Origin: Bolinopsis microptera
Lineage: Eukaryota; Ctenophora; Tentaculata; Lobata; Bolinopsidae
Direction: 5' to 3'
Assembly: GCF_026151205.1 (NCBI RefSeq)
Contig: NC_087077.1
Location: 1,366,001 to 1,430,000, forward strand
Length of the DNA stretch: 64,000 nucleotides
Each line of letters begins with the position of its first letter. Position 1 is the stretch's first letter. The notes under the pieces were generated by a model. That model worked only from the letters and a program-made list of their open reading frames with translations, was not told the DNA's origin and did no database searches. Made by a program: the position numbers and the translations under genes. Of the stretch, positions 1 through 64,000 are shown piece after piece.

Positions 1-141
1 GATACATTCTGGAGGGATGTGGCAAGTTTGAGGGGTCTAGCGCAACGTTGGCAACAGAAGCTTACTGGAGTGGAAGTGGGACTTCCAACGCTGCTTCCGG
101 AACTCATTACATACTTTAGCCTAGATGAGGTTAGCAGTTGA
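1..141 (+). CDS. 3' terminal exon of an unrecognised plus-strand gene (partial)
   Basis: Frame 1 is open from the window edge to a TGA at 139-141 and gives 46 residues with ordinary, non-repetitive composition (for example WRDVASLRGLAQRWQQ near the start and LPTLLPELITYFSLDEVSS at the end). It looks like an amphipathic helical C-terminus. AT-rich sequence follows the stop, as expected for a 3' UTR. The gene converges tail-to-tail with the minus-strand gene at 343-1074. I do not recognise the family, and the missing upstream part is needed to name it. A chance open frame cannot be excluded at this length, but the change from balanced to AT-rich sequence at the stop favours real coding. Confidence 0.5.
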   Translation, partial: DTFWRDVASLRGLAQRWQQKLTGVEVGLPTLLPELITYFSLDEVSS

Positions 142-342
142 GTTGACGAAAGAATGAAATTTCAAATAATTAAAAAACAATTTCTGAAAGATGAGCTTAT
201 CAATAACATCGTAATGCTATTCGAACAAAAATAGTTCGTGGACAATTAACACGAAATAATCTGCAACTTGTATTAATTAATTAATTATCAGCATATAACT
301 ACAAAGAGAATTTTTACAAAAAAAATAACAAACAAATATAAT

Positions 343-1074
343 TTAATTCTTACTGTAATCAAATACAAAGACATCCTGATCCGGACGATATTCAATCTTA
401 ACGTAATGTTTGACAATAACAAGCAAAACAGTAGCTACAAAAAGTGACGAGGGAACTTTATCTCTCTTTAAAATTTCTGTTACTCTTCTAGTTTGATAGA
501 GACAATATCCCAAAAACAGTTCCAGAGGATTCGAAAATCGCTCGGCACTCATGTTATTTCTTGATCTAAACCTTCCTCGGATGATAGTCCCGTTGTGATT
601 ATCGAACTTCTTAACAGAGCAGTAAACTAAGAGGAATCCTGTACAGCTAAATACTAAGAAGAGTTTGTTGCGCTTTATAGTGCTCAGAATCTCCGAAAAG
701 TGCAAGTCTTCTAGTATCTCTTTTATGTCCAAGTCTTTCAAAAGGAGTTGCTTAAGTTTAGCAAACCTTTCCCAGAACCAACTAAGATGAGTGTTACCTT
801 GAATACTCTCCCAAATCCTACCAATATAGGTTTTATCTGGAAATATATCCAGTTTATCTACCTCTTGTTTCGACTTCAAGGGAATCCTCTCCTTTACATG
901 TTCAATAATCTCATCTTTTAGGGAGAGATAATCCTGAACTTTCTCAGCGAATACTTTAGCGTAGACAATGCTAATATCAGCTGATACAGGTCGATTGTAC
1001 TGGTAGTAGTATCCTAGTGCACCTCCTGCACATGCTAGGCAGAGAGTACTCCAGTTGCTTGTAAGATAGTCCAT
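343..1074 (-). CDS. Orphan membrane protein, intronless, 243 aa
   Basis: This is an uninterrupted ORF of 243 codons from an ATG at 1074. I do not recognise the protein. Hydrophobic stretches are seen near residues 8-26 (LCLACAGGALGYYY), 138-155 (LFLVFSCTGFLLVYCSV) and 211-227 (SSLFVATVLLVIVKHYV), so it is probably a two- or three-pass membrane protein with charged helical stretches between them. It is the last of three consecutive minus-strand intronless ORFs that each begin with an N-terminal hydrophobic segment (this one, 1568-2464 and MUL1), separated by about 0.5-0.7 kb. Shared orientation and layout suggest local duplication or a common membrane-related role, but I see no convincing sequence identity between them. 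No introns are needed to keep the frame open. Confidence 0.6.
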   Translation of the reverse strand: MDYLTSNWSTLCLACAGGALGYYYQYNRPVSADISIVYAKVFAEKVQDYLSLKDEIIEHVKERIPLKSKQEVDKLDIFPDKTYIGRIWESIQGNTHLSWFWERFAKLKQLLLKDLDIKEILEDLHFSEILSTIKRNKLFLVFSCTGFLLVYCSVKKFDNHNGTIIRGRFRSRNNMSAERFSNPLELFLGYCLYQTRRVTEILKRDKVPSSLFVATVLLVIVKHYVKIEYRPDQDVFVFDYSKN

Positions 1075-1567
1075 TTAGATCCTACATCTCTGTTCCAGTG
1101 AGAGCATTAACACCTAACACAGTATCTATTCTAATATTATCAAAATTCAGAGCAATGCAAAACTGCCAATTCAATTGTTTTACCGTTAAGTGGGGATCTA
1201 ATTCACTAAAAAGTAACAACATGCAATATTCAGTGGTTAAACACGCAAAGACAATGCACAAATATCTCAAATCTGGAATATTAACGGTATGTAATGTACA
1301 ATTTATGTAAAATATAAGTACACCGTAAACTTTAAAATTATTGTTGACATAAATGCATGCAAAATTATTAATTAGTAACTATGAACAATTTGTAATATTA
1401 CGAAAACCTCTAGTCTAATGTAATAAATGTTTGACACATTCTCATAAATTTAGTGTAAAAATAATCTCGAGCTTTTAATTTATGAGAATCTATCAGAGTA
1501 AATGATAGTGAGACAAGCCACGAAATTGGTTCCAGGGTTGGTTCGGTTATCCTTGGTCTGGATTCTG

Positions 1568-2464
1568 TCATGGACCTTTAGCTTGGATAGGGGACGTCTT
1601 ATAAATGTACCTAATCTGGTACAAGAGGATTTTCTTGGCCATGCAAATGTCTTCTGGTTCAGAAGTATAACTCTGAAGTACTTTTCCATGTTTTACGAAG
1701 TCAACGTTGCTTGCGAGGTATAAGTTCTGAAGGGACGTAGCAGATAAAAAGTCAGCAGGTTTAGAGTTCTCTGTTGATAGAAACGAGTCGGGCTGGTGTA
1801 CTTTGTGTTCAGCAACTCCAGATTTTAACAAGATGCCGTCATCTTTTACATCAGCTGGGACTCTAAAAACATTTGATTCAAATGTTTTTAGATGTGGATT
1901 AGGACCGGGCTCAACATCTCCTTTCACATTTAGATCATCTCCTTGATTACCACGATGGTCTTCAGATATGTCTCTTATTAATGCCTCTACCAAAGTATTC
2001 AGGATGATATCGGGATAAGAAGAAGTTAAAATAGCATCGAGCTTTGCAATTACATGGACTACAATCTTTCTGCGGATCCGCTGTAATCTAATACACTCCA
2101 AGAGGGACAGGACTGTCTGGTAGAATAAGATGCTTCCTATAATGGCACTTGTGCATAGCAACTGAGAGGGAAGTCCCTGTTTAACTAACTTTAAGAGATT
2201 ACAGCACTGACCTAACAAAAGAACAGTGGCCAATCCATTGGAAACCATGATCTGACGCGAAGAGCTAATCCGAGCAGAAACCACAGATTCTGCAGCATCA
2301 AATCTAGCTTCCTCTGTCAATTCATTGTTCTTCCATCTTAACCACAACTTTTGGAGTTCTTCGATGATTTTAAGCCTATAAGTTTTAAAAGCAACGTAGT
2401 TACAGTAAAGCGCTGCAGAACTTGTGAATACCAACAAAGGCCAACGAAAATGGGTCATTGTCAT
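1568..2464 (-). CDS. Orphan membrane protein, intronless, 298 aa
   Basis: This is an open frame of 298 codons from an ATG at 2464; a second in-frame ATG lies two codons later. I do not recognise the protein. The N-terminus is hydrophobic (residues 8-24), followed by a basic and acidic helical stretch (LQKLWLRWKNN), then two probable membrane helices near residues 77-95 and 103-122 (LLCTSAIIGSILFYQTVL). The C-terminal half is hydrophilic and looks disordered. It contains GDVEPGPNP, which superficially recalls a 2A ribosome-skipping motif but has the wrong order of residues (see the rejected list). It lies between MUL1 (about 0.65 kb upstream) and the other orphan. Function is unknown; confidence that it is coding rests on length and composition. 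Confidence 0.6.
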   Translation of the reverse strand: MTMTHFRWPLLVFTSSAALYCNYVAFKTYRLKIIEELQKLWLRWKNNELTEEARFDAAESVVSARISSSRQIMVSNGLATVLLLGQCCNLLKLVKQGLPSQLLCTSAIIGSILFYQTVLSLLECIRLQRIRRKIVVHVIAKLDAILTSSYPDIILNTLVEALIRDISEDHRGNQGDDLNVKGDVEPGPNPHLKTFESNVFRVPADVKDDGILLKSGVAEHKVHQPDSFLSTENSKPADFLSATSLQNLYLASNVDFVKHGKVLQSYTSEPEDICMAKKILLYQIRYIYKTSPIQAKGP

Positions 2465-3121
2465 ACTATGACGTCATAGGTGAGGTTAACATTGCATGCT
2501 GTGGACCGACTGCTAATCTAATATCGATGGAAGATCTAGAAACAGAGTTTAATGAGATTATTCAAATATGAAGACATGTATATCGTATACGTATGCATGA
2601 ACACATAGAGTTCTAATCTTTTATATGCATGAAAGTGAACAACTTTTATTTCAATCCTATTTAATCCTATTCTGTACTTTTTTGTCCAGTTCAAGAGATG
2701 GTTATTGAGTGGTAAGAGATTGAACGTGAAAGGTGCGAGATGTGCATTGTAACATTTTCCAGTTTACCAATTTCATGGCCACCCAAGTCCGTACGAATGA
2801 TAATGCCAGAATTAACGATGTTTATTCATAAATCAATTGAAATAAAATATACACATAGCAATATACATACAAATCAACACAGCTATCAAAATTCGGAAAA
2901 AAAACAATAACTCATGGTACAAAAGTAACCTAAAATCATGGATTGTTTTCAATATTTCAAAGATTTGAAAAGAAGATATCAACCATGCATTTAATTCAAA
3001 GCATTCCCGTCCATGTTAAATAACTACAATGAAACACATTCGGCAACTAACGGACAATTTCCAGAACTATGTGATAAAATAAAAACTCACAAATTATTTA
3101 AGTATTTAAAGTTCTGACAAC
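2465..3121. other. Intergenic, AT-rich
   Basis: About 650 bases lie between the 1568-2464 gene and the MUL1 stop. They hold the probable promoter of the former and the 3' UTR of the latter. I see no ORF, RNA gene or clear repeat. Confidence 0.6.
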
Positions 3122-4120
3122 TCAAGCATTATAAGTTCTAACAATCTGCTCAATTTCATGTCTGCACACAGGACACGTGTCCACCTGTTCGGAGCACAAT
3201 AAGCACACACAGACATGACCACACGGTATCAGCACGGTCCCTCTGGGGTTATCTAGACACACCACACAAGACTCCGTGCTGTCTCCGTTAGCGTCCCTCA
3301 TGGACTCCATCTCGCGGATCAGAGCTTCTCGCTTCTTACGAGCAAGGTATTTCTGGTATTTACTGTACGCCATGTATGAGATGGCTGTGAAGCTGATTGC
3401 CCCGAATATGACCATAAAAATCTTGGGGTTTAGCGTGCCTCCCTTCAAGTCTTGTAAAACTTCGGTTAAAGATTGTCTGCTTATTAAATAAGGCAGACCG
3501 TTCTCTGGGGGTGCTATTGAAAGTTCGCCTTCAGAACGTTTAACAGTTCCGATAGCAGTTAGGATGGTTTCAACAGGGAGGAGTTTCTCTAAATACTGGT
3601 GTCCCTTCACCTGGGACCCCACTACATAGTTCACGAGATGTCGTACTGCACTGGCTTCATCCTTAGGTTCAAACTTATCGTACACGATCTGAGTTGGGGA
3701 TTGGTAACTCAGATTAGGACTGAAAACTGAGATAAAGTTCACCCCGTCAGTCAGAGAGAATGGAACCTGATTTGTTGCTAGACTGATTAGGGATTCTGAG
3801 TCAAGCCATCTCTGAAGTGCTGATGACCATTCAGATCTGTGCTCTACCACTTGTTGCTCGCTGATAACACCTTCTAAATTGTCTAAATATTTGCTCTTGA
3901 TAGCACCACCGATAGCAGCTACCTTACCAGTCACTGAGATCAACTCTATCTCATTAACTTCGTTCTCATCAAGATAATCTATAAGCCGTGAGACAGTGGA
4001 GAATGCGGTTGCTTGGGAGACAGCATTAAGGTGACTGTTACGTTGGTGTAGCAGATAAGCGCATCCGGCACAAAGACCAGCTGAGCTGGCAGCTATTAAT
4101 ATATCCCACCTTACATCCAT
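3122..4120 (-). CDS. MUL1: Mitochondrial ubiquitin ligase activator of NF-kB 1 (MUL1/MAPL)-like E3 ligase
   Basis: A 332-residue intronless ORF from an ATG at 4120 (human MUL1 has 352). MUL1 is an outer-mitochondrial-membrane RING E3 ligase for ubiquitin and SUMO that regulates mitochondrial dynamics and degrades mitofusin. Order seen: N-terminal hydrophobic segment (about residues 8-25), a long inter-membrane domain rich in beta-forming residues (the MULAN/BAM region), a second membrane helix near 235-254 (MVIFGAISFTAISYMAY), a basic linker (YLARKKREALIREMES), and a C-terminal RING starting about residue 285: CVVCLDNP, then PCGHVCVCLLC and CPVCRHEI. The protein ends RTYNA, close to the usual VIPLYNS ending. 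All RING zinc ligands (C-C-C-H-C-C-C-C) are present. No introns are needed. Family identity is from recalled sequence; orthology to MUL1 is likely. Confidence 0.88.
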   Translation of the reverse strand: MDVRWDILIAASSAGLCAGCAYLLHQRNSHLNAVSQATAFSTVSRLIDYLDENEVNEIELISVTGKVAAIGGAIKSKYLDNLEGVISEQQVVEHRSEWSSALQRWLDSESLISLATNQVPFSLTDGVNFISVFSPNLSYQSPTQIVYDKFEPKDEASAVRHLVNYVVGSQVKGHQYLEKLLPVETILTAIGTVKRSEGELSIAPPENGLPYLISRQSLTEVLQDLKGGTLNPKIFMVIFGAISFTAISYMAYSKYQKYLARKKREALIREMESMRDANGDSTESCVVCLDNPRGTVLIPCGHVCVCLLCSEQVDTCPVCRHEIEQIVRTYNA

Positions 4121-4384
4121 AAACTACCTGAACAGTTTTAGGTTAATTTATATTGATAATTAGTGAGCATGTCAAGACAGGGTAAAGATTGATTGAACAA
4201 CGGAAATCGTAAGATATTATCAAATCTAAGTACATATCAAGTACTCATTTATTGAATAAGGTGGGAATTCAATTCATCGTTCACATTTTTCAAGGATTAC
4301 AATTTTCGTTTTTATTTTTTTCAGTTTCCAGACGAGGTTGAGTAAAACAAGACTTAGATAGATAAAAATTATTTAAACAATAAC

Positions 4385-5164
4385 TTAAACAGACTCTTGA
4401 ATGATAGGCTCGACAAATTCACCGGGAGCTGAAACAATCTCTCCACTTTCGTCAGTTGTACCGCCCATTTCTCCGTGAAGGTCCATAAGTTTACTGGCGT
4501 CGAATTTGGGCTTTTTCAAGACCTTTACTTTTCTGATGTGAACGTCGTGGAGGGGGTAGATGTCCATACATTCCTTCTCGATATCTTTGCCGATACTGTC
4601 TGGTATAAGTTTATTGACGAAGGATTTCAGGTCTTCAGTGGAGGCTTCCTTGGCCATGATATCGACCATCTTCTTCCTGATAGCTCGCACTTGGGAGCTC
4701 TTGGCGTAGGCAGCTTTCTTGATCTGCTTGCTTACTCGCTTGGTGAATCCCATGCAGAAAACACGGAGAAGGTATCCATCGGTGGTCTTGACATCGACGT
4801 GAGCTTCGATGAGTGTCTGCCACTTTCGGACGAGAGAGCAGAGCTTGTCTCTGGTGAGGTCCATACCGTGGAAGTTGGTGTAGCAGTATTTGCCTTGGAC
4901 ATCCTCGCAGACAAGCTTGAACTTCCTGAAAGCGTTCTCGTCGTCGTTCAAATCAGCGAGAGCACACTCGTACACTCGTCCCTTCAGGGCATCAGCAGCG
5001 ATCTTCATACCGGTGGTTCGGGTCACCAGGGTCTTGCCGATATCTCTCACAGTGAACATGCTTGGTGCTTTGACATCGTACCATTCTTTCTTTGTGAATG
5101 GATCGATGAGCTTCTTCTTGTTTCCCTTCCTTTTGGACAGGCGCTTGTTCTTGCCGATAGCCAT
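4385..5164 (-). CDS. RPS3A: 40S ribosomal protein S3a (eS1)
   Basis: A 259-residue ORF from an ATG at 5164 (human protein 264 aa), near-identical to RPS3A along its length: [14 protein letters not shown] at the start, then [81 protein letters not shown], ending PIIQESV. eS1 sits on the 40S platform near the mRNA exit. The coding region has no intron, whereas most animal RPS3A genes are split. A possible 5' UTR acceptor (ctcag) lies 12 bases before the ATG, so a leader intron may exist. Codon use is GC-richer than in neighbouring genes, as expected for high expression. A stretch of about 260 bases of AT-rich sequence separates it from the MUL1 start. Confidence 0.97.
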
Positions 5165-5530
5165 GCTATTCTAGGCCTGAGATATATTCGGTTAGTTAAG
5201 TAGTTGCACTTTAATATCAGTCATGTTTACACAAGGATTGGGTTGCAATTATAACATTAAACATCAAATGATCTAGTATTACAATTGTAAGCAGTAATTT
5301 GAAGAAACAGAAAACACACCAATCATTACATCTTTACGATACAGAATATAGACAAATAGTCGTTGAAAATAAACATTAAAAAATTAATTGGCTGACAGGA
5401 TTGAAATATTACCGACTTTGCACTTAATTCAATATAAAAGAATCTGCAAGCCAAATTTACATTCCCCATACTATTCTGAAAACATAACAAAAATACAAAT
5501 TGTTTTAAATCGAAACATGGTATTTATGAC

Positions 5531-6310
5531 TCATTCAACATTTTTTCGTTTCTTCTCCGCTTGCTGCTGTTCTTGCTGAACGACATGGAAAGGTTTCTCA
5601 TCGTCACTATCCTCGGGACACATCTCGGGTGGTGCCAGTCCTGAAGCTGCATGGAAATAGGAGAATGTTCCGCTGTCGTGGAATGCGAACATGACTGAGG
5701 TGTAGAAGTCAATAGTTCGATCTGGTTGGAAGGATTCTGAGCTCGGGTTGTCTGGAAATGCTCCAAGTCCACTTTCAGGGGTAACAGAATCTGTTATATT
5801 TTCAGGAATTAAATCAAGTCGTATCTCTTCGATTCTAGCTTTTTTCCTTTCGTTGGCTTCATTTTTTGACTCGTAATCAAATTGCTGCACCTGAACTTCT
5901 CTATGAAGTCTCAAACACTCATCTCGATCGAAATTTAGGTCTTCTTGAAATCGAGAAACTGACGATGAGCTTGAAATGGGTACACTCCATTGATCTAATA
6001 CGTCACAATCGGCATTCTCCATAGGCTCAGTAGGCTCCTTATTTGAAGTGGAATCTGAATCAGAAAATTGCTCAATAGTGAGCTCCCCAGTACTTAAATC
6101 AACAGCCATCTGTCTCACTCTCTCCACATACAATGTCAGATCTGACAGCACCACCTCCCCACTGATAGGTATAAATACTACCAGCGGTGACATGCTCATT
6201 TGCCGGGCTACAACTACTAGCTTTTCATACAGAGAGAGCTGTAAGGCTGAGGTCCACTTTCTGTTTTTGAGAAGGTCGTTGATGATGAGTTGGCAGGAAG
6301 GGTTCGTCAT
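5531..6310 (-). CDS. Unrecognised acidic protein, intronless, 259 aa
   Basis: An open frame of 259 codons. I place the start at the ATG at 6310 (MTNPSCQLIINDLL); the frame is open nine bases further but only through a GTG codon. The first 75 residues look folded and helical (WTSALQLSLYEKLVVVARQM, then SPLVVFIPISG). The middle is serine- and acid-rich and probably disordered. A charged helical stretch follows (YESKNEANERKKARIEEIRL), then a second conserved-looking piece (DRTIDFYTSVMFAFHDSGTF) and a basic Gln/Lys C-terminus that may act as a nuclear signal. I do not recognise the family. It lies between RPS3A and COG5 on the same strand, with no sign of intron interruption. Confidence 0.6.
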   Translation of the reverse strand: MTNPSCQLIINDLLKNRKWTSALQLSLYEKLVVVARQMSMSPLVVFIPISGEVVLSDLTLYVERVRQMAVDLSTGELTIEQFSDSDSTSNKEPTEPMENADCDVLDQWSVPISSSSSVSRFQEDLNFDRDECLRLHREVQVQQFDYESKNEANERKKARIEEIRLDLIPENITDSVTPESGLGAFPDNPSSESFQPDRTIDFYTSVMFAFHDSGTFSYFHAASGLAPPEMCPEDSDDEKPFHVVQQEQQQAEKKRKNVE

Positions 6311-6689
6311 GGTGGACACCAGGTCTAGCTAGAGCTGGAGAAGCAGAATTCTTAATCTGAAATTTGGCTGGAAGCGTTTAAAATCAAGAATTATAATTTA
6401 AATAACTTTTTAAGTTGGAAAATGCATTGAAACACACAATTTAATATACAATAAAATATCAACAGATTTAAGGATATTGGTGAAACATTCACAAATCAAA
6501 TTTTACAACAACAAAATCCATTCTGAAATATCAATTCAATACAATTCGAAATAAATAAATAAACAACTCTCAAAATGTTCCATGCTTTAGCCGTGAAATT
6601 TACAAGATTCATGCGTCTGAATACCCCACACTGTTTATATACATTCAATACAGTATCCATGCACCTAGGTTCAACTGAAACTAAACTTT

Positions 6690-7292
6690 GAACGCCACAT
6701 TTCGGGAAAGGAGAGTGCGGTTTCTCGTCCTGAGTGGAAAAGTAACGGTAATGATTAGATTGCAGTGTTGGTATTTAGAGAACGTAATGATTCTATCAGA
6801 ATAGGCCAGGTTGTCTTTCTTTTCTCAGATAAGTGTTACATCTAAGCAACAGCAGGTTTGCAACGAAATTGTTCGATTTCAAAGCAAAACATGACAGTCG
6901 CTTAAAATGTTAGACACTTAAACTGAGATCAAAGTGCAAGGATGTGGTCATCATTTTATCTAAAATCATTCGAAATATCTATAGATTGGAAATTTAACTT
7001 ACAGCTTCGGAAAACACCACAATTCGGGGAAGAAACTTTTAATGTCTCGTCCTGAAGTTGAAAAATGTCGATGAGCGTTAAATCGTGATTCTAGCAATAT
7101 AAGGTTTTTATCATTTTATCAGAATAGGCCAGGTTGTCTTTCTTTTCTCAGATAAGTGTTACATCCAAGCAACAGCAAGTTTGCAACGAAATCGTAAGAT
7201 TTCAAAGCAAAACATTCCTATTGCTCGAGACGTTAGACACTTAAACCAAGATCAAAGTGCAAGGATGTGGTCATCATTTAAAATCATTAAAC
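6690..7292 (-). repeat. Tandem duplication of about 320 bp over the COG5 3' end
   Basis: The segment at about 6690-6978 is repeated at about 7013-7292 with an offset of roughly 322 bases. Long shared runs include the stretch beginning AGAATAGGCCAGGTTG (6797 and 7120) and GTGCAAGGATGTGGTCATCA. The copies differ by substitutions and small indels, so the event is not recent. The right copy reaches into the read-through end of COG5 exon 10. On the minus strand each copy carries a possible acceptor followed by GACGAGA (7051 and 6729), which could serve as alternative COG5 terminal exons. The remaining sequence from 6311 to 6690 is AT-rich with nothing recognised. Confidence 0.75.
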
Positions 7293-10200
7293 TCTCCGAC
7301 GAAAGAGTGATTCCAACTTACAAGTCTGAAGGAGTTGTATTATATTTGGATAGATGGGATCAAAGGAAGGAGCACCAGACTCCCTGATCATATCCTCGTA
7401 CCACTGGATAGTCCCCTGGATCATATCAACCACTTCGTAAGGGTGCGAGTATAACCATGCTACGTATTGGGAGGGAGTCCATCCAGCTACCTGGGAGACA
7501 ACGGATTACTTTTAGTACAAGGTAGGTTATCTTTCTCCAACAAAATATCTCTTTTTAAGGTAAAATAAAATAGGTGATTATATAAACATGAAGGCAGTAG
7601 TGAAAATATGTGAGATTATATAAACGAGTAACTTTTACCAGTTGTCCGTTCTCTTAAATCTACATTATTCTACTCCAATCAGTAGACTGAACTGACACTT
7701 GCCAATCCAGCTCCAAACTGGAGATGTTTTATGTTAAGTGTGAAACGTTTGGATTTGATTAACTAACCTTGTAGGGCGACAAAAGGGCGTCCCCAGCTCT
7801 TGAGAAAAGATGATTCAGCAACATAGGTCTTGGAACATTCCTCACCGTACACATATCCTCAACTGTCAGGAACAGAACAGCTCTGAACGCTCTGAGAACT
7901 TTAAACTGCTGGCTGACACTATGCTCGTCTAGCAGTCCCCCCAGGACTCTCTCCATCTCAGCTATATCAGTCGCTATCTTCATCTTACCCCCGTCACCTA
8001 GAGGTCTGACCACACACAAGTGATGGAGATAGAGGGATATGAGGGAATCTTGGAACTCTTGTAGTTTGGGGAGGATTGCAGATTTGTTAGACAGCTGACT
8101 GAGGTAGTTAGATACCAGGTGGGTTATGGCCTCCTCTACCAGGCCGATGTAAGTTGAACAGCCCGCTATGTCCTGCTTTTCAAACCCATAATCAGTGTCG
8201 TGGATTGTACTGAAGACATGCTCTATCTGGACCCTGAAAATGTTTTTTATTATTACCTAATTATACTAATTATTACCCTGCAAATGTTTTAAAAACTTAA
8301 TTACAAAAACATTGTCGTTCCGCTTTAATTCCTAGCAGGCTGTCTTTGCCTGCTTGGTATTTATAACACGTTCTAGCTTATTATACTCTAAAAGGTATGT
8401 CTGACTGTCAGATTTAGCCAGTCAACGCGCTCGATCGATTAGAGTTTCACAACAACCATGTTGTTATGATAAAAACCAGCGAACTGTAGGAATATAAGAC
8501 GACTCTAACTTGAATGGGTTGAGAAGAGAGTTAACATTCTCTGATATAACGTTCCAGACTTCAGTTCTACCAACAGTGAGATCAGCGGGTACTTCTTCTA
8601 GTTTACTGTGTAATGTACATAACACATTCATCACCTGCACAATTATATTATTGTTAAAATATCAGCGAGTCTTTTTGATTTTCAGTTCGTGTACATAGAA
8701 TTTTAGAATATTGAAATTAAGAAGAAAATAACAAACAACACCAGACGGGGGGAATGCAACGTCAATTAATGTCAATTAATGTCAATTATTGTCAATTAAT
8801 GTCAATTAATGTCAATTAATGTCAATTAATGTCAATTAATGTCAATTAATGTCAATGTCAGTTTTGGGTTTTTATGGAATACTGACATTAATTGACGTTG
8901 CATTCCCCCCCCCCCCCACCAGACGTCGTATAGAGTTAAACAAAACACAAGAAAGTCTGTAATGTTTGAGAGAGAACCCACCTGGATGTTTTTAACGTGG
9001 TACTGAGTTGGAGCGGAGGAGATATCATTCAGCCCGCTTCCGAAATGGACCAGATTCTCGCACTTGTTCAGAATATCCCGGATAGACTTTACTATGTTGT
9101 TCGTACTCAGCTCTGAGAAATTACGAGTGTTAAATTAAATCTATCAATAAAAAGGTTAATTGATACTTATTACTATACAATATATAAATAGGTGAATTTA
9201 ACTTACTTAAAGTATGTGGTTTTATACATGATCTGACGAAGTAGTAAAAAGATACTTTAAGCCTGAAGGTGTGAGATCATATAAACGAGTAACTTAAATT
9301 ACCAGTTATCCGTTCTCTTAAATCTACATTATTCTACTCCAATCAGTAGACTGAACTGACACTTGCCAATCCAGCTCCAAACTGGAGAGTCAGGTTCACT
9401 TACCCACGTTAAGAACTCGAACATAATCTAAAAAATGAGGTGACCATTAAAAAACTTACTTTTGAGTTCCTCGTCTCCTCTGGCGGCAGTTAGTTCGCTG
9501 ACCATGATCCTGACAATACTCTCCATCTCGCTGGTCGAGGGAACTGTTTTACCAGGGAAGGCTATGTTTACCGGGTCTAACAGCCGGTTCAGGGATCGAG
9601 CCAGGTACGTACATTGGAATGGAGTTAGCACTTCTCGTATCTGAGAGAGTTGTATTGTGAGATGGAGAGTTATCATCAAACAATAGATGCAGTGATCAAA
9701 CCGTCGAACATTGTATTATTTTAACTGTTACATTTCACCGAAGCTCACTGACGAATTAGTTTTCATGATAATAATAAGGTTTTGTCAAGTACTCACGTTT
9801 ACATTTGGAAGAGTGACATCCTCCAGCCCCTCCACATCCAATTTGCTGCTAAAATGATTCCACAACGACACAACCAGTCTCAGTGCCTTTGGATACTCTA
9901 AATTGAGAGCCTGTTTAGCTGAACTATTGATATTTCTCAGCTCCTGCTGAAGCGCTGCACTTACAGCTGACACATAAGTTTGAATGGGTGTCACCCCGCA
10001 CTCCTCCAACAGTGTTCTCTGGGTGGACGGGTCACGACGTCTCACTAGTGTCCTGTGGAGCACGTGGATCTGGTTAAACTGGGTGGTTATGTTGTTGCTC
10101 CACTTGTCGAGTGAGGTCCATAGGTTAGCTCTCCATGCTGCTGTGTTTGTCATGCTGGTACCTCCTGAGATTATTTGGTATTCAGATCTGACACCAGTGA

Positions 10201-13200
10201 CATATACCCGGAGAAACCCAGAAACAGGTGAGAAAGGTGAATATAAAATATTTATAAAGTAATCATAAGTAGCGAAAAGGTGTGAGATCATATAAACGAG
10301 AAACTTTTACCAGTTGTCCGTTCTCTTAAATCTACATTATTCTACTCCAATCAGTAGACTGAACTGACACTTGCCAATCCAGCTCCAAACTGGAGAAACA
10401 TGTTCTAAGGGGGGGGGGGTGTCATGTCCGTCTATGTCCGCCTATGTCCTGTCCTTTTTGGATTCTATGAGACAACGGACGTGTTTTTTGGGACATTGGC
10501 GGACACGGACGGACATTGGCGGACTCGGACGGACATTGGCGGACTCGGACGGACATTGGCGGACTCGGACGGACATTGGCGGACCCGGACGGACATTGGC
10601 GGACTTGGATGGACATTGGTGGACATTAGCGGACATTGGTGGACATAAGCGGACAAACATTTTGAGGACTGAAGGGTACTGAAGAGTACTGAAGAGTACT
10701 GAGGAGGATGGCTGAGAAGGATGGCTGAGGAGGATGGCTGAGGAGGATGACTGAGGAGGATGACTGAGGAGGATGACTGAGAGGGAGGTGAAGGATCAGG
10801 AAGACCCAGGAGGAGGAAGACCCAGAAGGAGGACCTAGGAGGGGCTAGGAGGAGGAGGAGGAGAACTGAGGAGGATGACTGAGGAGGAGGAGGACTCAGG
10901 AGGAGGACTTTGGAGGACTGAGAAGGAGGAGGACTGAGGAGGATGGCTGAGGAGGATGGCTGAGGAGGATGACTGAGAGGGAGGAGGAGGAGGAAGAGGA
11001 GGAAGAGGACTGAGGAGGAGGAGGAGAAGGACTGAGGAGGAGAACGAGGACCCAGGAGGAGGAGGACCCAGGAGGAAGAGGACCCAGGAGGAGGAGGACC
11101 CAGGAGGAGGACCCAGGAGGAGGAGGAGGACTGGGGAGGAGGAGAACTGTTGAGGACTGATGAGGAGGACTGAGGACGAGGAGGAGGAGTAGGAGGAGGA
11201 CTGAGGAGGGGAGGAGGAAGAGGACTGGGGAAGATCAGGAAGACCCAGGAGGACCCAGGAGGAGGAGGAGGAGGACCCAGGAGGAGGAGGAGGACTGAGG
11301 AGGACTGAGGAGGAGGACTGACGATGACTGAGAAGGAGGAGGACTGAGGAGTACTGAGGAGGATGGCTGGGGAGGATGGCTGAGGAGGATGACTGAGGAG
11401 GATGACTGAGAGGGAGGAGGAGGAGGACTCAGGAGGAGGACTCAGGAGGAGGACTTAGGAGAAATGAGAAGGAGGACTGAGGAGAACTGAGGAGGAGGAG
11501 GAGGAGGAGGACTGAATAGGAGGAGGAGAAGGAGGGGGACTGGGAGAGGACTGGGGAGGAGGAGGAGGACTGATGAGAAGGATGAGGAGGAGGACCCAGG
11601 AGGAGGAGGAAGAGGAGGAGGATGAAGAGGAGGAGGAGGACCCAGGAGGAGGAGGACTGAGGAGGAGGACTGAGGAGGATGGCTGAGGAGGATGACTGAA
11701 AGGGAAGAGGAGGAGCAGGAGGAGGAGGACTCAGGAGGAGGAGGAGGACTCAGGAGGACTGAGAAGGAGGAGGAGAAGGAGGAGGACTGAATAGGAGGAG
11801 GAGGAGGGGGACTGGGGGAGGACTGAGGAGGAGGATGGAGGACTGAGGAGAAGGATGAGGAGGAGGACTGAGGAGAACTGAGGACTGAGGAGGAAGAGGA
11901 GGAGGATGAAGAGGAGGAGGAGGACCCAGTAGGAGGACCCAGGAGGAGGACTCAGGAGGAGGATGAGGACTGGGGAGGAGAAGGAGGAGAAGGAGGAGTA
12001 GGAGGAGGACTGAGGAGGGGAGGAGGAAGAGGACTGAGGAAGATCAGGAAGACCCAGGGGGAGGAGGAGGAAGAGTAGGAGGAGGAAGCATCTAAATGTT
12101 ATTTCCATTTTTGTCCGTTTTTATCCATTTTTGTCCGTTTTTGTCCGCTCTATTTTTTGTCCGTTTTGAAAATATAGGGTACCGAACGGACAAAAACCAT
12201 GATCCCCCTATAACAGCAAAAATTGAACATTTTATTTAGCAATTTAGGTGTCCATTAATGTCCGCCTATGTCCGCCTATGTCCGTCTATGTCCGCCTATG
12301 TCCGCCTATGTCCGCCTATGTCCGTCTATGTCCGCCTATGTCCGCCTATGTCCGTCTATGTCCGCCTATGTCCGCCTATGTCCTGTCCTTTTTGGATTCT
12401 ATGAGACAAGCGGACATAGACGGACGTGACACCCCCCCCTCTAAGTAAGAATCCTAGCTTACCCGGAGCAGAGCCATTGTAAGATTGTTCGAAACTGCCG
12501 GAGAGAGCTGAAGCCGAGGTCTTGTTGGACAGAGCTGCACTTAGTTTGCAGAGTCTTTGAGACGACTAATTGTAGAGTTCCAATGCTGTTGAAAACTTGC
12601 AGTGCTGTGCTTGTCTGAAGGGAAGCATTGATTTTATAACTTGCTTAGCCAAGAAAGAAGATATTTGGCGGTTGAGATGATGAAACCATGATTTGGTTGA
12701 AGAAACTTAATACTCAACATACTAAACTCTAAACACGAAAGGAGCAGTAGTGAAAAGGTGTGAGATCATATAAACGAGTAACTTATGAATCAGTTACAAG
12801 CTCTCTTAAATCTACATTATTCTACTCCAGTCAGTGGACCGAATTGACACTTGCCGATCCGGCTCCAAACTGGAGAATCATGTTCACTCACACGTATTTT
12901 AAACTTGAAAAAATTAGTACAAACCTGATTTTGGTTGAAGGAGGAAAGTCCCTGAATCAACAACTGCTCAGCTTGAACCTCCATATTAGCTCTAGCTTTT
13001 CTCACCCATTCCAGGTCTTTGTCAATGACCTCTATCCCCTCCAAGTCACCATCACCATACAAATACTGCAGCTCATTAAAAGTTTGTGATGTCTTTGTTA
13101 TCTCCTTGATTCCACCATCAAGTTGCTGCTTCAGCCTTTTCGTGAGATACTGTATACGTGTCACACGTCTCAGTACATCGCATGTTTTCTGTAGTCGACC

Positions 13201-13820
13201 CAGTTGCTGTGTTCTCATTGTCATTTGGTTGTAGGGCTCGGAGAGACGCTTTTTGATTGTCGTCATGGAGCGCTGTAACTGGTCAATTCTAGACTTGACG
13301 ATTCCTAGGGACTGAAACAAAAAGGTGTGAAGATAGAAATTTACCCAGATGATTATCCAATGGGATAAACGTGGAATTCAATAAAAATTTAATAAACTTG
13401 AATTGTAATTGTCAGGTTAACTTGAATAATGAATGACATTTAATAAAACCAACCTCTTCAAGGATATCCATGCCAGTAGCCTGATTGATGAGATCTTCAT
13501 AATGTTCAGAGACATGTTCTTCGAGAGCACAGTTCAATTTTTCAACTCCTCCCTAGTGATTGTGTAATTTAGTTAAGATGAAACTGCTGTTCTTATTATT
13601 TATTATGTCCTTAGGTGGAACATGTCTTTTAAGAAAGAATCTGTTAATATCACACACACTGTACTGACATGAACACACTATAACAAACCTGAAGTGCTTG
13701 AAGAGTCTGGCTGACGGTGGAGGAGGCAATGATCGAATTAGCATACTTCTCAGCATCGTAGTCAGTGCTCAGAAAACATTTATATGTCTCATCTTCTTCA
13801 AAGGTATCTAGAACATTCAT
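7287..13820 (-). CDS. COG5: Conserved oligomeric Golgi complex subunit 5 (COG5), ten coding exons
   Basis: COG5 is a lobe-B subunit of the COG tether for intra-Golgi retrograde vesicles. Exons on the minus strand: 13820-13689 (ATG at 13820), 13552-13454, 13311-12925, 12565-12463, 10164-9797, 9640-9460, 9112-8982, 8634-8510, 8233-7768 and 7490-7322 or to 7287. All junctions are GT-AG and phases agree across every splice. Matches to animal COG5 run in order: HYEDLINQATGMDILEE, RLQKTCDVLRRVTRIQ with GGIKEITKTSQTFNEL, LWTSLDKWSNN with RRRDPSTQ, YLARSLNRLLDPVNIAFPG, RPLGDGGKMKIATDIAEME, LLNHLFSRAGDALLSPYK, and the end IIQLLQT. Exon 10 either reads through to TAA at 7287-7289 (731 aa) or is spliced at a good donor (T|GTAAGT, 7322/7321) to an exon that supplies GA of a stop (720 aa). 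Human COG5 is about 840 aa. Exon 4 is the least conserved. Introns carry snoRNA-like elements and two satellite-bearing transposons. Confidence 0.93.
7606..7723 (-). ncRNA. H/ACA snoRNA-like element, copy 1 (COG5 intron 9)
   Basis: Read in the COG5 sense, a 5' hairpin (outer stem CTCCA/TGGAG, inner stem TCAGT/ACTGA) is followed by hinge AGAATA (fits ANANNA), a 3' hairpin closed by GAGA/TCTC with inner stem AACT/AGTT, then ACA three bases from the end (ACATAT). It starts 44 bases after the 5' splice site. This layout is that of an intron-encoded H/ACA guide for pseudouridylation. The target is not identified. It could instead be a short interspersed repeat. Confidence 0.5.
8747..8916. mobile_element. 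MITE-like palindromic element with G-run/C-run ends and internal 10-bp minisatellite (COG5 intron 7)
   Basis: The left end is a G-run then AATGCAACGTCAATTAATGTCA; the right end is its reverse complement followed by a C-run. Inside, GTCAATTAAT is repeated about ten times next to the left terminal repeat, then a short unique core. The 8-base string CACCAGAC flanks both sides (8739-8746 and 8917-8924), which fits a target-site duplication. No coding capacity. I infer a non-autonomous DNA transposon in which part of the terminal repeat expanded into a minisatellite. Confidence 0.75.
9267..9387 (-). ncRNA. H/ACA snoRNA-like element, copy 2 (COG5 intron 6)
   Basis: This is the same element as at 7606-7723, in the host orientation, 72 bases after the exon 6 donor. 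The 5' hairpin and the AGAATA hinge are unchanged. In the 3' hairpin the apical loop is longer than in copy 1, yet the stem is extended (TAACT/AGTTA). The ACA box is ACACCT. Change in the loop with retention of the stem favours a structured RNA. Homology with copy 4 continues about 25 bases beyond the 5' end. Confidence 0.5.
10278..10395 (-). ncRNA. H/ACA snoRNA-like element, copy 3 (COG5 intron 4)
   Basis: Third copy, ending ACACCT. Its 5' end lies 15 bases from the 2-kb transposon at 10410-12439. If that insertion is removed, the element falls about 37 bases after the exon 4 donor, matching the 44-72 base spacing of the other copies. So the snoRNA-like element was probably in place before the transposon arrived. 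One change in the 3' arm (AGTTTCTC instead of AGTTACTC) leaves the AACT/AGTT stem intact. Confidence 0.5.
10410..12439. mobile_element. Satellite-filled foldback-like element with G-run/C-run ends (COG5 intron 4)
   Basis: The left end is a G-run then TGTCATGTCCGTCTATGTCC; the right end is the near reverse complement (GGACATAGACGGACGTGACA) then a C-run. TCTAAG flanks both sides (10404-10409 and 12440-12445), which fits a 6-base target duplication. Inside are 20-bp units around GGACATTGGCGGACTC (about 10490-10660), a 1.4-kb GA-rich tract, TTTTTGTCCG units (about 12110-12170) and 12-bp units TGTCCGCCTATG (12250-12385). A core near TGTCCTTTTTGGATTCTATG occurs at both ends (10447 and 12384) in direct orientation. 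No genes; the ORFs here are repeat translations. I infer a small palindromic transposon whose interior has expanded. Confidence 0.7.
10680..12090 (+). repeat. 1.4-kb polypurine (GAGGAGGACTGAG-like) tract
   Basis: The plus strand is almost wholly G and A, interrupted by short CT and CCC groups, in degenerate 6-15 base units (GAGGAGGAC, CTGAGGAGGATGG, GACCCAGGAGGA). On the COG5 transcript it is a polypyrimidine tract of the same length. It lies inside the element at 10410-12439. Tracts of this kind can form triplex DNA; whether this one does is not known. Confidence 0.9.
12756..12875 (-). ncRNA. H/ACA snoRNA-like element, copy 4 (COG5 intron 3), most diverged
   Basis: Fourth copy, 49 bases after the exon 3 donor. 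It differs from the others at about a dozen sites, yet the outer stem CTCCA/TGGAG, hinge AGAATA, GAGA/TCTC closing stem and ACACCT end are all kept. The 3' apical stem improves to GTAACT/AGTTAC around a new loop (GATTCATA). In the 5' hairpin GTCA/TGAT becomes GTCA/TGAC, turning a wobble into a Watson-Crick pair. This copy gives the best evidence that structure is under selection. Confidence 0.5.
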
Positions 13821-14007
13821 TTACCTAAGTGCAAGTGTTTGGTTACTGTTTAGACGGCAGTTGACTGAGAGTTCACCTGAGAATCATCGAGACACGGAAA
13901 CCAGAACTTGAAATCCGCATAGTCTGACCTTTTTAAATTAGGGAATGAAAGCACGCTGAAAGCAAGAAAATTCAAATAGTCATGTAATAAAATTAATCAA
14001 CCATCAT

Positions 14008-14486
14008 CTAAAATTTAGTGAACTTCTTCTTATCAGCTGCGGCGGTGGCAATAACCTTCAGGACATTAAATCTGACGGTCTTCGATAAAGGTCTGCACTG
14101 TCCAACTAAAACGGTGTCACCTTTGCCGACATCAAGGAAAGCTGGTGATACGTGAGCTGAAATGTTCTTGTGACGCTTCTCGAATCGGTTGTATTTCTTG
14201 ATGTAATGAAGGTAGTCTCGTCTGATGGTCAGAGTACGCTTCATTTTCATGTTGTTAACTATGCCTCTCAACAGACGTCCTCGAATAGCTACATCCCCAG
14301 TGAAAGGACACTTCTTGTCGATGTAGGATCCTCGATGGCTTCCCTAGGAGTTTTGATTCCTAGACCAACATTCTTTGTCCACCTTACACCTTTACCAGTC
14401 TTGGCGACTTTAGCACCAGCTAGTTTCTTCTTATTCAGGAAGACCGCAGGCTGCTTCTGGAAAGCCTTTTCCGTCTGTTCAGACAT
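14008..14486 (-). CDS. RPS11: 40S ribosomal protein S11 (uS17), with one apparent frameshift
   Basis: From the ATG at 14486 the protein begins [20 protein letters not shown] and runs through [12 protein letters not shown]. After a one-base shift at about 14326-14333 it continues [18 protein letters not shown], then [20 protein letters not shown] and [20 protein letters not shown], ending KKFTKF. The order and length (159 codons if one G is restored, human 158) fit uS17, which binds the 5' domain of 18S rRNA. The span of 479 bases is one short of a multiple of three. A CTTACAG acceptor two bases before the ATG indicates a leader intron, typical of active ribosomal protein genes and against a processed pseudogene. 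The shift is probably a consensus error at a short G run. It lies about 190 bases from the COG5 start. Confidence 0.9.
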
Positions 14487-14599
14487 GGCTGTAAGAGTGA
14501 TTAAGTTAAAATATTTAAGTATTATTCCATTAACATCATCATTAAATTTGCTGCATTGCAAGTGCCCATGATAGCGGAGGTAAATATCACTTTCCATGT

Positions 14600-15480
14600 C
14601 ATTTTAAGCTCGTGTAATTGCTGTGCATCACATGATTTAGATGATTGTTTGATATTTGTGATATATACACTGATAAAAACATCCAAGATAGAGCAAGGCT
14701 CGACGTTGCAACTAATAGTTTTTGGTCACCAGTTCTCAGGGCATTAGGAAGAAAGTATGCTGACTAAAAGTTGGAAGAAATGTGTATAACGGGTTTGTTT
14801 TTTCAGCACTCTCGTTTCCTCAAATAAAAAAGGTGTCTGACGAAAGTTGCACCTTCACTTTTTGTTAACTAAATTTTTGTTTTGCGATCAGATTTAAATG
14901 AGAAGGAAGGTAATGGACCTGATTCACAGCGATGATTGCAGAATGCAGGATCTATAGAGGAGAGGCTTCGCAAACTTTGCATTACATGTGTGGGAGAGGC
15001 AGAGCTCGATCATACTGATATGGACTGTGCATTGCTGTGTATCCATGCTTAAAAGTACCCCATTAACAGGAATCCGGACTCCCTTCTCAGCTCCATTTAA
15101 TTTAGGTAGATTTTCCTGACAATTGTTCAAGTCGACTGCGGGAGATTACACAAACCTAATAAACTTTATGGAATTAATCCATCCTTAGATTGACGGTACA
15201 TTCTATTTTAACTTAACCTGTTATCTGATTATTGACTGCCAGGAGGCTAAGTCTATATCAATTGATTAAGTGACGAACACTTCAATTCATTTACGACCAT
15301 TTTAAGGCACGAATTGGTTTAATTCGTCAATTTCGTGACTCAATCATTTAGTAAGAAGCCGTGATAACCCCTTCATACTGAGCTTTGCTTATTTTAGTTC
15401 TTACATACTTAGGTTCGATTATGATAACCATTCACAAGAATTATCAGAGTAAAACGACTAGAAGTCTGTTTTACAACACA
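14600..15480. other. Intergenic, nothing recognised
   Basis: This stretch upstream of RPS11 should contain its promoter and first untranslated exon. Short ORFs on both strands have no family resemblance. No repeat or RNA gene was seen. Confidence 0.5.
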
Positions 15481-15481
15481 A

Positions 15482-15592
15482 ATGGAGGGTGAAAATACTC
15501 TAGAGGGAGCTTTCGCTCTGCATCACAAGATACATAGTGCATGGAAAAAAATGATTTCGAAAGGAGGTGGGTCTGATTCAGACGAATACTGA
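15482..15592 (+). CDS. Possible small protein, 36 aa (weak)
   Basis: An ATG opens 36 codons with balanced composition and a hydrophilic acidic end (GGGSDSDEY then TGA). Flanking sequence is much more AT-rich. It could be a micro-protein, one exon of a larger gene, or chance. I do not recognise it. Confidence 0.2.
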   Translation: MEGENTLEGAFALHHKIHSAWKKMISKGGGSDSDEY

Positions 15593-15644
15593 TGCTTGGA
15601 ACCTTCAATTGTGACAAAATTTCGGGAGTTGCAGGAATTAGGAT

Positions 15645-15868
15645 TTAAGCAGTGAAATTGTTATTAATATTATCATTCCGGTGGGGCGGGAGGTATGCCA
15701 TCCATTCAATGTCAGGTAACTTATGTCTTTGATGTCCCTTATTGAATTGAAATTATCGATTAACTCAAAATCTGGAGTATTTACCTCTCTGAATACACTG
15801 TAAAAGGCATCTTGTCCGGCCGTGTAACTTTTGATGTGTGAATTAAATAAGTAATGAATCAGCGTCAC
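15645..15868 (-). CDS. Possible two-exon 3' end of an unrecognised minus-strand gene
   Basis: Exon A (15868-15785) gives VTLIHYLFNSHIKSYTAGQD through YSVFRE and ends at a GTAAAT donor. A 47-base intron ending in AATAAG leads to exon B (15737-15645), GHQRHKLPDIEWMAYLPPHR followed by NDNINNNFTA and TAA. Both junctions are phase 0, and exon B has strongly protein-like composition. The intron is short and the acceptor weak. No upstream exons were found, and the family is unknown. Confidence 0.3.
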
Positions 15869-15899
15869 CTACTCCAAAATGGTGCAGCTAAAATAACAA

Positions 15900-18800
15900 A
15901 AAGGAATTTACAGCGGCGAAGAATTCGATACAAGCATTCAAAATGTAGAACAAATTAACATAAAATCAAATCAAATTTTATCTATGATGAAAACTTTTAG
16001 TATAGAGGTTGTAACACATTCACATTACAAGACCAGCAACCAGGGCGAATCTAAAAAATTTTCTCATTGAGCTGCATGTAGCAATGATAAATCAAACTTG
16101 ATTACAATCAATTTGGGCCCAAAAAGAAAGCAACCGTAAGTTACTTGTTGTTCCAAATTTGTTCCAAGACCGTAGACGTGTCCAACTTTGCGTGCATATT
16201 GGTAGGTTATTAACAAGTGAAAGGCTTAACTGAGGTCAACAAACTTTAAATTGTGCATTGGCGACTTATACAAGTGTTACTGGCCAAACTATCATCTTTC
16301 CCTCACTTTTCTCCTCAAATTATTTGTTATATAGTAGTGTTGAAAGTATTAAAACCTATATCATATATGACCCTATAAATTATTTTGGTACGTTGGAGGA
16401 CTTCGCCGCTTCGACGTGCCGCACAAACTATCATTTTTACTTCGTATCGACTGACTAGATCGCTGCAGAGCAAAGATATGGAAGGGTTGACATCGTCAAT
16501 CAACTTGGCACGCCAATCCTTATGCGCGGCACTATTTTAAAGCTTCTCTACTACTGCAAGAGAAGTGACTAGACTTGATACATGTTACGTATCACAAACA
16601 TCAGAGAATTATATTCGGCGGCGCGCTCTTCGCGCGCGAAAAGTGTGAAGTGGCATGGAACTTACCTGAGGACCCCAGGATTTAATGTTGGTAGAGATTA
16701 GGCGGAATGACAGGCTGAGCGCGGCCCAGTAACATGGAACGTATGTCAACACTAGACTAACAATTTAAATAAAACAATAAACTTTAAACTTTCTTTGTAC
16801 AAATTTAATTTAAAACATTAAAGCAAATCATAAGTTTATGAGTTTATTAAAAATATTTAATCATTAATATCAAATCAAAAATTTAAAATCTGAGACAACA
16901 GGTGTGGGATTAATTTTATAAATTTCAAATACAATAACGAAGTGATTCTTCAATTTACTTTTTTGTTGTGTGTAAAAAAATGTAATACATAATAAGTCGT
17001 AACTTTAATGGTTAACCAAAACATTAAACTCAATATTCAATATTTTTATTATGTCACATTTCACATAGTTCATAGTTAAGATATAAAATATAAATAAACC
17101 TTGAATCAAATAAATTTTGTTTCATATCATGTCACCAACTTAATTTTTGATAAATTAGCCATTTTAATTTTGATAAATTAGGTTCAACTAGTTAGTTCAA
17201 TTAAATATAACAAGTACTTGTATTAGCGTTTTAAAGTATAAAGTAGTCAAACATAAAAAAGTCATGCACCAAATGAGCATTATGTTTTTATAAATTGTTT
17301 TACAACTTTTTGATTTGTAAAATGTGCTAAAATTAAATTTCTTGTTTCATTGGAAAACAAATTTTTGTTTCATAGATTGAAGATTGCAATTTAAAATTTC
17401 AAAGGCGAAGTTTTTAAAAACTGATATGTTAAATTACAATATTGATTATCTTAACGGGTAAATACTCGTCAAGTATTTGTTTTTAAATATTAAAGACTGT
17501 CGATGAATCCAACTTGGCGCTTGTTTTGATGATTATCAAGTACTCAATATAAAATATATTTTAATTCAGCTACATTAACATGCGCCTTGTTTAAAAATTG
17601 AGCTTGATTGACGATGTTAACCCATTGAGATCGTTGCTTTACGAAGCAGAACAACGATATTCGAAGCAAGAATATTAGTTTGCGCGGCGCGTCGAAGCCC
17701 TCCAAAAATGGAACCTGCTGTACACAAGGTTCCTCATGCTGCAGTTGAAATTTTTATTTTTGATTTTATACCTGCTAATCTCCAGAAATGCTGTATACCA
17801 TGAAATCGGTTGTATCACGTGGTGACCCCCACGGTCGCTTCACTATAGTGGAGTAGAGACGCTACAGGGGGAGCCGCGCACTTCGTGCGCGGCGGGTCAT
17901 ACAACGTATGACAAGAAATTGGGGGACTTTGCACCTGATGAAATGGTTGCAGAGCAACGATCTGGAAGTGTTGACATCGTCAATCAAATCACTGTACTGC
18001 GAAAGATTCACGATGTCAATCCTTCGCAGCACAGTGGTGCATCTCGCCGATCTACCGAGAAGAATTATTTGATGCGCGGCGCGACCCGCTACAATGGCAC
18101 GTCGATCTCAATGCACGGCGCTCTATTCGAGCTTCCTGCATTGTACGTGAGAGTTGGAGTAGCGAGTAACAAACTAAGAAGTCAGGTAAGTTGCTGCAAA
18201 ATCGAACGAAACATTGATATACAAAATTGATATATTAAAAACGTACCATCCAATTGTTGGAGGCCGCGCATGTAATTTTTAAATTTTACAAATCGAGCGC
18301 TACGTTTTTTCAAGGTTTTGTAAAATACTTTTCAACGCTGCTTTTCATTTGTTTATGGGTGGATCTTTCGATATTTTCAGAGGTATCTTTGATACCCGAG
18401 GGAATAAGGCCAATTGATCTTTACTGGCAAGACTTGCTACTATGTTGGCCCACTTGCAATCATTCCAATTTGCTCTCATTCCCACTTGTATTCAATAATC
18501 ATTGTGCAATGATTGTAGTTAAATATGAACTGCTGTCTTGTACAATATATCAATAATCGCCTTTGGTTACTTTAACAGCTTCGAATTTGACGTCTCCTGT
18601 GGTGGTGTAGTGGAAACTTCGATAATCTGTAATCGAATAGGGAAATTTATCCCTGGATGAGCTTCTGATTGTACAGTTTACAAGTCACATTCTCTGGAAT
18701 GTACTGTAAAATATATCGATCAACGATCAACGCAAGAGTACAGATTGCAGAGGCATGGAACCACTGCACTGTACAAATAAACTGCAATGCTTGCTTTTGC

Positions 18801-18900
18801 GTCTCACCATATATACTGTGATGATGGTCAAGCTAGAGTAGAACCGTTCCCCTTGGCTATAAATTCCACTGTTAGATAATCTGAATAGAGGAAAATTTAC
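15900..18900. repeat. Gene-poor region with GC-rich repeat fragments
   Basis: The motif GCAGAGCAA-GAT-TGGAAG followed by GTTGACATCGTCAATCAA occurs at about 16465-16506 and 17948-17989 in direct orientation, and inverted at about 17605-17650. GC clusters such as GCGGCGCGCTCTTCGCGCGC (16619), GCGCGGCGCGTCGAAG (17683) and GCCGCGCACTTCGTGCGCGG (17873) mark the same elements in otherwise very AT-rich DNA. I infer old, partly inverted copies of one interspersed element. No gene is supported; the 103-codon ORF at 17919 lies inside repeat sequence. Confidence 0.45.
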
Positions 18901-19078
18901 AGAATGTTACCTTTTGCCTGAATGTAACCTTTTTGTCCTGTAATGCTTTGAGAGGCCTATTTGACATTCTTAATGAACCGATGAAACTATTTCTGGCTGT
19001 CATAAATAGTTTTATTTTACCGATCCTTCTGGTCATTTGACAAGCTGTGGTGCCAGGGATCTGAGAGGAGTCAGATGA

Positions 19079-20908
19079 CTGAGAAGAGAAAGATCAAACT
19101 CTACGACTCACTAGTAGTATCAGTGCTCCTGTACAACTGCTGCTGCTGGGCCGTACCTCAGCATGTTCTAGAGTCTGTAGTGAAACAAATTTTAGTGAAA
19201 CAAATTTAAAATTTTATCCTTTATTTTACAATCATAATATAATAATATTTATAAGCCTCCGTTTTGAAAGTTTTAAATTTTAATACATTCACATTTCTAT
19301 TTAAAATTCAATTTTATGTACAAGTCAATAACTGGCCGCCAAAGCCGCGCATTCTTGAAAACAGGATTAACTTGATTATAGTTGTACGACTATGTAAATT
19401 TAAAACTATCCGTGGTTTTTTCTTTTAAATAAATAAGTTATAATTTTACCTAAGTCCAAAGCCAGCTTTGAAAAATTTACTATTAAATCATAATATATCG
19501 TCAACTTTAAATATTTACAATGCAACAATTCATTAATCTGTAAACACGCGTACTCCAGCCCATAAACGCATAAATTGTTATGCGGCTCAAGCTGAGCACG
19601 CACGTATTATTTTATACTGTTTGCTTTCTAATAAATATTGTGCCAATGTGTACGTCTAAATTGTAAACGTTCATGTTTTGTGTAAAGTGAATCCAATTGG
19701 GACTAGTGACAAGGATAAGGACCCAAGTGCCTGTACGGCTTTTTCGGACCCCTGTGGACCACTACTCTTGAAATCACTCTACAACATTGAACATCTATAT
19801 CTACTACGTCATTTGGCAATTATTGTCATTAATCTAACTTTCTAATTAATTGCCGAGGGGGAAGAGTAAACGCTTCACATTAAAATTCAATATACAAAAT
19901 TCAAAACCATCAATACGGTATTAAATATTATGGACAAATCTATAGATCTATTTCGTAGTCATATATTCACATGATTTGCTTTATATTATTTTAATACTGT
20001 AATGAAGTACAGTAGGATTTATGTTTCGAGAAAGAAAGGTTGCGGTCAAATTATTAACAAAAGTAAACAAAAGTCCATCAGGGACTCCGTGGAGTCGAAA
20101 AAGGTACACGGCCGCTGTCTGGTGCTGCTAGGCATTTATTGATCAAGATGTTTTATTGTATTGATTTATAATGATTCTATTGTTCGTGACTAATCAAGTT
20201 CTAAGTGGAGGTATAAAGTGCTGCTTAAGATACTTCGTCATCTCATGTCCAGTATAATGATTAAGATAGTATACAATACAGATTCAGTAGTTGACCCATA
20301 CAGTTAAGTCCGTCATAACTCACAATCGTTAAGTCGTCTGTCAATTGTCAAAGTCGTTGTGTGTTTATTCGTTGAGATAGCAGTAAGATAAGATGTTACG
20401 CGCGCGCGCGCGTTTAATCCCGTCGACGTGAGATGTGACAATGAAAACGCCATAGAATTATTATTTTCGCGCGTTACGTAGAGTTTACCAGTGTGTAGAT
20501 GTTGTTCAGAGAAAGCACCTCAAGCGCATCCTACACATCTATTGGCCTAGCTCAATATCTAACAAGGCCCTCTACGCTCGTACCCAGACCAGGCCCCTTT
20601 CCGAGAGAGTGGAAAAGGCAAGGTGGACAATGCTAGGTCATGTTCTACGCAGTGACAACGACACGCCTGCCTACCAGTCTCTGTTATTTGCTACACTAGG
20701 ATGTCAAACGCTAAAGGGACGAGTGGGTAGACACAGGACTAATTTGTATGATATTATTGTGAAAAAGGACCTATTTAAGAGACAAATTTATTTGAAAAAC
20801 GAAGATGATTTTACCAACTTAGTGAACTTAGCAAGAGATAGAGTAGGATGGAAGAGTCTATTTACTTTGAGACATATTGAACGAAGGAGTCATCGAAAGC
20901 GTAAATAG
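19079..20908 (+). pseudogene. LINE reverse-transcriptase C-terminal remnant, interrupted by an insertion
   Basis: Bases 19082-19180 encode MTEKRKIKLYDSLVVSVLLY then CCCWAVPQHVLESV, the typical end of a non-LTR retrotransposon reverse transcriptase (LYNSLVLPVLLYG-like). The reading resumes at about 20497 with DVVQRKHLKRILHIYWP, then RWTMLGHVLRSDND and a C-terminal KDLFKRQIYLKNEDDFTNLV, ending at TAA 20906-20908. Joining across the gap restores the expected order (QHVLESV then DVVQRKHLKRIL). Nothing of the 5' part or the endonuclease domain was seen, so this is a truncated dead copy. The clade cannot be set by eye; RTE, CR1 and Jockey-type elements share this end. Confidence 0.75.
19181..20493. 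mobile_element. 1.3-kb insertion inside the LINE remnant
   Basis: The LINE reading frame stops at 19180 and resumes after 20493. TGTAG is present on both sides (19176-19180 and 20494-20498), as for a 5-base target duplication. The insert is AT-rich, has no convincing ORF, and holds a (CG)n run near 20400. I see no clear terminal inverted repeat, so its class is unknown. Confidence 0.5.
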
Positions 20909-21027
20909 GCCAGCACTTTGCTGAGCCTCTTTAGGTGCTCTTTTGTTTATAGATGTTATTATATAACATTCTAATATTACTAAATATTGAATATTCTAAC
21001 AGTTGGCACTGATTAGAACATGTACTG

Positions 21028-22197
21028 ATGGTAATGGCTAGTACAGCTAAGGAGCCAGAAGCAGAGGAGAAGTTACTGCAGGTGACAGCTCCTCCTCCAA
21101 GTATTTTCTACAAGAAGTACACTAATGATGCTGTACAGAATGGAACTGCTCCTCCTCCTCCTTCTCCTCCAGATGGGGAGTACAACGCATTTGGGATAGC
21201 ACACAATGTTAGACAAATATTCAATGCCATTATCATATTGTAGCATTGATCAAGATTTTACTTAAATGTTTATTTTGACAGAAAGATGCTTTAAGAGGCT
21301 GTAAAACAAAAATTTGTTTCTCCAAACTGATTTATTTAATTGATTCAACGTTAAACAAGTAACAATTTTCAGCCAGAAGACCCTAAATCAATTCTAGCTC
21401 CTCTACGGGAGCATGGTGTCACTCAACTTTATCAGGATGCTTCCAATGACATAAAAGAACTCAAAAAGCTGAACTCTTCCCTGGTTGTCAACTTCTTGGA
21501 CTTGTTAGATATTTTGATTCAATGTCCATCAAGTCCTCTTAGAACAAAGAAACTGGAAGAGTTAGAGCTTCTTTTCTGTAACTTTCATCACTTAGTAAAC
21601 AAATTCAGACCTCATCAAGCACTTGAGACACTAATTCAGATGGTTAAAATACAGAAGGATCAGAAAATAAACCTCATAGAACAGATAAATAGGTATATTT
21701 TCCTTGAAATATTTTAATTTCTTATGTTATAAGAATTTGATTTGATTTTATTTACTCAATTAACCATAAAAGTGAGTTTTTAAAAATTTGTTACATTCTT
21801 TACATGATGATCTAACATAAACATACTCCTCATCAGTAAAATGGAGTGTGCTCGTGCAGGACTGCATACTACAATCAATTCACTACCTTCCTCTCTTGCT
21901 CTCGATATTTCTTCTGAGGTTTGCCTTATATTGATAGTAACAGTTTTCTTCATTTGTCACATATCCTTGCATATCAAACATGGTCTCTTTAATCTACATC
22001 TTCTTTCTGTGATTAATTTTCCCTTATGTACCAATTGCTTGTTTTGGTCAATCATGTCACTATGTATCTACTTATTTCAGATGATGGATGAGTCAATGAC
22101 AGATGACCCTGAGCGTCTCCACAATAATAAGAACGAATTTGATAATGTTTTATCTGATATCGAGATGTTGATAGATAGGGAACTTGGCAACACATGA
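21028..22197 (+). CDS. MED7: Mediator complex subunit 7 (MED7), four exons
   Basis: MED7 is a middle-module Mediator subunit that pairs with MED21 and MED31 to relay activator signals to RNA polymerase II. Exons: 21028-21207, 21373-21692, 21837-21918 and 22081-22197, with phases 0, 2 and 0, totalling 232 codons (human 233 aa). Matches: APPPSIFYKKYTNDAVQNG with a Pro-rich loop and YNAFG, LAPLREHGVTQLYQ, ELKKLNSSLVVNFLDLLDIL, FHHLVNKFRPHQALETL, and the acidic C-terminus. An alternative in-frame ATG lies six bases on at 21034. All introns are 140-170 bases. The exon 1 donor is AAT|GTTAGA, the same unusual donor used by TSC2 exon 1. Next gene starts about 0.5 kb downstream on the same strand. Confidence 0.92.
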
Positions 22198-22714
22198 GCT
22201 GAAGAATAAAGTTAATAAACGAAAGTATTTCGTTCTAATTTATCAATCACATCTGCTTGAGTCGATTACTTATTTTTGAGTTGAAGTGCAATTAATTATT
22301 TAAAAACGCTATAAGATTCTATTCGGTTGTTGAAAATTTGTTGGATTGATATTCATACTTTTTCACTGTTCTGGACAAATTTAATGAAAAGCACTTCAAG
22401 GGATAACAAAGTTTTTCCATTTGATGCATATTATTATATTCAGTTTATACCACAATTCTAATATTATATTATTCAATTTAAATTTTAATCGTTAATATTT
22501 AATTCCGAAAAATAATAACTGTGTTTACATGATAAAGAGGCTTACCCAAAGACCACCTAATTTATTATGTTACATGCCCAATTAAAATTGATTTATTTCA
22601 AATTAATTTATGTGAGAACTTAAGAACATAATAAGATTTAGACCATTTGCATTCTCAGTGGGAATCTTTTTATTTTTCTTCTAATCACATGTTATAAATC
22701 CAAAGCCACCTGCA

Positions 22715-38580
<15,866 letters not shown>

Positions 38581-39156
38581 CTCGTTGTAATGTTTCTGCG
38601 AATTTAGAATTAGATCTTGAATACCCATTAAAAAACGATGGATATTTTCAACGTCATCATTCATCACATTTTATATCATATCACAGTTTCAAGCATATCG
38701 TACTATTTTATTATTTAAGCATTCAGTAGTTACTTTTTGTTTTTTAAGAACAGTTAATATAAAATGCAATTTAATTCACAATATTGACTATTTGTATATT
38801 TATAATTTTATTGAAGATAGTTTTTATCTAAAGAATTTTAAAATAATCACTACATTTAAGATAAGATGAAAATATGTGATATTGCCATAATATGACTTGG
38901 TATCAAAGGTAGTTCGTTTTCGAGGTAGCTTTTTTTTGTATTCCTTCGTTCTTAAACTGCTATGTTTTATATAATATAGCTTTTAATATGTTTTTTGGAT
39001 TTTCGAAAAGTAAATAACTTTTAACTATAATTATACCATATAAGTCATAACATTGCATAGGATATAATCATAATACTCTTCACAATAAATATACTGTTAT
39101 ATTGTAATTCACAAATCCCTTACATCTAGCGACACAAACGTCCCCAAAAGGCAGTC
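38581..39156. other. Intergenic between the VPS4-like and CCDC152-like genes
   Basis: AT-rich sequence holding the 3' UTR of the former and promoter of the latter. No repeat or RNA gene was recognised. Confidence 0.5.
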
Positions 39157-40794
39157 ATGGATCTTGATAAATTAGCCCAACACATCAAGATTTCGATGGC
39201 TTACGTCACAACTCTCAAGAACGAAAACGAAACCCTCCAAAACAGAATAACATCTTTAGAACAACACAACTCCACCCTTGGGGCGCTTCTAAAAGAAAGA
39301 GAACAGTCACACAATGACTTGTTGAACCAGAAGGATGTTAACGAAAACAATGTACTGGACAAGATAATCTCTCTTCAAATGGACCAAAAACTAAAGCAGG
39401 AGCATAAGAAGCTAACAGCTGAGCATGAAGACCTCCAGATTAAATTTACAGAAGCTAAGCGGAGTCACGAGGAGACTGTTAGAGACTATGAAAAGTTAAT
39501 AACGGACAGGGTTAGAGAGTTGAAGGAAGAGCAAGAAAAGGAGACAGAGGAGGTAAGGGAGCTGCAGGAGAAGAAGGAGGAGGAGTTGCAGGAGGAAATG
39601 TGCAAGTTGAAGGAGAGGATCTCTGAGATGGAGCGGGAGAGAGCTGAGGAACGTACAAAGGTAACCAGGTAACCAGGTAACCAGGTAACCAGGTAACCAG
39701 GTAACCAGGTAACCAGGTAACCAGGTAACCAGGTAACCAGGTAACCAGGTAACCAGGTAACCAGGTAACCAGGTAACCAGGTAACCAGGTAACCAGGTAA
39801 CCAGGTAACCAGGTAACCAGGTAACCAGGTAACCAGGTAACCAGGTAACCAGGTAACCAGGTAACCAGGTACAAGTTGAAGGAGAGGATCTCTGAGATGG
39901 AGCGGGAGAGAGCTGAGGAACGTACAAAGGTAACCAGGTAACCAGGTAACCAGGTAACCAGGTAACCAGGTAACCAGGTAACCAGGTAACCAGGTAACCA
40001 GGTAACCAGGTAACCAGGTAACCAGGTAACCAGGTAACCAGGTAACCAGGTAACCAGGTAACCAGGTAACCAGGTAACCAGGTAACCAGGTAACCAGGTA
40101 ACCAGGTAACCAGGTAACCAGGTAACCAGGTAACCAGGTAACCAGGTAACCAGGTAACCAGGTAACCAGGTAACCAGGTACAAGTTGAAGGAGAGGATCT
40201 CTGAGATGGAGCGGGAGAGAGCTGAGGAACGTACAAAGGTAACCAGGTAACCAGGTAACCAGGTAACCAGGTAACCAGGTAACCAGGTAACCAGGTAACC
40301 AGGTACAAGTTGAAGGAGAGGATCTCTGAGATGGAGCGGGAGAGAGCTGAGGAACGTACAAAGGTAACCAGGTAACCAGGTAACCAGGTAACCAGGTAAC
40401 CAGGTAACCAGGTAACCAGGTAACCAGGTACAAGTTGAAGGAGAGGAGCTCTGAGATGGAGCGGGAGAGAGCTGAGGAACGTACAAAGGTAGATTAAATG
40501 GAGTTAATTTAGTTCTAAAATATTACAATTTTCGAAAATGGTACTCTAGAAAAATGAAGGAATGTGTTAGTAAGGTCTTACACCCAATAATCTCAGATGC
40601 AGCTTGAATTTGAAGAGAAGCTCCAGAACGTGCAGCGGGCAGCAGTATCAACACACAACGTTGATGTGTACAAGCGCAAGTTGGCAGCGCAGCGCATGGA
40701 GCATTTACACGAGATACAGGGAATGAGACAGCAGATCGCTCACTTACAAACTGCAGCAACTAGAGGTGCCAGGGGCCGCAAGAGGGGCTATTGA
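39157..40794 (+). CDS. CCDC152-like coiled-coil protein, two exons
   Basis: Exon 1 (39157-39660) begins MDLDKLAQHIKISMAYVTTL and is almost wholly heptad-rich coiled coil with a Glu/Lys-rich second half (KEEELQEEMCKLKERIS). Exon 2 (40597-40794) gives MQLEFEEKLQNVQRA, then VDVYKRKLAAQRMEHLHEIQ and a basic tail GARGRKRGY. Phase 0 at the junction; total 233 aa. The exon 2 pattern LQLEF-KL--VQ, then YKRKL, helix and RKR-type tail matches vertebrate CCDC152 (254 aa), whose function is poorly known. The intron between them is made of amplified copies of the exon 1 end and (GTAACCAG)n. Orthology is likely but rests on a short conserved C-terminal part. Confidence 0.7.
39661..40489 (+). repeat. (GTAACCAG)n blocks with four extra copies of the CCDC152-like exon 1 end
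   Basis: Starting exactly at the exon 1 donor (AAAG|GTAACC), the 8-base unit GTAACCAG runs about 26 times. Then a copy of the last 60 bases of exon 1 (TACAAGTTGAAGGAGAGGAT to CGTACAAAG) follows. The alternation repeats, giving extra exon-end copies ending at about 39928, 40238, 40361 and 40489. Each unit is itself a CAG|GTAAC-type 5' splice site. The long YLVTWLPG ORFs on the minus strand are translations of this array. Confidence 0.97.
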
Positions 40795-40799
40795 AACTA

Positions 40800-41438
40800 A
40801 TGTATGATTAATTTACAAACATCAATCAAAAATTATATCATGTATTGTAACTCCTTCATCATTAAGCACAAGATATATCACATTTCGTTAAATTTCCATG
40901 CACGCCATTGCTTTAAATTAATACGATTTATTCACTCTACAGTATTTATGAATTATTTCATATTCATCTTTTTTTGACATGCAATATGACGAACAATAAT
41001 TGAAATTCCTTGCTATTATAATTAATTATGTTGTAACCTTGTTACTCTTTGTTTGCTTTTTAAATTGATCATAATTTATTGCGTTGAACAATGAATGGGT
41101 TTTAAATATTGTCTGTCGTTTTATTAAAGTTGTAAATTATTTTATATTGTTAGTCTGAATTTGTTGAATAAATAATGTTAGATATAAATTATTAAAATTT
41201 ACATTTTCAGTTCATCATCAAAATATTTGGGTTTTCTTTATGATCATTGATATTTCATGTCCATTAGACTGAGAATTAATAGTTACTAATCTCTTATCAC
41301 AGATATTGGTCAGTATAGATCAATAAAAATTTTAAAATATTTGTTAAATTCTCTTCTAAACATTCCACAACTGCCAGTAGCGTTAGAGCCGGGACCAACA
41401 CCGCCGCCTCTTTCCAACCATACTGGCCAGGAATGTGA
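40800..41438. other. Intergenic upstream of TSC2
   Basis: Very AT-rich up to about 41360, then GC-richer before the TSC2 ATG. Probable TSC2 promoter and 5' UTR. Nothing else recognised. Confidence 0.5.
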
Positions 41439-44400
41439 ATGTCAAAAAGGTCGGATACGAACATACGGAACAAGTTTTCTTCGTTCTTTGGTGGAGGTCA
41501 GCGGAGTGGGTCCGTCAGTGGTGCACGGTCACCTCCTGAGGAGTTCAACTTAGACACCAATACTCTTAATGTTAGACACATTCTTTTCAATTCTCAAGAG
41601 TAACAACGTTTTAATGGTAGCTCAACTCTCTAAAATTCTTGAGAATCTCTCAGTAGATTCAAATGTAGCTCTTGCTCATGGCCCTAAAATAAAGTGTAAC
41701 CACTACTTAGTCCCATGGAAATACTATGAATTATGATTTCTAAAATGCCTGATAATAACTCAACAAAAATTCAGGAACTCGGCAAAGGAACCTTGCAGAA
41801 CCGGCTGAAACTGCTGAAAATCTTAGTTGAGAAGGTCGAAGAAAAGCGACTGGAAAAAGTACGCTCTAGTCAGTTTTTGTTAAATATTTACACAAACATT
41901 CAAATCCAACTTGTGGCTGTTTAAATCCTGAACCAAGAATTTGGGGTAACCCTCCTTACCAGAGCTATGTTCAGAATGGTATAAAGTCCCTGTGGGTGGC
42001 TATCCAACCAGGTAACCAGGTAACCAGGTAACCAGGTAACCAGGTAACCAGGTAACCAGGTAATCAGGTAACCAGGTAACCAGGTAACCAGGTAACCAGG
42101 TAACCAGGTAACCAGGTAACCAGGTAACCAGGTAACCAGGTAACCAGGTAACCAGGTAACCAGGTAACCAGGTAACCAGGTAACCAGGTAACCAGGTAAC
42201 CAGGTAACCAGGTAACCAGGTAACCAGGTAACCCTCCTTACCACAGCTATGTTCAGAATGGTATAAAGTCCCTGTGGGTAGCTATACAAGACATAGCAAA
42301 AGAGGGTCCGGTAGACGCTAGACATGCTGTTATTGGCTTCCTCTGTGCGCTCGTCAGCAATCACGTGGGTTTCCATATGGTAATTCATAAATCTAGATTT
42401 CATTAATTAAATTAGGATCAAAATTGCAAAAATAAGTAAAACCTGTGTAGCTAGGACCTTAACTTAACCACATGACCATCGTTATTTGTAACTGAATTGT
42501 AATTGTGATGGTTATCTCCAGTACGACCAGCTGGGTAGCATGAGACAGACACTGTTCCAGTACATTAAATCCTGCCATCCTGACGATTTAGAGCCCTGCT
42601 TCAACCTTCTTCAATCTCTCACTAACAATGGAAGCAACCTTCACTTTATTGAAGAACAAATAGGTACATTTTCTAGACATTACATGTATTTTTATGATAT
42701 AATATCATAGATTCTTGCATAATATAATAATACACGGAATTTTCGTCAGAAACATGAATTCTTAGATCATAGAATTTAGCAACAGGAGTAAGTGGCAACC
42801 TTTGCGTTCCTGTTGTAATCTGATACGCTTTGAGTTCGTAAAGTAATCTAATGAGCACACTGCACAGTCGTCAGCGTTGCAAAATGCTGCGATTCTATTG
42901 ACTTGTAAAAAGTCGACACACTCTCCCCCTATTGGACGATGAAGTTTACATCGTTAAACGCAGTAATTTTTGCCGCAGTAGATAGCAATCTTTGTACCTT
43001 ACTGTTAATTTTGTTCTGCAACGTTTCCCCTTTTTCATGGTCCACGTGTTACCTAGACCTCCGTAATTTCGTAGTCATTTAAATACATACTGTATCAGTA
43101 AATTTACTGATTGATACGTCATAATATGATGCAATGAAGGAGTCATTAAACTTGAACTGTTAATCTAATGTGACGATGTTTTATAAGCCCATCAACACAG
43201 ATAATCTTGCCTGGTTATGGTTATGGTTATACATGATGAACTGTCGCATATCAGAAAACATGTCGCTCAGCTCTCTTGGGCGTCTTGGCTTGGTGAGTCG
43301 GGGTTTTTGGTTATTCGGGGCGGTCTAAATTATCTAGTTTTACTGAAGTTACCATCTTTATTTTAATAATATTATAAACATGATGTACGTAAGGTTTATC
43401 AAAGGGCTTAGCTAGTAAAACTTAGTAAATCAATAATACAGGGTGGCCTAGAAGTAACTGCCCACACGCAACCCTATAATAACTCGCGTAATTAGTGCCA
43501 GAATTTTGCCACACTTACATGTTCCGGGATTCCTTCTAGTCGGCGTGATTTCACGATTCTCCCGATTCCACAAATTTTGTATATTTTAAACAATTTCGGC
43601 ACTAAGATATATAAATGTTCGCGAGATTAAAGTAAAATTCCGTGTTTTATTATAAATAACTTAATCTTATCAAATTATTGCGATAACTCACGTACCATTA
43701 TGACATGGTAACCAATAAAATTAGGCTTCTGATCAAGTTCTCACACATAATCATGGGAACCACTGGCCCTTATCATCGATTTACCAACTTAAAAATTAGA
43801 TATTTCTAATTTCTTCATCTTAAATGACATCGTTTACGGCCGGCTACCCTTTGTTCGTACTTATCGTTCTATCATTATTCCTTTTTCATTTGACTGGACA
43901 AGTCAATACTAATCGTGCATTAAATAATCTGAAATGTTTCCCTGTTTTAATGCCATTAAAGATATCTTGTATCGTAAACGCCGGGCCGTCTCTCCAGGAA
44001 GCTATCTGGAAGAGCTGCTACCAGTGATGATTGCTCGCAAGAAGTCGGTAGACTTACTGAAGTTCCTGGCTGATATGACGAAGAATAACGCCACCTACAT
44101 TGACACCCAGTTGTTGTGCGCGGTATTCAGGGAGTGTTACTATCCCAACAAGAAACAGCCTATTGAAGAGGTTAGTCGTTACTGTTAGTTAGTGGTTTGT
44201 TAGAGGTTAGTTAGAGGTTATATAGAGGTTCGTCGGCACTTCTTCTCATTCTTAAAGGCCTCATACTCCAAGGAATTTGTGTTATGGTTCACTTTGCAGC
44301 CATACCCCAGATGCGGCTGCACAACATTCAGCTAAATTTGAGCCATTACACAACTTCCTTGAGTTCAATAACTTTATCCCTTCTAGAATTGACCAGTTTC

Positions 44401-47400
44401 TTACAATCAGTTTCCTGATTTTAGATTCCAATAATTCCACTGAATAATATCTCCACAGATCCAGGAATGTTTGAACTACATAGAAGTGGTGGTCCAGTAT
44501 GCTATTGTACCCCCCTCCTGCATACACTGTATGATGATGTATATTTGTAGTGTGCGGTGTGTTATACCCTCTGACATCTCACCTGGTGTCGCCCACCCCG
44601 CCTCTCAGTCTCTTAAATCGGTAATTATATTATGGTAATTACGGTATAGTAATTATGATAATTAGTTTGACGTATAATGTATTGAGTATCAACATGATTA
44701 ATTTTACTTTGGTAGACTGCATCATTAGCATATTTCACGAATCTACGTACATTGAAACCATCGTGTAGAATGTGACAGAAAATATTTTCATATCTGAAAA
44801 TAAAATAAACATAAATAATTGTATTTACAATACTTGTTAACAAACTTCATTCTGATATAAATTATACGCTCCTAACAGTTTTCATAACGTACACAATATA
44901 CATACAATTCCGTAAATCTTTAAAAAAAGAGCCTTAACGCTACTAACTCCCCTCTCAGCTGATGAAGATGCTGATCTCCATCCACTCCCTGGAGCACACC
45001 ATCATCTTCACAATGTGTTCCTTCCTGGAGGAGCGACCCCCTAAATCCTTCGTACCCTCCCACGACATCCAGATAAACACCCTCCACCTGCTGACTACCT
45101 CTCTGTGGAACAAGTCGCGTACTAGTCCCAAACAGCATCACTGCAGTGCCGTGCTCTCGTCAATGCTCAAGGTAATTTTACCATGGTTACCATGGTTACT
45201 ATGGTTATCAAGGTTACGATTGTTTTTTCTTACGTTTTGAGCTGTCTGATCATTAGTTTTCTTAGAGTTCTGAGTTCTCTTTTGAGGGCTTTAAGAGAAT
45301 AACTCCATTTGTCTTGTAGTACACAATATGATTGTTAAGAAGTTAGAACTGCAAATAAATAAAGAGCAGTCTCCCGCTGGGAAGTCTTCTCATTTCAGAA
45401 CACTATCACAATTTAACATGAGTGCATAAAGTTTGCACTGTTTGCTCTTCTTGAGCAGACTCGTTAAGTTGCCCACACTGGATAAACACAGTGAGACCAG
45501 CTCACAACTCTCCGGTTTAATGATGAACCAATGTTTGTAGCCCAAGGCCAGATGGGCGTGTCCATCTACCGGAGATGACGCATCATCAATCAGCACCGAG
45601 CACGTGGGCGAACCCTCCAGTTTGATATTAACCACGTGATCAGTGTCACTCTCACAAAACCGTCCGAAATTGCACGTGTTCCTCAACTGAACACTCTGTC
45701 CCTCAATGAGATCTGCTATCTGGGTGTTATCCAGGGTGAATGATTGGCATGTTTGTAGCTCGCCCACTTCGTGTGTGCGACACACGTAGGATACCTCGTA
45801 CTTGCGGGCTGACAGGTGCTGTCTCATCAGGTCCTGGTACACGCTGTTCAGGTACAGTTGCACTGAGCAGTCCCAGAAGTCTGGAAAAAGAGCCGATGTT
45901 AGGTTACATCAGGGTGGTCTGTCTTAATTTAAAATGCTATTTCCAGTAAAAAGTTTCGAATGAAGGTTTAATTTTATGAAATGATGGAGACAACGACTTG
46001 AATTTGAAATACAAAAAGAGATTTCTCACCAGTGACAACCATCTGTCTAGGTTTCTTGGCAGATATCCAATCCAAGACAATCTCAGTGTGAAGATACGGG
46101 TCTATATCTGGATACTGTTCCCGGATCTTCAACACTTTCTCCCCGTTATACCCTCGCCAAGCTTTCTTAGAGATAAACCTCTGCAGTTTAACATCACTCA
46201 TGTCCTTCAAATAGACTTTAAAATTAATAGTTATTTTCAATTAATGATTGAATAATTTAAAAGTGGGTTAGAAGAGATTGTTAGGGATATAACCTCATCT
46301 ACTGCCTGATTTCATGTACAAACATTCTTGAATCAGGTAACAATTAAACTAAAATCAGTAACAGAATCTCACTGTTCCAATGTCCCCTGGAAAAGTAGCG
46401 TTCAGTTATTCATGAAGCGTTTATCTGACGAATGAAAGGCAACCAGCTAAAAACACAGTATTTACTACCCCTCTCCTATGCGGCAAAGATATTTAATAAG
46501 ATATAATTAAATAATTTACACGACAAGCCATAAGGTGCCCATGCCTGAGCGGCTCTCCTTTAAGAGAGTTCCAGGATTCAGGTGTATAGTAGCTGAAATG
46601 CCTGCTAGTCGCCTTTAGTCTAAAGAAGCGCAAAATAAAATCACAAAAGACACAAAAGACCAGAATTTCAGTAATTTAATAAGAAAAAGAAGAGCCGTAT
46701 TTTACTGTAAATGTCGAAAATCAGCTTTCATCACTTAACGCAATGTATGATGATATTTATTGCATTAATTATAAACACATTATTTTACCAGGTTAGCCGT
46801 AATTGGCATAGGAGATTAAAAAATGTATTACTAGAGTGAATTCATAAAAACTTTTAATAGCAGGAAAACGTTTAGCTATTTACTGCACAGTCTGATATAA
46901 TAGTTCTATTATAGATCTGCATATTGATTGGGAGGGGAACCGTTATAGTGAAAATGGTATCTGTGATTTGATTGGTCAATCAATGCTGGAAGCTAATTAG
47001 TAACTGTGGTCTGTGACGATAGTTCTACAAGCACTAAATTACACGTGATTAGTAAATTGTAATTACCAGTCTTACGTCCACATATTTATGTAAATATTAA
47101 CTCAACCGAGGTGAATACTGAATATAAGCGATCATTCCAACAACATATTTACCATTCTCAATATCATGGTTATCTGACGATAGACGGATCTGCAGTCATT
47201 AATTCATTATATTTCTTGAAATGATTCGAATGACATTAACTTCATCAACAACAAAAACGGTCAAAAGATTGCAAATATTTATAAAAATAAAGTTAAGTTC
47301 GGTAACACCATCATTGAAAAGATAACACTTAATAATACTCCACTACCAGAGTACGTATTTACACTCAAACTTTGAGTTGGATTGTTTTCCAATACGAGAT

Positions 47401-50400
47401 CTGGGACGTGTATTATAACCAAACAAAGAAAGAGTGCCTAGTACACTAATTACCCACTAATAAGCTACTAGTAAGCTACTAATAATAGCACTCCACTAAA
47501 TAGAGTACCCAACACTAATTAACTAATTAACTAATTAACTAATTAACTAATTAACTAATTAACTAATTAACTAATTAACTAATTAACTAATTAACTAATT
47601 AACTAATTAACTAATTAACTAATTAACTAATTAACTAATTAACTAATTAACTAATTAACTAATTAACTAATTAACTAATTAACTAATTAACTAATTAACT
47701 AATTAACTAACTATTTAATAGCAAGGTTGTGTACTATAACCCTCCCCCCCAACACGGTTAGTACACTAAAACATGTACATGATAAAGCGGTGTGGCGACT
47801 TGTTATGTTGTTAATGCTCATTGGTACTCCTTCCTAGCGTGCGTTGTGTACACTTGACGTTACCATGGTAATTAACACCCTGTTGGAACAGAGGGAGCGA
47901 CCAATTTTCACCCCTAGATGAATGCAATATATGTAACTTTTAGGTGGATAACTTTGAAATTACTAAGAAATCTAGCGAAACTGCAAATTGAAATGCCAGA
48001 CAGGAGAAAGAATCCATCATTGAGACAATGTTTTAAATTCCTTCGGAAATAAATCTATTAATAGAATGGAAGGCTGGGTGGGCACTGCGTAGACTTCTTC
48101 CGAGTTCCAATGCGAATAAATATTTTCACAAGCTCTACAAAATATAATTACAAGATCGAGAGTAGACTCACTAATTCTTTAAACGGCAAATTCCATTCTA
48201 CTAATGCTACAAGTTCGACGTTGTTGCAGGATGCACAAATGCTGGAAGTATCACGCATAGCCGATATCACGAAATATAAAGTATGATCGAATATACTAGA
48301 TCTATAATTGTACTTACTAATACAATATTGGTAATACCTACTTACTAATACAAACTTTGTTGAGTCTGGACGTCGCCTCTTGTGTACTAACAGTACTACG
48401 ATCTGGGCATTTTAATTAGTTAAAATATTCATGTATAGAGTTAGAATGCGAGGACTGAAGAGTTAGAGTTTACAAATTTGAGGAGGAATTCAGTGGCAAA
48501 TCAAAACAAGAAACAATGTCTGTGTCCGTAAAATGCCATGCTGATTAACATTGTTTTAAATTCAATTACAAAATGTGTGTATGACGGAAAATTCTAATCA
48601 CTCGACGTGAGAATCAGATTATTAGATTCTAGTTTCTACAAACTTCATGTCAGATTCCATATCAGCTAGCCTCATAGGACAAAGTGGCCATCTCCTCTAC
48701 AACAATACCAGCCACACTACAAACACTAACACTACTACTCAGTACACACTAGTAGTAGTAGGCACAACAAGTAGGGACACAAGAGGGGCTGTACTAATTA
48801 CAACCCAGGAAACACCCTGCTACTACACTTCAATACACCCTGCTACTACACTTCAATACAGGGTTCCGGGAATATACATTGTGTAGGTGCGTGCAAGATA
48901 TTGCAATGAGAAACACAGATCAGAGCTGTTAAACGTTGAAGTTTCTATACTGATCGTACAGAAACTTGTTCAACAGTAATTAGTCGCATAGAAACTGTGA
49001 ACGAAGATGAAATAAACCGCGAGGAAATAAAGGAAACAAAGAAGCAATAAAGTAACAATGGACGCAGGTAAACGAGTTAGAGTTAGATCATACCCGGCAA
49101 GTAAACACTAAACAGAGTGCTTATAAAGGTGAAAAGTGGGCTCATTACCTACAAATCTACTGTTCTACTAATAGAGAAAATTGATATCACAATTATAAAG
49201 ATACGCAAGAAGATGAGCGTAAAAACTGGAAGAGGTCAGAGGAAGATAGTGGAAAGGGTTGCAACTGGCAAAAAAACAACAGTCGTGGCTGGCAACAAAC
49301 ATTAGTAAAGGCATACAGAAGCAGCAGCAAGTGTAACACAAAGCAATACGTCTAACCGATCCAAGCTCAATAGCTGTCCAGTGTCCAGTAGCGAGCTTTG
49401 CCCGGAAATGAGATATTTTACTGCTACGCTCATAATAATATCTTAATGTTACCCGACTGTAATACATCGATGAACCATTTTGGATTCGGCTATATTATAA
49501 TCGACGTTGAGTGCAGGCATAATCGATCATAATCGTCCTCAAAGTTAGGCATAATCGACGATAATCGCCAGATGGACTGATATTAATCGATCTTTGTTCA
49601 GAAAACACGAAGTCTTGAGTCAAACATTGACGGAGTAGTGGCATGCTATATAGAAAATAACCTTATCAAATGTCATCTAGTATACTACTTACTAATGTGG
49701 TTAATGATTATATCATGCTGATATCGCATTTCTTCTCATGGTATTGTGTATTGTACGCTACGTAGCTTGATATGGCGAGCAGCTATAGCTTCTGAGTGGT
49801 TTTGGAAGTGGTTGTTACGGTTGATGGAGCTTTAACAAGTATGTTATGCTGCTCGAATAACATGGATCATGATAATTAACGAGGTCTGATCGTCATCTTC
49901 TTACAGTGTTCGATGTCTGTGTGAAGTTAAAATGGTGACATCCTCTGGATCAGGCAGAGGTCGAGTGTTATCGGGATTACTTTTGTAGTAGTTGTACAGC
50001 AATACTAACGTAATGGGACTACTGCGGAAATTGATTATTCAGCGTGCAGTAGTTCCATTACCTTAGTATTGCTGTACAACTACTACAGATCATGATAATT
50101 ACTACGGGCGGGGAGACAACGTTAATTTAGGTTGGCACGTGACGTTTATTAATTATTCAGCGTGCTAAATTCGAATACCGCTGTTATAGCGGAAACAGAT
50201 TTACATCACTTCCCCGCAACTCATCAGTAACCAAATCTAACTATACAATTAATTAATTATTCACAATTAATGATTAGATTAAAATAATCTAAAATTACAC
50301 AGACAGGATAGAGCAACATTAAAACCTAGTGCAACATATCCCGTTCTGACAACAACGTCTCAGACAGGCGCACAATAAGACTGGAGACTAATGACACAAC

Positions 50401-53400
50401 TTCTCTCCTCCTCTAAACGGAGAAGAGAGGAGGAGAAGAGGAGGAGTTACGTTAAGTAGGGGAGAACTATAAAAACAGAGCCGGCAGAACAGAATTAAAA
50501 TATTTGAGCTGCTCCTTTGATCAATGATCTGTTTTTTAAACTGGAAGGCTCGAGTTGAATTATGTGGTGTGGAACGCATATCGAATGTTCATTTAATACG
50601 ATCTTACGATCTTTCGGCTTTGTCTCGTATAATTTCACCATGAGGAATAGTGTCGAGCAACTTTGGAAGTGCACATGTTATATTAGTGAAGATTGCAATA
50701 ATTGGAATGATAACTGATTGTAAATCACCCGACAACACAATCAATTCAAACACTCCAAACTGACTCGTTTGAAACAATTGAGATTTAAACGTGAATCTCT
50801 GGATGCCTCAGTTTAAAAACATTGATCCGACGGACTTGTGTGGAGATGTCTGTTATTTAAAGACAGATTTGGCAAGCAGAGAGCAAATTTTGACAATTCT
50901 TCGGCTCACACGTGATCAGAAGTTATGACAAACATCCAACAAGCATGTTTAGTTCAACTTCCGATGAGGAAACTCAAACGCCCAGGAAGTGAGGATTCGC
51001 TTCAACAGATTGAATCGAGCCGAATTGCTGTCATAAGCACACAATATAACTCAGCCGGGGGTGGCTCAACCATAATATGCACAGGTACATGACCCACTGT
51101 GATTAACCTGACTATAAAATTAGCATTATAATAAGCACATAATCTATGCGAGGAGCGGACCTGTGTGACTATGTAATAGAGAATGGTGTGGCTAGATGAT
51201 GATGATGGTGACCTGTGTGACTATGTAATAGAGAATGGTGTGGCTAGATGATGATGATGGTGACCTGTGTGACTATGTAATAGAGAATGGTGTGGCTAGA
51301 TGATGGTGATGATGGTGACCTGTGTGACTATGTAATAGAGAATGGTGTGGCTAGATGATGGTGATGATGGTGACCTGTGTGACTATGTATTAGAGAATGG
51401 TGTGGCTAGATGATGGTGATGATCCTGTGACTATGTAATAGAGAATGGTGTGGCTAGATGATGGTGATGATGGTGACCTGTGTGACTATGTAATAGAGAA
51501 TGGTGTGGCTAGATGATGGTGATGATGGTGACCTGTGTGACTATGTAATAGAGAATGGTGTGGCTAGATGATGGTGATGATGGTGACCTGTGTGACTATG
51601 TAATAGAGAATGGTGTGGCTAGATGATGGTGATGATGGTGACCTGTGTGACTATGTAATAGAGAATGGTGTGGCTAGATGATGATGGTGATGGTGACCTG
51701 TGTGACTATGTAATAGAGAATGGTGTGGCTAGATGATGGTGATGATGGTGACCTGTGTGACTATGTAATAGAGAATGGTGTGGCTAGATGATGGTGACAT
51801 GTGTGACTATGTAATAGAGAATGGTGTGGCTAGATGATGATGGTGATGGTGACCTGTGTGACTATGTAATAGAGAATGGTGTGGCTAGATGATGATGATG
51901 ATGATGACCTGTGTGACTATGTAATAGAGAATGGTGTGGCTAGATGATGATGGTGATGATGGTGACCTGTGTGACTATGTAATAGAGAATGGTGTGGCTA
52001 GATGATGATGATGGTGATGATGGACGTAGGAGGAGTATGCAGCTGCTAAGTGATATTTAAGTATTTAATTGTAGGAACCGTCGTATTAATGTCTGGTTAT
52101 GAGTATTGAAAGTGGTGAGATAGTTTAAATTATTATAGTTCTAATTTACAATAATAAGATAGCGAGGAGTTTAAGGAGTGATTATGTGTGTCTTCTTATC
52201 TTGGATCAGTTCCACTTATATCTGGCAGTATCCGGTGCCCTGTGTGTATACTGTATGGTCATCTGGCCATCAGCCAAGCTGGTGGCAATGTGAATATTTC
52301 GTATCTAGCAGTTCCTGAATAGATTATAACAAGGTAATGAGAAATTTAACTTGTAGATCCGTACAATATGTGTATGAAGACAGGATATTATCCCACAAAC
52401 TAAATATCAGTATGTGTATGAAGACAGGATGAGTCGTCACTCAAAACAAAGGTAAAATCTCAAACTGTTTGCCAAAACGAAATAGCAATAGAGAAACGTC
52501 TGTGTCTGGTTAGAACACAAAAAACCACTAAACACTGTATCATATCTTCCACTCTTGGCTGGCCTTGGGAATATAATATATGAGAGTAAATACATTTTCT
52601 AAACAAAGGCACGAAAATTTAATAAAGACAATTGGGACAAAGCCTTACAAATTAGTGGATAAATTAGTAGATAAATTCGGACATGTAATCACTTGAGACC
52701 GAACCGAAATTTCGGTCGTTTCCTAATAGGCGCCGCCCCATCCAGCCTTTTCTTCAAACAACAACTGTAAAGAACACTGAACAGATCTGTGATACGACAT
52801 ATCTCTACAGAATAGACTAGAAGTAAATGTAGACCAAGTTCTACGCTTGAACTGCCTCACGAGATATTCAAATCTCGATCAGCACAATACAAACTAGATA
52901 TAATAATGCTACTATACCAGGAGTGAAAAGACACGCTATGATAGCACAGAGACTGTGTTCTAGCGACGATAATGTACACTGTACAAACTGCACGACTAAC
53001 GCCTTGCAGGTTACATAATACCACAGCCATTACATACCCGAACTACACACCATATACCTGTATACCAGGTATGTAATGTTACATAATACCACAGCCATTA
53101 CATACCCCAACTACACACCATATACCTGTATACCAGGTATGTAAGGTTACATAATACCACAGCCATTACATACCCCAACTACACACCATATACCTGTATA
53201 CCAGGTATACCACAGCCATTACATACCCCAACTACACACCATATACCTGTATACCAGGTATGTAATGTTACATAATACCACAGCCATTACATACCCGAAC
53301 TACACACCATATACCTGTATACCAGGTATACCACAGCCATTACATACCCGAACTACACACCATATACCTGTATACCAGGTATGTAATGTTACATAATACC

Positions 53401-56400
53401 ACAGCCATTACATACCCCAACTACACACCATATACCTGTATACCAGGCATACCACAGCCATTACATACCCGAACTACACACCATATACCTGTATACCAGG
53501 TATGTAATGTTACATAATACCACAGCCATTACATACCCCAACTACACACCATATACCTGTATACCAGGTATGTAATGTTACATAATACCACAGCCATTAC
53601 ATACCCCAACTACACACCATATACCTGTATACCAGGTATGTAATGTTACATAATACCACAGCCATTACATACCCGAACTACACACCATATACCTGTATAC
53701 CAGGTATGTAATGTTACATAATACCACAGCCATTACATACCCGAACTACACACCATATACCTGTATACCAGGTATGTAATGTTACATAATACCACAGCCA
53801 TTACATACCCCAACTACACACCATATACCTGTATACCAGGTATGTAATGTTACATAATACCACAGCCATTACATACCCCAACTACACACCATATACCTGT
53901 ATACCAGGCATGTAATGTTACATAATACCACAGCCATTACATACCCCAACTACACACCATATACCTGTATACCAGGTATACCACAGCCATTACATACCCG
54001 AACTACACACCATATACCTGTATACCAGGTATGTAATGTTACATAATACCACAGCCATTACATACCCCAACTACACACCATATACCTGTATACCAGGTAT
54101 GTAATGTTACATAATACCACAGCCATTACATACCCCAACTACACACCATATACCTGTATACCAGGTATGTAATGTTACATAATACCACAGCCATTACATA
54201 CCCGAACTACACACCATATACCTGTATACCAGGTATGTAATGTTACATAATACCACAGCCATTACATACCCCAACTACACACCATATACCTGTATACCAG
54301 GTATGTAATGTTACATAATACCACAGCCATTACATACCCCAACTACACACCATATACCTGTATACCAGGTATGTAATGTTACATAATACCACAGCCATTA
54401 CATACCCCAACTACACACCATATACCTGTATACCAGGTATGTAATGTTACATAATACCACAGCCATTACATACCCCAACTACACACCATATACCTGTATA
54501 CCAGGTATGTAATGTTACATAATACCACAGCCATTACATACCCCAACTACACACCATATACCTGTATACCAGGTATGTAATGTTACATAATACCACAGCC
54601 ATTACATACCCCAACTACACACCATATACCTGTATACCAGGTATGTAATGTTACATAATACCACAGCCATTACATACCCCAACTACACACCATATACCTG
54701 TATACCAGGTATGTAATGTTACATAATACCACAGCCATTACATACCCCAACTACACACCATATACCTGTATACCAGGTATGTAATGTTACATAATACCAC
54801 AGCCATTACATACCCCAACTACACACCATATACCTGTATACCAGGTATGTAATGTTACATAATACCACAGCCATTACATACCCCAACTACACACCATATA
54901 CCTGTATACCAGGTATGTAATGTTACATAATACCACAGCCATTACATACCCGAACTACACACCATATACCTGTATACCAGGTATGTAATGTTACATAATA
55001 CCACAGCCATTACATACCCCAACTACACACCATATACCTGTATACCAGGTATGTAATGTTACATAATACCACAGCCATTACATACCCCAACTACACACCA
55101 TATACCTGTATACCAGGTATGTAATGTTACATAATACCACAGCCATTACATACCCCAACTACACACCATATACCTGTATACCAGGTATGTAATGTTACAT
55201 AATACCACAGCCATTACATACCCGAACTACACACCATATACCTGTATACCTGGTATGTAATGTTACATAATACCACAGCCATTACATACCCCAACTACAC
55301 ACCATATACCTGTATACCAGGTATGTAATGTGTGTTACATAATACCACAGCCATTACATACCCCAACTACACACCATATACCTGTATACCAGGTATGTAA
55401 TGTTACATAATACCACAGCCATTACATACCCGAACTACACACCATATACCTGTATACCAGGTATGTAATGTTACATAATACCACAGCCATTACATACCCC
55501 AACTACACACCATATACCTGTATACCAGGTATGTAATGTTACATAATACCACAGCCATTACATACCCCAACTACACACCATATACCTGTATACCAGGTAT
55601 GTAATGTTACATAATACCACAGCCATTACATACCCCAACTACACACCATATACCTGTATACCAGGTATGTAATGTTACATAATACCACAGCCATTACATA
55701 CCCCAACTACACACCATATACCTGTATACCAGGTATGTAATGTTACATAATACCACAGCCATTACATACCCCAACTACACACCATATACCTGTATACCAG
55801 GTATGTAATGTTACATAATACCACAGCCATTACATACCCGAACTACACACCATATACCTGTATACCAGGTATGTAATGTTACATAATACCACAGCCATTA
55901 CATACCCCAACTACACACCATATACCTGTATACCAGGTATGTAATGTTACATAATACCACAGCCATTACATACCCCAACTACACACCATATACCTGTATA
56001 CCAGGCATGTAATGTTACATAATACCACAGCCATTACATACCCCAACTACACACCATATACCTGTATACCAGGTATGTAATGTTACATAATACCACAGCC
56101 ATTACATACCCCAACTACACACCATATACCTGTATACCAGGTATGTAATGTTACATAATACCACAGCCATTACATACCCCAACTACACACCATATACCTG
56201 TATACCAGGTATGTAATGTTACATAATACCACAGCCATTACATACCCCAACTACACACCATATACCTGTATACCAGGTATGTAATGTTACATAATACCAC
56301 AGCCATTACATACCCCAACTACACACCATATACCTGTATACCAGGTATGTAATGTTACATAATACCACAGCCATTACATACCCCAACTACACACCATATA

Positions 56401-59400
56401 CCTGTATACCAGGTATGTAATGTTACATAATACCACAGCCATTACATACCCCAACTACACACCATATACCTGTATACCACAGCCATTACATACCCCAACT
56501 ACACACCATATACCTGTATACCAGGTATGTAATGTTACATAATACCACAGCCATTACATACCCCAACTACACACCATATACCTGTATACCAGGTATGTAA
56601 TGTTACATAATACCACAGCCATTACATACCCCAACTACACACCATATACCTGTATACCACAGCCATTACATACCCCAACTACACACCATATACCTGTATA
56701 CCAGGTATGTAATGTTACATAATACCACAGCCATTACATACCCCAACTACACACCATATACCTGTATACCAGGCATGTAATGTTACATAATACCACAGCC
56801 ATTACATACCCCAACTACACACCATATACCTGTATACCAGGTATGTAATGTTACATAATACCACAGCCATTACATACCCCAACTACACACCATATACCTG
56901 TATACCAGGTATACCACAGCCATTACATACCCCAACTACACACCATATTCCTGTATACCAGGTATGTAATGTTACATAATACCACAGCCATTACATACCC
57001 CAACTACACACCATATACCTGTATACCAGGTATACCACAGCCATTACATACCCCAACTACACACCATATACCTGTATACCAGGTATGTAATGTTACATAA
57101 TACCACAGCCATTACATACCCCAACTACACACCATATACCTGTATACCAGGTATGTAATGTTACATAATACCACAGCCATTACATACCCGAACTACACAC
57201 CATATACCTGTATACCAGGTATGTAATGTTACATAATACCACAGCCATTACATACCCCAACTACACACCATATACCTGTATACCAGGTATGTAATGTTAC
57301 ATAATACCACAGCCATTACATACCCGAACTACACACCATATACCTGTATACCAGGTATGTAATGTTACATAATACCACAGCCATTACATACCCCAACTAC
57401 ACACCATATACCTGTATACCAGGTATGTAATGTTACATAATACCACAGCCATTACATACCCCAACTACACACCATATACCTGTATACCAGGTATGTAATG
57501 TTACATAATACCACAGCCATTACATACCCCAACTACACACCATATACCTGTATACCAGGTATGTAATGTTACATAATACCACAGCCATTACATACCCGAA
57601 CTACACACCATATACCTGTATACCAGGTATGTAATGTTACATAATACCACAGCCATTACATACCCCAACTACACACCATATACCTGTATACCAGGCATGT
57701 AATGTTACATAATACCACAGCCATTACATACCCCAACTACACACCATATACCTGTATACCAGGTATGTAATGTGCTGGTTACATAATACCACAGCCATTA
57801 CATACCCCAACTACACACCATATACCTGTATACCACAGCCATTACATACCCCAACTACACACCATATACCTGTATACCAGGTATGTAATGTGCTGGTTAC
57901 ATAATACCACAGCCATTACATACCCCAACTACACACCATATACCTGTATACCACAGCCATTACATACCCCAACTACACACCATATACCTGTATACCAGGT
58001 ATGTAATGTTACATAATACCACAGCCATTACATACCCGAACTACACACCATATACCTGTATACCAGGTATGTAATGTGTGTCATGTTGAAAAGGAAGCAA
58101 CACAAATACCTCAGAACAAGTGCTGAATCGTTGGATCTGTACTTCTGGAACCCGAACAAAAGTAGTAAGTAATTTTCATAAGTAGTAAGTAATGTTCATA
58201 AGTAGAAAGTTATATGTATACCTTAGTGTTATTGTAGAAAAGACAGGCTTCCTCTCCAGACTGAACTATATTATGCTGTTATAATGGAACCATACATTAT
58301 AACAGTATAACAACTACTCTCAGGTACATTATAGGGCTTATCCTTTAGTTTGAGAAGGTATTTTGGTTGCTTAGATTATATAGCTTAGGGTACTTATTTG
58401 ATAATTATAGTTATTTGGCTATTAGTATTGTGTAATGTGTATGCGTGTTTGATGAAGCATTTCTAATGTTTCGTAGATATTAACATAGGCTCAATTTGCA
58501 TATGAATATAGCTTGTATTATCAGAAATCAGTCGCCTTCAAACGTTGGAGTCTATCCGTTAGCATAATTAATTGCAATGCTTCGAGCTATGATAACAATC
58601 ACCAATTAGGCGGACACCGAATTAATTCCAATACATACTGCGCGGAGTAATCTGTCTTTAGTAAATTGGTTTTACTCGCGATGGAAAACGTTAAATAACG
58701 AAACTAGCACTGAAGTATAACGAAAGAAGAAGCACAGTTACAGACGAAGCACGAGATACTGTGCTGCTTGTGAAACAAAACTAGAAAACGAGCTTGTGCT
58801 AGTTGTCATGCCTCTGCACCGTCACAATTAATTATTATTGTTGCTTTGACAAGGAGCCTGACCAAGCTTCCGTACCACTTCAGTTACGTCATCTCACATG
58901 TTGCCGTCTAGCTGGGGTGCCGTCTAGCTGGGGTGCCGTCTAGCTGGGTTGCCGTCTAGCTGGGGTGCCGTCTAGCTGGGGTGCCGTCTAGCTGTGGTGC
59001 CGTCTAGCTGGGGTGCCGTCTAGCTGGGGTGCCGTCTAGCTGGGGTGCCGTCTAGCTGGGTTGCCGTCTAGCTGGGGTGCCGTCTAACTGGGGTGCCGTC
59101 TAGCTGGGGTGCCGTCTAGCTGGGGTGCCGTCTAGCTGGGGTGCCGTCTAACTGGGGTGCCGTCTAGCTGGGGTGCCGTCTAGCTGGGGTGCCGTCTAGC
59201 TGGGGTGCCGTCTAGCTGGGGTGCCGTCTAGCTGGGGTGCCGTCTAGCTGGGGTGCCGTCTAGCTGGGGTGCCGTCTAGCTGGGGTGCCGTCTAGCTGTG
59301 GTGCCGTCTAGCTGGGGTGCCGTCTAGCTGGGGTGCCGTCTAGCTGGGGTGCCGTCTAGCTGGGGTGCCGTCTAGCTGGGGTGCCGTCTAGCTGGGGTGC

Positions 59401-62400
59401 CGTCTAGCTGGGGTGCAGTCCAGCTGGGGTGCCGTCTAGCTGGGGTGCCGTCTAGCTGGGGTGCCGTCTAGCTGGGGTGCCGTCTATCTGGGGTGCCGTC
59501 TAGCTGGGGTGCCGTCTAGCTGGGGTGCCGTCTAGCTGGGGTGCCGTCTAGCTGGGGTGCCGTCTAGCTGGGGTGCCGTCTAGCTGTGGTGCCGTCTAGC
59601 TGGGGTGCCGTCTAGCTGGGGTGCCGTCTAGCTGGGGTGCCGTCTAGCTGGGGTGCCGTCTAGCTGGGGTGCCGTCTAGCTGGGGTGCCGTCTAGCTGGG
59701 GTGCCGTCTAGCTGGGGTGCCGTCTAGCTGTGGTGCCGTCTAGTTGTGGTGCCGTCTAGCTGTGGTGCCGTCTAGCTGGGGTGCCGTCTAGCTGTGGTGC
59801 CGTCTAGCTGTGGTGCCGTCTAGCTGGGGTGCCGTCTAGCTGGGGTGCCGTCTAGCTGGGGTGCCGTCTAGCTGTGGTGCCGTCTAGCTGGGGTGCCGTC
59901 TAGCTGGGGTGCCGTCTAGCTGGGGTGCCGTCTAGCTGGGGTGCCGTCTAGCTGGGGTGCCGTCTAGCTGGGGTGCCGTCTAGCTGGGGTGCCGTCTAGC
60001 TGGGGTGCCGTCTAGCTGGGGTGCCGTCTAGCTGGGGTGCCGTCTAGCTGGGGTGCCGTCTAGCTGGGGTGCCGTCTAGCTGGGGTGCCGTCTAGCTGGG
60101 GTGCCGTCTAGCTGGGGTGCCGTCTAGCTGGGGTGCCGTCTAGCTGGGGTGCCGTCTAGCTGGGGTGCCGTCTAGCTGTGGTGCCGTCTAGCTGGGGCGC
60201 CGTCTAGCTGGGGCGCCGTCTAGCTGTGGTGCCGTCTAGCTGGGGTGCCGTCTAGCTGTGGTGCCGTCTAGCTGGGGTGCCGTCTAGCTGGGGTGCCGTC
60301 TAGCTGGGGTGCCGTCTAGCTGTGGTGCCGTCTAGCTGGGGTGCCGTCTAGCTGGGGTGCCGTCTAGCTGGGGTGCCGTCTAGCTGGGGCGCCGTCTAGC
60401 TGTGGTGCCGTCTAGCTGGGGTGCCGTCTAGCTGTGGTGCCGTCTAGCTGGGGTGCCGTCTAGCTGGGGTGCCGTCTAGCTGGGGTGCCGTCTAGCTGGG
60501 GTGTCAAGTGCCAGGAGCAAGAAACTTCCTGTTTATAGCTGGCAATACATCAAACAAGCTTAATCTACCAGCTTTTCACAGATCTCTAACACAAGCATTC
60601 GACAGAGAAATTAATGCTACTGGTGGTGTGACCCGTAATTAATGTCACTCCAAACCACGTGACATATGGTTAATATAACTGTGACACTGGGTCTCATGCT
60701 TTTAGACGATTATTCGTCAGACCACCAGATTACAGTGCATAATCATGGTTTGGGTACCGCTATAATTAATGAGATCTACGCAGAATTAATCATGAAAATT
60801 GCGCTCAGATGATCAAATCTCAGGTTTATTGGATTAAACCACAAAATCACGAAGGAAAATGCTGAAATGACCAAGTTAACCGCTAGATTACAACTCAATT
60901 GATAAATCTTGCTCGGAAATAACCATGAAATCTGCTCTCAGGTCATAAAATCCCGTCACGAACGTCTGGTGGTGGAGGTGTTGGAAAGTCTGAAGTTTTA
61001 CGTAAAGAATCACGGAGAGATAATGGAGCATCTTTCCTGGGACGCCATGTTGACGGTTATAGAAGACATTGTCAATCAGGTTATAATGGAGTAACATGTT
61101 TTGTGCTTATCGAACTGATTTTATGATAAGTTATATTTTATGATAAGTAATGGTTGTAACGAAATGGACATTGAATCCAAATACGATGCTTATTATAACT
61201 AATAATAAGTATCTTAGTAAATGTCCATTTCGTAACAACAAGGTATTGTGAGACGACGAATCGTATTACATGTATAATATCATATTAGTTAAATGAAGAT
61301 GGAGCGATTGTAAAACCCTCGCTTGCACACCGAACACCCAGTAAATAACTACTTTTAAAACTACTGACTCTAATCTGACCTCAAAATTCTACAATTCAAA
61401 TCATTCAAGTACAAAGGGAAGCAAATACCCAAAATTCGACGTACATGCATATATATATATATATCAGATCTATTTATAACAGGGACAAAAGGAAATCGCG
61501 GCATGTACGGAATCGCGATTTTTCCCATTATATGCGACAAATTTTATGTATAGTTTAATGTATAGTCTGTTAAAATTCGCGGTATCGCGATTTTTGGCCA
61601 AAATAATCGCGAAATCCTTTTGTCCCTGATTTATAACCTACGAAACAAAGCAAATAACGGTGGCTAACAATGCTGGGCAGAGTCACCTACATTAGCTTAT
61701 ATATCTGTTTTCTGAGTCCAGGGCCAGGACGCTAATGATATTAGCTGTACTCGTGTATCTGGTCATGCAATCACTCTCGTGACTTGCATACACTCAATAA
61801 TGGCACCTCGGTAATGACCATATTGTGTGTATATTAGGATAATTATGATTAATTATTTAAATGCTTTTGGTTTTTTCATAATTTTGAGTGCTTTATGATT
61901 CTGATGCAGATGATTGATGGACAATAAAGCTATTGTCTTTAACAAAAGCGGCATATTTGTATAACCCATTTAAAAACTACTTGAAGATTACATCGCACTA
62001 TCTATATAAATGTATAATATATCTTCAATTTTAAGGATTGAAAAGTATATCTCCAAAATTCACTTAAAAATTCACTAACCACTCCCACTGTCCTCAGCAA
62101 AGTGAGCAGAAGTTCCAGAACAAGCAAGTGCTAGTACCGCTGAACTCTCTGCTGAGCGAGGCTGAGCGGCTGTACAGTCACCCTGACTTTATTAATTGCA
62201 AGGATAGGTTCTACGATATCATAGAGCTCTGTGTAGACGTCCGACCGGTCAGTAAAGTGGGGGGCAGGGGCGGGGGGGGGGGGGGAGGCGGGGGGAGGGG
62301 TCTCCAGGGGGGAGGGGTCTCCAGGGGGGAGGGGGGGAGGGGGCCGGGGGGGATTGGTTAGAGCAAAAAGACTATGACTCTTAAGCAAACCGAAAACAAG

Positions 62401-64000
62401 ATATGCCAGTCTCACAAATATGTTTTTAAGTTTATTCAACATAATATTATGTCCTTTGTTTAACTAAGGCTTACCAAAGCCGTTCATAGACTTGTTAGCT
62501 TTGACTCTTTGATCTATTCTATTCTTAGACACCGTCATCACACATTACAGCTGTGTTGCTATAATTAGGCTAGAGGTTTGGGGTGGGGTGGCTCCTCAAT
62601 GTTTCTCTGCTGCTCTCGGCAATATGAATTTGTACTTGGTATTGCATGGCAAAGTAAGTTTTTTCTGGGCTTCATTAGCTAGTAGTATTGCAGCATGGTT
62701 TGTAATATAAGGGGGAATTTGACTAAATAAATATGTCATGCATTCTTGTAGATTCAAATTACTAACACTTACTAACTTTATAAATAACCGTACAGATACG
62801 GTTATTTATAAAGTATATTATATACGAAAACCCCCAAGATCGAGTCAATAAACAACCTGATGGAGAAGAAAGTGCGTCTGATAGTTCCAGGAGTACTAAA
62901 CTGGTCAGATAATCTGGTTCAGTTCATGGAAGACTTTTACTACACCACCAGGCCGGAGTGGATCAGGATGAACGCGCTAGAGAAGTGCTGGGATGTTGTG
63001 GACCAGTTCTATGAACTGTACGAGGTAAGTAGTATACTACTGATGAGGTACGGACAGGGATGTAGGAAGCAGGTGGGGGGGGGGGTACGGACAGGGGTGT
63101 AGGAAGCAGGTGGGGGGGGGGGGGGGGGGTACGGACAGGGGTGTAGGAAGCAGGTGGGGGGGGGGTACGGACAGGGGTGTAGGAAGCAGGGGGGAGGCAG
63201 GGGTACGGACAGGGGTGTAGGAAGCAGGGGGGAGGCAGGGGTACGGACAGGGGTGTAGGAAGCAGGGGGGGGGGGGGGTACGGACAGGGGTGTAGGAAGC
63301 AGGTGGGGGGGGGGGGGGTACGGACAGGGGTGTAGGAAGCAGGGGGGAAGGCAGGGGTACGGACAGGGGTGTAGGAAGCGGGGGGGGGGGAGGCAGGGGT
63401 ATGGACAGGGGTGTAGGAAGCGGGGGGGGAGGCAGGGGTACGGACAGGGGTGTAGGAAGCGGGGGGGGGGGGGGGGGCTCGGCTGGGGAGGGGGGGGGGG
63501 GGGGGCAGGGGTGTAGGAAGCGGGGGGGGGCAGGGGTACGGACAGGGGTGTAGGAAGCGGGGGGGGGGGGGGAGGAGGCAGGGGTACGGACCACCAGGGA
63601 ATGTCTTAATGAAGCTGATTGCTTGAAGTGTTTTATTCTGTATTTTGTTTCGAGTTGGAACTTATAGTAATTTTACTCAATGTTAGATGAATAAACCAGA
63701 ATTTGCTGCGAATTAAGCTATTCAGGTCCCAATATCTCCCCAGAAACTCCCCTGAAACTCCCCAGAAATGTCCCTGAAACTCCCCTGAAACTCCCCAGAA
63801 CTATTATAGCGCTTTGTAATAACAACTCCCCCCCCCCCCCCCCCCCCCGTTCAGGAGGAGTTATTAGAGAAAGTTGTGCTGAAAGTACTGCAGTTAGTAC
63901 ACAACGACCCCAACACAGCGGTGAGACACAGGGCTGTACAGTTCCTGGTCAGGTTGTGTTACAGGTGTTATTCAGACAAGTTCTACCACATTGTCAACAT
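41439..64000 (+). CDS. TSC2: Tuberin (TSC2), first 11 exons; continues beyond the window
   Basis: Tuberin with hamartin (TSC1) is the GTPase-activating complex for Rheb that restrains mTORC1. Only the N-terminal alpha-solenoid (DUF3384/tuberin HEAT region) is here; the RapGAP domain would lie to the right. Exons: 41439-41570, 41775-41858, exon 3 (see the duplication), 42522-42663, 43998-44170, 44459-44620, 44959-45171, 60942-61079, 62098-62247, 62839-63024 and 63855 on. Start MSKRSDTNIRNKFSSFFGGG parallels human [20 protein letters not shown]. Further matches: DARHAVIGFLCALV, LTNNGSNLHFIEEQI, SYLEELLPVM, SLEHTIIFTMCSFLEE, LSWDAMLTVIEDIVNQ, RFYDIIELCVDVRP, FYELYEEELLEKVVLKVLQL and HRAVQFLVRLCYR. 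Phases agree throughout except at exon 3. Intron 7 is 15.8 kb, mostly satellites, with a nested opposite-strand gene. Confidence 0.93.
41946..42300 (+). repeat. Duplicated TSC2 exon 3 start flanking a (GTAACCAG)n array
   Basis: The acceptor region and first part of exon 3 occur twice: at 41946-42003 (ACCCTCCTTACCAGAGCTAT) and 42231-42288 (ACCCTCCTTACCACAGCTAT). Between them lie about 27 GTAACCAG units, beginning at CCAG|GTAACC (42011). The right copy continues into the rest of exon 3, ending at 42379 (GTAATT donor). With the strong exon 2 donor (phase 0), the frame is kept only if the left copy (41963-42011) is spliced to 42291 (TACAAG|ACATAG). Using the right copy alone (from 42247) needs a weaker phase-2 donor in exon 2 (about 41880). 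Confidence 0.9.
42664..43997. other. TSC2 intron 4
   Basis: AT-rich intronic sequence of 1.3 kb. No ORF with family resemblance, no array and no element ends were recognised. Confidence 0.5.
45390..46215 (-). CDS. Unrecognised two-exon gene nested in TSC2 intron 7 (opposite strand)
   Basis: Exon A (about 46215-46030) gives YLKDMSDVKLQRFISKKAWR, then NGEKVLKIREQYPDIDPYLH and DWISAKKPRQMVVT, ending ACTG|GTGAGA. Exon B (45880-45390), after TTTTTCCAG, continues DFWDCSVQLYLNSVYQDLM through a Cys-containing, beta-rich stretch (KYEVSYVCRTHEVG, CNFGRFCESDTDH, GYKHWFIIKPES) to VLK and a stop. The 149-base intron has strong signals and the phase is kept. Composition is clearly protein-like. The start is uncertain: a TTTAAAG acceptor lies just before exon A, but the frame also opens at ATG 46240, and MSDVKL begins at 46201. 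I do not recognise the family. It ends about 220 bases from TSC2 exon 7. Confidence 0.65.
46241..47430. other. Intronic/intergenic, nothing recognised
   Basis: AT-rich DNA upstream of the nested minus-strand gene inside TSC2 intron 7. It may contain that gene's promoter or first exon. No clear coding stretch or repeat was seen. Confidence 0.4.
47513..47713 (+). repeat. (AACTAATT)n, about 25 copies
   Basis: A nearly perfect 8-base tandem repeat. It is framed by TAGTACACTAA on both sides (about 47437 and 47759), with a C-run (47743) near the right side, so it may sit inside a small inserted element like those in COG5. No terminal inverted repeat was confirmed. Confidence 0.92.
47780..51150. 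other. Non-coding part of TSC2 intron 7
   Basis: AT-rich DNA without convincing ORFs. It holds a 24-base direct duplication (ACACCCTGCTACTACACTTC) near 48809-48857, repeated GGCATAATCGA-type motifs near 49516-49568, a hairpin at 49985-50086 and small purine/pyrimidine patches near 50400. Confidence 0.5.
49985..50086. repeat. Inverted repeat, arms of about 40 bases
   Basis: GTAGTAGTTGTACAGCAATA at 49985 is the reverse complement of the sequence ending at 50086. Pairing continues with one small mismatch zone through TAATGGGACTACTG / CAGTAGTTCCATTA. The loop is about 22 bases. No coding function. Confidence 0.85.
51155..52022 (+). repeat. Tandem array of a 50-58 bp unit, about 15 copies
   Basis: The unit is GACCTGTGTGACTATGTAAT AGAGAATGGTGTGGCTAGAT followed by a variable (GATGGT)n/(GATGAT)n spacer. 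One frame of the first unit reads RGADLCDYVIENGVAR before a stop, which has protein-like composition. So the array might derive from an exon, as in the VPS4-like case, but no gene around it was found. Confidence 0.95.
53012..58080 (+). repeat. 5-kb tandem array of a 68-bp unit, about 75 copies
   Basis: The unit runs GTATGTAATGTTACATAATA, CCACAGCCATTACATACCC(G/C), AACTACACACCATATACCTG, TATACCAG. Some copies lack the GTATGTAATGTTACATAATA part, and a few have GTGCTG insertions. Copies differ mainly at one C/G site. Each full unit contains a CAG|GTATGT donor-like and an ACCACAG acceptor-like sequence and a TACCTG/CAGGTA hairpin. It lies in TSC2 intron 7 and has no coding potential. Confidence 0.97.
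58081..58900. other. Spacer between satellite arrays
   Basis: AT-rich intronic DNA between the 68-bp and 16-bp arrays. A 20-base duplication (AAGTAGTAAGTAAT-TTCATA) lies at 58161-58202. Nothing else recognised. Confidence 0.5.
58905..60503 (+). repeat. 1.6-kb tandem array of a 16-bp unit, about 100 copies
   Basis: The unit is GCCGTCTAGCTGGGGT, with scattered single-base variants (GTGGT, GGGCG, TAACT, TAGTT). It is GC-rich against the AT-rich intron. It contains no splice-like CAG|GT. Confidence 0.97.
61153..61239. repeat. Hairpin in TSC2 intron 8
   Basis: GTTGTAACGAAATGGACATT at the left pairs, with one mismatch, with AATGTCCATTTCGTAACAAC at the right. Inside, CTTATTAT pairs with ATAATAAG around AACTA. 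The extended hairpin is interrupted by short unpaired segments. Confidence 0.8.
61480..61628. mobile_element. hAT-type MITE, 149 bp
   Basis: The ends are CAGGGACAAAAGGA and its reverse complement TCCTTTTGTCCCTG, followed inward by ATCGCG-type motifs. ATTTATAA flanks both sides (61472-61479 and 61629-61636), an 8-base target duplication. Terminal repeats starting CAGGG with 8-base duplications are typical of hAT transposons. No coding capacity. Confidence 0.88.
62256..62352 (+). repeat. G-rich tract just after a TSC2 donor (intron 9)
   Basis: Runs of G with GGGGAGGGGTCTCCAGGGG units begin about ten bases after the exon 9 end (CCG|GTCAGT, 62247). The non-template strand carries the G runs, which could form G-quadruplexes during transcription. 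Confidence 0.9.
63046..63592 (+). repeat. G-rich minisatellite after a TSC2 donor (intron 10)
   Basis: About 15 units of GTACGGACAGGGGTGTAGGA AGCAGG plus a variable G run start about 20 bases after the exon 10 donor (GAG|GTAAGT, 63024). The proline-rich minus-strand ORF here is a translation of it. Confidence 0.95.
63828..63848 (+). repeat. Poly-C run serving as the polypyrimidine tract of TSC2 exon 11
   Basis: About 21 C residues directly precede GTTCAG|GAGGAG, the acceptor at 63854/63855. A homopolymer of C in this position is unusual; U-rich tracts bind U2AF best. Its exact length may be unreliable in the assembly. Confidence 0.8.

Follow-up and report, generated by a model that had tools for sequence, protein, structure and literature searches.

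Four introns of the COG5 gene each carry an element that very probably belongs to one family of box H/ACA snoRNAs, the four being paralogues that would have spread through the gene by cis-duplication, a reading that rests on sequence comparison and modelled folds. The window analysed is a stretch of 64,000 nucleotides of ctenophore DNA. The anatomy of the elements, their orientation and intronic position, their copy number, within what the searches could detect, and the fall in identity near their predicted ends were all computed. Boxes, hinge and fold, a sense position within introns, restriction to one host gene and the finding of no other genomic copy together agree with a family of H/ACA snoRNAs and support the proposal, made in a sequence-only reading of this DNA, that the elements form one.

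The four elements, of 118-121 nt, lie on the - strand exactly where they had been placed (Table 1). Their sense location in COG5 introns was likewise borne out, since the spliced reading frame stays open and its product is recognizable: after GT/AG splicing, which covered the exon before intron 3 onward, the frame is open across the seven junctions examined, and its translation, 597 residues long, matches Pfam COG5_C over residues 19-218 (E = 9.4e-30). The intron numbers used here are those of the sequence-only reading. The spacings from the 5′ splice site claimed for introns 3, 6 and 9 (49, 72 and 44 bases) stand, but that of intron 4 without the 2031-nt insert is 31 bases and not the ∼37 proposed. 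The insert adjoins the intron 4 copy and lies outside the element itself.

Table 1. Positions in the window of the H/ACA-like elements, their host introns and the intron 4 insert
Feature	Positions	Strand	Remarks
H/ACA-like element, intron 3 copy	12756..12875	-	most divergent, 85-88% identity to other copies
H/ACA-like element, intron 4 copy	10278..10395	-	
H/ACA-like element, intron 6 copy	9267..9387	-	
H/ACA-like element, intron 9 copy	7606..7723	-	
COG5 intron 3	12615..12924	-	host intron, 310 nt
COG5 intron 4	10188..12462	-	host intron, 2275 nt; 239 nt without insert
COG5 intron 6	9113..9459	-	host intron, 347 nt
COG5 intron 9	7491..7767	-	host intron, 277 nt
2031-nt insert, intron 4	10409..12439	.	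G/C-run inverted ends, TTAGA target-site duplication

Each of the four copies folds into a hairpin, an AGAATA hinge and a second hairpin, followed by ACA and three further bases, as had been described, and the consensus fold of the four has the same hairpin-hinge-hairpin form. The z-scores of the folds were -4.12, -3.71, -4.29 and -4.73, and for none of the copies did any of 200 shuffles fold as well as the real sequence. The hinge fits ANANNA in all four copies, this being the H box consensus of eukaryotic H/ACA snoRNAs in an excerpt of PMC7991803. A single base separates the 3′ stem from ACA in every copy, and near-identity stops close by in some copies, the 3′ end of the RNA being a predicted one.

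According to the same excerpt, the H or ACA box lies 15-16 nt downstream of the pseudouridylation pocket (PMC7991803). In the centroid fold, three of the four copies have their 5′ pocket 15 nt from the H box, a better spacing than that of the 3′ pocket; in the intron 3 copy the 5′ pocket is closed in the centroid fold too, and in the minimum-energy folds it is largely paired shut in all four. In the 3′ hairpin, ∼10 nt lie between the upper stem and ACA in the minimum-energy fold, which is below the 15-16 nt ruler, and a 14-nt 3′ pocket carries an energy cost of 4.0-7.5 kcal/mol. The apical loops of the four folded copies hold no CAB box, UGAG in the scaRNA consensus excerpted from PMC7991803.

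The 5′ hairpin is almost completely paired across 51 nt in the minimum-energy folds, a feature that would suit the precursor hairpin of endo-siRNAs or miRNA-like short regulatory RNAs, and endo-siRNAs are described as abundant in the ctenophore Mnemiopsis in a section of PMC6211395. Such a precursor is nevertheless extremely unlikely here: it leaves the hinge, the second hairpin and ACA without explanation, Mnemiopsis is reported to have no miRNAs in sections of PMC3563456 and PMC6211395, and no miRNA family of Rfam was matched at gathering score in the window or around the elements.

An H/ACA descriptor was applied to both strands of the window. It had first been tried and tuned on these same four copies, with the energy of the weakest copy as the threshold, so that its rates lean towards them; read in that light, 1308 ACA sites on the sense strand gave 8 matches, the top four of which are the COG5 copies. 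Their summed energies run from -28.6 to -31.4, the next sense-strand match reaching -20.0, and 1615 ACA sites on the + strand gave 2 matches, the best at -14.7. When the sense strand alone was randomised by first-order Markov resampling, a match equal to the weakest copy appeared in 1 of 4 and 1 of 60 windows, together 2 of 64. Rfam 15 had no match at gathering score within the 64-kb window, and none of the 11 matches obtained for 7400-13100 with E values up to 10 was to an H/ACA family.

The assembly was searched for further copies with two DNA queries and a 26-base pattern allowing up to 3 mismatches, a search that strongly diverged copies may escape, and the elements were found at four places only in 264.65 Mb, all of them in COG5 and all in sense. 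Many copies in both orientations outside introns, the pattern of a repeat, were thus not seen. A dispersed SINE- or MITE-like repeat that folds well by chance and has several copies in COG5 would be in keeping with the other repeats and the insert in the neighbourhood, and with homology that, in some pairs, continues beyond the predicted ends (below). It is very improbable because the queries and the pattern found these four places alone, in one orientation; moreover, no terminal repeats or tail were seen at the element edges, judged by eye. A fifth copy was also sought by running a model (R1) over the window and the six loci of the rDNA search, with E values up to 10. Its 8 matches comprise the four copies, three weak opposite-strand overlaps of the elements (the best at 19.5 bits, E = 0.027) and one elsewhere, at 19378-19473 (10.9 bits, E = 2.8), and the idea of a diverged fifth copy was rejected.

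Identity between the cores of the copies is 85-97%, and it drops near the predicted RNA ends. The caution that homology extends past these ends holds for some pairs, in which it reaches ∼20 bases, but in 21 of 24 comparisons the flanks resemble shuffled flanks at the 5% level. Of 125 alignment columns, 17-20 separate the intron 3 copy from the other copies, and the claim that it keeps every stem is inexact: one pair is missing from its 5′ upper stem and two from its 3′ upper stem. Twelve variable columns fall in the 3′ upper stem and loop (columns 77-100) and six in the 5′ hairpin, while the hinge, the 5′ arm of the 3′ lower stem with the pocket (54-76) and ACA are invariant.

The stable two-hairpin fold predicted for the family was recovered in all four copies, but the covariation that might have accompanied it was weak and not significant: both sides had changed in 1 of 33 pairs, and 130 of 500 shuffles scored as high, with four sequences only. 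Nor was constraint on the 5′ hairpin significant. When its six substitutions were placed at random, 3591 of 20000 trials broke no more pairs than the real changes do, and an equally good fold was obtained in 351 of 2000 and in 213 of 2000. These tests would also suit an intronic segment that was copied by DNA recombination or gene conversion and has no RNA function, its high identity reflecting recent copying, and gene conversion within one gene can hold copies alike. However, the segment copied is a complete H/ACA anatomy, which puts the copies at the head of the descriptor matches, and divergence is unequal, yet the hinge, ACA and fold are kept in all. We consider copying of this kind unlikely, and the reading as H/ACA paralogues is preferred.

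Possible targets were sought by a scan that covered 18S and U2, and 28S in the form of error-ridden or partial copies. Pocket complementarity gave no convincing rRNA or U2 target common to all four copies, and no 18S or U2 site suits all of them well. The top of a scan of 62 pocket settings was 18S U911 (gaaauUcuugga), with 3 of 200 randomised 18S sequences as good. It was dropped because its 9-bp arm requires a melted lower stem; with that stem kept the match is ordinary (334 to 555 of 1000 randomised sequences as good). 18S U1449 in the 5′ pocket was equalled by 174 and 169 of 1000 randomised sequences, and the pocket of the intron 3 copy does not match; for 18S U841, in a 14-nt 5′ pocket, the counts were 18 and 31 of 300, again weak. 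Position U37 of U2 (counted from the printed sequence), which we take to be a modified site, pairs 4+4 with the pocket of three copies and not with that of the intron 3 copy, and was rejected, the CAB box being absent. A 28S match, aaaacUcuuaa, falls in poor 28S sequence and was also dropped.

The best lead is 18S U71, with 8+3 pairs in the 3′ pocket. Randomised sequences did as well 2, 2 and 7 times per 1000 in three of ten settings, and 2 times in 300 in a further scan, counts that carry no correction for how many settings were tried. The pairing demands a strained pocket, with a poor upper stem in the intron 4, 6 and 9 copies, helix 6 of 18S is self-complementary around U71, and to our knowledge this position is modified in neither yeast nor human. 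That the family is a lineage-specific guide pseudouridylating U71, which sits in the helix 6 loop, and reached sister introns as copies of its own processed RNA, is hardly probable. If it were true, copying of processed RNA would explain why identity ends near the RNA ends, and the uniform sense orientation.

Intronic H/ACA RNAs are processed from their host introns, and by analogy processing, RNP binding and modification may be proposed for the COG5 elements. The COG5 pre-mRNA would be transcribed and spliced and its introns debranched, after which the intron would be trimmed to a two-hairpin core guarded by dyskerin (Cbf5), Nop10, Nhp2 and Gar1. In the resulting RNP, one or both internal-loop pockets would set a target uridine in the active site of dyskerin.

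The elements resemble animal box H/ACA snoRNAs in size, in the hairpin-hinge-hairpin-ACA fold, in ANANNA, in the three bases from ACA to the predicted end and in their sense intronic position. They differ in having no Rfam match and candidate targets only, and in lowest-energy folds with a closed 5′ pocket and a 3′ pocket off the ruler. Box H/ACA scaRNAs share the two-hairpin backbone, but the COG5 copies have no UGAG in their apical loops. That a gene can hold paralogous or related RNAs in several of its introns is known: sections of PMC3412847 describe H/ACA snoRNAs in introns 5 and 6 of RPL13A among sponge ribosomal protein genes, and sections of PMC2653536 describe chicken paralogues in introns of one gene, cis-duplication being invoked in both. 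The present case differs in its host, COG5, and in its four copies. An excerpt of PMC8178906 gives just 7.3% as the share of human H/ACA families whose expressed members all sit in a single host gene. The parts available of the literature on COG5 with snoRNA and intron name no COG5 snoRNA, and no ctenophore snoRNA catalogue was found in the literature searched, as far as its accessible parts go.

Cis-duplication of snoRNAs inside a host gene is thus already in print, and the COG5 family is new to Rfam and ordinary in kind. It adds an H/ACA-like family without an Rfam 15 match, from a ctenophore. Were U71 of 18S truly its target, the modification of the rRNA would be a lineage-specific one; failing that, the family is an ordinary annotation. 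With four copies in the same gene and unequal divergence among them, the family would offer a small natural series in which to follow the multiplication of intronic guide RNAs and the retention of their fold.

COG5 was spliced at GT/AG boundaries, beginning inside the exon that precedes intron 3 and running a nominal 300 bases past intron 9, and a single frame was open across all seven junctions. The resulting translation has 597 residues, of which residues 19-218 match Pfam COG5_C (E 9.4e-30); the first stop in this frame falls within those last 300 bases. Introns 3, 4, 6 and 9 (310, 2275, 347 and 277 nt) each contain one H/ACA-like element entirely. The sequence-only reading had placed the elements 44-72 bases from the 5' splice site, or about 37 in intron 4 once its insert is removed. 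The range holds for introns 3, 6 and 9 (49, 72 and 44 nt), but in intron 4, which is 239 nt long without its 2031-nt insert, the element begins 31 nt past the splice site.

Positions of the H/ACA-like elements in the window
Element	Position	Strand	Orientation
H/ACA-like element, intron 3 copy	12756-12875	-	COG5 sense
H/ACA-like element, intron 4 copy	10278-10395	-	COG5 sense
H/ACA-like element, intron 6 copy	9267-9387	-	COG5 sense
H/ACA-like element, intron 9 copy	7606-7723	-	COG5 sense

The intron 4 insert (10409-12439) has inverted ends made up of G/C runs followed by TGTCA-type sequence, and a TTAGA target duplication; inside, arrays of ~10-base units lie close to both ends and the long middle is GGA/TCC-rich. 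A short foldback element in intron 7 (8747-8910) is built similarly, with 28-base perfectly complementary arms beginning in a G run and a 10-base unit array. Just downstream of the H/ACA-like elements in the COG5 sense are two direct copies of 170 bases each (6787-6956 and 7110-7279), 89% alike and 323 bases apart.

The fold of the elements is strongly supported. Each copy, when folded individually, gave the stable two-hairpin form that the sequence-only reading had described, in the order hairpin, hinge, hairpin, tail, with z-scores of -4.12, -3.71, -4.29 and -4.73, and none of 200 shuffles was as stable in any of the four cases. All four carry AGAATA in the hinge, which fits the H box consensus ANANNA, and an ACA three bases before the predicted end. 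According to the available text of one source, such features mark eukaryotic H/ACA RNAs, and the modified site generally lies 15-16 nt from the box (PMC7991803). The centroid folds of three of the four copies place the 5' pocket at 15 nt; pairing largely closes this pocket in every minimum-energy fold, and for the intron-3 copy in the centroid too. The 3' hairpin has a spacing of ~10 nt in the minimum-energy fold, and opening a 14-nt 3' pocket carries a penalty of 4.0, 5.2, 7.5 and 5.4 kcal/mol across the four copies.

The chance expectation was estimated with a descriptor requiring an ACA, an H box at a fitting distance and two single-hairpin domains, each with a lower stem, an open pocket at 13-16 nt and an upper stem. 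Tuned on the four copies, the descriptor was then run over the whole window in both directions. On the sense strand, 1308 ACA sites yielded eight matches, the top four being the four copies (summed energies -31.4 to -28.6, the next match reaching -20.0); on the + strand, 1615 sites yielded two, the better at -14.7. A match as good as the weakest copy appeared in 1 of 4 and 1 of 60 Markov-resampled sense strands in two runs. One such element is thus expected by chance at a rate of the order of 3% per strand of this size, a somewhat optimistic figure, since these copies also served to fit the descriptor; as the four are related, they are not four independent draws against chance.

A dispersed repeat would be expected to give many genome-wide copies in both orientations, the outcome that the sequence-only reading had named as telling against guide RNAs. 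Instead, the intron-9 copy as a DNA query matched four places in the 264,652,675-base assembly, the intron-3 copy with its flanks matched the identical four, and a 26-base hinge-spanning pattern allowing up to three mismatches returned these again, all on the - strand, while its reversed control matched nowhere in the assembly. Such searches may overlook strongly diverged copies, and the assembly contains gaps. A covariance model, run on the window together with six loci retrieved for their rDNA, scored the four copies at 142.7-149.9 bits and gave four further weak matches, three of them antisense to the elements and overlapping them.

Pairwise core identity among the copies is 85-97%. The sequence-only reading had cautioned that homology runs past the predicted ends, and we compared four flank stretches in each of the six pairs with shuffled flanks at the 5% level. 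Most comparisons (21/24) were indistinguishable from shuffled flanks. The caution was nevertheless partly right, since three fell below 5% (downstream 20 bases of introns 3 and 9, 0.02; upstream 20 bases of introns 4 and 9, 0.02, and of introns 3 and 4, 0.04) and the upstream 20 bases of introns 3 and 6 were alike at 14 positions (0.085); likeness extends up to ~20 bases in some pairs. In the 125-column alignment, six columns vary in the 5' hairpin, twelve in the 3' hairpin within columns 77-100, one in 101-120 and none in 54-76, the hinge and following arm; the remaining variation lies at the edges. Stem covariation, to which the sequence-only reading had looked, was not significant: both partners change in one of 33 pairs, a level that 130 of 500 shuffles also reach. 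The intron-3 copy has six substitutions in its 5' hairpin, of which one breaks a fold pair; placed at random, they did no worse in 3591 of 20000 trials, and in the two directions 351/2000 and 213/2000 random trials gave energies as low. From four sequences alone, neither the covariation nor the substitution-placement tests gave a significant signal of selection on the fold.

Pocket targets were sought in 18S rRNA (locus L001, 174-1902) and U2 snRNA (L011) of the same species, and in 28S rRNA as recovered, a full-length copy riddled with indels (L004) plus two incomplete ones (L003, L005); a conserved-string search for 28S found none. The best match pairs the 3' pocket around 18S U71, with eight base pairs on the upstream side of this U and its neighbour and three on the downstream side. 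Among ten settings, three gave 2, 2 and 7 of 1000 randomised 18S sequences that equalled it; an additional run gave 2 of 300. The pairing requires the strained 14-nt 3' pocket, and 18S helix 6 is self-complementary at that site; U71 is a candidate target, as a lead only.

The rRNA and U2 loci showed features of their own. An 18S gene at L002 (G000:C5:8333000-8342900) is split by a large insertion that looks like a transposon, the SSU model matching 203-2620 and 2694-2971. The rDNA of L003 and L004 (G000:C5:2295000-2311000) is rich in homopolymer runs and one-base indels, giving the impression that uncorrected long reads were used to fill parts of the array; the 18S beside the full-length 28S in L004 is 78% identical to the good L001 copy. 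U2 snRNA matches exceed the family cut-off at ten places spread over six contigs; eight score 178.6-190.7 bits, and the remaining, weaker two reach 113.2 and 67.

Literature searches combining COG5, snoRNA and intron found no COG5-hosted snoRNA in the text available, and those on ctenophores, Mnemiopsis and other early animals found no ctenophore snoRNA catalogue in the portions available, PMC3563456, PMC6211395 and PMC5339648 included. One mouse linkage interval includes Cog5 and nine snoRNAs, none placed in Cog5 in the accessible part of that paper (PMC2628916). As far as the available text of the sources goes, sponge RPL13A carries H/ACA snoRNAs in introns 5 and 6, four snoRNAs are reported as duplicated in the neighbourhood, and cis-duplication into a neighbouring intron is described as known earlier from nematodes and platypus (PMC3412847). 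Nearly all paralogues among chicken snoRNAs are reported to have arisen by intragenic duplication, although ~90% of the H/ACA snoRNAs in chicken are single (PMC2653536). Human H/ACA families with all expressed members in one host amount to 7.3% in the section available (PMC8178906); the one-host arrangement is therefore uncommon there for this class, yet not new. Judged from sequence, the COG5 elements are probably a new family, though of a familiar kind, H/ACA snoRNAs cis-duplicated within one host.
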